Positions 1 through 64,000 of a DNA stretch of 64,000 nt are shown piece by piece. Made by a program: the position numbers and the translations under genes. Numbering within the stretch: the first letter of the stretch is position 1; every line of letters starts with the position of its first letter. The stretch spans positions 1 to 64,000 of the forward strand of contig NZ_FOCW01000008.1 in assembly GCF_900110225.1 (NCBI RefSeq), read 5' to 3'. The stretch comes from Allobrachymonas denitrificans DSM 15123 (GTDB lineage: Bacteria; Pseudomonadota; Gammaproteobacteria; Burkholderiales; Burkholderiaceae_C). The notes below the pieces were generated by a model. It worked only from the letters and a program-made list of their open reading frames with translations, was not told the DNA's origin and ran no database searches.

Positions 1-263
1 TCCAGCATGGCTTCGCCGTAGGCTTCCTGCAGGTCACTGAGCTTCTTCTCATACTGCTGGCGCACATCAAGCGGGTTCGTACGCAAGGCATTCTCCATGC
101 CACGTTTGCCTTCTTCCACCCATTGCTCCAGCTCTGAAGGCTGCAGGTCAAAGGCACGGCTGGCCTCTGCCACCGTAGTCTTGCCCTGGATGATCTCCAG
201 GACCAGGGCCGTTTTACGCTTGGCCGTCCAGCGCTTGATATCGTCTTCCATCAGGGTACTCAT
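1..263 (-). CDS. IS3-type transposase OrfA, partial
   Basis: The N-terminal 87 codons of a small DNA-binding transposase subunit are visible; the C-terminus is beyond the left edge. The protein begins MSTLMEDDIKRWTAKRKTAL and contains a helix-turn-helix segment (TTVAEASRAFDLQPSELEQW, about residues 29-48). It continues into NALRTNPLDVRQQYEKKLSD, a segment I associate with OrfA proteins of one IS3 branch. In this family OrfA binds the IS ends and OrfB carries the DDE catalytic domain, often as a frameshifted fusion. The ATG at 263 is preceded by a purine-rich GAAGGAAAC ribosome site. Assignment is by motif recognition only. Confidence 0.8.
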   Translation of the reverse strand, partial: MSTLMEDDIKRWTAKRKTALVLEIIQGKTTVAEASRAFDLQPSELEQWVEEGKRGMENALRTNPLDVRQQYEKKLSDLQEAYGEAML

Positions 264-315
264 CGTCGTTTCCTTCAACAATAACACCTGTGCAGGAATT
301 CAGTGGGTCAATACA
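1..315 (-). mobile_element. IS3-family insertion sequence, one end only
   Basis: One end of an insertion sequence enters from the left edge. The inner boundary is placed where the minus strand reads TGTATTGACCCACTGAATTC (about 315 down to 296). It starts with the TG dinucleotide usual for IS3-family ends and is followed about 50 bases later by the orfA start codon. The element interrupts a sugar transferase gene whose frame is intact up to the boundary. The orfB part, the other end and any target duplication lie outside the window, so the exact end is an inference good to a few bases. Confidence 0.75.
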
Positions 316-1050
316 GGGCAGCACAATCGGCAGGGACAGCAGGATCAGCGCCACTTCCAGCACGTACTTGATCGCCATGTAGGTCGGGTTGGGCAGCAGC
401 GACCCCAGGGTGTTCTCGTACATGTGGTGGATCTTGACGCGCCCGGTGAGCGCCTCTTCCACCTGACGGATGTTGTACACCGGCATGTGCTGCAGGGTGC
501 AATCCGCGAGGAACTTTTGCCAGGCATTGGTCAGCGCGGGCGCGTGCAGGTCAGCCACGATGGCGTCCAGCCGCTGTCCGCCATTGGGCAGCGCCGGCTC
601 ATCCAGCCGCACCCATTCCACGTCCTTGATCAGGTCCAGCCTGCTGGCCCGCCCCAGCGGGACATAGCCCATGCGTGGCACCTGGCCATGCCGCATCCAG
701 GTGGATTGCAGCAACATGAACAGCAGCGTCAGGCACAGTCCGGCGGTGAGGTAGGTCAGGGAGTACGGCAGGCGAGTGGCCATCAGCAAGCCGGCCAGTA
801 CCCCGTACCAGCCCAGCACAATGGTAATACCGGCAAAAATGGAGCGCCGGCCTGGAAACCAGTCAAAGCGCTGCATGCTCAGCATGCTGGCCACAAAAGC
901 CAGCGCCACGGCCGCCATGCTGACTTCCTGCATCAAGCCCGCAGGCAAGGCCAGCGGGTTCCAGTGGGGCAACAAGAATGCTGGCAGGGCACAGACAAAC
1001 AGCAGGCCTACTGCCAGGCGGGTATAAAACGACGTCAGGAATTTTTTCAT
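316..1050 (-). pseudogene. Initiating sugar transferase, truncated by the IS
   Basis: This is the N-terminal half of a polyprenyl-phosphate sugar phosphotransferase (WcaJ/WbaP-like), the enzyme that puts the first sugar on undecaprenyl phosphate. About 245 codons of host sequence remain. They comprise several hydrophobic membrane segments in roughly residues 8-130, a soluble middle domain, and then the start of the catalytic domain (YVLEVALILLSLPIVLP), where the reading frame runs into the IS. The catalytic motifs (KFRSM, DELPQ) are missing. Past the junction the frame reads IS sequence and stops within about 35 codons. The 3' part may continue beyond the left edge on the far side of the IS. 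An intact short sugar transferase at 29784-30386 could supply the initiating step. Confidence 0.8.
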
Positions 1051-1345
1051 GCGATTCTGGAGCCCCTCCCGCTCAGCTGCGCTGGATCAGGGTTAGCCCC
1101 ATGCTATCTTTCGCTGATAGTATAGGTGCTGGCATGTCAAATTCATGACAAACGCATGGCGCATGCCGTTACTTCAACATGCTGATCCGGACACATCCCT
1201 AGAGAGTGCATGGTACACCCCGTCCCGCAGGCCTTGTCATCCAGTCCGTCTTGCTGGCCATCGCCATCTGCCAAAGCGGGAAAATGCCACAAGCTATGCC
1301 CATGACATGTAGGCGCAACACCACATGGCGGCGCGCTGCCAGCCC
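1051..1345. other. Intergenic gap, no gene recognised
   Basis: Gap between the end of rfbC and the start of the broken sugar transferase, both on the minus strand. Only short unconvincing frames are present. A TTGACA and a TATACT occur on the minus strand near 1109-1138, but they are only 10 bases apart and do not make a normal sigma-70 promoter. I saw no JUMPstart/ops element. Confidence 0.5.
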
Positions 1346-1894
1346 TCAAGGCAGCTGATGCAAGGCCAGGCCCTGCTGGTCCTTGGCCGACAACAGCGGC
1401 TGCGGCATGTCGATGGCATGACAGGGCCAGGCCACGGCCACATCCGGATCATTCCAGGCCAGCGTGGCTTCATGCTGCGGCGCATAGTAATCGGTGGTCT
1501 TGTACAGGAATTCCGCCGTCTCGCTCAGCACCAGAAAGCCATGTGCCAGGCCGGGCGGCACCCACAGCATGCGCTGGTTCTCCTCACTCAGCTCCAGGCC
1601 AAACCACTGGCCAAAGGTGGGCGACTCCTTGCGGATGTCCACCGCCACGTCAAACACGCTGCCGCGCACCACGCGCACCAGCTTGCCCTGGGGTTGCTGC
1701 GTCTGGAAATGCAGGCCGCGCAGCACGCCCCGGGCGGACCGGGAGTGGTTGTCCTGTACAAACTGGTGGCGGGTACCGGTCAGCTCGTCAAATACGCGCT
1801 GGTTGAAGCTTTCCATGAAGAAGCCACGGGCATCGCCAAACACGCGCGGCTCCAGGATCAACACATCGGGAATGGAAGTGGGCAAGGCTTTCAT
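1346..1894 (-). CDS. rfbC: dTDP-4-dehydrorhamnose 3,5-epimerase
   Basis: Cytoplasmic cupin enzyme that epimerises C3 and C5 of dTDP-4-keto-6-deoxyglucose, the third step to dTDP-L-rhamnose. The 182-residue length is typical. The family segments [29 protein letters not shown] (with the catalytic His of GLHF) and [15 protein letters not shown] are all present. The ATG at 1894 overlaps the rfbA stop codon by four bases (ATGA), so the two are translationally coupled. It is the last gene of the minus-strand rfb operon. The order rfbB-rfbD-rfbA-rfbC supports a complete L-rhamnose pathway. Confidence 0.97.
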
Positions 1895-2781
1895 CGGGGC
1901 AGTCCTTCTTTCAGCAGGCGCAGCAGGTATTGGCCGTAGCCATTCTTGCGCATCGGCTCTGCCAATTCCTGCAATTGGGCCGCATCGATATAGCCGTTGC
2001 GCCAGGCGATTTCTTCCGGGCAGGCGATTTTCAGGCCCTGGCGCTGCTCCAGCGTGGCAATGAACTGGCCGGCATCGAGCAGGCTTTCATGGGTGCCGGT
2101 ATCGAGCCAGGCATAGCCGCGCGTCATGATTTCCACATGCAGGCGGCCCTGCTCCAGGTAGGCCTGGTTGACGCTGGTGATTTCCAGCTCGCCACGGGCG
2201 CTGGGCCGGACCTGGCTGGCAATGTCCACCACCTGGTTGTCGTAAAAGTACAGGCCGGTGACAGCGTAGCTGGACTTGGGCTGCTGCGGCTTTTCCTCGA
2301 TGCTGATGGCCTTGCCGGCGGCATCGAACTCCACCACGCCGTAGCGCTCCGGATCCTGCACATGGTAGGCAAAGACCGAGGCATCATCGGTACGTGCATG
2401 GGCCTGCTGCAGCAGGGTCACCAAATCATGGCCGTAGTAGATGTTGTCTCCCAGCACCAGCGCCGAAGGGTGGTTGCCGATGAAATCCTTGCCGATCAGA
2501 AAGGCCTGCGCCAGACCATCCGGGCTGGGCTGCACGGCGTACTGCAGGTTCAGGCCCCACTGGCCACCATCGCCCAGCAGCTGCTGGAAGCGCGGCGTGT
2601 CCTGTGGCGTGGAAATGACCAGAATGTCGCGGATACCCGCCAGCATCAGCGTGGTGAGCGGGTAGTAGATCATGGGCTTGTCGTACACCGGCAGCAGCTG
2701 CTTGCTGATGGCCAGTGTGGCCGGGTGCAGGCGGGTGCCGGAGCCGCCCGCCAGGATGATGCCCTTGCGTGAAGTCGTCAT
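1891..2781 (-). CDS. rfbA: Glucose-1-phosphate thymidylyltransferase
   Basis: Makes dTDP-glucose from dTTP and glucose-1-phosphate, the committed and usually feedback-inhibited first step to dTDP-L-rhamnose. At 296 residues it matches the family length. The nucleotide-binding signature [20 protein letters not shown] is at the N-terminus, with DKPMIYYPL and LGDNIYYG following, and [19 protein letters not shown] in the sugar-binding part. The ATG at 2781 lies about 40 bases past the rfbD stop, and the gene overlaps rfbC by four bases. No defects were seen. Confidence 0.97.
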
Positions 2782-2820
2782 AGAATTTCGCTTGATGTAT
2801 TGAGGGGGATGGCCGGCTTT

Positions 2821-3747
2821 TCAGCCCAGCACTTCATCCAGCATGCGGTCCACGCCCTGCTGCCAGTCCGGCAGCGCCAGACCAAACGCCTGCTGCAGTT
2901 TGTGCGTGTCCAGCCGCGAATTAAGCGGCCGTGTCGCTGCCACGGGGTAAGCGCTGGAGGGAATGGCGGTGACGGCTTCCGGAGCCACCTTAAGCGGCAG
3001 ACCCTTGCGCCGTGCCACATCCAGCACATGGCTGGCATAGCCATGCCAGCTGGTGCTGCCGCCAGCGGCCAAATGGTAGAGGCCGGTACAGCCGGTATCG
3101 CCACGCAGGTACTGCCGCACGGCATGGGCGGTGACATCGGCGATCAGCTCGGCACCGGTGGGGGCGCCCCACTGGTCACTGATCACGCTGAGGCTATCGC
3201 GCTCCTGCGCCAGGCGCAGCATGGTGCGGGCAAAGTTGCCGCCGCGTGCGGCATAGACCCAGCTGGTGCGGAAAATCAGGTGCCTTGCCGCGTGCTGGCG
3301 GATCAGGGTTTCTCCTGCCAACTTGGTCTGGCCGTAGACATTGAGCGGTGCGGTGGCATCGGTTTCCTGCCAGGGCTGCTGGCCGGAGCCGTCAAACACG
3401 TAATCGGTGGAGTAATGCACCAGCAGTGCGCCCAGACGGTCTGCCTCTTGGGCCAGCACGCCCATGGTGGTGGCATTGATGCGCTGCGCCAGCTCTGGCT
3501 CGCTTTCGGCCTTGTCTACTGCGGTGTAGGCAGCAGCATTGACGATGACGTTTGGCTGCAGCAGGCGCACGGTGGCGGCCAGGGCTTCGGGATCGGCCAG
3601 ATCGCCGTGCAACGGCTGACCTTGCCAGACCGGGTTGGCAGCGGTATCACGCCCCAGCGCCCACAGCGTACCCAGCGGGGCCAGGCTGCGCTGCAGCTCC
3701 CAGCCGACCTGGCCCTGCTTGCCCAACAGCAGGATGGTGGTGCCCAT
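2821..3747 (-). CDS. rfbD: dTDP-4-dehydrorhamnose reductase
   Basis: Short-chain dehydrogenase that reduces dTDP-4-keto-L-rhamnose to dTDP-L-rhamnose with NAD(P)H. Its 308 residues include the N-terminal dinucleotide motif GKQGQVGWEL, the segment NAAAYTAVDKAE, YSTDYVFDG, and the catalytic YGQTK with Tyr and Lys in place. The ATG at 3747 is three bases downstream of the rfbB stop, so co-translation is likely. It is a normal-looking member of the rhamnose operon. Confidence 0.97.
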   Translation of the reverse strand: MGTTILLLGKQGQVGWELQRSLAPLGTLWALGRDTAANPVWQGQPLHGDLADPEALAATVRLLQPNVIVNAAAYTAVDKAESEPELAQRINATTMGVLAQEADRLGALLVHYSTDYVFDGSGQQPWQETDATAPLNVYGQTKLAGETLIRQHAARHLIFRTSWVYAARGGNFARTMLRLAQERDSLSVISDQWGAPTGAELIADVTAHAVRQYLRGDTGCTGLYHLAAGGSTSWHGYASHVLDVARRKGLPLKVAPEAVTAIPSSAYPVAATRPLNSRLDTHKLQQAFGLALPDWQQGVDRMLDEVLG

Positions 3748-3750
3748 GGC

Positions 3751-4812
3751 TTACTCCTGCGTGTATTGCTTGCTGACCCACTCGCGGTAGGCACCGCTTT
3801 GCACGTTGGCCACCCACTGCGGGTGGTCCAGGTACCACTGCACGGTCTTGGCAATGCCGGTGTCGAAGGTTTCTACCGGCTTCCAGCCCAGTTCACGTTC
3901 AATCTTGTGCGCATCGATGGCGTAGCGGCGGTCGTGGCCAGGGCGGTCGGTGACGTGGGTGATCTGTTCGGCGTAGCTGCGGCCATCGGCACGCGGGCGC
4001 AGCTGGTCCAGCAGACGGCAGATGGTGTGCACGATGTCGATATTGGGCTTTTCGTTCCAGCCGCCAACGTTGTAGGTTTCGCCCAACTGGCCGGCCTCCA
4101 ACACACGGCGGATGGCGCTGCAGTGGTCTTTGACGTAGAGCCAGTCACGCACCTGCATGCCGTCACCGTAGACCGGCAGCGGTTTGCCGGCCAGGGCGTT
4201 GACGATCATGAGCGGGATCAGCTTTTCCGGGAAATGGTACGGGCCGTAGTTGTTGCTGCAATTGGTGGTGAGTACCGGCAAGCCGTAGGTGTGGTGGTAG
4301 GCGCGTACCAGATGGTCGCTGGCGGCCTTGCTGGCGCTGTAGGGGCTGTTGGGCTCGTAGCGGTGCTGCTCGGTAAAGGCCGGGGCATCAGGTGCCAGGG
4401 TGCCGTAGACCTCGTCGGTGGAGACGTGCAGGAAGCGGAAGGCCTCTTTGGCCTGGCCCTGCAGGCCGTTGTAGTAGGCGCGGGCGCATTCCAGCAGGTG
4501 GAAGGTGCCGACGATATTGGTCTGGATGAAGTCTTCCGGGCCGTGGATGGAGCGGTCCACATGGCTTTCGGCGGCAAAGTTGAGGATGGCGCGTGGCTGG
4601 TGCTCGGCCAGCAGGCGGCTGACCAGCTGGGCATCACCGATATCGCCCTGTACGAAGATGTGGCGTGGGTCGTCCTGCACGGCAGCCAGAGTTTCGAGGT
4701 TGCCGGCGTAGGTCAGCTTGTCCAGGTTGAGGATGGGCTCGTTGTGCTGCGCCAGCCAGTCGAGAACGAAGTTGCCGCCGATGAAGCCGGCGCCGCCTGT
4801 GATCAGGATCAT
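3751..4812 (-). CDS. rfbB: dTDP-glucose 4,6-dehydratase
   Basis: NAD-dependent extended SDR enzyme that converts dTDP-glucose to dTDP-4-keto-6-deoxyglucose. At 353 residues it is full length. It has the N-terminal [10 protein letters not shown] Rossmann motif, HVSTDEVYG with the active-site Asp-Glu, YSASKA with catalytic Tyr/Lys, and the [14 protein letters not shown] segment that is hallmark of RmlB. It is followed after three bases by rfbD and preceded by galU, 27 bases upstream. Confidence 0.97.
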
Positions 4813-4839
4813 GAATTTTCCTTGCCGCCCGTTGTGGGC

Positions 4840-5715
4840 TTACTGGCAATTGTCTTTCAGCCAGGCGCTGAAACCTTCGCCCATTTCGGGATGCTGACGC
4901 GCCAGATCCACCGTAGCCTGGAGGAAGCCCTGCTTGCTGCCGCAATCGTAACGCTTGCCCTGATAGCGGAAGGCAAAGACGCGCTCACGGCGCAGCAGCG
5001 AGGCGATGGCATCGGTGAGCTGGATTTCACCACCCACCCCGGTTTGCTGACTGGCGATTTCGGCAAAGATGCCGGGGGTGAGGATGTAGCGGCCAGCCAC
5101 GGCCAGGGTGCTGGGTGCCTGTTCGGGCGCGGGCTTTTCGACGATGGCGTTGACATCCACCATCTGCGGGTTGACCTCGGTGCCAGCGACGATGCCGTAC
5201 TTGCGGGTGTCTTCACGCGGCACGTCTTGCACTGCCAAAATGCTGGTGCGCCATTCGTTGAACTGCTCCACCATCTGCGACATGATGGACGGCTGGCCCA
5301 CCATCAGGTCATCGGCCAGCAATACGGCAAACGGGTCATTGCCCACCAGCTCGCGCGCGCACAGCACAGCGTGGCCCAGGCCCAGGGCGCGATGCTGGCG
5401 TACGTAAACGCACTGCATGTCGTCGGGCTTGATGCTGCGCACCAACTGGAGCAGCTCGTGCTTGCCGGCGGCTTCCAGTTCCGATTCCAGTTCGTAGGCG
5501 GTATCGAAATGGTCCTCGATGGAGCGCTTGGTGCGGCCGGTGACGAAAATCATCTGGCGGATACCGGCCTCATAGGCCTCCTCTACCGCGTACTGGATCA
5601 GCGGCTTGTCTACCACGGTCAGCATTTCCTTGGGACTGGCCTTGGTGGCAGGGAGGAAACGGGTGCCGAGGCCGGCGATGGGGAAGACGGCTTTCTTGAT
5701 GCTGGAAGGGTTCAT
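4840..5715 (-). CDS. galU: UTP-glucose-1-phosphate uridylyltransferase
   Basis: Makes UDP-glucose from UTP and glucose-1-phosphate. The 291 residues contain [20 protein letters not shown] near the N-terminus, the [15 protein letters not shown] segment, LADDLMVG, and the [10 protein letters not shown] sugar-binding region, all standard for GalU. The ATG at 5715 is the only start that gives the full N-terminal motif. In this locus it may supply UDP-glucose for the polysaccharide or for the core oligosaccharide. It lies between the FucNAc-type genes and the rhamnose genes on the same strand. Confidence 0.96.
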
Positions 5716-5802
5716 GGCGTGTTCTCACAATGGATGAGACAGATGCGGCTAGCGTAGCGCAAGCCGCAATTTATTTCAAAAACGTGGCCCGTAGATGACG
5801 CT

Positions 5803-6993
5803 TCAAGCCTGCAGGCTGGCCACGACCTGCCGCACCGCTGCCTCTGACGAGAACAGACGATCTGCCAGCTGCGTGCAGCGTTGCGACATGCCGGCATCCG
5901 TTTCCAGTTGCTCCAGCAGGGCTTCTGCCTGTGCTGCCAGCACGGCAGCATCGGGTCGGGACGAAACACTGCCCACCTGTTCAGTCTGAATCAGGTTCAC
6001 CAGGTCATTACCATCGTTCACACAGGCCAGTACGGGCAGCCCACTGTGCATGTACGACAGGAATTTGCCGGGAATATTGTGCGTCTTGTGTCGCGGGTCC
6101 AGCGCGACCAGGCCGATATCGCATTGGGCATACAGGCCGGGTATCTCGTCCGGATCAATCTCGCCAAAAAACACCACGTTGTCCAGTTGCCGTTCTGCAG
6201 CCATGCGCTTGAGCTTGTCGGCATCGCTGCCACGCCCCACGAACAGGAAGCCGATATCGGCACGATGCCGAAGCCTTTCGGCCAAATCGATCAGTACCCC
6301 CATGCCCTGGGCAATGCCCATGTTGCCGGCGTAGACGAAGATCTTGCGGCCTGTCAGCGGGGTCTGCTGCACATCAATGGTGCAGCCGGCATCCGGTGCC
6401 CTGGTTAGCCAGTTCTGCAACACTTCCAGCGAGCGGCCGGACTGCTTCTGCCACTCCTGGAAATACACGCCATTACCTGGTGTCTGGATGCCGATGGCAT
6501 CGGCTACGGCGTACTGCTGGTTGGCAATGACCTTGAAAAAGCGGTAGGGCAAGCCCCGGCCCATCAGGCCCATGTCCACCGCCCATTCCGGAAAAATGTC
6601 GCGGATGATCAGGTAGCTACGGCAGCGGGAGGCCCGCTTCATGCGCTGCACCATGGGCCCCAGGAAGATGCTGGGCGAATACCACACCACGCCGTCCCAC
6701 TGCTGCCCGGCCAGCGGGCTTTGCTGCAGGTTGCGCCACATGGCATGGGGCATCAGGAACTCGCCGAGGGTACGCCGCACGTAGTCGATGTCCTTGGTGC
6801 GTGGTGTCTTGAGGCGCAAGACCTGTACGCCACGCCACTCTTCCAGCAGCCAGGGTTGTGGCTGGTCTGGCGAGGCCACCATCATGGTGATCTGGTGGCC
6901 CTGGCGGGCAAATTCTTCGGACAAGTCCCGCAGTTGTACGGCGGCGGAGGAGCGCAGCGGCGGGTAGGCGTCTGCTATCAGGGCAATTCGCAT
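5803..6993 (-). CDS. wbuB: GT4 glycosyltransferase, WbuB-like (FucNAc transferase candidate)
   Basis: A 396-residue GT-B fold glycosyltransferase. It opens MRIALIADAYPPLRSSAAVQ and has the acceptor-side IRDIFPEWAVDMGLM segment that resembles E. coli O26 WbuB, a putative L-fucosamine transferase. The C-terminal donor domain has FVYAGNMGIAQGMGVL and IPGKFLSYMHSGLPVLACV. It starts 10 bases after fnlC, the last gene of the UDP-L-FucNAc pathway. The neighbourhood therefore supports transfer of L-FucNAc onto the growing lipid-linked unit at the inner membrane. The sugar specificity is an inference from similarity and neighbours. Confidence 0.8.
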   Translation of the reverse strand: MRIALIADAYPPLRSSAAVQLRDLSEEFARQGHQITMMVASPDQPQPWLLEEWRGVQVLRLKTPRTKDIDYVRRTLGEFLMPHAMWRNLQQSPLAGQQWDGVVWYSPSIFLGPMVQRMKRASRCRSYLIIRDIFPEWAVDMGLMGRGLPYRFFKVIANQQYAVADAIGIQTPGNGVYFQEWQKQSGRSLEVLQNWLTRAPDAGCTIDVQQTPLTGRKIFVYAGNMGIAQGMGVLIDLAERLRHRADIGFLFVGRGSDADKLKRMAAERQLDNVVFFGEIDPDEIPGLYAQCDIGLVALDPRHKTHNIPGKFLSYMHSGLPVLACVNDGNDLVNLIQTEQVGSVSSRPDAAVLAAQAEALLEQLETDAGMSQRCTQLADRLFSSEAAVRQVVASLQA

Positions 6994-7003
6994 ACAGGCT
7001 CTA

Positions 7004-8134
7004 TCAGTACTTCTTCCAGACCACGCGGTTCACATAGTCGGTGTAGCTCTGGATGATGCGCAGCACCTTGTCGGAAACGTTGGGCATGCTGTAGTCGGCC
7101 ACCTGGCGCAGCAGGCGCTGGTCACCACGCGGCTGACTTTCCAGGATGTCCAGGCCCTGCATCACGCGCTCGGGCGACATGCCGACCATCATCACGGCGG
7201 CTTCTTCCATGCCTTCGGGGCGCTCATGCGCTTCGCGCAGATTGAGGGCCGGGAAGTTGAGGATGGAGGATTCCTCGTTGATGGTGCCACTATCAGACAG
7301 TACGGCGCGTGCCATGAGCTGCAGCTTGTTGTAATCGGAGAAGCCCAGCGGCTTCAATAGCTGCACGTTAGGGTGGAATTGGGCCCCCATGGCATCCACG
7401 CGCTTTTGCGTGCGCGGATGGGTAGAGACGATCACGGGGAAGCCGTATTTTTCGGCCACGCCATTCAGCACTTCCACCAGGCGGGTGAAGTTCTTGTCGG
7501 AGTCGATGTTTTCCTCGCGATGTGCGCTGACGACGAAAAAACGATTGGCTTCCAGTCCAAGACGCTCCAGCACGTCCGATGCCTCGATCTTGGCACGGTA
7601 ATGGCCCAGCACCTCGTTCATGGGGCTACCAGTCTTGATGACCATATCCGGCGGTAGACCTTCGCGCAGCAGGTATTCGCGGGCGATGCTGCTGTAGGTG
7701 AGGTTGATGTCGGCGGTGTGGTCCACGATGCGACGGTTGATTTCTTCGGGGACACGCATGTCAAAGCAGCGGTTGCCGGCTTCCATGTGGAAGATCGGCA
7801 CCTTGCGGCGCTTGGCCGGAATCACGGACAGGCAGCTGTTGGTGTCGCCCAGTACCAGCAGGGCTTCGGGCTGCACTTCTGCCAGCACGCCGTCCACGGC
7901 GGCGATGATCTTGCCGATGGTTTCGGCAGCCGTGCCGCCAGCGGCGTTGAGGAAATGATCCGGCTTGCGAATGCCCAGATCGTCAAAGAAGATCTGGTTG
8001 AGTTCGTAGTCGTAGTTCTGACCGGTATGTACCAGCACATGTTCGCAATGCTCGTCCAGGCGCGCCATGACGCGGGACAGGCGGATGATTTCGGGGCGGG
8101 TGCCCACGACGGTCATGACTTTGAGTTTTTTCAT
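7004..8134 (-). CDS. fnlC: UDP-N-acetyl-L-fucosamine synthase (2-epimerase)
   Basis: WecB-like 2-epimerase of 376 residues that completes UDP-L-FucNAc synthesis (FnlC/WbjD/CapG). Visible motifs are [19 protein letters not shown] at the N-terminus, [24 protein letters not shown]-equivalent [25 protein letters not shown], and [13 protein letters not shown] in the UDP-binding part. I chose the ATG at 8134 over a TTG at 8143 because a GGAGA ribosome site lies at the right distance from the ATG but touches the TTG. It follows fnlB by 27 bases. Confusion with WecB is unlikely because fnlA and fnlB are adjacent. Confidence 0.93.
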
Positions 8135-8161
8135 TTCTTGCAATCTCCAGCAGCCTGCACC

Positions 8162-9286
8162 TTACAGCGGGCAGGCATAGGTATCCGGGCGCTCCCGATC
8201 AAAAATTTCATTGGCCCACAGCATGACGACCATTTCTTCCTGGCCCACATTGGTGATGTCGTGCGTCCAGCCGGGTACAGTTTCGACCACTTCGGCCTTG
8301 CTGCCATCGGTGTGCAGCTCGTGATACTCACCCGTCTGCATGTGACGGAAACGGAACAGGGCCTTGCCCTTGATGACCAGGAACTTTTCGGTCTTGGTGT
8401 GGTGGTAGTGACCGCCACGGGTAATGCCCGGGTGCGCCGTGAAGTACGAGAACTGGCCACTGTCCTGCGTCTTGAGCATTTCCACAAAGACCCCGCGCGC
8501 ATCACCATGCATGGGCACGGTGTAGGAAAATTGCGCGGGTTCCAGATAGCTGACGTAGGTGGCGTACAGGGCGCGGGTCAGTCCCGTACCCACACGATCT
8601 ATCATCAGCGTGTCGCGGTTGTCGCGAAAACCTTTGATGGCCTCGGCCAGCTGCCCAACAGTGGTAGCGTAGACCGGCTGTACCTGATCAAAGCCCTCTG
8701 CATCCTGGCAAGGTGCTGCTCCGTCCATCAGTTGGACAAATCGTTGAACCACATCGTCCACGTAGACCAGGGACAGTGCTGCATCAGGATTGTTGACCTG
8801 GATGGGCAAGCCGCGGGCGATGTTGTGGCAGAAAGTGGCTACCACCGAGTTGTAGTTGGGGCGCGTCCACTTGCCAAATACATTGGGCAGACGGAACACG
8901 TGTACCGGCACACCGTGTTGCTGGCCAAGGGCAAACAGCAAATCTTCGGCACCGCGCTTGCTTTCACCATAAGGGTTGGTCTGCGCCGCCTGGATGGATG
9001 AGGTATAGATCACCGGAATGCGCTTGCCGGCTTCTGCCTGAGTGGCTACCGCCTGGCACAGGGTCGCAGTCAGATCCGTATTGCCAGAGGCAAACTCTGC
9101 CGGATCTTGCGGGCGGTTGACGCCGGCCAGATGAAAGACGAAATCCACGCCCTCCAGCATTTCCGGGAGTTGCTGCAAGGAGTGGCTGCGGTCAAAGCAG
9201 CGGACCTCTACATCCTGGCGCGGGGACAGGATGAGCTGAAGGTTCTTGCCGATGAAGCCATCGGATCCGGTGATCAGGACTCTCAT
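8162..9286 (-). CDS. fnlB: UDP-2-acetamido-2,6-dideoxy-hexulose reductase/epimerase (SDR plus cupin)
   Basis: Two-domain enzyme of 374 residues (FnlB/WbjC/CapF type). The N-terminal SDR half starts MRVLITGSDGFIGKNLQLIL and has the YGESKRGAE catalytic segment. The C-terminal cupin half (about residues 250-370) carries the metal-binding GGHYHHTKTEKFLVIKGKA stretch. The family handles the epimerisation and 4-keto reduction that follow FnlA in UDP-L-FucNAc synthesis. The start at 9286 lies three bases from the fnlA stop. The complete fnlA-fnlB-fnlC trio is here in order. Confidence 0.93.
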   Translation of the reverse strand: MRVLITGSDGFIGKNLQLILSPRQDVEVRCFDRSHSLQQLPEMLEGVDFVFHLAGVNRPQDPAEFASGNTDLTATLCQAVATQAEAGKRIPVIYTSSIQAAQTNPYGESKRGAEDLLFALGQQHGVPVHVFRLPNVFGKWTRPNYNSVVATFCHNIARGLPIQVNNPDAALSLVYVDDVVQRFVQLMDGAAPCQDAEGFDQVQPVYATTVGQLAEAIKGFRDNRDTLMIDRVGTGLTRALYATYVSYLEPAQFSYTVPMHGDARGVFVEMLKTQDSGQFSYFTAHPGITRGGHYHHTKTEKFLVIKGKALFRFRHMQTGEYHELHTDGSKAEVVETVPGWTHDITNVGQEEMVVMLWANEIFDRERPDTYACPL

Positions 9287-9289
9287 GGT

Positions 9290-10333
9290 TTACTCCTCGG
9301 GGTTGGCCACTTCACCGCGCGCCACGCGTTGCATGAACTTGAGCTTGAGCAGCAACTGCTGCATACCCTGCTTGTCCAGGCGGGTGGTATTGTGCGAGTT
9401 GTAGTCTTCACCGTGCGAGGTTTGCGTCAAACGCTTTTCACCCTCATCCACAAACTTGGTGTAGTTGAGGTCACGCGAGTCGGCCGGAACGCGGAAGTAG
9501 TCACCCATGTCTTCGGCACAGGCCATTTCCTCACGACTGAGCAACACTTCATACAGCTTTTCGCCATGGCGCGTGCCCATGACGTTGACGGGATGGTCCG
9601 GCTTGTTCATGAGGCCCAGAATGGCCTGCGCCAACACATCTACCGTGGCGGCAGGAGCCTTTTGCACAAAGATATCGCCATTGTTGCCATGCTCGAAGGC
9701 GTACAGCACCAGGTCCACGGCATCTTCCAGCGTCATCATGAAGCGGGTCATTTCCGGATCGGTGATGGTGATGGGCTGGCCATTTTGCACCTGCTGCACG
9801 AACAGCGGAATAACGGAGCCGCGCGAAGCCATCACGTTGCCGTAGCGCGTGCCACAGATCACGGTGTTGGTATGTTCCAGATTGCGACTGGTTGCCACCA
9901 TGACCTTTTCCATCATGGCCTTGCTGATGCCCATGGCGTTGATGGGATACACGGCCTTGTCGGTGCTCAAGCACACCACACGCTTGACGCCATGATTGAT
10001 GGCGGACAGCAGGACGTTTTCCGTACCCAGCACATTGGTACGGACAGCCTCGATCGGGAAGAACTCGCAGGATGGCACCTGCTTGAGTGCGGCCGCATGG
10101 TAGACAAAGTCCACGCCACGCATGGCGGCATCCACGCTACGGATATCACGCACATCCCCAATATAGAACTTGATCTTGGGGTTGTTGTACTTCTTGCGCA
10201 TGTCATCTTGTTTCTTTTCGTCGCGACTGAGGATGCGGATTTCCTTCAAATCGGAACCTAGGAAGCGATTTAGGACTGCATTACCAAAAGACCCTGTACC
10301 ACCAGTGATTAATAAAATTTTGTTCCCAAACAT
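9290..10333 (-). CDS. fnlA: UDP-GlcNAc 4,6-dehydratase/5-epimerase
   Basis: Extended SDR of 347 residues acting on UDP-GlcNAc, the first step to UDP-L-FucNAc (FnlA/WbjB/CapE). Motifs are the N-terminal ITGGTGSFGNAVLNRFL, DVRDIRSVDAAMRGVDFVYH, STDKAVYPINAMGISKAMME with the Met-x3-Lys active-site variant typical of this group, and RYGNVMASRGSVIPLF. The ATG at 10333 was preferred over an upstream in-frame start because it gives the correct N-terminus and sits one base after the wzy stop (TGAGATG). This marks the junction with the AT-rich block upstream. It draws on the same UDP-GlcNAc pool as wbpA. Confidence 0.94.
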   Translation of the reverse strand: MFGNKILLITGGTGSFGNAVLNRFLGSDLKEIRILSRDEKKQDDMRKKYNNPKIKFYIGDVRDIRSVDAAMRGVDFVYHAAALKQVPSCEFFPIEAVRTNVLGTENVLLSAINHGVKRVVCLSTDKAVYPINAMGISKAMMEKVMVATSRNLEHTNTVICGTRYGNVMASRGSVIPLFVQQVQNGQPITITDPEMTRFMMTLEDAVDLVLYAFEHGNNGDIFVQKAPAATVDVLAQAILGLMNKPDHPVNVMGTRHGEKLYEVLLSREEMACAEDMGDYFRVPADSRDLNYTKFVDEGEKRLTQTSHGEDYNSHNTTRLDKQGMQQLLLKLKFMQRVARGEVANPEE

Positions 10334-10334
10334 C

Positions 10335-11492
10335 TCACACACCTCTATCATAATAACGACTCACATAAAACCTTACATAAGCCCCCACCGCAACCGGCAC
10401 CAACAAATACGTGTAATTTTTAGCCACCAGCAACAACATGAAAGAAGATAGTATAAGCAACAAAGCAACCAAAAACAAATCCCCCCGCTCCCCCTTCAAA
10501 AACAAATTAATCAAATGAAAAGTAGAAAGCACATACAAGAAAATCAAAACACCAAACCCAAGCAACCCCAGATCGACGTAAGCAGAAAATATATCGTGAC
10601 TATAAGCGCCAGGCGGATAACTAGCATAACTACCGACCAAGGGATTATCTACTATTGTTTTTAAGGCCTCCCTCTGAAAAACCAACCTCTCCGAGACCGA
10701 CTGATCCTGCCCAATAGATAGGATTTGCACCATTCTATCATTAACCTCTGTTACGAAAAAATATCCAAGCAGAACAATTCCAAAAAAAATAAAAAGCATT
10801 GAAGAAAAAAACTTCAAAGGATTATGGCTTTTCGCAAACTCCACCAAAAGGAAGGCAAGAATAGCCGCCAAAAACTCAGATCGCGCGCCAACAAAATACA
10901 GCGCCAGAAAAACACAAGGCCACAAAAACATCCTCACCCTACTATTCGCACTCGGGACAGCAGCCACCATCATGACAAATATAGCCAACCCCACGCCCTG
11001 GTAATTTAATCTATCCTCCAAATCGCCAAGACTTTCGTAGTCAACCACATAAGTCCCACTAGCAGAGGCAATAATAATGTAAAAGCAGAACAGCAACAGC
11101 AACCATCTCAGCCTCTTCTGATAGCCAGAATTCTCCCAAGCAAATCCCATGGCCACAAAGTAAAGCGAAAATATTTTCAAGATATACGCTATATGAGGAT
11201 TGACAATCAGTCTATTTGCACCAGAAAAATACCCATATATAACCACAAGAGAAAACAGAGCCAAAAATAAGAAAAACAGTATTTCAACTAGAACGCGAGC
11301 ACGCCCTCGGCTTTGAAAGTAAGCCCAAACAGCAAACGGCATGGCAGCCACCGCACCAAACGTGTAATATCCGCCAAGGAACCTTGGAATCAAGTCAAAC
11401 TGAACAGCCGATTGATAAGCAACATACGCAGGAAATATCAGCAGGAAAGCCAATAAACCAGACACGCCTCTAAGCGAGAACGAGAACCTCAT
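10335..11492 (-). CDS. wzy: O-antigen polymerase candidate (Wzy), AT-rich
   Basis: A 385-residue integral membrane protein with about ten to twelve hydrophobic segments spread along the whole length and no soluble enzymatic domain. It contains a WzyC-like region with SERLVFQREALKTIVDNPLVGSYASYPPGAYSHDIFSAYVDLG (given here only to locate it; key residues are the Arg-rich loop and the H of YSHD). Wzy proteins join lipid-linked repeat units in the periplasm but share little sequence, so the call rests on topology, the ligase/polymerase-like loop and position between wzx and the FucNAc genes. Base composition is much more AT-rich than fnlA next door, which points to transfer. Confidence 0.75.
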   Translation of the reverse strand: MRFSFSLRGVSGLLAFLLIFPAYVAYQSAVQFDLIPRFLGGYYTFGAVAAMPFAVWAYFQSRGRARVLVEILFFLFLALFSLVVIYGYFSGANRLIVNPHIAYILKIFSLYFVAMGFAWENSGYQKRLRWLLLLFCFYIIIASASGTYVVDYESLGDLEDRLNYQGVGLAIFVMMVAAVPSANSRVRMFLWPCVFLALYFVGARSEFLAAILAFLLVEFAKSHNPLKFFSSMLFIFFGIVLLGYFFVTEVNDRMVQILSIGQDQSVSERLVFQREALKTIVDNPLVGSYASYPPGAYSHDIFSAYVDLGLLGFGVLIFLYVLSTFHLINLFLKGERGDLFLVALLLILSSFMLLLVAKNYTYLLVPVAVGAYVRFYVSRYYDRGV

Positions 11493-11495
11493 GGA

Positions 11496-12416
11496 TTACC
11501 ACCCACTAAACAACTTAAAGAAACGACCTCTCACTGCATACATAAAAGAATTTGCCAGCGACAATGCGCGCAATCGATCCACCATCGGCAATTCGCAAAG
11601 AAAAATACCTAGAACATCACCATGCCTTCGCAGCTCTTCACACTTCACCCTAGCTTCAAGAAGCCTCTTTGACTGATCGTTCATTTTATTATTATTTATC
11701 CTCAAAAAAGTACTTAATGCGTCAAACCTTCTCGACATTCTATCATTATAAATATCGAACGGCATAGTCATGCTTTTACTATTGTCCTGATGCATTCTCC
11801 ATTTACACGCCACGATACCAGAATTAATTATTTTAACCTTGTCAAGATGTTTAGCCGCAAGCTCCATCCATGTATCTTCATTTGGCAAAAAATCTGGCAC
11901 CGGGAATATTTCACCTAACATTCCACGACTCATCATGAATGAAACTCCACTATAGCCGCCCACCCCTTTTTTCCTCGGAATCACCATTCCATCCTTCGAC
12001 TTGTCCTCCGACATCACCTGAAGCTTCGACAACCCCACAACCAACTCATCTGGCGAATTATCCTTAACCATCATATATCTCGCCCACAAACTCCCTTCCG
12101 GCATGATATCATCACCAGCAAATAGGCATATAAAATCTCCAGTCGCCAAGCCGACACCATAATTAAATACACCAGGCTTTCCGGGCATCTCATTATCAAA
12201 AACCTTCAATCTAGAATCCATCGAAGAAATCTCCAACGCAATCTCCTTCGTCCGATCAGAGGATTTATCATCGACAAAAATTAGCTCAAGATCATCAAAT
12301 CCCTGACTTAGGATGCTCATCAATGCGACACGAACATACTTCTCCTCATTTTTAGCCCCCACAACAACGCTAACTCGCGGTCGAATTGCAAGCGTCATCT
12401 CCGATGGATTACTCAT
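11496..12416 (-). CDS. Family 2 glycosyltransferase, AT-rich
   Basis: A 306-residue GT-A fold glycosyltransferase. The N-terminal RVSVVVGAKNEEKYVRVALMSI and LELIFVDDKSSDRTKEIA are classic GT2 segments, with an FAGDDIM acid motif (about residues 113-119) and ENEDTW-type acceptor residues (LPNEDTWMELAAKHL) further on. No membrane segments were seen. It probably adds one sugar to the repeat unit at the cytoplasmic face; the sugar cannot be read from the sequence. It lies 3 bases upstream of wzy and 1 base after wzx, in the AT-rich imported block. Confidence 0.85.
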   Translation of the reverse strand: MSNPSEMTLAIRPRVSVVVGAKNEEKYVRVALMSILSQGFDDLELIFVDDKSSDRTKEIALEISSMDSRLKVFDNEMPGKPGVFNYGVGLATGDFICLFAGDDIMPEGSLWARYMMVKDNSPDELVVGLSKLQVMSEDKSKDGMVIPRKKGVGGYSGVSFMMSRGMLGEIFPVPDFLPNEDTWMELAAKHLDKVKIINSGIVACKWRMHQDNSKSMTMPFDIYNDRMSRRFDALSTFLRINNNKMNDQSKRLLEARVKCEELRRHGDVLGIFLCELPMVDRLRALSLANSFMYAVRGRFFKLFSGW

Positions 12417-12417
12417 C

Positions 12418-13668
12418 TCACCCTCTCTTCACCAGAAAATACACGACCAAGAAATAAATTAAATAAACAACAAATCCTGATATAGCATACCCTTCAACCA
12501 CCCATGATTCAAAATAAATCACACACAAATATATAAAGGCCAACCGGGTCAATAAAGAAAATACCTGCAAAACCAATGCCAACTCCTGCCTACCAAGGAC
12601 ATGGAAAGACATGGATACCGGGGATGCCACCAATTGCATAAAAAACCATGGCAACATCCATATTATCATCGCTCCAACCGGTTCCCACTTGTCGCCAAAA
12701 ATCTCAGAAACACCAAAAGGAAGGACCACCAACACAAGCAAAAATGGCAACACCCCCATCTTAGCAAGTCGCCATACAATTTCAGTGAAAAAAACTTTTA
12801 ATGTACCCTCCGCATGTCTCTTTGGAGCCTCCGACAAAAATATCTGAGCCGCACTGGTGGCTATCAGTCCGACAGGCGCCTGCAATATCATCATTGCCAA
12901 ATTCAAATAACCAACCTCTTCTGACGGCAAATATCTAGCCATAATTATTATTGGAAGATAAATTGCCGACGCATTTGCCAACGCCTCCCACGTAGAGTAT
13001 ATTGGATACTTTCTGTAGCGCGATGCATATTCGAAAACACGTCTTCTGTTTGTCAGGCCAAATAACCTCAAACGAATACTCTTCGCATAAAGTGCAAACC
13101 CCACCATATACCCAACTATCACCCCCAGAAGCAACCCATTCACAACAAATCCAGAAACTCCTGCGATAATCTGAATAAAAACCCGAGCAAAAGATTGAAT
13201 CACCTTATTTCTCGACACTAAAATAAAGCGCCTTCTTCTTATAAACCAGGATTGCAATAAAGCCACACCTCCAAAGGCAAAAATCCCAAAAACAACAATT
13301 ACAAAGTTTAACCCCTCATTAATATACTTAATAGGCGCTCCAGCATTATCAGTCACCAAAACCGAGAACCAAGGAGCGATCACAGAAAAAAGCACTAAAG
13401 AAAGAAAGCCTACGCATAACAAGGATACTGCATCTCTCCCCCTCCTCGGCAAAGCCAAAGCCACGTCATATCTCAAGCAAGCCGCAACTCCCAGTATGGC
13501 AATTACCGAATTCAATACGGCATACACCCCAAAATCAGCCGGAGAATATAGCCTAGATATTACCGGCATTGAAATTAATATGATGACTTGCCCACCAGCC
13601 GTCCCCGTCAGTAAAGTCAAAAATGACCTTAAAAACCGAGAGTCCGGCCCTCTTACCTTTACGACCAT
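12418..13668 (-). CDS. wzx: O-antigen flippase Wzx, first copy, AT-rich
   Basis: A 416-residue polysaccharide-export (MATE-like) membrane protein with about twelve hydrophobic segments. It opens with a short basic tail then FLTLLTGTAGGQVIILISMPVISRLYSPADFGVYAVLNS, typical of Wzx/RfbX (position about residues 15-53). Its role would be to flip undecaprenyl-linked repeat units across the inner membrane. It shares the AT-rich composition of the two genes after it and forms an imported wzx-GT2-wzy block. A second flippase with normal GC content is at 23857-25191. Confidence 0.9.
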   Translation of the reverse strand: MVVKVRGPDSRFLRSFLTLLTGTAGGQVIILISMPVISRLYSPADFGVYAVLNSVIAILGVAACLRYDVALALPRRGRDAVSLLCVGFLSLVLFSVIAPWFSVLVTDNAGAPIKYINEGLNFVIVVFGIFAFGGVALLQSWFIRRRRFILVSRNKVIQSFARVFIQIIAGVSGFVVNGLLLGVIVGYMVGFALYAKSIRLRLFGLTNRRRVFEYASRYRKYPIYSTWEALANASAIYLPIIIMARYLPSEEVGYLNLAMMILQAPVGLIATSAAQIFLSEAPKRHAEGTLKVFFTEIVWRLAKMGVLPFLLVLVVLPFGVSEIFGDKWEPVGAMIIWMLPWFFMQLVASPVSMSFHVLGRQELALVLQVFSLLTRLAFIYLCVIYFESWVVEGYAISGFVVYLIYFLVVYFLVKRG

Positions 13669-13772
13669 AAACAGTTAGAACTCACGTTCAAAAATCATGA
13701 TGACATAAACCACGAAGCCCCTTAAAAATTAATCATCAAGGGCCACTCAATTACAAAATTCAATCAAAGCTC

Positions 13773-14768
<996 letters not shown>

Positions 14769-16067
14769 TTACAGGCGGAACACGGTAAAGCCCGCATCTT
14801 CCAGCGCATAGCGGTCAAACAGGCTCTTGATATCGCCCACCACCGGCTTGTGCTGCGTATTGCAGTAGCCAACCAGCTGCTGGGGCGTCAGTTCACGGTA
14901 CTGAGTGTGGCCCACTGCCACGACCAGACTGTCCACCTTGTTGTCGGCACCCAGTTGCCCAAGCTCAAGCCCGTATTCACGGCGCACTTCATCAGCATCA
15001 GCCCAGGCATCCGTGACCACCACATTCACATTCCAGCTCTGCAGCTCCCGGATCAGGTCAATCACCTTGCTGTTGCGGATATCAGGGCAGTTCTCCTTGA
15101 ACGTGATACCCATCACACCCACCGTACTGCGCGCCACATCCACACCGTTCTGGATCATGCGCTTGATGATGCTGCGTGCCGCATAGATAGCCATGTTGTC
15201 ATTGATGCGACGCCCCGCCAGAATCACTTGCGGGTGGTAGCCCACCTCTTCGGCCTTGTGCGTCAGGTAGTACGGGTCCACACCAATGCAGTGCCCTCCC
15301 ACCATGCCGGGCCGGAACGGCAAAAAGTTCCACTTGCTGCCTGCAGCCTCCAGCACCTCCAGCGTGTCAATGCCTACCCGTTCAAAAATGAGCGACAACT
15401 CGTTGACAAAGGCAATGTTCAAGTCACGCTGGCTGTTCTCGATCACCTTGGCAGCTTCTGCCACCTTCAGGCTGCTGGCCTTCCAGGTACCCGCCATAAT
15501 GATGCTGCGGTACAGCGCATCCACCTCCTCGGCAACTTCAGGCGTACTGCCACTGGTGATCTTCTTGATCTTGGTCAGCGTGTTGACCTTGTCGCCGGGG
15601 TTGATGCGCTCAGGGCTGTAGCCGCAGAAGAAGTCCTGGTTGAACTTGAGTCCGCTGGCCTTCTCCAGCTCCGGCACACAGACTTCTTCCGTGGCCCCAG
15701 GAAAGACAGTGGACTCGTAGATGACGATATCGCCCTTGCGCAGAGTGCGGCCCACCGTCTGACTGGCCTTGACCAGAGGCGTCATGTCCGGACGATTCAC
15801 CTCGTCTACCGGGGTGGGCACCGTCACGATATAAATCTGGCACTCCCGCAGATCTTCCGGGTCACAGCTGTAACGCAGATGCTCTGCGGCCTTCAGCCCT
15901 TCGGGCGACACCTCCAGAGTGCTGTCCTTGCCAGCACGCAGCTCATCCACACGCTCCTGCTTGATGTCAAAGCCCAGTACATCACGCGTCTTGCCAAACT
16001 CTGCTGCCAACGGCAGACCTACATAGCCCAGGCCGATCACAGCCAGTTTTTTTTGTTCGTTGCTCAT
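14769..16067 (-). CDS. wbpA: UDP-GlcNAc 6-dehydrogenase
   Basis: UDP-sugar 6-dehydrogenase of 432 residues (WbpA/TviB family), oxidising UDP-GlcNAc to UDP-GlcNAcA with NAD. It has the N-terminal KLAVIGLGYVGLPLAAEFGK Rossmann motif, VPTPVDEVNRPDM, ESTVFPGATEEVC, and the active-site Cys in GGHCIGVDPYYLTHKA. The C-terminal UDP-binding domain ends VGDIKSLFDRYALEDAGFTVFRL. This is the only complete wbpA in the window, so both downstream wbpB/E/D sets would depend on it. A remnant of a second copy is at 18240-18404. It is the first gene of the long minus-strand operon. Confidence 0.96.
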   Translation of the reverse strand: MSNEQKKLAVIGLGYVGLPLAAEFGKTRDVLGFDIKQERVDELRAGKDSTLEVSPEGLKAAEHLRYSCDPEDLRECQIYIVTVPTPVDEVNRPDMTPLVKASQTVGRTLRKGDIVIYESTVFPGATEEVCVPELEKASGLKFNQDFFCGYSPERINPGDKVNTLTKIKKITSGSTPEVAEEVDALYRSIIMAGTWKASSLKVAEAAKVIENSQRDLNIAFVNELSLIFERVGIDTLEVLEAAGSKWNFLPFRPGMVGGHCIGVDPYYLTHKAEEVGYHPQVILAGRRINDNMAIYAARSIIKRMIQNGVDVARSTVGVMGITFKENCPDIRNSKVIDLIRELQSWNVNVVVTDAWADADEVRREYGLELGQLGADNKVDSLVVAVGHTQYRELTPQQLVGYCNTQHKPVVGDIKSLFDRYALEDAGFTVFRL

Positions 16068-16496
16068 TCTTTACTCAACAAATTTTCAATGGTTGACAGG
16101 GCTTGTCACCCAAGACAACGCCACTCAAGGTAAAAAGTCATTAAAAACAATACCCTAGGGATCCCCACCCCTTCAGACACGCCATGATTCCTCTTTCCGT
16201 CCCAGGTCGTCTCATGGCTCAAGCTATCATTATGACGCGATCCCCAGCCTGCAAATGCTACGCCGGGTACGCTTGTGGGTATGCCATGTTGTTGCACTTA
16301 CGTGTACTTTTGATGAATTCTGCACGTTCGTTGCGCAATCCGTGCCCGGGCCTCACCATTCGGAAGGACAATCCATACCGTAGCTTGAGCGCCACATGCG
16401 ACCAAGTCTGGCGAATGTGTCATTGTGCCTTCAGGACTCCTCAACATGCCCATGACGCCTCGCCTCCAACTTGACTAACACACCAACCGACTGTTT
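16068..16496. other. Divergent intergenic region of the two wbp operons
   Basis: A 429-base gap between wbpA (minus) and wbpE (plus). It has no coding frame that resembles a protein. It should hold the promoters of both divergent polysaccharide operons, but I could not pick out a convincing -35/-10 pair. A TTGACT at 16471 would place its -10 on the wbpE start codon. I saw no terminator, JUMPstart or remnant gene here. Confidence 0.5.
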
Positions 16497-17594
16497 ATGG
16501 ACTTCATCGACCTCAAGACCCAATACGCCGCCCTGCGCGACCCGATCCAGCAGCGCATGCAACGCGTACTCGACCACGGCCAGTACATCATGGGCCCCGA
16601 AGTGGCCGAACTGGAAACCGCGCTGGCTGCACGCACCGGCACCGCCCACTGCATCACCGTTTCCAGCGGCACCGAAGCCCTGCTGATCAGCCTGATGGCG
16701 CTGGGCATCCAGCCGGGTGACGAAGTCATCACCACACCCTTCACCTTTGCCGCCACCGCCGAGGTCATCGCCCTGCTGGGCGCGGTGCCGGTCTGGGTGG
16801 ATGTGGAAGAGGATACCGGCCTGATCGATGCCAACCTGATCGAGGCCGCCATCACACCGAAGACCAAGGCCATCATGCCGGTCAGCCTGTATGGCCAGGT
16901 GCCGGACATGGATGCCATCAACGCCATTGCAGCAGCGCACGGGAATCTGCCCGTGATCGAGGATGCGGCGCAGAGCTTTGGCGCCCGCTACCATGACCGC
17001 GAAAGCTGCAACCTGAGCACCTTCGGCTGCACCAGCTTTTTCCCGAGCAAGCCGCTGGGCTGCTATGGCGATGGCGGTGCCATCTTTACGCACGACGACG
17101 CGTTGGCACAGGCCTGCCGCGAGATCCGCATCCACGGCCAGAGCAAGCGCTACACCCACACCCGCATCGGCGTGGGTGGCCGCATGGACACGCTGCAGTG
17201 TGCCATCGTGCTAGCCAAGCTGGAGCGTTTTGCATGGGAAGTGCAGCAGCGCATGCAGCTGGGCCAGGCCTACAACGCCTTGTGCGATGCCGCCGGCATC
17301 CCACGCATGCAGCAGCGCGAGGGTCGCACCAGTGTGTTTGCGCAGTACACCGTGCGTGTGTCGCAGCGCGAGCAGTTGCAGGAGCAGCTCAAGGCAGCGG
17401 GCATTCCCACTGCCGTGCACTATCCGATTCCGATGAATCAGCAGCCGGCCTACCAGGGCCTGTGTGACCGCCCGACGCCCGTGGCAGATCGCCTGGCGAC
17501 CGAGGTGATGAGTTTGCCGATGAGTGCCGACCTGACGCAAGCGCAGCAACAGCAGGTCATGCAAGCACTGACATCCGTTTTGTCCAACACCTGA
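16497..17594 (+). CDS. wbpE: UDP-3-keto-GlcNAcA 3-aminotransferase, first copy
   Basis: PLP-dependent DegT/DnrJ/EryC1 aminotransferase of 365 residues (WbpE/WlbC). It converts the 3-keto sugar made by WbpB to UDP-GlcNAc3NA. The N-terminal MDFIDLKTQYAALRD is the family start, SSGTEALLISLMAL follows, and the PLP lysine is in FFPSKPLGCYGDGGA. The C-terminal IPTAVHYPIPMNQQPAYQGL is the sugar-binding part. The partner copy wbpE2 (22755-23849) differs at scattered positions. wbpD follows after 18 bases. Confidence 0.95.
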   Translation: MDFIDLKTQYAALRDPIQQRMQRVLDHGQYIMGPEVAELETALAARTGTAHCITVSSGTEALLISLMALGIQPGDEVITTPFTFAATAEVIALLGAVPVWVDVEEDTGLIDANLIEAAITPKTKAIMPVSLYGQVPDMDAINAIAAAHGNLPVIEDAAQSFGARYHDRESCNLSTFGCTSFFPSKPLGCYGDGGAIFTHDDALAQACREIRIHGQSKRYTHTRIGVGGRMDTLQCAIVLAKLERFAWEVQQRMQLGQAYNALCDAAGIPRMQQREGRTSVFAQYTVRVSQREQLQEQLKAAGIPTAVHYPIPMNQQPAYQGLCDRPTPVADRLATEVMSLPMSADLTQAQQQQVMQALTSVLSNT

Positions 17595-17612
17595 TCACAT
17601 ACATAGTTCAAC

Positions 17613-18218
17613 ATGAACATTTCAACCTCTGATCCTGCATACACGGCCCACCCCACCGCCATCATCGACCCCGGCGCGCAAATCGGCGCCGGCAGCCGTG
17701 TGTGGCACTGGGTCCACATCTGCGCCGGTGCCGTGATTGGCGAGCGCTGCTCCTTCGGCCAGAACGTGTTCGTGGGCAACGATGTGCGCATCGGCAACAA
17801 CGTCAAGGTGCAGAACAACGTCAGCGTGTACGACGCCGTCACGCTCGAAGACGACGTCTTCTGCGGACCGAGCATGGTGTTCACCAACGTCTACAACCCG
17901 CGCTCTGCCGTGGCGCGCAAGGAAGAATACCGCCGCACGCTGGTGAAACAGGGCGCCACCATGGGCGCCAATGCCACCATCGTCTGCGGCAGCACCGTGG
18001 GGCGCTACGCCTTTGTCGGCGCCGGAGCGGTGGTGCAGAAGGACGTACCCGACTTTGCCCTGGTGGTAGGTGTGCCGGCGCGGCAGATCGGCTGGATGAG
18101 CCGCTTTGGCGAGCGGCTGGAGCTGCCGCTGCAGGGTTCAGGCGAGGCTGTGTGTCCGCATACGGGGGATCGTTATGTGCTGCAGGATGGAAAATTGCAA
18201 CATCTCATAGCCAACTAA
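17613..18218 (+). CDS. wbpD: UDP-GlcNAc3NA N-acetyltransferase, first copy
   Basis: Left-handed beta-helix acyltransferase of 201 residues (WbpD/WlbB), which acetylates the 3-amino group to give UDP-GlcNAc3NAcA. Hexapeptide repeats run through [20 protein letters not shown] onward, with [20 protein letters not shown] and the [11 protein letters not shown] segment. From about codon 15 the DNA is almost identical to wbpD2 (21301-21906), and identity ends abruptly after GTGCTGCAGGATGGA (18178-18192), where the two C-termini differ. This suggests recent duplication or gene conversion. A wbpA remnant follows 21 bases later. Confidence 0.94.
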
Positions 18219-18239
18219 GCAAGTAGGCTGAGCCTTCCC

Positions 18240-18404
18240 GTGGACGTACTGGTGGTGGCCGTGGGCCACGGCAGCTACCGCGCCATGACACCTGCCGACC
18301 TGCGCCCGCTGTGCCGTGGCGAGCAGCCGATTCTGGCGGATGTGAAGAGCTTGTATGACCGGCATGCGGCGGGGGCGCAGGGGTTTGCCGTGTTTCGGCT
18401 GTAA
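18240..18404 (+). pseudogene. wbpA: Remnant of a second wbpA (C-terminal 54 codons)
   Basis: An open frame without its own normal start reads VDVLVVAVGHGSYRAMTPAD at its beginning and ends DVKSLYDRHAAGAQGFAVFRL minus the first residue, then TAA. This lines up with the end of the intact wbpA protein (VDSLVVAVGHTQYRELTPQQ and DIKSLFDRYALEDAGFTVFRL region), including the FRL stop. Homology begins sharply at 18240, just after wbpD, so the first ~375 codons are gone. It marks where a second wbpA-wbpB-wbpD-wbpE cassette once began. The abiE module starts 18 bases beyond, in the opposite direction. Confidence 0.9.
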
Positions 18405-18422
18405 CGCTGCCCTGAACCTGCC

Positions 18423-19286
18423 TCAGGCAGGTTTGTCCCAGGGCAAGCTTTCGTAAAACTCACGCACCAATCCATAAGCCACATCAAACGGCGGCAAGTG
18501 ATCTGCCACCAATTGCGGCAAAGCGCTGCCATACTGCGCCTGTGACAGCGCCACAATGCGCGGGTCCTGCAAGGCGAGGCGATCCGGCTCCTCCAACCTG
18601 TCCCTGCAGGCACTGCGCAACTTGCCCAGAATGGCCGCACGATCTTCAAACGTCATGGACTCGACACTGTTGAGCAACAGGTTCAGATCATAAATATCCT
18701 GGTAGCGCTCCCGCTTGCGCACCACCTGCTGCAACACCGAGCGGTACTTCTCTGCCACCAGGTCATGAAACGGGTACATGCGCAGTGCGCCTCCATCCAC
18801 CGGCTGCTCCTCGATCGCCGTCACCCACTCGTTGAAGCTGTAATCCACCGACACCAGCGTAGGCACTCCCTGCGCCATCAGGCGGCGCATGGCAGCCGGC
18901 TGCTGACGTGACGCATAGCCAACCCGCAACTGCAAGGTCGGAAAGCTGATATCCGGCCGTGGAGGTGGCTTGATCACATGCGACTGCAGCCGCAAGGCCA
19001 GACCGTACTCATTGTCTGCAGACACCGGAGCCAACGCACTCTCGACGGCCTGCAACAAGCGCGGCACCTCCTGCAACTGAAAGCGTCGTGAAGTGGAAAA
19101 ATCGATATCACGCGTATAACGGGTGCTGCGATATCGTATCGCCAGCAGGATCCCGCCCTTCATGATCATGGTGGGGGCCAACACCTCTGACTGCGCAATG
19201 GCTCGCAACACCAGATGCACCGCCTGCCGAAACACCTGCCGGCCTGGGTCCTGCTCTGCTTCTACCCACAATGGCAAATGGATCAC
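18423..19286 (-). CDS. abiEii: AbiEii nucleotidyltransferase toxin
   Basis: Toxin of a type IV-class AbiE toxin-antitoxin / abortive infection system, a member of the nucleotidyltransferase superfamily (DUF1814/MenA-like). With the GTG start at 19286 the protein has 287 residues. The nucleotidyltransferase core reads KGGILLAIRYRSTRYTRDID (about residues 43-62), giving the GG and Asp-x-Asp signature, and FHDLVAEKYRSVLQQ plus RERYQDIYDL follow. A longer frame to 19325 exists, but the GTG overlaps the antitoxin stop (GTGA) and gives the usual coupled arrangement. In the studied AbiE systems overexpression is bacteriostatic and phage infection can be aborted; that role here is inferred. Confidence 0.92.
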   Translation of the reverse strand: MIHLPLWVEAEQDPGRQVFRQAVHLVLRAIAQSEVLAPTMIMKGGILLAIRYRSTRYTRDIDFSTSRRFQLQEVPRLLQAVESALAPVSADNEYGLALRLQSHVIKPPPRPDISFPTLQLRVGYASRQQPAAMRRLMAQGVPTLVSVDYSFNEWVTAIEEQPVDGGALRMYPFHDLVAEKYRSVLQQVVRKRERYQDIYDLNLLLNSVESMTFEDRAAILGKLRSACRDRLEEPDRLALQDPRIVALSQAQYGSALPQLVADHLPPFDVAYGLVREFYESLPWDKPA

Positions 19287-20176
19287 ACACCCTCCGGCAA
19301 AGGCAGGTTGATGGACAGCGCCCAACGCTCGGAAAACTCGGGAGCATAGTCAGCCGAGGCATCGAGCTTGCGTGAGCCACCGCGCCGGACAGTGGCTGCC
19401 CACCCGTCCAGCCGGGTATCCGACAGCCCGCACACATCCTCGAGCAGAAAACCGACACGCGCACGCTCCACCGCCGTGCCGTGCTGCTCCAGCTCATCCA
19501 GAATCAGCCGCAGGAACCCGGACGCATGCTGCTGGTAGCAAACCATGACATGCGCCATGCCGCCACACAACTCCGGCGCACGTACCATATCCAGAAATGT
19601 GCGCCCCAGCGTGGCCACCCGGACCGGTGAATCCTTGATCAAGCGGAAAGCACCCAGATGCGTGCTGCTGTAGCGGTGCACCGGCTTGCGATGGAGCCGC
19701 AGGATCTCCAGACGCCGCAACAGGGGCAGGCCAGCCGCCTGGAATGCCTCCCAATCCGCCCCCAATGACTTGCGCATGCGATCCTGCGCCAGTGCTGCCC
19801 ATGCCTGGCGAGCCGGCGATGACACGTAAAGCACCTCGGGGAAGCGATCTGTCAGGCCATGAAACTCCATGGCGCTCAGATGCGACAGGAAACAAAACGG
19901 ATCCAGCGTGCACACCAGGGCGTTGCGATCATCGGTTATACGCCCGATCAGGGCTGCCACCGACCGGGGCGAAAAACCGGCGACCGGCTGCAGGGTGCCG
20001 ACCTCTTGCAGCATGCGCACCACACGGGCAAAAGCCGCCTTGTTCAAGGCCTGGCCGCCCTGTTCTTGGCGCTGGCATAGCTGCCACGCCAGGCGAGCAA
20101 TGTCATGCATCAAAATGACAGGGGCCTTGAGTTTGCTCAACTCCAGCGCAAGCGCGTGCGCGACAGTCATGGACAT
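19283..20176 (-). CDS. abiEi: AbiEi antitoxin and autorepressor
   Basis: A 297-residue AbiEi-family protein: an N-terminal winged-helix region (about residues 15-90, ILMHDIARLAWQLCQRQEQG onward) followed by the C-terminal antitoxin domain with HLSAMEFHGLTDRFPEVLYV and KDSPVRVATLGRTFLDMVRA. AbiEi proteins neutralise AbiEii and repress their own operon by binding inverted repeats. A 49-base near-perfect palindrome lies 18 bases upstream of this ATG. The gene ends four bases inside abiEii. It is inserted within the second wbp cassette, antisense to it. Confidence 0.92.
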   Translation of the reverse strand: MSMTVAHALALELSKLKAPVILMHDIARLAWQLCQRQEQGGQALNKAAFARVVRMLQEVGTLQPVAGFSPRSVAALIGRITDDRNALVCTLDPFCFLSHLSAMEFHGLTDRFPEVLYVSSPARQAWAALAQDRMRKSLGADWEAFQAAGLPLLRRLEILRLHRKPVHRYSSTHLGAFRLIKDSPVRVATLGRTFLDMVRAPELCGGMAHVMVCYQQHASGFLRLILDELEQHGTAVERARVGFLLEDVCGLSDTRLDGWAATVRRGGSRKLDASADYAPEFSERWALSINLPLPEGV

Positions 20177-20194
20177 GGTGCTGCAATACTCCTC

Positions 20195-20243
20195 ATAGCT
20201 GACTATAATTAATGTCCTAAGGACATTAATTATAGTCAGCTAT
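20195..20243. promoter_or_regulatory. 49-bp palindrome, probable AbiEi operator
   Basis: Two 24-base arms match perfectly around a single central base at 20219. The left arm begins ATAGCTGACTATAATTAATG and ends TCCT; the right arm is its exact complement. TATAAT occurs in each arm, once per strand (20204-20209 plus, 20229-20234 minus), so a bound repressor would cover a -10 box in both directions. The location between the start of abiEi and wbpB2 fits negative autoregulation and possibly control of the plus-strand sugar genes. No T-run follows, so it is not a terminator. Confidence 0.85.
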
Positions 20244-20257
20244 CCATGAAAAGCCAA
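20229..20257 (-). promoter_or_regulatory. Predicted abiEi-abiEii promoter
   Basis: On the minus strand TTGGCT (20257-20252) and TATAAT (20234-20229) are spaced by 17 bases. The -10 box lies inside the palindromic operator. Transcription would start near 20222, about 45 bases before the abiEi start codon. Confidence 0.6.
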
Positions 20258-20314
20258 TCCATGCTTCCCGGTAGCACCCGCAGCATGCCCGGGCACCCAG
20301 AAAGCGCACAATAG

Positions 20315-21906
<1,592 letters not shown>

Positions 21907-21910
21907 GGCC

Positions 21911-21916
21911 TACAAT
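21911..21916 (+). promoter_or_regulatory. Possible -10 box (TACAAT) of the zeta module
   Basis: TACAAT lies 28 bases upstream of the small antitoxin gene, just after the wbpD2 stop. No good -35 box is visible 17 bases further up. It could let the toxin-antitoxin pair, and wbpE2 behind it, be transcribed independently of wbpB2-wbpD2. Confidence 0.3.
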
Positions 21917-21944
21917 CATTGCGCAATTGCAGACTTTACGAAAC

Positions 21945-22145
21945 ATGAAATCCCAGCGCACTTCCCCCCAACATCTGGCTTTGCAGGCTGTTGCACGTGC
22001 CCTGCAAACGGCACAGCGGTCGGAAGCCTACTTCGCCGAGTACCGCAAACATCACTCGGTGGTAGAGCCCGACGCCGAAGGGCGGATTGTGCGCCGCTTC
22101 CCTGACGGCCAGAAAGTTATCCTGCGCAATATGTGTGCACAATGA
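21945..22145 (+). CDS. Small protein upstream of zeta toxin, antitoxin candidate
   Basis: A 66-residue basic, helical protein (MKSQRTSPQHLALQAVARAL at its start, and FPDGQKVILRNMCAQ at its end). An in-frame longer version begins inside wbpD2 but lacks any reason to be used; ATG 21945 follows a clear gap after the wbpD2 stop. The stop overlaps the zeta toxin start (ATGA), the usual coupling of an antitoxin and toxin. It is not related to the classical Gram-positive epsilon antitoxin by eye. Function is inferred from position. Confidence 0.75.
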   Translation: MKSQRTSPQHLALQAVARALQTAQRSEAYFAEYRKHHSVVEPDAEGRIVRRFPDGQKVILRNMCAQ

Positions 22146-22741
22146 GTGCGCCTCCCGTCGCCGTGTTCTACGCTGGCGCCAATGGTGCGGGAAAGTCGAC
22201 CATGCGCGAGCAGCAGCAGGACACCTATCCCGGCATGTTGCATCTGGATCCGGATGCAATCGCCCGCGAGATCCGGCCGCAAGATCCCCGCTCCGTTGAT
22301 GTCCTGGCCGCTAAAGAGACGATACGACGCTTCAGGGCTGCCCTTGTCCAATGCAAGAATTTCTCTCTGGAAACCACTCTGTCAGGCGTCACCATCCTGC
22401 ACAGAATCAGGGAGACTCGCGAGGCAGGCTACTGGATAGAACTCCACTATGTCGGACTCCCTGATCCTGAATGCAATGTGGAACGCGTCAGGGAGCGCGC
22501 AGAGCGCGGCTTGCACTCCATTGATCCCGACGTAGTGCGCAGACGCTACAAGGACAGCCTGGAAAATCTGCCAAAGGCACTCCCCCTGGTTGATATCGCA
22601 TTCCTTTATGACAACTGGGCAAGGCCGCTACACCCCTATGTCGTGTATGCGGGGGGAGCATTTTCAACTCTTGATGCACCACTACCCAAGTGGATCCAGA
22701 CATCCATGGAAATGGATGCGAGCCGATCAGCTTCCGCCTGA
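22142..22741 (+). CDS. Zeta-type toxin (UDP-GlcNAc kinase family)
   Basis: P-loop kinase of 199 residues. Walker A is GANGAGKST (about residues 13-21), followed by HLDPDAIAREIRPQDPRSVD with the catalytic/substrate Asp region, and FSLETTLSGVTILHRIRETR, the stretch that resembles zeta and PezT cores. Characterised zeta toxins phosphorylate UDP-GlcNAc at the 3'-hydroxyl and block cell-wall synthesis; small Gram-negative members are less studied. The start at 22142 overlaps the upstream small gene. wbpE2 begins 13 bases after the stop, so toxin and sugar gene are probably on one transcript. Whether it acts on UDP-GlcNAc here is an inference. Confidence 0.88.
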   Translation: MSAPPVAVFYAGANGAGKSTMREQQQDTYPGMLHLDPDAIAREIRPQDPRSVDVLAAKETIRRFRAALVQCKNFSLETTLSGVTILHRIRETREAGYWIELHYVGLPDPECNVERVRERAERGLHSIDPDVVRRRYKDSLENLPKALPLVDIAFLYDNWARPLHPYVVYAGGAFSTLDAPLPKWIQTSMEMDASRSASA

Positions 22742-22754
22742 ACCAGACACGATC

Positions 22755-23849
22755 ATGGACTTCATCGACCTCAAGACGCAATACGCCGCGCTGAAAGACC
22801 GCATTGCCGAGCGCATGCAGCACGTGCTGGATCACGGCCAGTACATCATGGGCCCGGAAGTGGCAGAACTGGAAGCCGCGCTGGCAGACCGCACGGGCGC
22901 CAGGCACTGCATCACCGTATCCAGCGGCACTGAGGCGCTGTTGATCAGTCTGATGGCGCTGAACCTGCAGCCGGGCGACGAAGTGATCACCTCGCCCTTC
23001 ACCTTCGCCGCAACCGCCGAAGTGATCGTGCTGCTGGGTGGCAAGCCGGTGTGGGTGGATGTGGAAGCAGACACCGGCCTGATCGACGCCACGCAGATCG
23101 AGGCAGCCATCACGCCGCGCACGCGCGCCATCATGCCGGTGAGCCTGTATGGCCAGACGCCCGATATGGACGCCATCAACGCGATTGCGGCACGCCACGG
23201 CAATCTGCCGGTGATCGAGGATGCGGCGCAGAGCTTTGGGGCCACCTATCGAGACCGACAGAGCTGCAATCTGAGCACCTTCGGCTGTACCAGTTTCTTC
23301 CCGAGCAAGCCGCTGGGCTGCTATGGGGATGGCGGTGCCATTTTCACCAGCGACGACGCACTGGCGCAGGCCTGCCGCGAGATCCGCCTCCATGGCCAGA
23401 GCAAGCGCTACACGCACACGCGCGTCGGCGTGGGCGGACGCATGGACACGCTGCAATGCGCCATCGTGCTGGCCAAGCTGGAGCGCTTTGACTGGGAAGT
23501 GCAGGAGCGCCTGGTGCGCGGGCAGCTCTACAACGCCGCCTGTGATGCAGCGGGCATTGCGCGCATCCACCAGCGCGCCGAACGCACCAGCGTGTTCGGG
23601 CAGTACACCGTGCGCGTAGCGCAGCGCGAGCAGGTGCAGGAGCGCCTGAAAGCCGCAGGCATTCCCACGGCCGTGCATTACCCGGTGCCGATGCACCGTC
23701 AGCCCGCCTATGCCGGCCTGTGTGATCGTCCCACGCCGGTGGCGGATCGCCTCGCCGGCGAGGTGATGAGCCTGCCCATGAGTGCCGACCTGACGCTCGC
23801 GCAGCAGGATGCCGTGATGCAGGCGCTGCGCGATGCGGTTGCCGCGTGA
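22755..23849 (+). CDS. wbpE: UDP-3-keto-GlcNAcA 3-aminotransferase, second copy
   Basis: DegT-family PLP aminotransferase of 364 residues, paralogue of 16497-17594. The ATG at 22755 gives the family start MDFIDLKTQYAALKDRIAER; the frame before it belongs to the end of the zeta gene region. The PLP lysine is in FFPSKPLGCYGDGGA and the C-terminus has IPTAVHYPVPMHRQPAYAGL. It is less similar to its paralogue than the wbpD pair is, so the two cassettes did not diverge evenly. wzx2 starts 7 bases after the stop. Confidence 0.95.
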   Translation: MDFIDLKTQYAALKDRIAERMQHVLDHGQYIMGPEVAELEAALADRTGARHCITVSSGTEALLISLMALNLQPGDEVITSPFTFAATAEVIVLLGGKPVWVDVEADTGLIDATQIEAAITPRTRAIMPVSLYGQTPDMDAINAIAARHGNLPVIEDAAQSFGATYRDRQSCNLSTFGCTSFFPSKPLGCYGDGGAIFTSDDALAQACREIRLHGQSKRYTHTRVGVGGRMDTLQCAIVLAKLERFDWEVQERLVRGQLYNAACDAAGIARIHQRAERTSVFGQYTVRVAQREQVQERLKAAGIPTAVHYPVPMHRQPAYAGLCDRPTPVADRLAGEVMSLPMSADLTLAQQDAVMQALRDAVAA

Positions 23850-23856
23850 TGGGGCG

Positions 23857-25191
23857 ATGACACCCCCAGCCCCGCGCACTTCCGGCCTGCTCCGCGCCAC
23901 GCTCACGCTGCTGATGGGCGGCGCGCTGGCCCAGTTGATTCCACTGCTGCTGGGGCCGGTGATCACACGCCTGTTCACGCCCGAAGCCTTTGGCGCGCTG
24001 ACTGCCTTCACCACGGTGTCGGCCACAGTGGCGGTGATTGCCTGCGCGCGCTACGAGTTTGCCCTGCCGATGGCACGGCAGGAGGCAGAGGCCCGCACGC
24101 TGCTGCTGCTGTGTTTGCGCATTCTGGCCCTGGTCACCCTGGCCAGCATGCCCATTGCCTGGGCGCTGGCGCGCTGGCAGCATCTGCCGGTGCCCGGCCT
24201 GTTGCCGCTGGCCGTCGCTGCGGCCGGGCTGTTGCAGCTGCTGATCATGTGGAACAACCGGGCCGAAACCTTTCGCGCGCTGGCGATCAGTCGCGTGCTG
24301 CAGTATGGCGGTGGCGCCGTGCTGCAGGTGGCACTGGGTGCCTGGCTGTGGCAACAGTCGCAGCAGCCCGCCGGCGTGGATCAGGCCTGGGCGCTGATTG
24401 TGGCACCGATCGCCGCAGTGCTGCTCGCTACGCTGCCGCTGTTGCGCCCGGCTCCTGCCGGTGGCTGGCTGGCAACGCTGCTCCCGGCAACGCCCGATGA
24501 ACGCCAGGCCATGCGCGCGACGGCTGGCAAGTATCGGGATTTTCCGCTGCTCAACACACCGCATGCGTTTCTCGGCACGCTGCAGGATGCCATTGCGGTG
24601 GCCTTGCTGATTGCCCTGACGGGACAGGCTGCCGCGGGCTTCTGGGGGCTGGCCTTGCGCTATCTGAAGGCACCGGCCACGCTGGTGGGTGGGGCTGTTT
24701 CGCAGGCGCTGTATCCGCGGCTGACGGGCGCCGCTCCGCATGCAGCACAACGGGCCGTGCGCCAGATCATGCTGCTGCTGGGCGGCGTGGCGGTGGTGCT
24801 GATGCTGGTGCTGATGGTGGCCGGGCCATGGCTGTTCCACTGGATATTTGGCGAGCAGTGGCGCGATGCCGGTGAGCTGGCGCGTGCCCTCGCGCCCTAC
24901 ATTGCCGCGCACTTTGTGGCCGCGCCGCTGGCGGTGGTGACCATGGCCTGGAAGGCGCAACGCTGGGCCTTTCGCTGGGCTTTAGTCGGGCAGTTGGCCT
25001 TTGTGGTCGCCCTGGGCCTGGGCCTGCATTTCGGCGGACTGACCGCTGGCGCTTGGGCGGTTTCTGCAGCCATGGTGGTGTACTTCGGCATCTATTTCTG
25101 GCGACTGGCATTCTGGCCGGAGATTCCGCAGCCGGAGCCCCAGGACCCGGCGGAACCGGGGGTGAAGGAACTGGTGGAAGAAATGCCGTGA
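23857..25191 (+). CDS. wzx: O-antigen flippase Wzx, second copy
   Basis: A 444-residue polysaccharide flippase with about twelve hydrophobic segments. It begins with a Pro-rich tail then LLMGGALAQLIPLLLGPVITRLFTPEAFGALTAFT (about residues 14-48), a typical Wzx opening, and ends in a Pro/Glu-rich cytoplasmic tail. The ATG at 23857 was chosen over an upstream frame that overlaps wbpE2. It has the GC-rich codon use of the wbp genes, unlike the AT-rich wzx at 12418. It would export the unit made by the second cassette, or be the original flippase of this locus. Confidence 0.9.
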   Translation: MTPPAPRTSGLLRATLTLLMGGALAQLIPLLLGPVITRLFTPEAFGALTAFTTVSATVAVIACARYEFALPMARQEAEARTLLLLCLRILALVTLASMPIAWALARWQHLPVPGLLPLAVAAAGLLQLLIMWNNRAETFRALAISRVLQYGGGAVLQVALGAWLWQQSQQPAGVDQAWALIVAPIAAVLLATLPLLRPAPAGGWLATLLPATPDERQAMRATAGKYRDFPLLNTPHAFLGTLQDAIAVALLIALTGQAAAGFWGLALRYLKAPATLVGGAVSQALYPRLTGAAPHAAQRAVRQIMLLLGGVAVVLMLVLMVAGPWLFHWIFGEQWRDAGELARALAPYIAAHFVAAPLAVVTMAWKAQRWAFRWALVGQLAFVVALGLGLHFGGLTAGAWAVSAAMVVYFGIYFWRLAFWPEIPQPEPQDPAEPGVKELVEEMP

Positions 25192-25229
25192 GGCCGCTTC
25201 TTGCCCCTATCGCCGACAATACAGACTCC

Positions 25230-25853
25230 ATGTCCAGCATCAGCCTTTCCCTTCGCCTGCGCGCTGCCGTCAACCGGCTGCGCCGCCGCCTGTGGCGCGC
25301 GCTGTTCTTCCGCACGCTGTTCGGCGAAGTGCAGCAAGGCCGCGCACTGCCGCTCACGCGCATCTCCCCCAGCGCCTGCATCGAACATGAAGACCGCCTG
25401 GTGCTGGAAGATGATGTTTTCATCGGCCACCTCAACTTCATCGAAGCCAGCAGCGGCATCCGCATCGGACGTGGCACGCAGGTGACCAATTTCATCAGCA
25501 TCGTCAGCCACAGCACGCATCGCAGCGTGCGCGTGGCAGCCCGGCTGTCGGGGGTGCCAGAGGCTGCCGCTGACGGCAGCCTTCCCAGCGACATCCGCGC
25601 ACCCATCGACATCGGCGCGCACTGCTTCATCGGCCCGCATAGCGTGATCGAAGCCGGCACCAGGCTTGGCAAAGGCTGCCTGGTCGCCGCAGGGAGCCGT
25701 GTGCGGGGCGAATTTGGCGATTTTGCCGTGCTGGCGGGCAATCCAGCCCAGCTTGTTGGCGACACGCGCACGCAGGATGCGCGCTGGCTGGCGGAGCATC
25801 CGGAATATCGTGCCGCCTACGCAAGCTGGGCAGGCCAGTTGCCCACGGCTTGA
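25230..25853 (+). CDS. Hexapeptide-repeat acyltransferase (WcaF/PglD-like role)
   Basis: A 207-residue acyltransferase with left-handed beta-helix repeats (SACIEHEDRLVLEDDVFIGH, then SGIRIGRGTQVTNFISIVSH with the catalytic-type His, then DIGAHCFIGPHSVIEAGTRL). A basic amphipathic N-terminus precedes the repeats. It likely acetylates a sugar of the repeat unit, either a hydroxyl or the 4-amino group made by the aminotransferase at 28460. An in-frame GTG at 25188 overlaps the wzx2 stop and would add 14 residues, so the start is uncertain. The exact acceptor is unknown. Confidence 0.8.
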   Translation: MSSISLSLRLRAAVNRLRRRLWRALFFRTLFGEVQQGRALPLTRISPSACIEHEDRLVLEDDVFIGHLNFIEASSGIRIGRGTQVTNFISIVSHSTHRSVRVAARLSGVPEAAADGSLPSDIRAPIDIGAHCFIGPHSVIEAGTRLGKGCLVAAGSRVRGEFGDFAVLAGNPAQLVGDTRTQDARWLAEHPEYRAAYASWAGQLPTA

Positions 25854-25914
25854 GCAAGAACATGCCGTGGCAGCGCAAGCTCACCAGTCACCGACAAGGT
25901 ACACTCCCCTCGCC

Positions 25915-27072
25915 ATGACTGAAGGCTCCCTCCATTCGACGCCCCCCTTGCCCACCGGAGAGTCCTCCTCCGCAGAGGGGAAGCAGCCGCTGCGCTATGC
26001 CCTCGTGGGCGACGGCGACAGCCCGCATCTGCTGAAGTGGGCGCGCGCGCTGGCGCCGCTGTTGGAATTGTGGGTCTGCTCCAGCCGGGGCTTTGCGCCC
26101 GAGCTGGAAGCGCTCGTGCCAGCCGGCCGCCGCCTCGCCCTGAACACCGATCCCGCCCACGGCGGCGGCAATGCCGCGCTGCTGCGCAAGCTGCCGGCGC
26201 TGGCTCGCTGGCTCAGCCGTGTCGATGCCGACTGGATCAACCCGCACTACCTGACCTCGCACGGCACGCTGGTGCTGCTGGCGCAGCGTCTGTGGCATCT
26301 TCGCGGACGCGTGCTGGCGTCCGCCTGGGGCAGCGACATCCTGGTCACGCCGCAACGCAGCCCCCTCTACCGCCGCCTGACGCAAGCCGTCCTGCGCCAT
26401 GCCACGCTCTGCACCAGCGATTCGCAGCACATGACTGGCGTCATGCGGCAACTGGGCGCTGGCGAGGTGCTGACTTTTCCGTTCGGGCTGGATGCCCTGC
26501 CCCCTGCACCGGCGCAGGCCAAGACGCCGTGGCTGTTCTACGCCAACCGGGGGCTGGAGCCGATCTACCGCCCGTTCCGCGTGCTGGAGCTGTTCCGCAG
26601 CATCGCCTCCTGGCAGCCCGACGCCGAACTGGTGATCGCCAACGATGGCAGCCAGCGGCAGGCGATGGAGCAATGGGTCGCCCGCGAGAACCTGCAGCAG
26701 CGCATCCGCTTCGTGGGCCGCCTGTCTGCGGCGCAGCAGGCAGAGCAGTACGACCGCGCCCAGTGGTATCTGAGCCAGCCCGAAAGCGATTCCGTGGCCG
26801 TTTCGGTGCTTGAGGCCATGGCCCATGGCTGCATCCCGCTGCTGAGCCAATTGCCAGCCAACGCCGAGCTGGTGGACGACGGCCGCAATGGCTGGATCGT
26901 GCCCGAACCCGCCGGCAGCGCCGAGCTGGGCGCCCTCAGTGCACAGGTGTTGCCGCAGTTGCTGGCGCGTGCTTCCGACATCGCCCGCGACAACCGCCAG
27001 TGGGTGCACGACCACGGCCTGTTTCCTCCCGCAGTGGCGCGCCTGGTGCAGACCCTGCGACAAGTTTCATGA
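25915..27072 (+). CDS. GT4-type glycosyltransferase
   Basis: A 385-residue GT-B glycosyltransferase with a Pro/Ser-rich N-terminal tail of about 25 residues before YALVGDGDSPHLLKWARALA. The acceptor half contains INPHYLTSHGTLVL and ASAWGSDILVTP; the donor half has the Glu-x7-Glu motif in ESDSVAVSVLEAMAHG. It is transcribed with the next transferase, whose ATG overlaps its stop (ATGA). The sugar it transfers cannot be read from the sequence. The ATG at 25915 is the first in frame after the acyltransferase ends. Confidence 0.85.
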   Translation: MTEGSLHSTPPLPTGESSSAEGKQPLRYALVGDGDSPHLLKWARALAPLLELWVCSSRGFAPELEALVPAGRRLALNTDPAHGGGNAALLRKLPALARWLSRVDADWINPHYLTSHGTLVLLAQRLWHLRGRVLASAWGSDILVTPQRSPLYRRLTQAVLRHATLCTSDSQHMTGVMRQLGAGEVLTFPFGLDALPPAPAQAKTPWLFYANRGLEPIYRPFRVLELFRSIASWQPDAELVIANDGSQRQAMEQWVARENLQQRIRFVGRLSAAQQAEQYDRAQWYLSQPESDSVAVSVLEAMAHGCIPLLSQLPANAELVDDGRNGWIVPEPAGSAELGALSAQVLPQLLARASDIARDNRQWVHDHGLFPPAVARLVQTLRQVS

Positions 27073-28322
27073 ACATTCTCTATCTCAACCACTACGCCGG
27101 CAGCCCGCTGCACGGCATGGAATACCGTCCCTACTATCTGGCGCGCGAATGGGTGCAGGCCGGGCACCGCGTGCGCATGGTGGCGGCCGATCACAGCCAT
27201 GTGCGGGCGAAGCAGCCGGAGCGACCCGGCACTGACCCCTGGCACGAAACTATCGACGGCATCGCCTACCACTGGTACCCCACGCCCCCCTACGCCGGAA
27301 ATGGTCTGGGCCGGGTCAGGAACATCTGGGCCTTTCTGCGCCAGGTCTGGAGCGATGCGCCGCGCATTGCGAGCCAATTCCAGCCCGATGTGGTGATCGC
27401 CAGCAGCACCTACCCGATGGACATCTGGGTGGCCGAGCGCATCGCCAAGCTCACACGCAAGACCGGCAAGCCCTGCAAGCTGGTCTTCGAGGTGCATGAC
27501 CTGTGGCCGCTGTCGCCGATCGAACTGGGCGGCATGTCGCCGCGCCATCCTTTCATCATGCTGTGCCAGGCGGCGGAGAACCATGCCTACAAACATGCCG
27601 ATGTGGTCATCAGCATGCTCCCCAAGGTGGCAGACCATATGCAAAGTCACGGTCTGGACCTGCGCAAGCTGCATATCGTGCCCAACGGCATCACCCTGGA
27701 GGAATGGCAAGGCACTGCCCCGCCCTTGCGCAGCGACATTGCCAGCCACATTGCGACGCAAAAAGCCGCTGGCCGCACGGTAGTGGGCTATGCCGGCTCG
27801 CACGGCACACCCAACGCGCTGGACGTGATGTTGCAGGCGGCCGAACTGCTGCGCAACGAACCGTTCAGCTTCGTGCTGGTGGGCGATGGCCACGAGAAGG
27901 CCGCGCTGCAGCGCCAGGCGCAGGCATTGGGGCTGGAGCAGGTGGCGTTCTTCGACCCCATCCCCAAGGCGCAGATTCCCTCCTTCCTGGCCGAGGTGGA
28001 CATTGCCTACATCGGCTGGCAGCGCGTACCGATCTACCGCTTCGGCATCGCGCCGAACAAGCTGATGGATTACATGATGGCGCGCTGCGTGGTGCTGCAC
28101 TCGGTCGAGGCCGGTAATGACCCGGTGGCCGAAGCCGGCTGCGGCCTGACGGTGCCGCCGGCCGATCCCCCCGCCATCGCGGCCGGCCTGCGCCAGCTGG
28201 TCACGCTGGATGCCGCCACGCGCCAGCGCATGGGAGAGGCGGGACGGCAGTTCGTGCTGGCCAATCACACCTACCCGGTGCTGGCGCGGCGTTTTCTGGA
28301 AAGCTGCACCCCTGCTGCGTGA
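27069..28322 (+). CDS. GT4 glycosyltransferase, WbuB/WbpH-like
   Basis: A 417-residue GT-B glycosyltransferase that starts MNILYLNHYAGSPLHGMEYR. It contains the FEVHDLWPLSPIELGG segment typical of the WbuB/WbpH-like subgroup, GYAGSHGTPNALDVMLQAAE at the donor domain start, and APNKLMDYMMARCVV near the end. Its stop is followed by 137 bases without a gene. It may add the first or second sugar after the phosphoglycosyl transferase encoded at 29784. The start overlaps the previous stop by four bases. Confidence 0.85.
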   Translation: MNILYLNHYAGSPLHGMEYRPYYLAREWVQAGHRVRMVAADHSHVRAKQPERPGTDPWHETIDGIAYHWYPTPPYAGNGLGRVRNIWAFLRQVWSDAPRIASQFQPDVVIASSTYPMDIWVAERIAKLTRKTGKPCKLVFEVHDLWPLSPIELGGMSPRHPFIMLCQAAENHAYKHADVVISMLPKVADHMQSHGLDLRKLHIVPNGITLEEWQGTAPPLRSDIASHIATQKAAGRTVVGYAGSHGTPNALDVMLQAAELLRNEPFSFVLVGDGHEKAALQRQAQALGLEQVAFFDPIPKAQIPSFLAEVDIAYIGWQRVPIYRFGIAPNKLMDYMMARCVVLHSVEAGNDPVAEAGCGLTVPPADPPAIAAGLRQLVTLDAATRQRMGEAGRQFVLANHTYPVLARRFLESCTPAA

Positions 28323-28459
28323 CGGTTGACAGTTGCACGCTTGCGTCTGCGCATGCAGCAGCACCATCGCGCCGCCTGTTGCTTCTGCTCCACCATGCCA
28401 CGCCAGCGCCCCAAGCCTGCAAGCCCTGATCGCTCCCACCTGCGACAATAACGCCTGTC

Positions 28460-29617
28460 ATGAACACATCTGCCTTCATCCCCTTCGCCCGTCCCGACAT
28501 CGGCGAAGAAGAAATCGCCGCCGTAGCCCACGCCATGCGTTCCGGCTGGGTCACGACCGGACCGGAAACACGCGCCTTTGAACAGGAGTTCGGCGATTTT
28601 CTGGGTGGCGGCGTGCAGTGCATTGCTGTCAACTCGGCCACGGCCGGCCTGCATCTGGCGCTGGAAGCCATGGGCATCGGCCCCGGCGACGAGGTGATTG
28701 CGCCGACCCTGACCTTTACCGCCACCACCGAGGTGATCCGCTATCTGGGCGCCGATCCGGTGCTGGTGGACTGCGATCCGTTCACGCTCAATATCGACCC
28801 CTGCAAGATCGAAGCCGCCATCACGCCGCGTACCAAGGCCATCATGCCGGTGCATTACGGCGGCCTGGCCTGCGACATGGACCGGATTTTTGCGATCGCG
28901 CAAAAATACCAGTTGCGCGTGCTGGAAGACGCCGCCCATGCCCTGCCCACCACCTGGAAGGGCACGCTGGTGGGCCAGCTGCCGAGCGATGCAGCGGTCT
29001 TCAGCTTCTACGCCAACAAGACCATGACCACCGGCGAAGGCGGCATGGTGGTGACCAAGGACGAGGCGCTGGCCGCACGCATGAAGGTGATGCGCCTGCA
29101 CGGCATCAACCGCGATGCCTTCGACCGCTTCACCAGCAAGACGCCGGCCTGGTACTACGAGATTGTGGCGCCTGGCTTCAAGTACAACATGACCGACATG
29201 GCCGGCGCGCTGGGGCGCGTGCAGCTCAAGCGCCTTCCTGCCTTCCTGAAGCGCCGCCAACAACTGGCGCAGCGCTATCTGGAAGCGCTGAAGGAACTGC
29301 CGCTGATCCTGCCCGCCGATGCGCCGGCAGGCGACGTGCACTCCTGGCACCTGTTCGTGCTGCGTCTGGCAGAAGGCGCCAAGGTGACGCGCGACGAGGT
29401 GATCCAGCAGCTCAGCGACGCCGGCATCGGCACCAGCGTGCACTATGTGCCGCTGCACCGCCAGCCCTACTGGCGCGACCGCTACCAGCTCACGCCCGAG
29501 ATGTTCCCCGAGGCGGACAAGGCCTACCAGAGCATGTTCAGCATTCCGCTGTTCACGGCGATGAGCGATGCGGAGCAGGAACGGATCATTGCCGCCCTGC
29601 ATGCCATCCTGGGTTGA
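28460..29617 (+). CDS. DegT-family sugar 4-aminotransferase (PglE-like)
   Basis: PLP-dependent aminotransferase of 385 residues. It starts [20 protein letters not shown], has [20 protein letters not shown] and the PLP lysine in [15 protein letters not shown], and ends with [20 protein letters not shown]. The segment pattern matches enzymes that aminate C4 of nucleotide 4-keto-6-deoxy sugars (PglE, perosamine synthase), not the C3-type WbpE. The long WbpM/PglF-like dehydratase at 30399 could supply UDP-4-keto-6-deoxy-GlcNAc. The likely product is UDP-4-amino-4,6-dideoxy-GlcNAc. Substrate is inferred. Confidence 0.88.
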
Positions 29618-29783
29618 GCGATGACGCACTGCACCATGGTCTCAGCGCTGGCCCGTTCCACTCACGCCACGCCCACGTCCGGCTTGTTGCCCGGCAGAAT
29701 CTCCTGCCAGGATTTCGGTGTGCACAAGAATGGTGAGGCGGCCCAAACGTGTCCCGTCACCTTTGTCCGCAAGCCCTGACACC

Positions 29784-30386
29784 ATGCTCTCCCTGGCACT
29801 CAAGCGCCTGTTCGACATCGCTGCATCCTGCATCGGCCTGCTGCTGCTCGCGCCAGTGCTGCTGGGCATCGCCGTCTGGATCAAGCGCGACTCCCCCGGC
29901 CCGGTATTCTTCCGCCAGCAACGCATCGGCCGCCATGGCGAGCCTTTCCGCATCTACAAGTTCCGCAGCATGCGGCAGGACAACGCCGGCCTGCAGATCA
30001 CCGTGGGCGCGGACGACCGCATCACCCGCAGCGGGCATTTCATCCGCGCCTACAAGCTGGACGAGCTGCCCCAGCTCATCAACGTGCTGCTCGGCGACAT
30101 GAGCATCGTCGGCCCGCGCCCCGAGGTGCCGCGCTACGTGGCGCTGTATCCGGCCGATGTGCGCGCCGAGGTGCTGAGCGTGCGCCCCGGCATCACCGAC
30201 CTGGCCTCCGTACAATACCGCAGCGAAAGCACGCTGCTGGCACAAAGCAGCAACCCCGAGCAGACCTATGTCGACACCATCCTGCCGGCCAAGCTGGCGC
30301 TGTGCCGCCAGTACGTGCGCGAACGCTCCTTCTGGCTGGACCTGCGCATCATCGGCATGACGCTCGGCATCCTGCTCAAGCCCTGA
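29784..30386 (+). CDS. Initiating phosphoglycosyl transferase (PglC-like)
   Basis: Small monotopic phosphoglycosyl transferase of 200 residues. One N-terminal membrane hairpin (LFDIAASCIGLLLLAPVLLG, about residues 8-27) is followed by RDSPGPVFFRQQRIG, KFRSM, the catalytic DELPQL and GDMSIVGPRPEVPRY. It transfers a sugar-1-phosphate from a UDP-sugar to undecaprenyl phosphate, starting the repeat unit. The ATG at 29784 gives the standard N-terminus; 22 codons of upstream frame are not conserved-looking. Together with the PglE-like and PglF-like neighbours it suggests a bacillosamine-type first sugar. It is the only intact enzyme of this kind here, the other being cut by an IS. Confidence 0.92.
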   Translation: MLSLALKRLFDIAASCIGLLLLAPVLLGIAVWIKRDSPGPVFFRQQRIGRHGEPFRIYKFRSMRQDNAGLQITVGADDRITRSGHFIRAYKLDELPQLINVLLGDMSIVGPRPEVPRYVALYPADVRAEVLSVRPGITDLASVQYRSESTLLAQSSNPEQTYVDTILPAKLALCRQYVRERSFWLDLRIIGMTLGILLKP

Positions 30387-30398
30387 GTTTTTTCTTCC

Positions 30399-32489
30399 AT
30401 GCAATCCCGCATCTTCAACCGCTACACCCTGCCGCGCCAGTTCCTGGCCATGGGGGTGGACGTTCTCTGCGCCTGGCTGGCGCTGTTCCTGGCCATCAGC
30501 CTGCGCGAAGACCGCTGGATCCTGCCGCACGCCGACCAGACCGTCACGTATCTGCTGGCCCCCATGCTGGCGATTCCGATCATGGTCAAGTTCGGGCTGT
30601 ATCGCGCCATCTTCCGCTACACGGGCTTCTCGGCCATGGTCACCACCATGCAGGCGATTGCCGTGTATGGCGTGATCTTCTGCTGCTACGTGGTGTTCGT
30701 CGGCAACCCGACACACGTGCCGCGCAGCGTGGGCGCACTGCAGCCCATCCTGTTCCTGCTGCTGATCGGCGGCAACCGGGCCTTCATCCGCGGGCTGTTC
30801 ATGTACACCGGCAGCCAGGACATGCGCCAGCGCGGCCGGTTGCTGATCTATGGCGCAGGCCAGACCGGCATCCAGACTGCCGCCGCCATCCATAGCACGC
30901 GCAACTACACGCTGATCGGCTTCGTGGACAACGACCCGGCCAAGATCGGCCGCAGCATCAACGGCGTGGAGGTGTGGGCGCCGCAGCACCTGCCGCAGGT
31001 GGTGCGTGACAGTGACGTGAGCGACGTGCTGCTGGCCATCCCGCGCCTGACGCGGCCGGAGCGCAATGCCATCATCCAGAGCCTGCAGGGGCTGGCCGTG
31101 CACGTGCGCAGCGTGCCCAGCATGGACGAACTCGCCAGCGGCCAGGCCGCCGTGCAGCAGTTTCAGGAACTGGACGTGGAAGACCTGCTGGGACGCGACC
31201 CGGTGCCGCCGCGCGCCGAACTGATTGCGCGCGACATCCAGCAGCGTGTGGTGCTGGTGACGGGCGCGGGAGGCAGCATCGGCAGCGAGCTGTGCCGCCA
31301 GATCGTGCGCCAGGGCCCGACCACGCTGTTGCTGGTCGAACACAGCGAATTTGCCCTCTACCGCATCTACCACGAACTGCAGGCACTGGTGGCCACCCTG
31401 CCCGGCAACCCTGCGCTGGTGCCGCTGCTGGGCGATGTGCGCGATCTGCACCGCATGCGCCAGATCATCGGCACCTGGCATCCGGCCACGGTGTACCACG
31501 CGGCTGCCTACAAGCATGTGCCCATGGTCGAGCACAACCCGGTGCAGGGCCTGGCCAACAACGTGTTCGGCACGCTGACGGTGGCGCGCGCGGCGCTGGA
31601 GGCGGGTGTGCCGGAGTTCGTGCTGATTTCCACCGACAAGGCGGTGCGCCCTACCAACGTGATGGGGGCCAGCAAGCGGCTGGCCGAGCTGTGCCTGCAG
31701 GCGCTGGCGGATAGCACCGAAGTGGCGTTTGCGGGGCTGGATGCGGCCGGTGTCTGGGGCACTGAGACTGCTCACCCCACAGCATCGCTGCGCCACCCTG
31801 CGCTGGATGCAGCTGGATACGGGACGGGCGCAACGCCTACGCTCCCGCAAGCCAGCGCACCCTCTGCTGCTGGCGTTGCCGCTGGCACGTTTTCCCCCCG
31901 GAAGACCTGCTTCACCATGGTCCGCTTCGGCAACGTGCTTGGCTCTTCCGGCTCGGTGGTGCCGCTGTTCCGCCAGCAGATCGCCAACGGTGGCCCGATC
32001 ACGCTGACGCATGCCGATGTCACGCGCTATTTCATGACCATTCCGGAAGCTGCGCAACTGGTGCTGCAGGCCGGTGCCATGGGCACCGGTGGCGATGTGT
32101 TCGTGCTGGACATGGGCGAGCCGGTGCAGATTGCCCAGCTGGCACGCCAGATGGTCGCCCTCTCCGGCCTGACCGTGCGCGATGCCCAGAACCCCGGCGG
32201 CGACATCGCCATCCGGGTGACCGGCCTGCGTCCGGGCGAAAAGCTCTACGAGGAATTGCTGATCGGCGACAACCCGCAGCCGACCGAGCACCCACGCATC
32301 ATGAAGGCCCACGAGCAGCTGCTGCCGTGGCCGCAGCTGCAGGAGCGCCTGGTGGAGCTGCAGGGCCTGATGCAGGCCAACAATGTGGACGGCATCACGC
32401 GCGTGCTGCTGCAGCTGGTGAGCGGCTTCCGCGCCGGGCCGGTGGTCGATCACATCCTGTTGCAACAAAAAAGCACGATCGTTCAATGA
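30399..32489 (+). CDS. wbpM: Membrane UDP-GlcNAc 4,6-dehydratase, WbpM/PglF type
   Basis: A 696-residue protein with four N-terminal membrane segments (about residues 10-130), a CoA-binding-type Rossmann domain (LIYGAGQTGIQTAAAI), and a C-terminal extended SDR dehydratase (VLVTGAGGSIGSELCRQI, YHAAAYKHVPMVE, STDKAVRPTNVMGASKRLAE). The Met/Lys active-site variant is intact. It makes UDP-4-keto-6-deoxy-GlcNAc at the membrane face. An unusual low-complexity stretch of about 64 residues sits at 31711-31902, between the LQALAD and TCFTMVRFGNVLG segments, and splits the SDR domain. It ends the plus-strand polysaccharide operon. Confidence 0.93.
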   Translation: MQSRIFNRYTLPRQFLAMGVDVLCAWLALFLAISLREDRWILPHADQTVTYLLAPMLAIPIMVKFGLYRAIFRYTGFSAMVTTMQAIAVYGVIFCCYVVFVGNPTHVPRSVGALQPILFLLLIGGNRAFIRGLFMYTGSQDMRQRGRLLIYGAGQTGIQTAAAIHSTRNYTLIGFVDNDPAKIGRSINGVEVWAPQHLPQVVRDSDVSDVLLAIPRLTRPERNAIIQSLQGLAVHVRSVPSMDELASGQAAVQQFQELDVEDLLGRDPVPPRAELIARDIQQRVVLVTGAGGSIGSELCRQIVRQGPTTLLLVEHSEFALYRIYHELQALVATLPGNPALVPLLGDVRDLHRMRQIIGTWHPATVYHAAAYKHVPMVEHNPVQGLANNVFGTLTVARAALEAGVPEFVLISTDKAVRPTNVMGASKRLAELCLQALADSTEVAFAGLDAAGVWGTETAHPTASLRHPALDAAGYGTGATPTLPQASAPSAAGVAAGTFSPRKTCFTMVRFGNVLGSSGSVVPLFRQQIANGGPITLTHADVTRYFMTIPEAAQLVLQAGAMGTGGDVFVLDMGEPVQIAQLARQMVALSGLTVRDAQNPGGDIAIRVTGLRPGEKLYEELLIGDNPQPTEHPRIMKAHEQLLPWPQLQERLVELQGLMQANNVDGITRVLLQLVSGFRAGPVVDHILLQQKSTIVQ

Positions 32490-32494
32490 TCGCT

Positions 32495-32500
32495 ACAATG
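32495..32500 (+). promoter_or_regulatory. Possible -10 box (TACAAT) of the acyl-CoA-binding protein gene
   Basis: TACAAT lies just after the wbpM stop and 66 bases before the acyl-CoA-binding protein start. No TTGACA-like -35 is seen at standard spacing. The same TACAAT hexamer lies upstream of amn (38936-38941), which makes it a likely but weak promoter element in this genome. Confidence 0.35.
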
Positions 32501-32566
32501 GGCGCGTGCCACTTGCCTGCATCATGCAGGATGGGTGGCTGTTGAACAAATCTTCAGGAGACACGC

Positions 32567-32821
32567 ATGACCGACCTTACCGCCAATTTCGAAGCCGCCG
32601 TGGCCAACTCCACCCAGCTGAGCGAGAAGCCCGACAACCAGACCCTGCTGAAAATCTACAGCCTGTACAAGCAGGCCACCGAAGGCGACAACAGCGCCGC
32701 CAAGCCGGGCTTTGCCGACATCGTGGCGCGCGCCAAGTGGGATGCCTGGAACGCGCTCAAGGGCACCAGCGCCGACGACGCCAAGCAGCAGTACATCGAC
32801 CTGATCAACAGCCTGTCGTGA
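32567..32821 (+). CDS. Acyl-CoA-binding protein
   Basis: An 84-residue four-helix protein of the ACBP family, which binds long-chain acyl-CoA in the cytoplasm and moves it between enzymes. Visible signature residues are in LLKIYSLYKQATEGDN and AKWDAWNALKGTSADDAKQQ, which hold the Tyr, Lys and Trp contacts of the family. A GGAGA ribosome site stands 6 bases before the ATG. It is a single gene between the polysaccharide locus and a convergent phosphatase gene. A hairpin with T-run lies inside the end of that gene. Confidence 0.95.
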   Translation: MTDLTANFEAAVANSTQLSEKPDNQTLLKIYSLYKQATEGDNSAAKPGFADIVARAKWDAWNALKGTSADDAKQQYIDLINSLS

Positions 32822-32888
32822 TGCGCTGATGGCACAGGGCTCTGGCAGGGGGTGCCCCGCCTGAGCTTCTGCACGCTGAACGCTGCTG

Positions 32889-33503
32889 TCAGCCCTCCAT
32901 GCCGCCTGTGGGCGGCATTTTGCTGTCCGCGCCCTGCAGCACCTCGGCCAACACGCCGGCGCAGGCATCTTCCACCAGGTCCAGCACCTGTTCGAAGCCT
33001 TCCGCACCGCCAAAGTAGGGATCGGGCACGGTATCCGTCTGGTGCTGGCGGCCATAGCCGGCCAGCCGCTGCACCTTGTGGCGGTACTGCTCCGGGCAAC
33101 GCGCCAGCACATCGCGTTCGTTGGCAGCATCCATCACCAGGATCAGGTCAAAATCCTCGAAGTCTGCATCCGCCAGCTGGCGCGCCCGCTGCGCAGAAAT
33201 GTCGTAGCCGCGCTTGAGCGCATGCGCCTGCGCGCGATGGTCAGGCGCGTGGCCGATGTGGTAGTCGCCCGTGCCGGCGGAATCCACCTGCACCTGCTGC
33301 TGCAGACCGGCTTCGGCCACCTGCTGTTCCATCACGCCCTGAGCCGTGGGGCTGCGGCAGATGTTGCCGAGACACACCATCAGGATGCGATACGGTTGAT
33401 CGACGGTAGCCTGAGTCCGTGTTGCTGCACCCTGCGGCGCGTTGCCCATGCGGGCAGCGGCCTCGGTGCTGGAAACATTGGCGGCAGGAATCGGCTGGGA
33501 CAT
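32889..33503 (-). CDS. Low-molecular-weight protein tyrosine phosphatase
   Basis: A 204-residue cytoplasmic phosphatase. The active-site loop VCLGNICRSPTAQGVM (CX5R, about residues 43-58) and the C-terminal acid motif VPDPYFGG are both intact. The ATG at 33503 is chosen because it has GGAG at the right distance; a longer frame reaches 33647 but is Cys/Arg-rich and not convincing. The N-terminal ~38 residues before the catalytic domain are a low-complexity extension. Such enzymes often act with tyrosine kinases (Wzc) on exopolysaccharide export, but no kinase of that kind is present here. Confidence 0.93.
   Translation of the reverse strand: MSQPIPAANVSSTEAAARMGNAPQGAATRTQATVDQPYRILMVCLGNICRSPTAQGVMEQQVAEAGLQQQVQVDSAGTGDYHIGHAPDHRAQAHALKRGYDISAQRARQLADADFEDFDLILVMDAANERDVLARCPEQYRHKVQRLAGYGRQHQTDTVPDPYFGGAEGFEQVLDLVEDACAGVLAEVLQGADSKMPPTGGMEG
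32899..32921 (+). terminator. Hairpin terminator inside the convergent phosphatase gene
   Basis: ATGCCGCC, a TGTG loop and GGCGGCAT make an 8-bp perfect stem, followed by TTT. It points in the direction of the acyl-CoA-binding protein transcript and lies in the last codons of the tyrosine phosphatase on the other strand (encoding the MPPTGG tail). Confidence 0.5.
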
Positions 33504-33664
33504 CGGGGGCTCCGGAAGTTGCATCGCGCCCATTCTGGCATGGAGGCCATACTGGCATAGCGCAGTGCGGCACGCAGCAACGTTGCCTCTGCCTCTGCCT
33601 CTGTGGCAGCATTCAACAGGAATCCCATCCTGACAAGCCCGCACCAAGGCGCTAAACTTTGCGC

Positions 33665-34885
33665 ATGACTGTTGCCATTTCTTCCCGTCAGTTCAAGGTG
33701 TTGCCCGAAGTGGCCGCCGAGCTGGACCATCTCATCGCCCTGCGGCGTGACATCCACGCCCACCCCGAGCTGTGCTACGAGGAAAAGCGCACCTCCGATC
33801 TGGTGGCGCAGAAGCTCGAAGAGTGGGGCATCGAGGTGGTGCGCGGACTTGGGGGCACCGGGCTGGTCGGCATCCTGCGCAGCGGCAGTTCGCCGCGTGC
33901 CATCGGCCTGCGCGCCGACATGGATGCCCTGCCCATGCAGGAAGACAACACCTTCGCCCATGCCAGCCAGCACCCCGGAAAGATGCACGCCTGTGGCCAT
34001 GACGGCCACACGGCCACCCTGCTGGGCGCCGCGCAATACCTGGCCAAACATCGCATTTTCAACGGCACGGTGTATTTCATCTTCCAGCCCGCCGAGGAAG
34101 GCGGAGCCGGCGCACGCGCGATGATCGAGGACGGGCTGTTCGAGCGCTTCCCGATGGATGCAGTGTTCGGCTTTCACAACTGGCCAGGACTGCCCGCTGG
34201 CGATGTGGCGGCCTCCCCCGGCCCGGTGATGGCCTCGAGCAACGAGTTCAGCATCACCCTGCAGGGCAAGGGCGGTCATGCCGCGCTGCCGCACGCGGCC
34301 AACGATCCGGTGCCGGTTGCCTGCACGCTGGTGCAGGCTTTCCAGACCATAGTCTCGCGCAGCATTTCACCCATAGATTCGGCGGTGATTTCGGTGACCA
34401 TGCTGCAGGCCGGTGATGCCACCAACGTGATTCCGGACGCCTGCACGCTGCAGGGCACGGTGCGCACCTTCACGCTGGAGGTGCTGGATCAGGTTGAACA
34501 GCGCATGCGCGAACTGTCGGAAAATCTGGCGCGCGGCTTCAGCATGGAGTGCCAGTTCGAGTTCAAGCGCAACTATCCGCCCACCATCAACAGCCGCGAC
34601 GAGGCGCACTTCATCCACGAAGTCGCCAGCAGCGTACTGGGCACGCACCATGTGCACAAGCAGGTGCCGACCATGGCGGCAGAGGATTTCTCCTTCATGC
34701 TGCAGCACAAGCCGGGCTGCTACTTCTTCATCGGCAATGGCGACGGCGACCACCGCATGCTCGGCCACGCCGGCGGCCCGTGCACGCTGCACAACGCCAG
34801 CTACGATTTCAACGACGCGCTGCTGCCTGCAGGCGCAACGCTGTGGGTGAAGGTGGTGGAGCGCTGGCTGGCGCCGGTGCTGTAA
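33665..34885 (+). CDS. M20 family amidohydrolase (hippurate hydrolase-like)
   Basis: Metal-dependent amidohydrolase of 406 residues. It has LRRDIHAHPELCYEEKRTSD, the metal ligands in GLRADMDALPM and HACGHDGHTATLLGAA, FQPAEEGGAGARAMIEDGLF with the catalytic Glu pair, and the dimerisation domain ending in AEDFSFMLQHKPGCYFFIGN. The family hydrolyses N-acyl amino acids and related amides; the true substrate is unknown. A TAAACT box sits 6 bases before the ATG at 33665, so the transcript may have little or no leader. A GC-rich aldo/keto reductase gene converges on it. Confidence 0.93.
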   Translation: MTVAISSRQFKVLPEVAAELDHLIALRRDIHAHPELCYEEKRTSDLVAQKLEEWGIEVVRGLGGTGLVGILRSGSSPRAIGLRADMDALPMQEDNTFAHASQHPGKMHACGHDGHTATLLGAAQYLAKHRIFNGTVYFIFQPAEEGGAGARAMIEDGLFERFPMDAVFGFHNWPGLPAGDVAASPGPVMASSNEFSITLQGKGGHAALPHAANDPVPVACTLVQAFQTIVSRSISPIDSAVISVTMLQAGDATNVIPDACTLQGTVRTFTLEVLDQVEQRMRELSENLARGFSMECQFEFKRNYPPTINSRDEAHFIHEVASSVLGTHHVHKQVPTMAAEDFSFMLQHKPGCYFFIGNGDGDHRMLGHAGGPCTLHNASYDFNDALLPAGATLWVKVVERWLAPVL

Positions 34886-34891
34886 GCAGCC

Positions 34892-35731
34892 TCAGTGCCC
34901 GAACACATCCGAATCCAGCATCGCCGGATCCACGCGGTCCAGCGCGCTCAGCGCTGCCATTTCCCCGTCTGACAGCGTGAAGCCGAACACGTCCAGGTTC
35001 TGGGCCAGACGCACCGGATCGGAAGACTTCGGAATCGGCACATAGCCCTGCTGGGTATGCCAGCGCAGCACCACCTGCCCCGCTGTGCGGCCATGGCGCT
35101 CGGCCGCAGCCAGAATGGCCGGCTCCTGCAGCATGGCGCCGGCACGGCCCAGCGGGCTCCAGGCTTCGGTGACGATGCCACGCTCGCAGTGCACCTGCAC
35201 CACGTCATGACGGCCATGGTAGGGATCCAGATGGATCTGGTTGACATGCGGCACCAGCCCCAGATCGAACAGGCGCTGCAGATGCGTCGGCTTGAAGTTG
35301 GAAGTGCCGATGGCGCGCACCTTGCCCGCCTCCAGCAGGCGTACCAGTCCCTCGAAGGCCTCCACGTAGCGATCCTGATCGGGATTGGGCCAGTGCACCA
35401 GCAGCAGGTCCACGTAATCCAGACCCAGACGCAGCAGGCTGGCATCGCAAGCCTGCTGCGCACCTTCCACGCTGTGCCACTGCTTGTTGAACTTGGTGGT
35501 GATGAACACCTGCTCGCGCGGCACGCCTGAGGCACGCAGGCCTTCGCCCACACCGCGTTCATTGCCGTAGTTTTCTGCCGTGTCGATCAGGCGGTAGCCC
35601 ATGCCGATGGCCTGTGCCACCACGCGTGCGGCTTCGGCATCGTCCATGGGCCAGGTGCCCAGACCGAGTTGCGGCATCTCGACGCCATTGCTCAGGGTGA
35701 TGGTGGGAGCCAGGGAAGTGGGGGTCGGCAT
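34892..35731 (-). CDS. Aldo/keto reductase
   Basis: NADPH-dependent reductase of 279 residues with the (beta/alpha)8 fold. The catalytic Asp and Tyr are in DTAENYGNERGVGEGL, the Lys in TTKFNKQW, and the His in LVHWPNPDQDRY. The phosphate-binding IPKSSDPVRLAQNLD is near the C-terminus. I start at the ATG at 35731 since it gives the canonical N-terminus and has an upstream GGAG; 12 more codons are open. It is similar to 2,5-diketogluconate reductase-type enzymes, but the substrate is unknown. Confidence 0.92.
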   Translation of the reverse strand: MPTPTSLAPTITLSNGVEMPQLGLGTWPMDDAEAARVVAQAIGMGYRLIDTAENYGNERGVGEGLRASGVPREQVFITTKFNKQWHSVEGAQQACDASLLRLGLDYVDLLLVHWPNPDQDRYVEAFEGLVRLLEAGKVRAIGTSNFKPTHLQRLFDLGLVPHVNQIHLDPYHGRHDVVQVHCERGIVTEAWSPLGRAGAMLQEPAILAAAERHGRTAGQVVLRWHTQQGYVPIPKSSDPVRLAQNLDVFGFTLSDGEMAALSALDRVDPAMLDSDVFGH

Positions 35732-35827
35732 GGTGCGTGTGTCTCCGTGATGGGGTTGTTCTGGCAACAGCCGGCCACGGAGAACCTGTGCCCTCCTCTG
35801 CCGGAACTGTCTGCTATGGGCATGATG

Positions 35828-37153
35828 CTAACGGATGCAGCACAGCCTTGCATGCACCTCGCCCATCAGGGGCCGCAGCCCCGGATCGGGCTGGAGGCAA
35901 TCGGCCAGCAAGGCATTCAGCGCCTCTGCCAGTGCCTGCTCCCCGGCTGCCGGCGGCAGACTGTGCTGCAGCAGCTCTTCCAGCAGATAGCCCCAGGCAC
36001 GCACTTCCACGCGCTGCAATCCCTTCGATCGCTCGGCATCATCCGGCAATAGTGAAGCCGCGCCAAAGTCGCCCACCAGCACGCCGCCCTGTCCATCATG
36101 CAGGGTGTTGTGGGCATAGAAATCACCATGCAGCACGCCGTTTTCATGCAGATGCGCCGCCACGCTGGCAAGATCCAGCGCCATGCGATGCACTTGAGAC
36201 AGCGGCAACTGCACGCCTGCCGGATACACGTCCCGCGTGCAGCTTTCCAGGCTCGGTGGCCCGGCCAGCGCATGGAAGTCCGGCCCGATCAGCGGCATGA
36301 CCAGGCCCTGCGCCTGTTGCGGATGGCCGTCAAGACGGCCCAGCAGGGAAATCAGCTGCAGATGATTGCCCGCCTGGATCCAGGTCGCCATTTCGCTGTC
36401 CGGCAGGCCGTCGCTGGTCACGGCGCCCTTGAACAGCTTGAGCGCCACCTCGCAGCCATCGCCGGAAGCCGCATGCCAGTGCGCCTGATGGATCATTCCC
36501 GAAGCGCCATGCCCAAGCAGGGTACCCAGTTCCAGCTCGCTCCAGTCAATAGCCGGCAGGCCCTGCCGCTGCAGCACCAGCTGCTCCTGCTCCGCGCAGA
36601 AGGGGTTGCCCGCATAGGCCAGCCAGGCCAGACGCGGCAACTGTCCTATCCAGTCAGGCAGCGCAGTCAGCCGATTGGCGGAAATGCGCAGCAATTCGAG
36701 TGCATTCAGACCAGCCATGCGCTCCGGCAATGTCGCAAGCTGGTTGCCGGCCAGTGCCAGTTTCTGCAGGTTGCGACAGTCCCCCAGCGCTTCAGGCAGT
36801 TCGGCAATCCGGTTGTCCGTCAGGATCAGCCAGCGCAGCTGCGGCGGCAATGCCTGCGCAGGCACATGGTCAATCCGGCAGGACTTGAACCCGATGGTGG
36901 TAAGCGACTCGCATTGCCCCAGTACTGCGGGCAAGGTTGTGAAAGGGTTGTTCGAACAGAACACAATGCGCAACCGGGAAAGGCGCGGCAGCCAGTCCGG
37001 TAAGGTTGCCAGCCGGTTATCCGACAGGTCCAGCACTTCCAGCGTGTCAGCGAGACGCAGCACGTCGTCCGGCAGTTCCTGCAATCCGCCCCGCAGGCGC
37101 AGCACATGCGCGCCGTCCAGTTCGCCGCGGCGCAGTTGCTCCAGCGTATGCAT
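35828..37153 (-). CDS. Leucine-rich-repeat / serine-threonine kinase fusion protein
   Basis: A 441-residue two-domain protein. Residues about 35-190 hold six or seven leucine-rich repeats of the short bacterial type (LEVLDLSDNRLATLPDWLPR, LQKLALAGNQLATLPERMAG, LELLRISANRLTALPDWIGQ). Residues about 205-435 form a protein kinase: glycine loop GHGASGM, VALKLF with Lys239, catalytic HGDFYAHN (Asp344, Asn349) and DFG (362-364). The HGD form replaces the usual HRD. No membrane segment or signal peptide was seen. A longer frame exists but starts inside coaX. It ends 4 bases from nothing on the left and lies 4 bases after coaX, so they probably share a transcript. Its targets are unknown. Confidence 0.93.
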   Translation of the reverse strand: MHTLEQLRRGELDGAHVLRLRGGLQELPDDVLRLADTLEVLDLSDNRLATLPDWLPRLSRLRIVFCSNNPFTTLPAVLGQCESLTTIGFKSCRIDHVPAQALPPQLRWLILTDNRIAELPEALGDCRNLQKLALAGNQLATLPERMAGLNALELLRISANRLTALPDWIGQLPRLAWLAYAGNPFCAEQEQLVLQRQGLPAIDWSELELGTLLGHGASGMIHQAHWHAASGDGCEVALKLFKGAVTSDGLPDSEMATWIQAGNHLQLISLLGRLDGHPQQAQGLVMPLIGPDFHALAGPPSLESCTRDVYPAGVQLPLSQVHRMALDLASVAAHLHENGVLHGDFYAHNTLHDGQGGVLVGDFGAASLLPDDAERSKGLQRVEVRAWGYLLEELLQHSLPPAAGEQALAEALNALLADCLQPDPGLRPLMGEVHARLCCIR

Positions 37154-37157
37154 GCAA

Positions 37158-38120
37158 TCAGGACTGCGGCAGGGATCCGGCTCCGTCCACCATCTGGCAC
37201 GGCAACACGGTCGATGCAGCCTGGGGCACGGCGCCACCGTCGCAGGAGGCTTGCGTCTCGCCCGCAGCCCCGTCGCCGGACTGGGGGCCGGTAGCCTGCT
37301 GCGCAGCAGCTTCCAGTCGCGACGCCTGTTCCGCGCGCTGACGCGCATGGGCATCGGCCGCCATGGCCAGCAGGCCGTCGAAAATCAGGCTTTCCACCAG
37401 CTCGAACGGCGTTTCCATGTAGGGCGCCATCTTCCAGCCGGCACCGCCGGTCATGATGCACATGGGCTGCATGCCGCAATGGGCGCGCACATGGCGCACC
37501 ATGCGCTGCACCGCACCGGCAATGGCAAAGGTGCCGCCGCTGGTCAGTGCATCACTGGTGTTGGTGGGAAATTCGGTGACGTTGCCGGTGGGCACGTGCA
37601 GGCCGGCCGTGCCGGACTCGAGCGCGCGCAGCATGATGCCGTGGCCCGGCAGGATCAGCCCGCCCAGGAAGTTGCCATCCACGTCGATGGCCTCCACCGT
37701 CACTGCCGTGCCGACCATCACCACCACCAGCGGCCGCGGAGCCTGGCCTTCGCAGGCGTGCAGCATGCGGTGGCGTGCGCCGATGATGGCAACCCAGCGG
37801 TCGGCGCCCAGACGGTTGGGCATCTCGTAGCCGTTGGTCACGCCAGCCTGTTCCGTCCGCGACACCACCCAGCGTGGCTCCAGATCGGGCCAGATCTCCA
37901 TCTGCTCTTCGACGCGGCGCTTGAGCGCATCGCCGGCCACCACGCAGCCCAGCATGCGCGAGGGTGCCGAGGGGAAGGCCTTCCACGGCCCTTCGGCCAG
38001 CTTCTCGATGTTCTCGAGGAACTCGGCGCCATGCGCCAGCAGGCGGGCGTTCGGAGCGGGCTGGGCATACAGCGCCCACTTCAGGCGCGTATTGCCGATA
38101 TCTACTGCTAGAAACGTCAT
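37158..38120 (-). CDS. coaX: Type III pantothenate kinase
   Basis: First enzyme of coenzyme A synthesis, phosphorylating pantothenate with ATP. With the ATG at 38120 the protein has 320 residues. The phosphate 1 motif is [23 protein letters not shown] and [19 protein letters not shown] carry the catalytic Asp region, and [10 protein letters not shown] follows. CoaX proteins are usually about 250-260 residues; here a low-complexity Ala/Gln/Gly tail of about 55-60 residues is added. CATAAT stands 6 bases before the ATG on the minus strand, which would give a near-leaderless message. The LRR-kinase gene follows. Confidence 0.95.
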
Positions 38121-38249
38121 GGGCGCATTATGGGCGCAGACGTGGAATTGTTGACGTTTGCTTACCATAATTGCAGGGGGCTGTTGCGTACCTGTCATGT
38201 TTTGCGGCTACGCTGCAGCTCTCAACACTCACAACCAAGGAGAGAAGAC

Positions 38250-38741
38250 ATGGGACTGTTCAGCTTTATCAAGGAAGCCGGCGAGAAACTGTTCGGCGGC
38301 AAGAAAGTCGAAGAAGCCGCAGCGGCCAATGACACCGCATCCCTGGCACAACTCAACGCCGAGGCCGGCGCTGCCATCAAGACCTACATCGAGGCGCAGA
38401 ACCTGGGCCTGTCCAATCTGGGCGTGATGTTCGACGGCGCCAGCGGCAAGGTCACCCTGACCGGCGACGCCCCGAACAAGGAAGCCGCCGAGAAGGCCAC
38501 CCTGGCTGCCGGCAACGTGGCTGCCGTGAAGGACGTGGACAACAACATGAACGTGGCCGACGGTGGCGGTGCCGATGCCCAGTACCACGACGTGGTGAGC
38601 GGCGACACCCTGTCCGCCATCTCCAAGAAGTACTACGGCGATGCCAACAAGTACATGGTGATCTTTGAGGCCAACAAGCCCATGCTGTCCCACCCGGACA
38701 AGATCTACCCCGGCCAGAAGCTGCGCATCCCCGCGCTGTAA
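38250..38741 (+). CDS. kbp: Potassium-binding BON-LysM protein Kbp
   Basis: A 163-residue cytoplasmic protein with no signal peptide. Residues 1-25 (MGLFSFIKEAGEKLFGGKKV) match the amphipathic start of E. coli Kbp/YgaU. A BON domain follows (about 50-100) and then a LysM domain (YHDVVSGDTLSAISKKYYGD and HPDKIYPGQKLRIPAL). E. coli Kbp binds K+ and is needed for normal growth at high external potassium; the same role is likely here. The ATG at 38250 has AAGGAGAGA just upstream. It is monocistronic, with a possible terminator after the stop. Confidence 0.95.
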   Translation: MGLFSFIKEAGEKLFGGKKVEEAAAANDTASLAQLNAEAGAAIKTYIEAQNLGLSNLGVMFDGASGKVTLTGDAPNKEAAEKATLAAGNVAAVKDVDNNMNVADGGGADAQYHDVVSGDTLSAISKKYYGDANKYMVIFEANKPMLSHPDKIYPGQKLRIPAL

Positions 38742-38791
38742 TCCGGCTGCTGCCCGCATCCTGCCCCGTGCAGGATGCCGCTGCATCGAAA

Positions 38792-38824
38792 CGCGCCCGC
38801 AGTCCTGCTGCCGGTGCGTTTTTT
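38792..38824 (+). terminator. Possible terminator of kbp
   Basis: CGCGCCCGCAG and CTGCCGGTGCG form an imperfect 11-bp stem (two mismatches) around a five-base loop, followed by six T residues. A second hairpin, GCATCCTGC/GCAGGATGC at 38756-38778, has a perfect stem but no T-run. Confidence 0.45.
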
Positions 38825-38999
38825 CTTGTGCACGACTGCACGCGGCACGGCACGCTGCAAGGTCAGCGTTTCGGCAGGGGCTGCCGGCGCTGGCCTCGCG
38901 CTCCGCTCCGACATCCACCCGTCGCCATCGCTGCGTACAATGGTTTTCACCTTGCGCCGCTGACGACGACGCGGCGCTGCCCCGAACACCAGGACGTTC

Positions 39000-40505
39000 A
39001 TGAAAGCAGCCAGCCCCCTGACTCCGCCCTACGTGGCGCCCCAGCCGTTCACCGATGCCGACGCTGCCCTGCAGCAGGTGCAGGCCATCTACCGGCAGTC
39101 CATCGACCATCTGCGTGAGCAGTTCCGCCGCTTCATTGCCGAGGGCGACCTGCCGCAGCCGGTGCGCGCTTTCTACCCGCTGGTGCGCGTGCACACGCAC
39201 AAGGCCACGCAGCACCCGCGCGGCGAGCAGCGCCACACCTTCGGCTTTGTCGCCCATGCCGGCGTGTTCGAGACCACGCTGACCGATCCCCTGCTGTTCG
39301 CCGACTACGTCCGCACCCAATTCCAGTTGCTGCTGCAGAACCATGCCGATGCGCCCATCGAAGTGGCCACCAGCCACCAGCCGATTGCGCTGCATTTCGC
39401 GCTGGATCCGCACGAGGTGGTGGAAGGCACGCTGGACGAGGCACAGCGCCAGCGCATGCACGCCCTGTTCGACTGGCCGGATCTGGCCAGCATGGATGAC
39501 GGCATCGCCAACGGCACCAGCGAACAGGCGCGCGGCAGCGCCCAACCACTGGCGCTGTTTACCGCGCCGCGCGTGGATTACTCGCTGCAGCGCCTGCGCC
39601 ACTACAGCGGCACCGAGGCGCGGCATTTCCAGAACTTCGTGCTGTTCACCAACTACCAGTTCTACATCGACGAGTTCATCCGGCTGGGCCAGGCCTCCAT
39701 GCAGGATCCGGACAGCGGCTACACCGCCTTTGTCGAGCCCGGCAATGTGGTCACACACCATGTGGCACACGGCAGTCCGGACGGCTTCGTGCAGGGCGCC
39801 CATCCGCAGCGCCTGCCGCAGATGCCGGCCTACCACCTGGTGCGGCCCGGCCATGCTGGCATCACCATGGTGAACATCGGCGTCGGCCCCGCCAACGCCA
39901 AGACCATGACCGACCACGTGGCCGTGCTGCGTCCGCACGCCTGGCTGATGCTGGGCCACTGTGCCGGCCTGCGCAACAGCCAGCTGCTGGGCGACTACGT
40001 GCTGGCGCACGGCTATGTGCGCGAGGACCATGTGCTGGACGATGACCTGCCGCTGTGGGTACCGGTGCCCGCGCTGGCCGAGATCCAGCAGGCACTGCAG
40101 CAGGCCGTGGCCGATGTGACGCAACTGCAGGGCGATGACCTGAAGGCCGTGCTGCGCACCGGCACTGTGGCCACCACCGACAACCGCAACTGGGAACTGG
40201 ATGCGCGCGACATTCCCGCGCAGCGCTTCACCCAGAGCCGCGCCATCGCCATCGACATGGAAAGCGCCACCGTGGCCGCCAACGGCTTCCGTTTCCGCGT
40301 GCCCTACGGCACCCTGCTGTGCGTAAGCGACAAGCCCATGCACGGAGAGATCAAGCTGCCCGGCATGGCGAATCACTTCTACCGCGAACGGGTGGACCAG
40401 CACCTGCGCATCGGCATCCGCGCGCTCGAACTGCTGCGCGCCGGCGCCACCGGCAACCTGCACAGCCGCAAGCTGCGCAGCTTCCAGGAGGTGGCATTCC
40501 AGTGA
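39000..40505 (+). CDS. amn: AMP nucleosidase
   Basis: Hydrolyses AMP to adenine and ribose-5-phosphate, regulating the adenylate pool. The 501-residue length fits the family. Recognisable parts are [20 protein letters not shown]-like ([20 protein letters not shown]) near the N-terminus, [10 protein letters not shown], and the nucleoside phosphorylase-like domain with [20 protein letters not shown] and [27 protein letters not shown] box is about 60 bases upstream. The stop overlaps a GTG two codons before the start of the following ABC transporter gene. Confidence 0.94.
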
Positions 40506-40507
40506 GC

Positions 40508-41440
<933 letters not shown>

Positions 41441-41442
41441 CC

Positions 41443-42279
41443 ATGCCCGCCATCCAGCCCCCTGCCACCACGGCGCTGAGCGAACAGCTCTCGCACTGGT
41501 CGCCGCCGCAGCTCAGCAAGCGCTGGTGGCCGGTGTTTCTGCGCAACTTTCTGGTGTGGCGCAAGCTCGCCGTGCCCAGCCTGATCGGCAACATCGCCGA
41601 ACCGCTGATGTGGCTGCTGGCCTTCGGCTACGGCCTGGGCGCGCTGATCGGCGAAGTGAAGGTGGACGGCCACACCATGCCCTACCTGCTGTTCATCGCC
41701 AGCGGCAGCATCTGCATGAGCACCATGAACGCGGCCAGCTTCGAGGCGCTGTACTCGGCCTTCTCGCGCATGCATGTGCAGAAGACCTGGGACGGCATCC
41801 TGAACGCGCCGGTGCAGCTGGACGACATCGTGCTGGCCGAGATGCTGTGGGCCAGCTTCAAGGCGATCTTTTCGGCCACCGCCATCCTGCTGGTGATCCT
41901 GTCGCTGGGCATCAGCCACGCCCCCACGCTGATCGCCGTGCTGCCCGTGCTGCTGCTGGCCGGCATCTGCTTTGCCAGCATGGCCCTGATCTTCAACGCG
42001 CTGGCCAGCGGCTACGACTTCTTCACCTACTACTTCACGCTGTTCCTGACGCCGACCATGTTCCTCTCGGGCGTGTTCTTTCCGCAGTCGCAGCTGCCGC
42101 CGCTGGTGCGGCATGTGGCCGAATGGCTGCCGCTGTCGCAGGCAGTGCTGCTGGTGCGACCGCTGTTTCTGGGCGAATGGCCGCAGCAGGCCTGGCTGCA
42201 TCTGGGCGTTTTGGCAGGCACTGCGGCGCTGTCGTTCTGGGTGGCGCTGGCGCTCACGCGGCGCCGGTTTGCGCGCTGA
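41443..42279 (+). CDS. nodJ: ABC exporter permease, NodJ-like
   Basis: A 278-residue ABC-2 membrane protein with six hydrophobic segments. PSLIGNIAEPLMWLLAFGYG opens the membrane domain and FTYYFTLFLTPTMFLSGVFF is the conserved ABC-2 segment. It forms the channel for the ATPase encoded two bases upstream. The substrate is unknown. The location next to amn gives no clue. A gap of 223 bases with two inverted repeats follows before the hemerythrin gene. Confidence 0.9.
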   Translation: MPAIQPPATTALSEQLSHWSPPQLSKRWWPVFLRNFLVWRKLAVPSLIGNIAEPLMWLLAFGYGLGALIGEVKVDGHTMPYLLFIASGSICMSTMNAASFEALYSAFSRMHVQKTWDGILNAPVQLDDIVLAEMLWASFKAIFSATAILLVILSLGISHAPTLIAVLPVLLLAGICFASMALIFNALASGYDFFTYYFTLFLTPTMFLSGVFFPQSQLPPLVRHVAEWLPLSQAVLLVRPLFLGEWPQQAWLHLGVLAGTAALSFWVALALTRRRFAR

Positions 42280-42332
42280 ACCGGGGCCGAACTGGCGCGT
42301 TTTGAGGGTGCCAACCGCTTTGGCCCCGGCTC

Positions 42333-42353
42333 TTTTGCTGCAAAGCAGCAAAA
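42333..42353. repeat. Inverted repeat after the permease gene
   Basis: TTTTGCTGC, AAA, GCAGCAAAA form a 9-bp perfect hairpin. No T-run of terminator type follows on the plus strand. It could be an RNA processing or weak bidirectional terminator structure. Confidence 0.4.
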
Positions 42354-42364
42354 AGTGCATCCGG

Positions 42365-42380
42365 CTTGCGCCAACGCAAG
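42365..42380. promoter_or_regulatory. Palindrome CTTGCGCCAACGCAAG upstream of the hemerythrin gene
   Basis: Two 6-base arms (CTTGCG and CGCAAG) flank CCAA. The core has TTG and CAA spaced as in Crp/Fnr-family sites (TTG-N8-CAA), but the half-site is TTGCG, not TTGAT. It lies about 125 bases before the hemerythrin start. It may be an operator; the regulator is unknown. Confidence 0.35.
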
Positions 42381-42502
42381 GGAAGTGTCAGGAAATTGCC
42401 CTCACAATGGACAGCAAGGCCGTGTTGGCCTGACGCTTGCGCAACTGCTGCGGATGGTCCGGGCAAGGGAACGTGCAAGCACCACGACGTAGGAAGTGAC
42501 CC

Positions 42503-43048
42503 ATGACTGACAGCAAAGCCACCGCAGGCAACGGCAATGCCGCCTTCGCATTCCTGGATCAGACCCACCGAGAGATCGATGCCAAACTGCTGCGCCTGAA
42601 GGCCCTGGCCGATGCCATGCGCGACGACGGCCTGACTGCCGAAGTGCGCGCCGAGGCCGCCGAAGTGCGCGCCTGGCTCGACACCAACGCCCGCCAGCAC
42701 CACCTGGACGAAGAGCGCCACATTTTCCCGCCACTGCTGGCCTCGCACGATGCTGAACTGGCCCACACCGCGCGCCAGCTGACGCAGGACCACGGCTGGA
42801 TCGAGCAGAACTGGCTGGAAATCGAGCCTTCGCTGTCGGCGGCCGAAGCCGGCAACTCCTGGTTCGACATGGATGTGCTGTACCAGCAGATCCAGCTGTT
42901 CCTCGAGCTGTACAACGACCACATGGTGCTGGAGGAAAGCGTGGCCTATCCGGCCGCCAGCCCCCTGATCAGCGGTCTGGATGGACAGCAGATGCGCGCC
43001 GAGATGGAGCAGCGCCGGCAGAAGCGCGAAGCGGCTGCCGCCGAGTAA
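42503..43048 (+). CDS. Hemerythrin-like iron-binding protein
   Basis: A 181-residue helical protein with a hemerythrin HHE domain. Candidate di-iron ligands are H28 region (FLDQTHREID), HHLDEERHIFPPLL (His, Glu, His) and LYNDHMVLEES (His, Glu). Such domains bind O2, NO or iron and act in oxygen or nitrosative sensing or iron-sulfur repair. Proteins with a DUF2249 domain, one of which is encoded at 52745, are often fused to or paired with hemerythrins, but these two genes are 10 kb apart. A strong terminator follows. Confidence 0.88.
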   Translation: MTDSKATAGNGNAAFAFLDQTHREIDAKLLRLKALADAMRDDGLTAEVRAEAAEVRAWLDTNARQHHLDEERHIFPPLLASHDAELAHTARQLTQDHGWIEQNWLEIEPSLSAAEAGNSWFDMDVLYQQIQLFLELYNDHMVLEESVAYPAASPLISGLDGQQMRAEMEQRRQKREAAAAE

Positions 43049-43074
43049 GCCCTCCCCCCTGCCGTGCATTGCCC

Positions 43075-43107
43075 ACGCACCCGCCGCCAGGCGCCGGGTG
43101 CGTTTTT
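43075..43107 (+). terminator. Rho-independent terminator after the hemerythrin gene
   Basis: ACGCACCCG and CGGGTGCGT make a 9-bp perfect stem around an 11-base GC-rich loop, followed by five T residues. It separates the hemerythrin gene from hbd. Confidence 0.75.
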
Positions 43108-43125
43108 ATTGACGCATGCGTCAAT
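43108..43125. promoter_or_regulatory. 18-bp perfect palindrome, probable operator of hbd
   Basis: ATTGACGCATGCGTCAAT is fully self-complementary and lies directly after the terminator and 75 bases before the hbd start codon. TTGACG and CGTCAA half-sites suggest a dimeric repressor of the kind (TetR or MerR family) that controls acyl-CoA catabolism. The regulator is not encoded next to it. Confidence 0.65.
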
Positions 43126-43199
43126 TCCGAGTGCATGAATCTGTCACCCGACAGCGTTAAGATGTGAGGGTTTATTTTGTCCACTCACGGAGCATTCGC

Positions 43200-44063
43200 A
43201 TGAGCAACAGCATTCAAACCGTCGGCATCGTTGGCGCCGGCACCATGGGCAATGGCATTGCCCAGGCCTGCGCCACCAAAGGCATCAACGTCGTCATGGT
43301 CGACATCGCCGATGCCGCGGTGCAGAAGGGCCTGGCCACCATATCCGGCAGCCTGGACCGCCTGATCAAGAAGGAAAAGATCAGCGAAGCCGACAAGGCA
43401 GCCGCGCTGGCCCTGGTCAAGGGCAGCACCAGCTATGACGACCTGAAGGGCTGCCAGCTGGTGATCGAGGCCGCTACCGAGAATCCCGAGATCAAGAACA
43501 AGATCCTGAAACAGCTGGACGAACTGCTGCCGGCCGAGACCGTCATCGCCAGCAACACCTCTTCCATCTCCATCACCGAACTGGCCGCACAGACCAAGCG
43601 CGCCGACAAGTTCATCGGCATGCACTTCTTCAACCCGGTGCCGATGATGGCCCTGGTGGAACTGATCCGCGGCATCCAGACCAGCGACGCCACGCATGAC
43701 GCCGTCAAGGCTCTGGCCGAGCACCTGGGCAAGTCGCCCATCACCGTGAAGAACGCTCCGGGCTTCGTCGTCAACCGCATTCTGGTGCCGATGATCAACG
43801 AAGCCTTCTTCGTGCTGGCCGAAGGCCTGGCAACGCCCGAAGACATCGACGCCGGCATGAAACTGGGCTGTAACCACCCCATCGGCCCGCTGGCGCTGGC
43901 CGACATGATCGGCCTGGACGTGTGCCTGGCCGTGATGGAGGTGTATCTGGAGCAGTTCGGGGACAGCAAGTACCGTCCCTGCTACCTGCTGAAGGAAATG
44001 GTGGCTGCCGGCCATCTGGGCCGCAAGACCGGCCGCGGCGTGTACGACTACAGCGCCAAGTAA
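43200..44063 (+). CDS. hbd: 3-hydroxybutyryl-CoA dehydrogenase
   Basis: NAD-dependent (S)-3-hydroxyacyl-CoA dehydrogenase of 287 residues, typical length for the single-function enzyme. It has the N-terminal VGIVGAGTMGNGIAQACATK Rossmann motif, ASNTSSISITELA, the catalytic His in GMHFFNPVPMMALVE, the VKNAPGFVVNRILVPMINEA helix and a C-terminal FGDSKYRPCYLLKEMV. It could serve acyl-CoA beta-oxidation or polyhydroxybutyrate-related metabolism. It is monocistronic between two terminators and has a palindromic operator upstream. The ATG at 43200 has an upstream GGAG. Confidence 0.95.
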   Translation: MSNSIQTVGIVGAGTMGNGIAQACATKGINVVMVDIADAAVQKGLATISGSLDRLIKKEKISEADKAAALALVKGSTSYDDLKGCQLVIEAATENPEIKNKILKQLDELLPAETVIASNTSSISITELAAQTKRADKFIGMHFFNPVPMMALVELIRGIQTSDATHDAVKALAEHLGKSPITVKNAPGFVVNRILVPMINEAFFVLAEGLATPEDIDAGMKLGCNHPIGPLALADMIGLDVCLAVMEVYLEQFGDSKYRPCYLLKEMVAAGHLGRKTGRGVYDYSAK

Positions 44064-44101
44064 TCCGGAAGGGAGCTCTGCTCCCTCATGGCATCAGGCC
44101 C

Positions 44102-44131
44102 GCCCGCTGCACCCCTGCGGCAGCGGGCTTT
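44102..44131 (+). terminator. Rho-independent terminator after hbd
   Basis: GCCCGCTGC and GCAGCGGGC make a 9-bp perfect stem with a 9-base loop, then TTT. It ends the hbd transcript; the convergent lipoprotein gene ends 20 bases further on. Confidence 0.6.
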
Positions 44132-44151
44132 GTGCTGCCTGTTTCATCCCC

Positions 44152-44595
44152 TCAGTGCGAAACGCGCTGCACGCCCCAGGGCCAGTCGCGGAAGGCCGAG
44201 CCTGCCGGAGCCTCGTTGACCACCTGGCTCGTCACCACCTTGCCGGTGACTGGCGCCCAGTCGGCCGGCACCGTCGTACCGGTACGGGCAGGCAGGGTGG
44301 AGGGCTGCGGATTTTCGACCGTGGGCTGGTTCAGCACCGTGCTGCCTCCCATGCCGATACCCACGCCGACACCCCCTCCATGGCTGCCGGCACCAATGCC
44401 GATATTGCCGACGACCGGTCCGCCGGGATTGCCGATCGGCGTGCTGATGGAGACGCCTCCCCCCACACGACCACCGCTGCCGATGCCCAGGCCAATGGAA
44501 AGGCCGGGATACAGCGTGCCATTGGCACACCCGGCGAGCAAGCCGGCACCAGCCAGAGCAGCAGCCAGCACCTTGAGGGAAACAGCGGTTTTCAT
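44152..44595 (-). CDS. Glycine-rich lipoprotein, function unknown
   Basis: A 147-residue protein with a lipoprotein signal (MKTAVSLKVLAAALAGAGLL, then AGC as the lipobox with Cys27). A Gly/Ile-rich middle (about residues 35-95, repeating GxGIGxG and GGGVG) follows, and the C-terminus contains VPADWAPVTGKVVTSQVVNE. The ATG at 44595 has AAAGGA 7 bases upstream; longer frames are not supported. The Gly-rich pattern could form an elongated surface structure. I do not recognise a functional family. Confidence 0.85.
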   Translation of the reverse strand: MKTAVSLKVLAAALAGAGLLAGCANGTLYPGLSIGLGIGSGGRVGGGVSISTPIGNPGGPVVGNIGIGAGSHGGGVGVGIGMGGSTVLNQPTVENPQPSTLPARTGTTVPADWAPVTGKVVTSQVVNEAPAGSAFRDWPWGVQRVSH

Positions 44596-44854
44596 GGTCG
44601 ATCCTTTCAGGGCGCCCTCCGGACAGGCACCCTCGCATCTGGTGATGCTAGCGCCTGCGGGCACTTGCGGGTACAGGCGTTGCAACTTGCACCCCACCCT
44701 TGTGAGATAGTGCCGCAGCTGGACAAGTTCCCGTGTCGGAAATCGCCACATTGCACCCGCAGACAAGGATGGCGTGCTGCACCGGCCAGCCTTGCCATCC
44801 GGTGATGGCCATGCGCGCTCCGCCGCTCCCTATGGCGTTCGCGTAGCGCGCTGT

Positions 44855-45964
44855 TCAGGAGGGCTTGCGCCTCAGTTGCAGGCGCAGGTCCTCGCCCACC
44901 TCCTGCATGCGGTGCAGGCCCCAGCGCGAGGCATCCGACAAGCGCTGCAGCGTGGGCAGATCGGCCAGCGGGCGCCCCGGACCGATCAGCATGGGCGCCA
45001 CATAGGCCAGCAGCTCGTCCGCCAGGCCGGCTTCCAGCATGGCGCCATTGAGGATGGCGCCGGCCTCCACATGCAACTCGTTCACCTCGCGCTTGCCCAG
45101 TTCTTGCATCAGGGCGCGCAGGTCGCTGCGGCCGTCCAGTCCGGCCTCCAGCGTGATGATCTCGGCGCCGGCTGCGCGCAGGGCGGCAGCGCGCTCCTCG
45201 CGTCCGGGTGTGTTGCGATCCACGGTCACGACCCACACCTGGCGCTCGGGCACGCTGAAGAGGCGTGCGGTGGGGGGCGTGCGCAGACGGCTGTCCACAA
45301 TCACCAGATGCGGCTGGCGCGTGGTGCCGGGCAAGCGCACGTTGAGCAGCGGATCGTCGGCGACGACGGTGCCGCTGCCGGTCAGCACCGCACAGGCACG
45401 GGCGCGCCAGTGCTGCACGTCGGCACGCGCGGTTTCACCGGTAATCCACTGGCTGTCGCCATTGCCGAGCGCCGTCATGCCATCCAGCGAGGAGGCGGTT
45501 TTCAGACGTACCCAAGGCACGCCATGCTCCATGCGGCGCAGAAAGCCGATGTTGATTTCACGTGCCTGCGCCTCGATCTCGGGCGGAGCCATTTCCACCG
45601 CAATGCCTGCTGCCTGCAGACGCGCAATGCCCTGCCCCGCCACCTGCGGATTGGGGTCGCGCAAGGCGATGCACACCTTGGCAACGCGGGCGGCAATCAG
45701 CGCATCGCAGCACGGAGGCGTACGGCCATGGTGGGCGCACGGCTCGAGCGTGACGTAGACCGTGCTGCCGACGACATCCTCGCCCCGGCTGGCGGCATCG
45801 CGCAGCGCCATGATTTCGGCATGCGGGCCACCGCGCTGCTGGGTGTAGCCCTGCCCCAGAGTGCGGCCGTCCGCGTCCACGATGACGCATCCGACACGCG
45901 GGTTCGGATTGCTCAGGGTGAGCGAATGAGCGGCCAGTTCGAGGGCCTGCTGGAAGTACGACAT
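44855..45964 (-). CDS. ribD: Riboflavin biosynthesis deaminase/reductase
   Basis: Bifunctional enzyme of 369 residues. The N-terminal cytidine-deaminase-like domain has the zinc ligands in GGPHAEIMALRDA and LEPCAHHGRTPPCCDALIAA. The C-terminal reductase domain contains RLKTASSLDGMTALGNGDSQ and WITGETARADVQ. It converts the pyrimidine from GTP cyclohydrolase II in two steps. The ATG at 45964 is preceded by CATAATGCCCCC on the minus strand, so the -10 box lies six bases before the start. It follows the O-methyltransferase gene by 7 bases. Confidence 0.95.
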   Translation of the reverse strand: MSYFQQALELAAHSLTLSNPNPRVGCVIVDADGRTLGQGYTQQRGGPHAEIMALRDAASRGEDVVGSTVYVTLEPCAHHGRTPPCCDALIAARVAKVCIALRDPNPQVAGQGIARLQAAGIAVEMAPPEIEAQAREINIGFLRRMEHGVPWVRLKTASSLDGMTALGNGDSQWITGETARADVQHWRARACAVLTGSGTVVADDPLLNVRLPGTTRQPHLVIVDSRLRTPPTARLFSVPERQVWVVTVDRNTPGREERAAALRAAGAEIITLEAGLDGRSDLRALMQELGKREVNELHVEAGAILNGAMLEAGLADELLAYVAPMLIGPGRPLADLPTLQRLSDASRWGLHRMQEVGEDLRLQLRRKPS

Positions 45965-45971
45965 GGGGGCA

Positions 45972-46574
45972 TTATGGGCCAGATCGGACAAGCTCATGTT
46001 GCAGTGCCGCATCGCCCTGTTTGCGCGCCACCCAGGTCAGTCCGTTTTCGAGGCCGGGCAGGCGTTGCCAGCGCGTGGTGTCGTTGAGCTCGGCCTTGGC
46101 GCGGCGCGCCCCCAGCGGGCCGTTGAGCTCCAGATTGGCGCAGACCAGCAGGCCGCCGGGGGCCAGCAGGCTATGGAAGCGCTGCACCAGCACGAAGGCA
46201 GGCATATTGCCGTCGAAGAACACCAGATCGAGGCTGCCGGCTTGTAGCTGCAACGCGGGCAGCGTGACGGAGAACGATCCTTCGTGCAGGCGCACGCGTT
46301 GCTGCAGGCCCAGTTGTGCAATCTGATCGCGGGCCAGTTCGGCGTGGATGGCATCGCCTTCCAGCGTGTCGACCACCGCCTCCGGACTGGCCAGCGCCAT
46401 CAGGCAGGCTGTGTAGCCAAGACCGGTGCCCAGTTCCAGCACGCGGCGCGGCTGATGGGCAGCGACCAGCTGCCACAGCCCTTCGCCATCCTCGAAGGTG
46501 TGCGCATTGCAGCCATGCGCACGCTGATGCGCGCGCGTGGCTTGCTGCAGGGCCAGCAACGCTGGTGCGGGCAT
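45972..46574 (-). CDS. SAM-dependent O-methyltransferase
   Basis: A 200-residue class I methyltransferase. The SAM-binding motif I is RRVLELGTGLGYTACLMAL, followed by VDTLEGDAIHAELARDQIAQ and LDLVFFDGNMPAFVLVQRFH. It resembles the caffeoyl-CoA/tRNA-type O-methyltransferase 3 family, without enough detail to fix a substrate. Its ATG at 46574 shares one base with the htpG stop (TGATG), so it is translated with htpG. ribD follows 7 bases later. Confidence 0.85.
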   Translation of the reverse strand: MPAPALLALQQATRAHQRAHGCNAHTFEDGEGLWQLVAAHQPRRVLELGTGLGYTACLMALASPEAVVDTLEGDAIHAELARDQIAQLGLQQRVRLHEGSFSVTLPALQLQAGSLDLVFFDGNMPAFVLVQRFHSLLAPGGLLVCANLELNGPLGARRAKAELNDTTRWQRLPGLENGLTWVARKQGDAALQHELVRSGP

Positions 46575-48634
46575 CAAGCCAGCAGCGCGTTCACCCGGCG
46601 GACATAAGCTGCCGGATCGGCCGGCATGCCGCCTTCGGCCAGCAGTGCCTGGTCGAATAGCACCTGCGCCAGATCATTGAAGCGCGTGGCGTCGTCCTGC
46701 ACCTCGGCCAGCTTGCGGATCAGTGCATGGTCGACGTTGACTTCCAGCACCGGCTTGATGTCCGGCACCGGCTGGCCGGCCTGCTTGAGCATGCGCGCCA
46801 GCTGCACGCTCATGCCGTTGTCCTCCGACACCAGGCAGGCCGGGGAATCAACCAGGCGCGTGGTAGCACGCACGTCCTGTGCGTCGGCCTTGAGCGCTTC
46901 CTTGAGCTTTTCCAGCAGCGGCTTGGCGGTTTCCTGCGCGGCCTCAGCGGCTTTCTTTTCTTCCTCGTCCTGCAGCTTGCCCAAGTCGACCGCGCCCTTG
47001 GCCACACTCTGCAGCGGCGTGCCATCGAACTCGTGCAGGAAGCTCAGCGCCCATTCGTCCACGCGATCCGCCATCAGCAGCACCTCGATGCCCTTCTTGC
47101 GGAACAGCTCCAGCTGCGGGCTGTTCTTCGCGGCAGACAGGCTGTCGGCGGTGATGTAGTAGATCGCCTCCTGGCCTTCCTTCATGCGCGCCTTGTAGTC
47201 GGCGAAGCTGACGCTGACGGTATCCGTGGTGGTGCTGGCAAAACGCAGTAGCTTGGCGATGCGGTCGCGGTTGCCGGTGTCTTCGCCCAGGCCTTCCTTG
47301 AGCACGGCACCGAATTCTGCGTAGAAGGTGGCGTACTTGTTGGCGCCGGTCTTCTGCTCGGCAAAGGCGGCCGCAGCTTCGGCGGCGGGAGCGGCGTCGC
47401 TCTTGTCGACCACATCGGTCACGCCGTCTTCGGTCTCGACCGGCTCGGGCGCCGGCACCGATTCACCGGAGCCGACGTCGGTCTTGCCTTCGGCGCTGTC
47501 GGGAGGCGTGGCCTGCTGCTTGGCCATGTCTTCCAGCATGGCCAGCACGCGGCGCGTGTTGCCTTCGCGGATCGTCTTGATGTCGCGGCTTTCCTGCAGC
47601 AGTTCGCGGCTGACGTTCAGCGGCAGGTCGGAGGCATCGACCACGCCCTTCACGAAGCGCAGGTACTGCGGCAGCAGGGATTCGGCTTCGTCCATGATGA
47701 AGACGCGACGCACGTACAGCTTCAGGCCGTGCTTGTGGTCGCGCTGGTACAGGTCGAACGGGGCGCGCGCCGGGATGTACAGCAGCTGCGTGTATTCGGT
47801 GTTGCCCTCGACCTTGTTGTGGCTCCAGGCCAGCGGGTCTTCGAAATCGTGCGCCAGCGTCTGGTAGAAGTTGTTGTACTGTTCGGGCGTGATGTCCTTC
47901 TTGGGGCGCGTCCACAGGGCGCTGGCCTCGTTGACCTGCTCCCACTCACCCGTCTGCACCATGTCACCGGGCTGGCCTTCTTCGCCCTCTTTCCATTCTT
48001 CCTTGGGCATCAGGATGGGCAGGCCAATGTGGTCGGAGTACTGGCTGATGATGCTCTTGAGCTTGTAGCTGTTGAGGTAGTCCTGCTTGTCTTCGCGCAG
48101 GTGCAGCGTGATGCTGGTGCCGCGGCCGGGCCTGGTGATGGTTTCGGTGCTGAAATCACCCGCGCCGCCGCTGACCCAGCGCACGCCTTCTTCGGGCTTG
48201 AGGCCGGCACGGCGCGTTTCCACGGTTATTTTGTCAGCCACGATAAAGCCGGAGTAGAAACCGACGCCGAACTGGCCGATCAGCTGCGAGTCTGCCTTCT
48301 GGTCGCCGGTGAGCTTGCTGACGAAATCCTTGGTGCCGCTCTTGGCGATGGTGCCCAGGTTGTCGATGGCCTCCTGCTCGCTCATGCCGATGCCGTTGTC
48401 GGCAATGGTGATGGTTTTGGCGGCCTTGTCGATGGAGACGCGCACCTCGAGATTGGGCTGGTCTTCGTACAGTGCGGGGTTGTTGAGCGCCTCGAAACGC
48501 AGCTTGTCGCAGGCGTCGGACGCGTTGCTGATCAGCTCGCGCGCGAAGATGTCGGGGTTGGAGTAGAGCGAATGGGTGACCAGGTGCAGCAGCTGCGCGA
48601 CCTCGGCCTGGAATGCATGGGTATGGGGACTCAT
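46574..48634 (-). CDS. htpG: Chaperone HtpG (Hsp90)
   Basis: ATP-dependent chaperone of 686 residues. The start at 48634 gives the standard [20 protein letters not shown] opening. GHKL ATPase motifs are [35 protein letters not shown] and [14 protein letters not shown]. The middle domain has the conserved Arg region [20 protein letters not shown]. An acidic Pro/Ala/Glu-rich insertion of about 55 residues ([20 protein letters not shown] onward, DNA about 47330-47510) lies inside the middle domain, so the protein is longer than the usual ~630. A sigma-32-type promoter is 60 bases upstream. It is the first gene of an htpG-methyltransferase-ribD string. Confidence 0.97.
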
Positions 48635-48987
48635 GGGATTTGCCTTGACTTTTCGTTCTTCGGGTTCCCTCGTGGGGAGGGCGAACCGGGCATATAGGGA
48701 CGGGGGTGGGGGTTTCAAGTCGGTGGTTGGACGCGATCTCCTCGGGGCCTTGCGTGGCGCATGGCGCGAGCAGCGGGAGGGCGGGAACAGATGCAGGTAC
48801 GAAAACTGAAATGGAAGCGGGAGCTTCACGGCCACGGTGCGCAAGCCAGCCGGTTTGTGAACTTGTACCGGCTTCACGGTCTGCTCCCGCCATAGTTACA
48901 ACCCCTTGCGCCACACAGCCGGTTTTCGCATACGATGCGGCCAAAGGGAGACTCCCGCACTTCAGAAAAGCCATGAAAGGATCCACC
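48635..48987. other. Divergent intergenic region between htpG and the M48 protease
   Basis: A 353-base region holding the heat-shock promoter of htpG and, on the plus strand, the unmarked promoter of the protease gene. Open frames across it are shadows with no family resemblance. No RNA gene was seen. Confidence 0.55.
48691..48719 (-). promoter_or_regulatory. Sigma-32 heat-shock promoter of htpG
   Basis: The minus strand reads CTTGAAA (48719-48713), a 13-base spacer, then CCCTATAT (48699-48692). This matches the sigma-32 consensus CTTGAAA, 11-16 bases, CCCCATnT with one mismatch in the second box. It predicts a start near 48684 and a leader of about 50 bases. Confidence 0.85.
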
Positions 48988-49809
48988 ATGCCCGCACTGC
49001 ACCCTCTTCTCCGCAACAGCCTGATTGCCGTCGCCACCACGGCCGTGCTGGCCGGTTGTGCCAGCACAACGGCCGGCTCCGTCGCCGGCGGCCAGCGTTC
49101 GCAGCTGATGGTGGTGTCCGAAGCCGAGATCGTGCAGGCGGCACAGCAGGCCTTTGCCCAGCAGAACGCCAAGGCGCGCGCCCAGGGCGCGCTGGTGACC
49201 AGCGGTGCCGAATTCAACCGAGTGAATACCGTAATGCGGCGCCTGGTGCCGCATGTGGCGCAGTTCCGCCCAGACGCGGCGCGCTGGCCCTGGGAACTGG
49301 TGCTGATCAACACCAACGAACTCAACGCCCACGTGATGCCGGGCGGCAAGGTGACGGTCTATACCGGCCTGCTGCGCCGCATGGGCATGACGGATGACGA
49401 ACTGGCCGTGGTGATCGGCCACGAAATGGCGCATGCCTTCCGCGAGCATTCGCGTGAGCAGATTTCGCAGCAGGCCGTGGGCGATCTGGCAGTATCGCTG
49501 GGCGGCGCCCTGCTGGGCCTGGGCTCGGGCGGTACACAGTTGGCCGGCATTGCCAAGCAGGTGGCCCTGGACATGCCCTACTCACGCAACATGGAGAACG
49601 AAGCCGACATCTATGGCCTGGAACTGGCTGCGCGCGCCGGCTACAACCCCGCTGCCGCGCTGACGCTGTGGGACAAGATGGCCGCTGCGGGAGCAGGTCA
49701 GGGCCCCTCCTTCCTGTCGAGCCACCCGTCTGCGTCCGACCGCACGGCGCGCATCCGTGCGGCACTGCCAAAGCTGATGCCGATTTACGAGGCGGCGCGT
49801 CGTCGTTGA
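48988..49809 (+). CDS. M48 family metalloprotease lipoprotein
   Basis: A 273-residue outer-membrane-directed protease. A lipoprotein signal ends LIAVATTAVLAGC (Cys about 23). The zinc motif HEMAHAFREHSREQ (HExxH) and the third ligand in NEADIYGLELAARAGYNP are intact. It resembles the BepA/LoiP group that cares for outer-membrane proteins and LPS assembly. I chose ATG 48988 because AAAGGA lies 7 bases upstream; an ATG five codons earlier is possible. It is divergent from htpG, consistent with an envelope stress role, though no sigma-32 or sigma-E site was found for it. Confidence 0.92.
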   Translation: MPALHPLLRNSLIAVATTAVLAGCASTTAGSVAGGQRSQLMVVSEAEIVQAAQQAFAQQNAKARAQGALVTSGAEFNRVNTVMRRLVPHVAQFRPDAARWPWELVLINTNELNAHVMPGGKVTVYTGLLRRMGMTDDELAVVIGHEMAHAFREHSREQISQQAVGDLAVSLGGALLGLGSGGTQLAGIAKQVALDMPYSRNMENEADIYGLELAARAGYNPAAALTLWDKMAAAGAGQGPSFLSSHPSASDRTARIRAALPKLMPIYEAARRR

Positions 49810-49820
49810 TCTGAAGCCGT

Positions 49821-50222
49821 TCAGGCTGCCCTGACCTCGGCGAGCAGGTCGGGGTGGCGATCGAGCAGCTTCAGCAGCTTGATCAGCGCAAGCGGCGGTT
49901 TTGTCTTGCCCGTTTCGTAACGGGAAAACGCGTTCACCCCGCCGCCGAAGATCTCGGCCGCCTCTCGCTGGTCCAGATCCAGCTTCTTGCGGACTGTGGC
50001 GATGAAGCGAGGATCGACCATCCCCGCATTGACGTCCCGCGAGAATGCCTGCATGGTACGCATGACGCGCCGGGACTCGGTTGTATCGAGCATCGACTCA
50101 TCACATGCAGGGCAGAAATCCCCCGTCACGGCAGCAATGACAGTTGTTTCCCCCTTGTAGGTATAAGGCAGGTCGCGCGTATCGCGGATCAGATTCGCCG
50201 CGCCGCACACAGGGCATTTCAT
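49821..50222 (-). CDS. mqsA: Antitoxin MqsA
   Basis: A 133-residue antitoxin. The N-terminal zinc domain has MKCPVCGAANLIRDTRDLPY and DFCPACDESMLD, giving two CxxC pairs. The C-terminal helix-turn-helix domain contains LDLDQREAAEIFGGGVNAFS and RYETGKTKPP. It binds the MqsR toxin and represses the operon. The ATG at 50222 lies two bases after the mqsR stop. A TTG two codons upstream is less likely. Confidence 0.93.
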   Translation of the reverse strand: MKCPVCGAANLIRDTRDLPYTYKGETTVIAAVTGDFCPACDESMLDTTESRRVMRTMQAFSRDVNAGMVDPRFIATVRKKLDLDQREAAEIFGGGVNAFSRYETGKTKPPLALIKLLKLLDRHPDLLAEVRAA

Positions 50223-50224
50223 GT

Positions 50225-50521
50225 TCAAAGCTCCTTGAAGGAGACGATCAGCACGTCGTCCATCACCGTCAGTTTCAGATACATGTCTCCTGCCTTCGTG
50301 CGCGGACGGTAGACATCCTGCCAGATCGTATGATCCGCATGGGTAGTCATGCTCTTGTAGAAATCCTTCGGTTCCAGTGCCATCAGGACTTGGAGCATGT
50401 CGGAAAATGCAAGACCGAGTTCCGTGGCTCCGATCCGTGCAGCGTGCGTTGTACGCACCTTGCCGGCCTCAGCCAAGGCCTTCACCTCGGACAGCCTGCG
50501 ATGCGGAGACCATTTTTCCAT
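50225..50521 (-). CDS. mqsR: Toxin MqsR (mRNA interferase)
   Basis: A 98-residue RelE/BrnT-fold RNase of the MqsR family. It begins MEKWSPHRRLSEVKALAEAG and contains HTIWQDVYRPRTKAGDMYLK near the active surface. In E. coli MqsR cleaves mRNA at GCU and is linked to biofilm and stress. Unlike most type II pairs the toxin gene comes first, as seen here. An AACC/GGTT inverted repeat stands just upstream. Confidence 0.92.
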   Translation of the reverse strand: MEKWSPHRRLSEVKALAEAGKVRTTHAARIGATELGLAFSDMLQVLMALEPKDFYKSMTTHADHTIWQDVYRPRTKAGDMYLKLTVMDDVLIVSFKEL

Positions 50522-50530
50522 GAATAATTT

Positions 50531-50543
50531 AACCTAGTTGGTT
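50531..50543. promoter_or_regulatory. Probable MqsA operator
   Basis: AACCTAGTTGGTT has inverted AACC and GGTT arms, ten bases upstream of mqsR. The known E. coli MqsA operator uses AACCT and AGGTT half-sites, so this is a close but imperfect match. Confidence 0.55.
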
Positions 50544-50666
50544 TATTTTGGCAAATTGCTTGTTTTCTTCCCTGAGCTTCCGCCAAGCAAGACACTGCAT
50601 TGCGATCATCCGACGATTTAGCCCCTCAGAAGCTATAAAATAATACCAATTAATTATTTTTTATTT

Positions 50667-52523
50667 ATGCCCGGCCATTCTCCCATCACCATCCTGCAAC
50701 AGGTCTTCGGCTACCCCGCCTTCCGCGGACAGCAGCAGGCCATCATCGACACGGTGGTGGGCGGTGGCGATGCGCTGGTGCTGATGCCGACGGGCGGTGG
50801 CAAGTCGCTGTGCTATCAGGTGCCTGCGATTGCACGGCAGCGGCTGGGACATGGCTGCACCATCGTGGTGTCGCCGCTGGTCGCGCTGATGCATGACCAG
50901 GTGGGCGCGCTGCATGAGGCGGGCGTGGCGGCTGCGTTTCTCAACTCCACCCTGTCGGCTGGCGAGGCGCAGCAGGTGGAGCAGGATCTGCTGGGTGGAC
51001 GGCTGACGCTGCTGTACGTGGCGCCGGAACGGCTGGTGACGCCACGTTTTCTCGGCCTGCTGCAGCGCCTCTACGAACGCGGGCAACTGGCGCTGTTCGC
51101 CATCGACGAGGCGCACTGCGTGAGCCAGTGGGGGCACGATTTCCGGCCCGAATACCGGCAGCTGGCGATCCTGCACGAGCAATTTCCACAGGTGCCACGC
51201 ATTGCGCTGACCGCCACCGCCGACGCCATCACGCGCGAGGACATTGCCGAACGCCTGCAACTGGAAAACGCAGCCCGCTTTGTCAGCAGTTTCGACCGGC
51301 CGAATATCCGCTACACCATTGTCGAGAAGCGCGATCCGCTGGCGCAGCTCAAGCGCTTCATCGAGAACGAGCACGAGGGCGATGCCGGCGTGGTGTATTG
51401 CCAGAGCCGCAGGCGCGTGGAAGAAGTGGCCGAGGCGCTGGTGCGCGATGGGGTGGATGCCATGCCCTACCACGCCGGGCTGGATGCAGCCACGCGCCAG
51501 GCCAACCAGGATCGCTTTCTGCGCGAGGAAGGCGTGGTGATGGTGGCGACGATTGCCTTCGGCATGGGCATCGACAAGCCGGATGTACGTTTTGTGGCGC
51601 ATCTGGATCTGCCGCGCAATATCGAGAGCTACTACCAGGAAACAGGGCGTGCCGGGCGCGACGGCCTGCCTTCCCAGGCCTGGATGGCCTATGGCTTGCA
51701 GGACGTGGTCAACCAGCGCCGCATGATCGACGAAAGCCCGGCCGAGGATGCCTTCAAGCGCGTGCAGACCGGCAAGCTCGATGCGCTGCTGGCGTTGGCC
51801 GAGGCCACCGATTGCCGCCGCGTGCGGCTGCTGGGCTACTTTGGCGAGGAATCCCGGCCCTGCGGCAACTGCGACAACTGCCTGCATCCTCCCGAGGTGT
51901 GGGATGCGACCGATCTGGCGCGCAAGCTGCTCTCGACCGTGTATCGCCTGCACGAGAAAACCGGAATCGGCTTTGGCGCCGGCCATGTGATGGACGTGCT
52001 GCGCGGCAAGGATACGGACAAGGTGCGTCAGTTCGGGCATCAGGCCATCAGCACATGGGGGCTGGCCGCCGAAAGCAGCGAGACCGAGCTGCGCAGCGTG
52101 CTGCGGCAGCTGGTGGCGCTGGGAGCATTGCAGGTAGACAGCGCGCATTTCAACACCCTGCGGCTGACGGCGGCGGCAAGGCCTATCCTGCGTGGAGAAC
52201 AGACGCTGCAGTTGCGCCATGTGCTGGCCACGCCGCGCAAGCGTGGCCAGCGCGATGGCAGCGGGCGTAGCCGCCCCAGTGCAACGGCTCATCTGGACGG
52301 AGCGGGTCAGGAGCGTTTCGATGCACTCAAGGCCTGGCGCAGCGAAGTGGCGCGCACGAATGGCGTACCGGCCTACGTGATCTTTCACGACAGCGTGCTG
52401 GCGGCCATCGCCGCCGAAGCGCCCACCACACTGACAGCGCTACGCGGAACCAGTGGCGTGGGAGAGGCCAAGCTGGCGCGCTACGGCGAGGAGTTGCTGC
52501 GGGTGCTGGAAACCACGGAGTGA
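50667..52523 (+). CDS. recQ: ATP-dependent DNA helicase RecQ
   Basis: A 618-residue 3'-5' helicase of the RecF pathway. It has the Q motif [14 protein letters not shown], Walker A in [30 protein letters not shown] (motif II and aromatic loop), and RAGRDGLPS (motif VI). The RQC zinc site is in the [11 protein letters not shown] region, and an HRDC domain fills the last ~80 residues. The region before the ATG at 50667 is AT-rich and shared with the divergent mqsRA promoter. Confidence 0.96.
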
Positions 52524-52666
52524 CACTGCCGGGACCGCCGCCAAGCCAGCAACAAGCAACGGTGTTCGCTGCCATGCCCGTCCCATGAAGCCACGCTCGA
52601 ACTGCGGCTCCGGCAACCCACACAGCGGTACCGCCAGGATGACTGCAAGGCCCTATCCCCACTTCA

Positions 52667-52680
52667 TTGCCTGCAGTCAA
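52667..52680. promoter_or_regulatory. Weak Fnr-like site upstream of the ubiquinone cluster
   Basis: TTGCCTGCAGTCAA has the TTG-N8-CAA skeleton of Fnr/Anr/Dnr boxes, with the right half one base from ATCAA and the left half poorer. Its centre is 71 bases before the DUF2249 start. In E. coli the ubiUV genes are controlled by Fnr, which makes the position meaningful. The match is weak. Confidence 0.3.
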
Positions 52681-52744
52681 GGCCCTACTGCACTCTTTGG
52701 GTGAAAACTCCCCTCTCCACTTCTTCCCTGCTGGAGAGACCCCA

Positions 52745-53026
52745 ATGCCTACCATTCCGCTGCAACCCGTCGGCATGCCGCACGACCATTCGCGCGCTGA
52801 CGCCATCTATGCCTTTGATGCCCGCGGCATCGCCAAGCGCTTCCGCCACGCTGCCATCTTCGGCGCACTCGACTCCCTGCAGGCCGGCGAAACCATGCGT
52901 TTCGTGAACGACCACGATCCGATTCCACTGCTGCACCAGCTGGTCGCCCGCTACGGCGAAGGCGTGCAGATCACCTACCGCCAGCGCGACATGGACGGCG
53001 TGGTGATCGATTTCGTGCGCCAGTAA
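52745..53026 (+). CDS. DUF2249 domain protein
   Basis: A 93-residue protein in the DUF2249 family: YAFDARGIAKRFRHAAIFGA, LQAGETMRFVNDHDPIPLLH and a C-terminal QRDMDGVVIDF. DUF2249 domains are found alone, fused to hemerythrins, or near denitrification and anaerobic genes; no biochemical role is firmly known. GGAGAG lies 8 bases before the ATG. ubiU begins 14 bases after the stop, so it is likely the first gene of the anaerobic ubiquinone operon. Confidence 0.85.
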   Translation: MPTIPLQPVGMPHDHSRADAIYAFDARGIAKRFRHAAIFGALDSLQAGETMRFVNDHDPIPLLHQLVARYGEGVQITYRQRDMDGVVIDFVRQ

Positions 53027-53040
53027 GCCTGTCCTTTCCG

Positions 53041-54096
53041 ATGACCGCCACTTCTACCGGGCCTGCCGTGGATACGGCCAGGCCCCCAATGGAACTGGTC
53101 TGCCCGGCCGGCAGCCTGCCTGCACTGAAGCAGGCTGTTGATCATGGTGCAGATTGCGTCTACCTGGGTTTCCGGGACGCAACCAACGCCCGCAACTTTG
53201 CGGGCCTGAATTTCGACAACAAGGCCATCGCCACCGGCGTGGAGTACGCCCACGCGCGCGGCCGCAAGGTGCTGCTGGCGCTCAACACCTATGCGCGCAG
53301 CGACTCGGTGGACGTGTGGCGCAGCGCGGTGGATCGCGCCGCCGACATGGGCATCGACGCCATCATCATGGCCGATCCCGGCCTGATGCAGTACACCGCG
53401 CGCCGCCATCCGGATGTGCGACTGCACCTGTCCGTGCAGGGTTCGGCGACACATGCCGCGGCCATCAACTTTTACCACGAGCAGTTCGGCATCTCGCGCG
53501 CCGTGCTGCCGCGTGTGCTCTCGCTGACGCAGGTGGAGCAGCTGATCGACAAGACGCCAGTCGAGATCGAGGTGTTCGGTTTCGGCAGCCTGTGCGTGAT
53601 GGTGGAGGGGCGCTGCCAGCTGTCGTCCTATGCCACCGGCGAAGCGCCCAACACGCACGGTGTGTGCTCGCCCGCCAAGGCGGTGCGCTGGCAGGAAACG
53701 CCCAAGGGGCTGGAGGCGCGTCTGAACGGCGTGCTGATCGACCGCTATGCCGAAGGCGAAAGCGCCGGCTATCCGACGCTGTGCAAGGGCCGCTTCGACG
53801 TGGGTGATGTGCGCAGCGAGGACGGCTACTACGCCATCGAGGAGCCGACCAGCCTGAACACGCTGTCCATCCTGCCGCAGCTCTACCGCATGGGCGTGCG
53901 CGCCATCAAGATCGAAGGCCGCCAGCGCAGCCCCGCCTACGTGGCGCAGGTGACGCAGGTGCTGCGCGAGGCGCTGGACCACTGCCACGAGAACCCGCAC
54001 CGCTACACACCGCGCTCGGGCTGGATGACGGCACTGGCCGATGTATCCGAAGGCCAGCAGCAGACGCTGGGCGCCTACCACCGCCCCTGGAAGTAA
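53041..54096 (+). CDS. ubiU: O2-independent ubiquinone hydroxylation protein UbiU
   Basis: U32 peptidase-family protein of 351 residues (YhbU/UbiU). UbiU and UbiV form a complex with [4Fe-4S] clusters that carries out ring hydroxylations of ubiquinone synthesis without oxygen. Cluster-ligand cysteines are visible in [27 protein letters not shown] and [29 protein letters not shown] is the conserved N-terminal segment. ubiV follows 40 bases later. Confidence 0.95.
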
Positions 54097-54136
54097 GCCA
54101 TGCGCCATCCTGTCACTCTCTTTCTGGAAACCCGCC

Positions 54137-55066
54137 ATGTCCAGTGATCCGGCACAAGCCTCTTCCCGTATGCAGCTGGCCCTGGGGCCGCTGCTGTACT
54201 ACTGGCCGCGCGCAACGGTGTTCGAGTTCTACCAGCAGATGGCCAAGACGCCGGTGGACATGGTCTACCTGGGCGAAGCGGTCTGCTCGCGCCGGCACGA
54301 GTTGCGCCTGGCCGACTGGATCGACGTGGCCCGCATGCTGCGCGATGCCGGCAAGCAGGCCATCCTGTCCACGCAGGTGCTGGTGGAATCCGGCAGCGAT
54401 GCTGCGGTGGCGCGCCGCATCATCGACAACGGCGAGTTTCTGGTGGAAGCCAACGACATGGGCGCGGTGCAGATGGTGGCCGGCAAGCTGCCGTTCGTCG
54501 CCGGCCCGCACCTGAACCTGTACAACGAGCCGTCGCTGCACTGGATGGCCGATCTGGGCGCAGTGCGCTGGGTGCCGCCGCTGGAAATGGCGCAGACCGA
54601 GCTGCAGGTGTTGCAACAGCAGCGCCCGCAAGGCCTGCAGACCGAGGTGTTTGCGCTGGGCCGCATGCCGCTGGCGTTTTCGGCGCGCTGCTTCACGGCA
54701 CGCCACCGCAATCTGCCCAAGGACGACTGCCAGTTCAGCTGCATCGACTACCCCGATGGCCTGCTGCTGCAGACGCGCGAAGGCGAAGCCTTCCTCACGC
54801 TCAACGGCATCCAGACGCAATCGGCCCATGTGTGCAACCTGGTGCAGGAACTGCCCACGCTGCAGGCCATGGGCGTGGAGGTGCTGCGCCTGAGTCCGCA
54901 GTCGCTGCACATGCGCGAACTGGTGCAGCTCTGGCGTGATGCGATGGATGGCCGCCTGTCCCCTGCCGATGCCCATGCGCAGATGTTGCCGCTGCTGCCG
55001 GACCAGCCCTGCAATGGCTACTGGCATGGCCGTTCGGGCATGGACCAGGTCACCGTGCCTGCCTGA
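54137..55066 (+). CDS. ubiV: O2-independent ubiquinone hydroxylation protein UbiV
   Basis: U32-family partner of UbiU, 309 residues. [20 protein letters not shown] starts the barrel, and cysteines that bind the cluster occur in [34 protein letters not shown] and [10 protein letters not shown]. It follows ubiU and precedes ubiT, the gene order of the E. coli-type anaerobic ubiquinone system. The ATG at 54137 was the best start; a later Met at residue 12 is possible. Confidence 0.95.
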
Positions 55067-55088
55067 GACGCATAGAAGGAGTTTTTTC

Positions 55089-55613
55089 ATGGCCTCTCAT
55101 CTGATTCCCGACGATTTCGTGCTGCCTGGCCCGGTATCGGGCGTGCTGCAGCATCTGCCGCGCTGGCCCGGTGCCGTGCTGTTTGTCGGCGCGCTGAACC
55201 TCACGCTGGCACGCCAGTTGCCGGAAGACGTGGCGCAGGCGCTCGACGGTCGGCCGCTGCGGCTGGAAATCCGCGACGCCGGCATCCACTGCGATTTCCG
55301 TTGGCAAGGCACACGCTTTGTACCGCTGCATGCGGTGCAGGGTGCGCCGGACCTGACCATCCGCGCCCATGCCAGCGACTTCATCGCGCTGGCGCGCCGC
55401 TCGCAGGATCCCGACACGCTGTTTTTCAACCGCCGCCTGAGCATGGAAGGTGATACCGAACTCGGCCTGATGGTGAAAAACACGCTGGACGCCATGGAGC
55501 TGCCGGTGTTCGACCCGCGCCAGTTCCGTCTGCCTGATCTGACCAGGCTGCCGCGCCCGCCGCATCCGCGCGACGTGCTGCAACGTCTGCGGGAGCGCCT
55601 GCCGCGGCACTGA
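55089..55613 (+). CDS. ubiT: Ubiquinone accessory factor UbiT (SCP2 domain)
   Basis: A 174-residue SCP2-domain protein that binds lipids and supports O2-independent ubiquinone synthesis. The lipid-binding part includes FVGALNLTLARQLPEDVAQA and PDLTIRAHASDFIALARRSQ, ending with LSMEGDTELGLMVKNTLDAM. UbiT works with UbiU and UbiV in E. coli. It lies 22 bases after ubiV. AGGAG is 5-10 bases before the ATG. Confidence 0.93.
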   Translation: MASHLIPDDFVLPGPVSGVLQHLPRWPGAVLFVGALNLTLARQLPEDVAQALDGRPLRLEIRDAGIHCDFRWQGTRFVPLHAVQGAPDLTIRAHASDFIALARRSQDPDTLFFNRRLSMEGDTELGLMVKNTLDAMELPVFDPRQFRLPDLTRLPRPPHPRDVLQRLRERLPRH

Positions 55614-55645
55614 TTGTTTTGCTCCGTTAGTACAAAGGAGTCCCC

Positions 55646-56065
55646 ATGTCCAAACCCCGCGACCAGCATCCACTGGTGTATTCCTGCTCCGGCTGCTCCA
55701 GCGCGGCGCAACTGGCCAACCACGTCGCACTGCAACTCGACCGGCGCGGCGTGGCCGAAATGTCCTGCATTGCCGGTGTCGGTGGCGATGTGCCCTCGCT
55801 GGTCAAGCTGGCACGATCCGGCCGCCCGATCGTGGCGCTGGATGGCTGCCAGCTGCAGTGCGTGCGCAACACGCTGGCACGCCACGCCATTGCGCCCGAC
55901 CGCCATTTCCAGTTGCAGGAACAGGGCGTGCGCAAGAAGCTGCACCAGGATTTCGATCCGGAGCAGGCCGAGGAAGTGATCGAACACGTGCTGGCTGATC
56001 TCCGGGCGCAGCCGCTGCCCTTGCGCTCCGCAAGCTCCAACGCCACGCCGCCGGACGCGACATGA
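55646..56065 (+). CDS. DGC-domain zinc-binding protein
   Basis: A 139-residue protein with a YSCSGCSSAAQLANHVA motif (paired Cys) and ALDGCQLQCVRNTLARHAI, the DGC signature with further cysteines. The family (DUF1847/DGC) is annotated as putative metal-binding and has no settled function. It is placed between ubiT and ubiX, and its stop overlaps the ubiX start (ATGA), so it is co-translated with ubiX. The Cys pattern could hold zinc or a metal cluster. A role in anaerobic ubiquinone synthesis is inferred from position only. Confidence 0.85.
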   Translation: MSKPRDQHPLVYSCSGCSSAAQLANHVALQLDRRGVAEMSCIAGVGGDVPSLVKLARSGRPIVALDGCQLQCVRNTLARHAIAPDRHFQLQEQGVRKKLHQDFDPEQAEEVIEHVLADLRAQPLPLRSASSNATPPDAT

Positions 56066-56820
56066 CACCGCGCCGCATCGTTGTCGGGATTTCCGGTGCC
56101 AGCGGCGCCGTGCTGGCGGTGCGCCTGCTGCAGGCGCTGCAGTCCCAGCCCGGCATTGAAACCCATGTCACCGTCAGCGACGCTGCCTGGCTGACGCTGC
56201 AGCATGAGCTGGGCATGGGCCCGGCTGACGTGACCGCACTGGCGCATCAGGTGCACGACGTGAACGCGGTGGGCGCTTCCATTGCAAGCGGTTCGTTCCG
56301 CTGCAGCGCCATGGTGGTGGCGCCCTGCTCCATGCGCACGCTGGCCGCCATCGCGCACGGCTTGGGCGACAACCTGCTGACACGCGCGGCCGACGTGATG
56401 CTGAAGGAACGCCGCCGCCTGGTGCTGGTGGCGCGCGAGGCTCCGCTCAATCTGGCGCACCTGCGCAACATGAGCACCGTGACCGAGATGGGTGCCATCG
56501 TCTACCCGCCGGTGCCGGCGTTCTACCAGCATCCGCAGACGGTGGAAGACGTGGTGCGCCATTGCGTTGGGCGGCTGCTGGATCTGATCGATGTGCCGCA
56601 GGCGATGTCTCAGGGCTGGACCGGTTTGCATGAGGCAATTGGCACGCATGACCTTGGTGCCGGAATTGGCAGCGATACCGTTCGCACAGGAAATGCGCCG
56701 GCCAACGCCAACGCCAACGCCAACGCCAACGCCAACGCTGATGCTGATGCTGATGCTGATGCTGATGCTGATGCTGATGCCGGTGCCGGTGCCGGTGCCC
56801 ACCATCCTCTTCCACTCTGA
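56062..56820 (+). CDS. ubiX: Flavin prenyltransferase UbiX with repetitive tail
   Basis: Makes the prenylated FMN cofactor of UbiD. The 252-residue frame has [20 protein letters not shown] at the start, [40 protein letters not shown] and [17 protein letters not shown], all standard. UbiX proteins are about 190-210 residues. Here the last ~45 residues are a tail whose core is (Ala-Asn)6, (Ala-Asp)7, (Ala-Gly)3 coded by hexamer repeats. The catalytic part is unaffected. It overlaps the DGC gene by four bases and is followed by ubiD after 8 bases. Confidence 0.94.
56701..56796 (+). repeat. Hexanucleotide microsatellite in ubiX
   Basis: Sixteen consecutive hexamers: GCCAAC six times (56701-56736), GCTGAT seven times (56737-56778), and GCCGGT three times (56779-56796). 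Each codes for an Ala plus Asn, Asp or Gly dipeptide. Because the unit is six bases, slippage changes tail length without changing frame. Confidence 0.95.
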
Positions 56821-56828
56821 CCTCCCCC

Positions 56829-58307
56829 ATGTACCGCGACCTGCACGACTTCATCCAGCAACTGGAAAACTCCGGCCAGTTGCGCCGCATTGCCGAGCCC
56901 GTGTCTCCGCATCTGGAGATGACAGCGGTCTGCGACTACACGCTGCGTCGCGGCGGCCCCGCGCTGCTGTTCACCCAGCCCACTGGCCATCAGCACGCGG
57001 TGCTGGGCAACCTGTTCGGCACACCGCAGCGCGTGATGCAGGCCATGGGTGTGCAGGAGCTGGAACAGGTGCGCGAACTGGGCCGCGTGCTGGCTGACAT
57101 GAAGGAGCCGTCAGCCCCTCAAGGCCTGCGCGAGATGCTCGGCATGAGCAGCCTGCTCAAGTCGCTCTGGCACATGGCGCCACGCACCGTGTCTCATCCG
57201 CCCTGCCAGCAGATCGTGCAGGAAGGCGAGGCGGTGGACCTCACCGCCCTGCCCATCCAGCACTGCTGGCCCGGAGACGTGGCGCCGCTGGTCACCTGGG
57301 GCCTGACCATCACGCGCGGCCCGCACAAGCCGCGCCAGAACCTGGGCATCTATCGCCAGCAGTTGCTGTCGCGCAACCGGCTCATCATGCGCTGGCTGCC
57401 GCATCGTGGCGGGGCGCTGGATTTTCGGGAGCACGCGCTGGCGCATCCCGGCACGCCGTTTCCGGTGGCCGTGGCGCTGGGCGCTGATCCGGCCACGCTG
57501 CTGGGCGCTGTCGTGCCGGTGCCAGATGCCCTGTCCGAGTACCAGTTTGCCGGCCTGCTGCGCGGCAGCAAGACGGAAGTGGCGGCGGCTCTCGGAAGCA
57601 AGCTGCAGGTGCCGGCGCACGCGGAAATCGTGCTGGAAGGCCATATCCAGCCCGACAGCAGTCACCCCAGCGGCTATGAGCATGCGCTGGAAGGCCCCTA
57701 TGGCGACCACACCGGCTACTACAACGAGCAGGCCGAGTTTCCGGTGTTCACGGTGGACCGCATCACGCAGCGGCAAAACGCCATCTACCACTCCACCTAC
57801 ACCGGTCGCCCACCGGACGAACCTGCCGTGCTGGGCCAGGTGCTGAACGAGCTGTTCGTGCCGCTGCTGCAGCGCCATCTGCCGGAAGTGACCGACTTCT
57901 ACCTGCCCCCCGAAGGCTGCAGCTACCGCATGGCAGTGGTGCAGATCCGCAAGGCCTATCCCGGCCACGCGCGCCGCGTGATGATGGGCATCTGGGGCCA
58001 CCTGCGCCAGTTCATGTATACCAAGTTCATCATCGTGGTGGACGAGGATGTGGACGTGCGCAACTGGAACGACGTGGTCTGGGCCATGACCACGCGCTGC
58101 GACCCGGCGCGCGACACCATGCTGGTGGAGAACACCCCGATCGACTATCTGGACTTCGCCTCGCCCGTGAGCGGGCTGGGCAGCAAGATGGGGCTGGATG
58201 CCACCAACAAGTGGCCTGGGGAGACTACGCGTGAATGGGGCAGACCGATTACCATGCCATCAGAGGTGCGCTTGCGCGTCCAGAAAGTGCTGGACAAGCT
58301 TGCCTAG
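56829..58307 (+). CDS. ubiD: 4-hydroxy-3-polyprenylbenzoate decarboxylase UbiD
   Basis: Prenylated-FMN-dependent decarboxylase of ubiquinone synthesis, 492 residues. Recognisable segments are [20 protein letters not shown] at the start, [40 protein letters not shown] and [20 protein letters not shown] with the active-site Glu region. The C-terminal [16 protein letters not shown] follows. It needs the cofactor made by UbiX, encoded just upstream. Together with ubiUVT it gives a local set for ubiquinone made without oxygen. Confidence 0.95.
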
Positions 58308-58381
58308 CAGCAGAACGGTCCCCTCAAGGCTTGGCGGTCCGCCACCCTCGAGCCTGACTTGACGAGGCCGATGCTACCCGG

Positions 58382-59122
58382 TCAAGGGCGCAGGACTTTC
58401 CAGGGCTTCACCTTTTTCGGGTCAAACTCTTTCGCTTCTTCCACATTGAGATAGCGGTACACCTTCCATCCTGCGCCAGCGGGAACAAACATCCAGTACA
58501 CATTGTCCGGCTCGCCGTCCACCAGCACAGGGTTGCCACCACTGGGGGCATAAGGCAGCAGGGTGTCCAGTCGGGCCTCTCTGTGGCGCCCTCCAATCGT
58601 GATGCCCTTCTTGTCAAAGCACCACGATTCGCCGTTGCCAGCCTGATAGCAGGCATTACCGAAAAGGTAATGGAAGTAGACGCCGTCTACTCCCAGATCC
58701 TTGGCCGTATAGACAAATGGTCCGTACCAAGCAGTTTTCCCTGTCGCATCGGCCCGTAGCCACAACTGCCCCTTGTGCAAATGTCCGCATTCGACACCCG
58801 CACCCTCGTTCCAGTAGCTTCCGTCAACCTTCCCGTTGTCCTCAATCCAGGCGTAGGCAACGGGGTGGCTCTCATCAGGCTCACTAATCTGATAGAAGTC
58901 GCGCGTTTTTTGCATCCGCTTGAGTCTTACGGGATCGTCGTAATGTCCCGCACGGTACTGCTTGAAACGCTTGACGCAAGAGGTGCTCGCTCCTGGTCGG
59001 AAGCTTTCTGCCGGAGTGACCAACGGCAGGGTTGATGAAGACAAAGGCGCAGCCGTGCCGGGCATGGCAAAACTAATGACCGCGAATCCGGACAGACTCA
59101 GCAGAAGATTTCGAAAGTTCAT
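58382..59122 (-). CDS. Secreted protein of unknown function
   Basis: A 246-residue protein with a signal peptide (MNFRNLLLSLSGFAVISFAM, likely cleaved after PGTAA). The mature part is rich in aromatic residues and Gly. It has SCVKRFKQYRAGHYDDPVRL, GVECGHLHKGQLWLRADATG and YLFGNACYQAGNGESWCFDK, with cysteines that could pair in the periplasm. I do not recognise the family. The gene is less GC-rich than its neighbours, and its upstream gap (59123-59187) is strongly AT-rich with an ATACTTAAGTAT palindrome at 59149-59160, which suggests a recent acquisition. Confidence 0.75.
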   Translation of the reverse strand: MNFRNLLLSLSGFAVISFAMPGTAAPLSSSTLPLVTPAESFRPGASTSCVKRFKQYRAGHYDDPVRLKRMQKTRDFYQISEPDESHPVAYAWIEDNGKVDGSYWNEGAGVECGHLHKGQLWLRADATGKTAWYGPFVYTAKDLGVDGVYFHYLFGNACYQAGNGESWCFDKKGITIGGRHREARLDTLLPYAPSGGNPVLVDGEPDNVYWMFVPAGAGWKVYRYLNVEEAKEFDPKKVKPWKVLRP

Positions 59123-59187
59123 ACAATCCCAAAAACGATTAATAATTAATACTTAAGTATAAATCATCTTTTGGTTGCAAACTGAAC

Positions 59188-61122
59188 TCAGAACCCCTCC
59201 ATCCCACCGAGATACCGCCACTCTCCCACCGGCAGATTACCCAGCATCACCCGCCCGATGCGGATGCGCTTGAGGCCGACCACCTTCAGGCCGACGGCTT
59301 CGCACATGCGGCGGATCTGGCGTTTCTTGCCCTCCACCAGCACGAAGCGCAACTGCTCCGGGTTCTGCCAGTCCACCTGCGCCGGCAGCAGCGGCTGGCC
59401 GTCCAGACTCAGGCCGTGGCGCAGCAGCGCCAGCTGGTCCGGCGGAAACACCGCTTCCACGTTCTCGCTCACGATGTGCTGGCCGTCGTCATACTCCACG
59501 CGCACCAGATACTCCTTGTCAATCGTGCTGTCCTCGCCGATCAGCTGACGCGCCACACGGCCGTCCTGCGTCAGCACCAGCAGGCCGGTGGAGTCGATGT
59601 CCAGCCGGCCGGCGGGGGCCAGTCCACGCAGTTGCTGCGGGCTGAAACGCTGGGTATGGCGGTCTTCACGCCAGCGGCTGCGCGCGTTGATCAGGCTGGC
59701 CGCGCTCTGGTAGCCATCCTCGGGCTGGCCGCTGACATAGCCAACCGGCTTGTGGATCAGGATGGTCACGCGCTGGGACTGCTGGCCTTGCGCGGCCTGG
59801 TCCACGTTGATGCTGTCGTCCGGCCCGACGCGCTGACCGGTTTCGGCACGCTGGCCGTTGACCAGCACCCAGCCACGCGCGATCCACTCGTCGGCTTCAC
59901 GCCGCGAACACAAACCGAGTTCGGCCATGCGCTTGTTCAGGCGCATGCCTTCGGCGTGTGCCACAACGGGTTGCGGTTGCGACTTGACTGGCGGAATGTC
60001 TCCGGGCTGCGTGCGTGTCGCCGGAGGCAGCGGGGCCCGGCGCGGAGCTTCATCGCGGTCAGCAAAACGGTCGGAATGCGCTTCAGGCGACTCTGGGCGA
60101 CGCTCCTGCGGGCGCAAACGCATGCCCTGTCCGGGGCGTGCAAACCCTCTGCCGCTTCCGCCGTCACGGCCTTCCGGCCGCGCCATGCCAGGCGCCCCAC
60201 TACGCCGTGGGCGTTCGTCTCCGCGCGCCCCGTCCCGTGCGGGACGCTGCGGGCGCCCGTCATCCTGGAATCGGGGTCGACGCTCTCCGTCCCGGCTCCC
60301 TCCTCCCTGGAAACGGGAACGGCGATCGGCGTCAGGCAGCCCTTCGCCCTGGAAACGGGAGCGGCGATCGGCGTCAGAGCGACCTTCTCCCTGGAAACGT
60401 GGACGACGCTCTCCATCAGACCAGCCCTCCCCCTGAAAGCGTGAACGTCGATCTCCGTCAGAGCGCCCTTCTTCCTGGAACCGTGGCCTGCGCCCGTTGT
60501 CTGGTCGCCCTTCGTCCTGAAACCGCGGGCGACGCTCGGCATCGGGACGCCCCCGATCCGAAAAACGGGGACGGCGTTCTGCGTCCGATCGTTCTTCTCC
60601 CGCGAAGCGTGGGCGACGCTCCCCATCAAAACGTCCCTGTTCCTGGATCCGCGGTCGACGCTCGGCCCCTTCACCCCGCATGGGCCGCTCGGCGCGAGCC
60701 TGTCGCTCCGGCGCTCCGTCGCCATCCCGTGAACGCGGCGGCCTGGCCGGACGATCCGACCAATCGGAGCGCTGCGGGCGCTCCCCGTCCGGCCGACCCG
60801 CGCGGGGCCGGTCAGGACGCGCACCATACGGCGCACGAGCGCCTCGCTCTCCGCGGTCCCCCCGCGCTCCGCCCTCCTCGCGTCCAAAGCGCCCTTCCGG
60901 CGCCGCCGCAGGCCTGGCCGGCGCATCCGCCCGCCACACATTGCTGCGCACCGAACGCATCGGCGCGCCAGCCTTGCCGGCAGACCCATGCGACTGGCTG
61001 CCCTGGCTGCGAAGCGGCGCATTGCGGGAGGAGGAAGAGGAAGGCGCAGCGCCAGAATCAGGCTGCGCCGGCTTGGCCGGACGCGAAAGCGTGCGGCGCG
61101 GTTTGGGCGTATCGGAACTCAT
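59188..61122 (-). CDS. rluB: 23S rRNA pseudouridine synthase RluB with long repetitive N-terminus
   Basis: A 644-residue protein. The C-terminal ~255 residues are a standard RsuA/RluB enzyme: an S4 RNA-binding domain ([20 protein letters not shown], about residue 393) and the catalytic domain with [17 protein letters not shown] holding the active Asp. The N-terminal ~390 residues are disordered, rich in Arg, Asp, Glu and Gly, and include ten 14-residue tandem repeats. Known RluB proteins often carry basic extensions, but usually shorter ones. GATAATGCGCC lies directly before the ATG. It modifies U2605-type sites in 23S rRNA if orthologous to E. coli RluB. Confidence 0.93.
60241..60660 (-). 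repeat. 42-bp tandem repeats coding 14-residue units in RluB
   Basis: Ten head-to-tail copies of a 14-residue unit whose consensus is [14 protein letters not shown], with RR starting at residues 155, 169, 183, 197, 211, 225, 239, 253, 267 and 281. Units differ at several positions, so the array is not newly made. Each unit carries an RRxRF basic-aromatic core and an acidic end. Confidence 0.92.
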
Positions 61123-61229
61123 GGCGCATTATCCCGCGCCCGCTCCCCCGCAGCCAGCCTTTATTGATACCTCCCGCGCCTGTATGACCGCACGGCAACG
61201 CAGCCGGCAGGCGCCCGAGGCCATGCCAC

Positions 61230-61952
61230 CTATTGCCGCTCGAACGTTCCCGTGCGCAACAGCTGCAGATCCGACACGATCAGCCCGCCATAGGCCACGC
61301 GGATGGCACCATGCGACTCCAGCACCGTCAGCGCCTCGTTCACGCGCTGGCGCGAGAGCCCGACCAGATAGGCCAACTCCTGCTGGGTGATGCGCAGCAC
61401 CTCCTCCACCGCAGGAAACAGCACCGGATTGAACAGCGCCGCCAGGCTGCGCGCCACGCGCATGTTGGGGCTGCTCAGGCGCTCGGTTTCGCGTGCCGCC
61501 ACGAACTGGCCGAGGCGCTCGTTGAGCTGGTTCATGATGAAGCGGTTGAAGCCGATGGAATGGTCCAGAACCTCGTGGAAGGTGTCAATCGGCAAGGCTG
61601 CCACCATGCTGGTGCGCAAGGCCTGGATGTTGTAGCGGTAGGGCTCGCGCTTGAGCAGCGTGCCCTCGCCGAACCAGCCCCCCGGCGCCACGCCGGAAAA
61701 GGTGATGCTCTGGCCGTTGACGTTGTCGTTGCTCATCTTGAGCAGACCTTCGAGCAGGCCGAACCAGTAGGTCGGCGCACGACCGGTACGGCAGACCAGT
61801 TCGCCCGAATGCACCTGGCCGACCACCACGTCCTCCTTCACACGTCGCTTGCATTCGGGGTTGAGCACATGCCACCAGGCGATGGCTTCGAGTTCTTCCT
61901 GGGTTGCGGCGCGGCGGCGCTCCAGCAGGGTGAGGCTAGGGGTCGGGGTCAT
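61230..61952 (-). CDS. Crp/Fnr-family transcription regulator
   Basis: A 240-residue regulator with an N-terminal cyclic-nucleotide-binding-like domain (about residues 40-150, with GGWFGEGTLLKREPYRYNIQ) and a C-terminal winged helix ITQQELAYLVGLSRQRVNEA. It has no Fnr-type cysteine set at the N-terminus, so it is not an obvious oxygen sensor. The ATG at 61952 gives a conventional N-terminus. It is divergent from an acyl-CoA synthetase gene and may control it; such pairs are common in this group. The ligand is unknown. Confidence 0.9.
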   Translation of the reverse strand: MTPTPSLTLLERRRAATQEELEAIAWWHVLNPECKRRVKEDVVVGQVHSGELVCRTGRAPTYWFGLLEGLLKMSNDNVNGQSITFSGVAPGGWFGEGTLLKREPYRYNIQALRTSMVAALPIDTFHEVLDHSIGFNRFIMNQLNERLGQFVAARETERLSSPNMRVARSLAALFNPVLFPAVEEVLRITQQELAYLVGLSRQRVNEALTVLESHGAIRVAYGGLIVSDLQLLRTGTFERQ

Positions 61953-62150
61953 TGTTCGGGCTGAAAGTAGCGGTTTGCGCGGGGAATTGTCGGTGAAACC
62001 GCCCCTCAACGGCAAAGTCCATCCACTATGCCAGCCAAAACCCCTCTTCATCCATCAGGGTTAAACCTAAAGAGGGAATGCCCTAGATTGTCGCCATAAA
62101 GACACCCAAACAACAAAGTCGCCGTTACTATTCACGGCAGACATTTGGTG

Positions 62151-62176
62151 CGTTGCGACTTGTAACCAGCGCAACG
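62151..62176. promoter_or_regulatory. Inverted repeat before the acyl-CoA synthetase gene
   Basis: CGTTGCG and CGCAACG are 7-base perfect arms separated by 12 bases, 39 bases upstream of the acyl-CoA synthetase start. It could be an operator for the divergent Crp-like regulator or a leader hairpin. Evidence is symmetry and position only. Confidence 0.4.
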
Positions 62177-62214
62177 GGCTTTTACAAACATAACGGAGAC
62201 AACGAGGCAAGCGC

Positions 62215-64000
62215 ATGAACATGACCTTCCCCCGATTGCTGCTGGAGCACGCACGCCAGCGCCCCAACGAGCACGCCCTGCGTGAGAAAGAGTACGGGAT
62301 CTGGCAGACCTGGAGCTGGCAGCGCGCGGCTGACGAAGTGCGCTGGATGGCCTGCGGCCTGACCAGCCTCGGCTTCAAGGCTGGCAACAACCTGGCCATT
62401 GCCGGCAACAACCGCCCGCACCTCTACCTCACCTTCCTGGCCGTGCAGAGCCTGCGTGGCATTCCGGTGCCCATGTACCAAGATGCCGTTGCCTCCGAAA
62501 TGGCCTTCGTGCTGCAGGATGCCGACATCCACTTCGTGTTTGCCGAAGACCAGGAACAGGTCGACAAGATGCTGGAACTGCGCGAGACCCTGCCCGGCCT
62601 CACGCACATCATCTATGACGATCCGCGCGGCATGCGCAACTACGACGAGCCGGGCCTGATCAGCGTCGAGCAGCTGTTCGAGCTGGGCCGCGAATTCGAG
62701 AAGAAGAATTCCGGCTTCTACGCCCAGGCGCTGGAGCAGGTGAAGTCCGACGACGTGGCGGTGATCCTGTACACCTCCGGCACCACCGGCAAGCCCAAGG
62801 GCGTGTGCCAGACGCACAGCGCCTTCATCGGCGCCGCCACCGGCAGCAAGGAAGTCGACGGCCTGCTGACCAGCGACAACATGATCTGCTACCTGCCGCC
62901 GGCCTGGGTGGGAGACTTCCTGTTCTCCATCGCCCAGTGGCTGGTGGTGGGTTTCACCATCAACTGCCCGGAATCGGCCGAAACGCTGTCCATCGACATG
63001 CGCGAGATCGGCCCGACCTACTACTTCGCACCGCCCCGCGTGTTCGAAGGCATGCTGACTTCCGTCTCCATCCGCATGGAAGACGCCGGCAAGCTCAAGC
63101 AGTGGATGTACAAGTCCGCCATGAACGTGGCCACCCGCGTCGGCTCCGACATTCTGGACGGCCAGAGCGTGGGCATCGGCGACCGCATCAAGTACAAGCT
63201 GGGTGACTGGTTCGTCTACGGTCCGCTCAAGAACGTGATGGGCCTGAGCCGCATCCGCGTGGCCTATACCGCCGGCGCCGCCATCGGCCCGGACCTGTTC
63301 CGCTTCTTCCGCTCCATCGGCGTCAACCTCAAGCAGCTGTACGGCCAGACCGAAACCTGCGCCTACGTCTGCCTGCAGAAGAACGGCCGCGTCAAGCTCA
63401 ATACCGTGGGCGAAGCCGCTCCCGGCATCGAGCTGAAGATTGCCGAGAACGGCGAAGTGCTGGTGAAGGGCGTGTCGGTGCTCAAGGAGTACTACCAGCG
63501 CCCCGACGCCACCGCCGAGGTGATCGACGAGAACGGCTACTTCAAGACGGGCGATGCCGGCGTGATCGACCATGACGGCCAGCTGCGCATCATCGACCGC
63601 GCCAAGGACGTGGGTAAGCTCGCCGGCGGCGCCATGTTCGCGCCCAACTACATCGAGAACAAGCTCAAGTTCTTCCCGCAGATCAAGGAAGCAGTGTGCT
63701 TCGGCCACGACCGCGACCAGGTGATGGCCTTCATCAACATCGACTACGAGGCCGTGGGCAACTGGGCCGAGCGCCAGGGCCTGCCCTATGGCGGCTATGT
63801 GGATCTGGCAGCCAAGCCGCAGGTGCTGGAGATGGTGCGCGACTGCGTGGAGAAGGTCAACGCCGACCTGGCCCGCGAAGAAGGCATGGAAGACACCCAG
63901 ATCGCCCGCTTCCTGGTACTGCACAAGGAACTCGATCCGGATGATGACGAGCTGACCCGTACCCGCAAGGTGCGCCGCGGTTTCATCTCCGAGAAGTACA
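62215..64000 (+). CDS. Long-chain acyl-CoA synthetase (AMP-binding), partial
   Basis: The first 595 codons of an AMP-forming acyl-CoA synthetase that runs off the right edge. The AMP-binding motif is ILYTSGTTGKPKGVCQTHSA, the later adenylation motif is LYGQTETCAYVCLQ, and YFKTGDAGVIDHDGQLRIID with DRAKDVGKLAGG marks the hinge and C-terminal domain. The family activates fatty or aromatic acids to CoA thioesters. The ATG at 62215 has GGAG 16-19 and GAGG 8-11 bases upstream; a second ATG follows two codons later. The substrate is not clear from the sequence. Confidence 0.93.
   Translation, partial: MNMTFPRLLLEHARQRPNEHALREKEYGIWQTWSWQRAADEVRWMACGLTSLGFKAGNNLAIAGNNRPHLYLTFLAVQSLRGIPVPMYQDAVASEMAFVLQDADIHFVFAEDQEQVDKMLELRETLPGLTHIIYDDPRGMRNYDEPGLISVEQLFELGREFEKKNSGFYAQALEQVKSDDVAVILYTSGTTGKPKGVCQTHSAFIGAATGSKEVDGLLTSDNMICYLPPAWVGDFLFSIAQWLVVGFTINCPESAETLSIDMREIGPTYYFAPPRVFEGMLTSVSIRMEDAGKLKQWMYKSAMNVATRVGSDILDGQSVGIGDRIKYKLGDWFVYGPLKNVMGLSRIRVAYTAGAAIGPDLFRFFRSIGVNLKQLYGQTETCAYVCLQKNGRVKLNTVGEAAPGIELKIAENGEVLVKGVSVLKEYYQRPDATAEVIDENGYFKTGDAGVIDHDGQLRIIDRAKDVGKLAGGAMFAPNYIENKLKFFPQIKEAVCFGHDRDQVMAFINIDYEAVGNWAERQGLPYGGYVDLAAKPQVLEMVRDCVEKVNADLAREEGMEDTQIARFLVLHKELDPDDDELTRTRKVRRGFISEKY

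Follow-up and report, generated by a model that had tools for sequence, protein, structure and literature searches.

A perfect 49-bp palindrome at the abiE promoter of Allobrachymonas denitrificans DSM 15123, a probable AbiEi operator of a type that keeps core, symmetry and length rather than arm sequence

The window analysed here, the whole 64,000-nucleotide stretch at positions 1 to 64,000 of contig NZ_FOCW01000008.1 of Allobrachymonas denitrificans DSM 15123, carries an AbiE type IV toxin-antitoxin pair on its minus strand. The abiEi gene (19283-20176) encodes a 297-aa antitoxin and presumed repressor, which is recognised by PADLOC (E 1.2e-92) and scores 21.0 bits against Pfam AbiEi_1, slightly under the cut-off of 22.2. 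Adjoining and overlapping it is abiEii (18423-19286), encoding the nucleotidyltransferase-type toxin (Pfam AbiEii E 7.9e-25, 88.6 bits versus a cut-off of 22.5; PADLOC E 3.8e-91). The start codon of abiEii is probably the GTG at 19286, overlapping the abiEi stop, rather than the one at 19325. PADLOC, a predicted structural model (pLDDT 90, pTM 0.86) and Foldseek place a winged-helix domain at the N-terminus of AbiEi and an AbiEi domain at its C-terminus. The best PDB matches of the model were 6y8q (E 3.5e-5) and 1zel (E 4.2e-5), the S. agalactiae AbiEi and Rv2827c, with TM scores of 0.45-0.49 to the query; a search of the PDB with the AbiEi sequence profile gave no matches at E up to 1. Together with the strands of the neighbouring genes, the PADLOC and Pfam assignments bear out an earlier annotation made from the letters of this DNA alone (the sequence-only reading), which had placed an AbiE pair antisense to wbp genes.

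The pair interrupts a surface-sugar locus. Its left edge is a 169-bp 3' remnant of a wbpA-like dehydrogenase gene (18236-18404, plus strand), 99.4% identical to an intact gene in a genome of the same genus (G002), and to its right lies the oxidoreductase gene wbpB2 (20351-21304, plus strand; Pfam GFO_IDH_MocA). The wbp names are presumptive; the Pfam families found here are oxidoreductase, hexapeptide and aminotransferase. Native DNA upstream of wbpB is recognisable from 20300 in a match to genome G003 and from 20341 in a match to G002, which puts the palindrome described below on the AbiE side of the boundary. In three other genomes of the genus the gap between the wbpA-like and wbpB-like genes has different contents: in G002 an Abi_2 gene that has decayed (Pfam 20.8 bits, below the 25.6 cut-off), in G006 an intact Abi_2 gene (1.1e-55) and in G003 about 4.4 kb of other genes. 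We take the genes in the G003 gap to be argB- and rml-like. The gap resembles a hot spot at which abortive-infection genes insert into a surface-sugar locus. Its contents occupy 18236-20350 in the window, about 2752-3335 in locus L074, 291-1250 in L076 and about 7050-11510 in L075. The sugar locus of the window comprises two diverged sets of wbpB/wbpD/wbpE-like genes (13773-18218 and 20351-23849). Inside the second of these cassettes is a Zeta_toxin-like kinase gene (22133-22741, Pfam 3.5e-9) preceded by a short ORF, a possible second toxin-antitoxin pair of the sugar locus.

Immediately upstream of abiEi is a perfect palindrome of 49 bp (20195-20243; no strand), with two arms of 24 nt (20195-20218 and 20220-20243) that are 100% complementary around a single central nucleotide. 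The sequence-only reading had described these 24-base arms and had judged the site longer than an ordinary operator, and the arm length supports it on both counts. At the centre lies the conserved core GTCCTAAGGAC (20214-20224; no strand), and the core GTCCTNAGGAC has a single exact occurrence in the whole 2.71-Mb genome. As single-stranded DNA the palindrome folds at -21.9 kcal/mol (z of about -12; 0/200 shuffles equally good), and the window holds no other palindrome with a symmetry score of 13 or more. An intrinsic terminator, with a G+C-rich stem followed by a T run, was rejected, as the palindrome is not among the three terminator-like sites of the scan.

The palindrome overlaps the predicted abiE promoter. 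On the minus strand, a -35-like box TTGGCT (20252-20257) precedes a -10 box TATAAT (20229-20234) that lies inside the palindrome, and this TTGGCT-17-TATAAT match, facing abiE, is the only promoter-like match in a scan of 18000-20700 (one found, 0.7 expected from shuffles). The mirror-image TATAAT (20204-20209, plus strand), which completes the pair of boxes claimed earlier, has a weak -35 element, CTGCAA (3/6). Because the site nearest abiEi holds the -10 box, the abiE transcript is predicted to start at the palindrome centre and would therefore carry one arm only.

Similar sites were found upstream of abiEi throughout a clade of related AbiE loci. All 50 clade loci examined, a set that includes the window and several near-duplicates or close relatives, have one to three palindromes immediately upstream of abiEi. 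The 88 sites in these loci share a 1-nt centre and the core [AG]TCCTNAGGA[CT], with one core mismatch in one site, the otherwise perfect distal site of L082. Forty-four loci passed the clade filter (1e-12), which 13 distant AbiEi loci (L015-L027) failed, and 42 remained once L039 and L041 were dropped as duplicates of L012 and L029; two palindromes are present in 30/42, one in 11/42 and three in 1/42. Eight of the 50 loci came from two later searches made once the pattern was known, and all eight have palindromes (14 sites, with perfect runs of 19-25 in 13/14). Detection required a symmetry score of 13 and made no use of the core. The first scans admitted only 1-nt-centre palindromes; when spacers of 0-12 were later allowed from -300 to +30 in all 50 loci, the best palindrome was of the 1-nt-centre core type in 50/50 and no other scored 13 or more. 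Most loci thus have a second, distal palindrome farther upstream of abiEi. L046 has three in a row, centred at -244, -138 and -54 from abiEi, with arms that all differ.

The aligned representatives of the clade have AbiEi proteins 30-51% identical to that of the window. Their hosts are Acidovorax, Diaphorobacter, Nitrosococcus, Thiodictyon, Xanthomonas, Serratia, Klebsiella, Citrobacter, Salmonella, Acinetobacter, Pseudomonas, Rhodovulum, Cereibacter, Phaeobacter, Azospirillum and one Verrucomicrobiaceae MAG. The clade is sparse. With the source genome counted each time, it was detected in 8/399 genomes of the family, in 9/379 of the order and, at 1e-30, in 4/398 of the phylum; it was absent from the other 8 genomes of the genus. 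The AbiEi protein had no match in phage records, and 81 pattern matches in viral contigs included no relatives.

Two controls were made. None of the 13 distant AbiEi loci has the core, although 7/13 have some inverted repeat scoring at least 12 somewhere. A scan of 217 kb, made up of the window and the locus DNA, gave 44 palindromes scoring at least 13, of which 35 have the core; the nine without it lie in plasmid stretches (eight where AbiE is also present, one beside) and include terminator-like and repeat-like ones. A recombination site or mobile-element end was considered and rejected, as no further odd palindrome of score 13 occurs in the DNA available from -1000 to +3200.

What the sites have in common was determined on 41 sites, thinned from 71 unique ones. 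Counting outward from the centre, positions 1-4 are invariant, position 5 is C in 38 sites, positions 7-13, in the region of the -10 box, lean toward A+T, and positions 14-19 carry about 0 bits. Pairing between the arms is nevertheless 100% to position 14, 98% at 15-18, 95% at 19 and 93% at 20, then declines to 73, 59, 49 and 37% at 21-24 and to 29% at 26, and is near chance by 24-26; pairing at positions 1-13 is partly by construction, given the score of 13 required for detection. Unpaired cells in the unique sites number 0/936 at positions 1-13 and 4/360 at 14-18, all four in the short distal site of L045. The perfect run is 18-26 in 40/41 thinned sites, mostly 20-23, and 14 in the remaining one. 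Conservation thus lies in the centre, the symmetry and the length and not in the arm sequence, which is the new feature of these sites.

Comparison of two sites at one locus, made on 25 representative loci, tells against a protein that reads the full sequence of the arms. The arms of a single site match each other in 93-100% of cases over positions 13-20, whereas two sites of one locus agree in only 20-50% per position and sites of different loci in 24-31%; full sequence reading was therefore rejected. Same-locus sites are slightly more alike than chance at positions 14-20 (45 versus 33.4 matches, p=0.016, 18 loci), which suggests slight sequence reading of the outer arm by the cognate protein. 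Two pairs of loci have AbiEi proteins 95% identical, L006/L057 with 4 differences in the first 95 residues and L034/L053 with 5, and their distal arms differ at 5 and 4 paired positions, respectively.

The arms change in pairs. In seven sets of close relatives, in which L029 is used twice, 28/169 arm pair positions (6-18) vary, all of them on both sides and none on one side only. In the flanks of the same sets, 178/836 columns vary, a count that is confined to locally conserved stretches, which lowers the apparent variability of the flanks. The centre base differs within 10/12 sets, mainly A versus T (overall T 32, A 28, C 7, G 4). Transitions are depleted in the arms (6/27, versus 87/174 in the flanks; p=0.0055, in a test chosen after seeing the data), and the excess of complement swaps in arms over flanks (11/27 versus 52/174) is not significant (p=0.18). 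Replication template switching is described as homogenising arms, inverting spacers and, in bacteria, favouring transversions, although yeast data from the same source have more transitions (PMC8604942), and it is also described as producing compensatory pairs (PMC8794818). The pattern of change points to template switching that copies one arm onto the other, and the set length argues for selection as well. The centre exchanges could also reflect a bias toward A or T at that position. Quasipalindrome template-switch hotspots are alike in arm homogenisation, paired changes and spacer inversion, but are presented as mutational traces (PMC8604942, PMC8794818), whereas the set length and invariant core of the present sites argue for function too.

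With ten close relatives left out, a promoter scoring at least 9/12 points toward abiEi at 23/32 proximal sites and away from it at 4/32, compared with 24/860 displaced windows. At distal sites such promoters point toward abiEi in 2/22 and away in 10/22. Examples of distal palindromes with a promoter-like sequence pointing away are those centred at -122 from abiEi in L031 and at -156 in L034. A search for a conserved divergent ORF behind the palindromes found none among 67 candidates; only near-duplicate loci matched each other.

We conclude that a palindrome which is present at every examined locus of the clade, which overlaps the promoter and which combines an invariant core and a set length with paired change and symmetry free of sequence conservation is probably the autoregulatory operator-promoter of the AbiE module, its symmetry kept by selection together with template switching (a reading to which we assign a probability of roughly 0.65). 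With the abiE -10 box within one arm and transcription predicted to start near the centre, a winged-helix AbiEi would bind the conserved core and two half-sites of 20-24 bp and so shut off abiEi-abiEii. The symmetry would probably be maintained in two ways: by selection on the DNA for about 20 bp of self-complementary arms, and by template switching during replication, which would copy arm onto arm and can invert the centre base. We infer both the role of AbiEi as the binding protein and the requirement for symmetry. The operator reading is supported by known AbiEi proteins, which are reported to repress their own promoters via inverted repeats (PMC3985639, PMC7319586); against it, the rule of core plus arms differs from the S. 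agalactiae repeats.

The AbiE system of S. agalactiae is described as having 23-N3-23 inverted repeats with 4 mismatches, autorepression by AbiEi and binding of linear DNA (PMC3985639). It resembles the present locus in its bicistronic AbiEi-AbiEii arrangement and its arms of about 23 bp overlapping the promoter, with autorepression demonstrated there and proposed here (PMC3985639). The window palindrome departs from that canonical form of mismatched 23-bp arms and a 3-nt spacer, and the part stated to be perfect in S. agalactiae is the outer 11 bp (PMC3985639), whereas the loci of the clade often have two palindromes, built around a single central nucleotide and an unvarying core, with perfect arms whose sequence is almost free. 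S. suis is likewise reported to have an AbiEi operator-promoter with inverted repeats (PMC11062541). Rv2827c-Rv2826c of M. tuberculosis is similar in its AbiEi-like protein and its two tandem pairs of 23-bp inverted repeats near the promoter, but each pair is described as split by a 13-bp gap and the repeats as sharing a sequence consensus (PMC7319586). In a partial survey of the open-access literature for long or perfect AbiE palindromes or cruciform toxin-antitoxin operators, S. agalactiae, S. suis and M. tuberculosis were the only species for which inverted repeats were described, and the string GTCCTAAGGAC occurred in 3 papers with unrelated titles.

The symmetry itself may be read as a hairpin or cruciform, may merely help two AbiEi molecules to sit alike, or may be partly a mutational by-product. 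According to the first of these alternatives, which we regard as doubtful, the folded DNA is the functional form, with the core as a protein-recognised apex on a stem that need only pair over some 20 bp. Extrusion under negative supercoiling would then remove the -10 box from the duplex and make abiE sensitive to supercoiling, single-strand entry and phage nucleases. A recognised hairpin would be expected to show just such a conserved apex on a stem fixed in length but free in sequence, and the 4-5 paired differences between the distal arms next to 95% identical AbiEi proteins fit the same idea, as does the absence of G-T oppositions within 17 positions, which indicates pairing as DNA and not RNA. 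Set against this, S. agalactiae AbiEi is reported to bind linear promoter fragments (PMC3985639), a centre containing G+C should slow extrusion, and template switching is able to keep symmetry without any reading of structure. Folded DNA is recognised at integron attC sites and phage N4 hairpin promoters, where the fold matters more than the stem sequence; the pairing of the clade palindromes is perfect, and their recognition in folded form is hypothetical. It is only tentatively that we entertain clade operators recognised through self-complementarity, with a fixed 11-bp apex and a stem of about 20 bp of nearly any sequence. If that were true, a hairpin or cruciform, formed by supercoiling or on a single strand during plasmid transfer or phage attack, would be the signal that sets abiE expression.

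It is comparably unlikely that AbiEi reads only the 11-bp core and that the arms, lengthened and homogenised by template switching that starts from this core, are under no selection. Such a process would account for arms that vary nearly as often as their flanks, for the paired changes and for the fewer transitions, and template switching is reported to homogenise arms and invert spacers (PMC8604942). Undirected copying should, however, give a broad range of lengths with many short arms, not the narrow range of perfect runs observed.

It is most improbable that the palindrome acts as a promoter in both directions and gives AbiEi control of wbpB2 as well, as the sequence-only reading had proposed. 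The TATAAT on both strands and a wbpB2 start 107 bp downstream of the palindrome are in favour of this, but the plus-strand -35 element is weak and was not found by the scan, and the palindrome is AbiE-borne. The two -10 boxes lie apart and point inward, so that the predicted starts face each other, whereas the usual, symmetric bidirectional promoter is described as having overlapping -10 elements and divergent starts 18 bp apart (PMC10268837). Among 23 annotated plasmid stretches, chosen for spread from about 145-153 records, none has a wbp gene as neighbour. Of the regulatory proposal, then, an AbiEi site at the abiE promoter is likely, whereas control of wbpB2 from the same site, and with it the suggested coupling of surface-sugar expression to AbiEi, is unsupported, given that the sole promoter match faces abiE and that the 23 annotated relatives lack wbp neighbours. 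A weak plus-strand transcript may arise from the palindrome. There is very little chance that outside transcripts fold the palindrome into an RNA hairpin hiding the abiEi start: a read-through transcript would contain the perfect stem of about 20 bp, adjoining the start codon in several loci, but the 41 sites have 0 G-T oppositions within 17 positions, on which ground an RNA stem was rejected, the abiE mRNA with its predicted start at the centre would hold one arm only, and distal sites are far from the start codon.

Sequence conservation is the norm for repressor sites; in this clade it is symmetry and length that persist, while most of the sequence varies. The pattern occurs in several classes of Proteobacteria and in one genome of the Verrucomicrobiaceae, and belongs to a phage-defence family that is often on plasmids. 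Nature has replicated it, so that it can serve to ask whether cells read the self-complementarity of DNA, and to measure template switching in evolution. The core with its symmetric arms is also a sequence tag by which members of this AbiE clade could be found and their promoters predicted. On small enterobacterial plasmids, a PP2C-type phosphatase-like gene comes after the AbiE pair or accompanies it; this gene was identified by Pfam in L055 (1931-2584) and L054 (642-1310) and by annotation in L056 (1927-2580).
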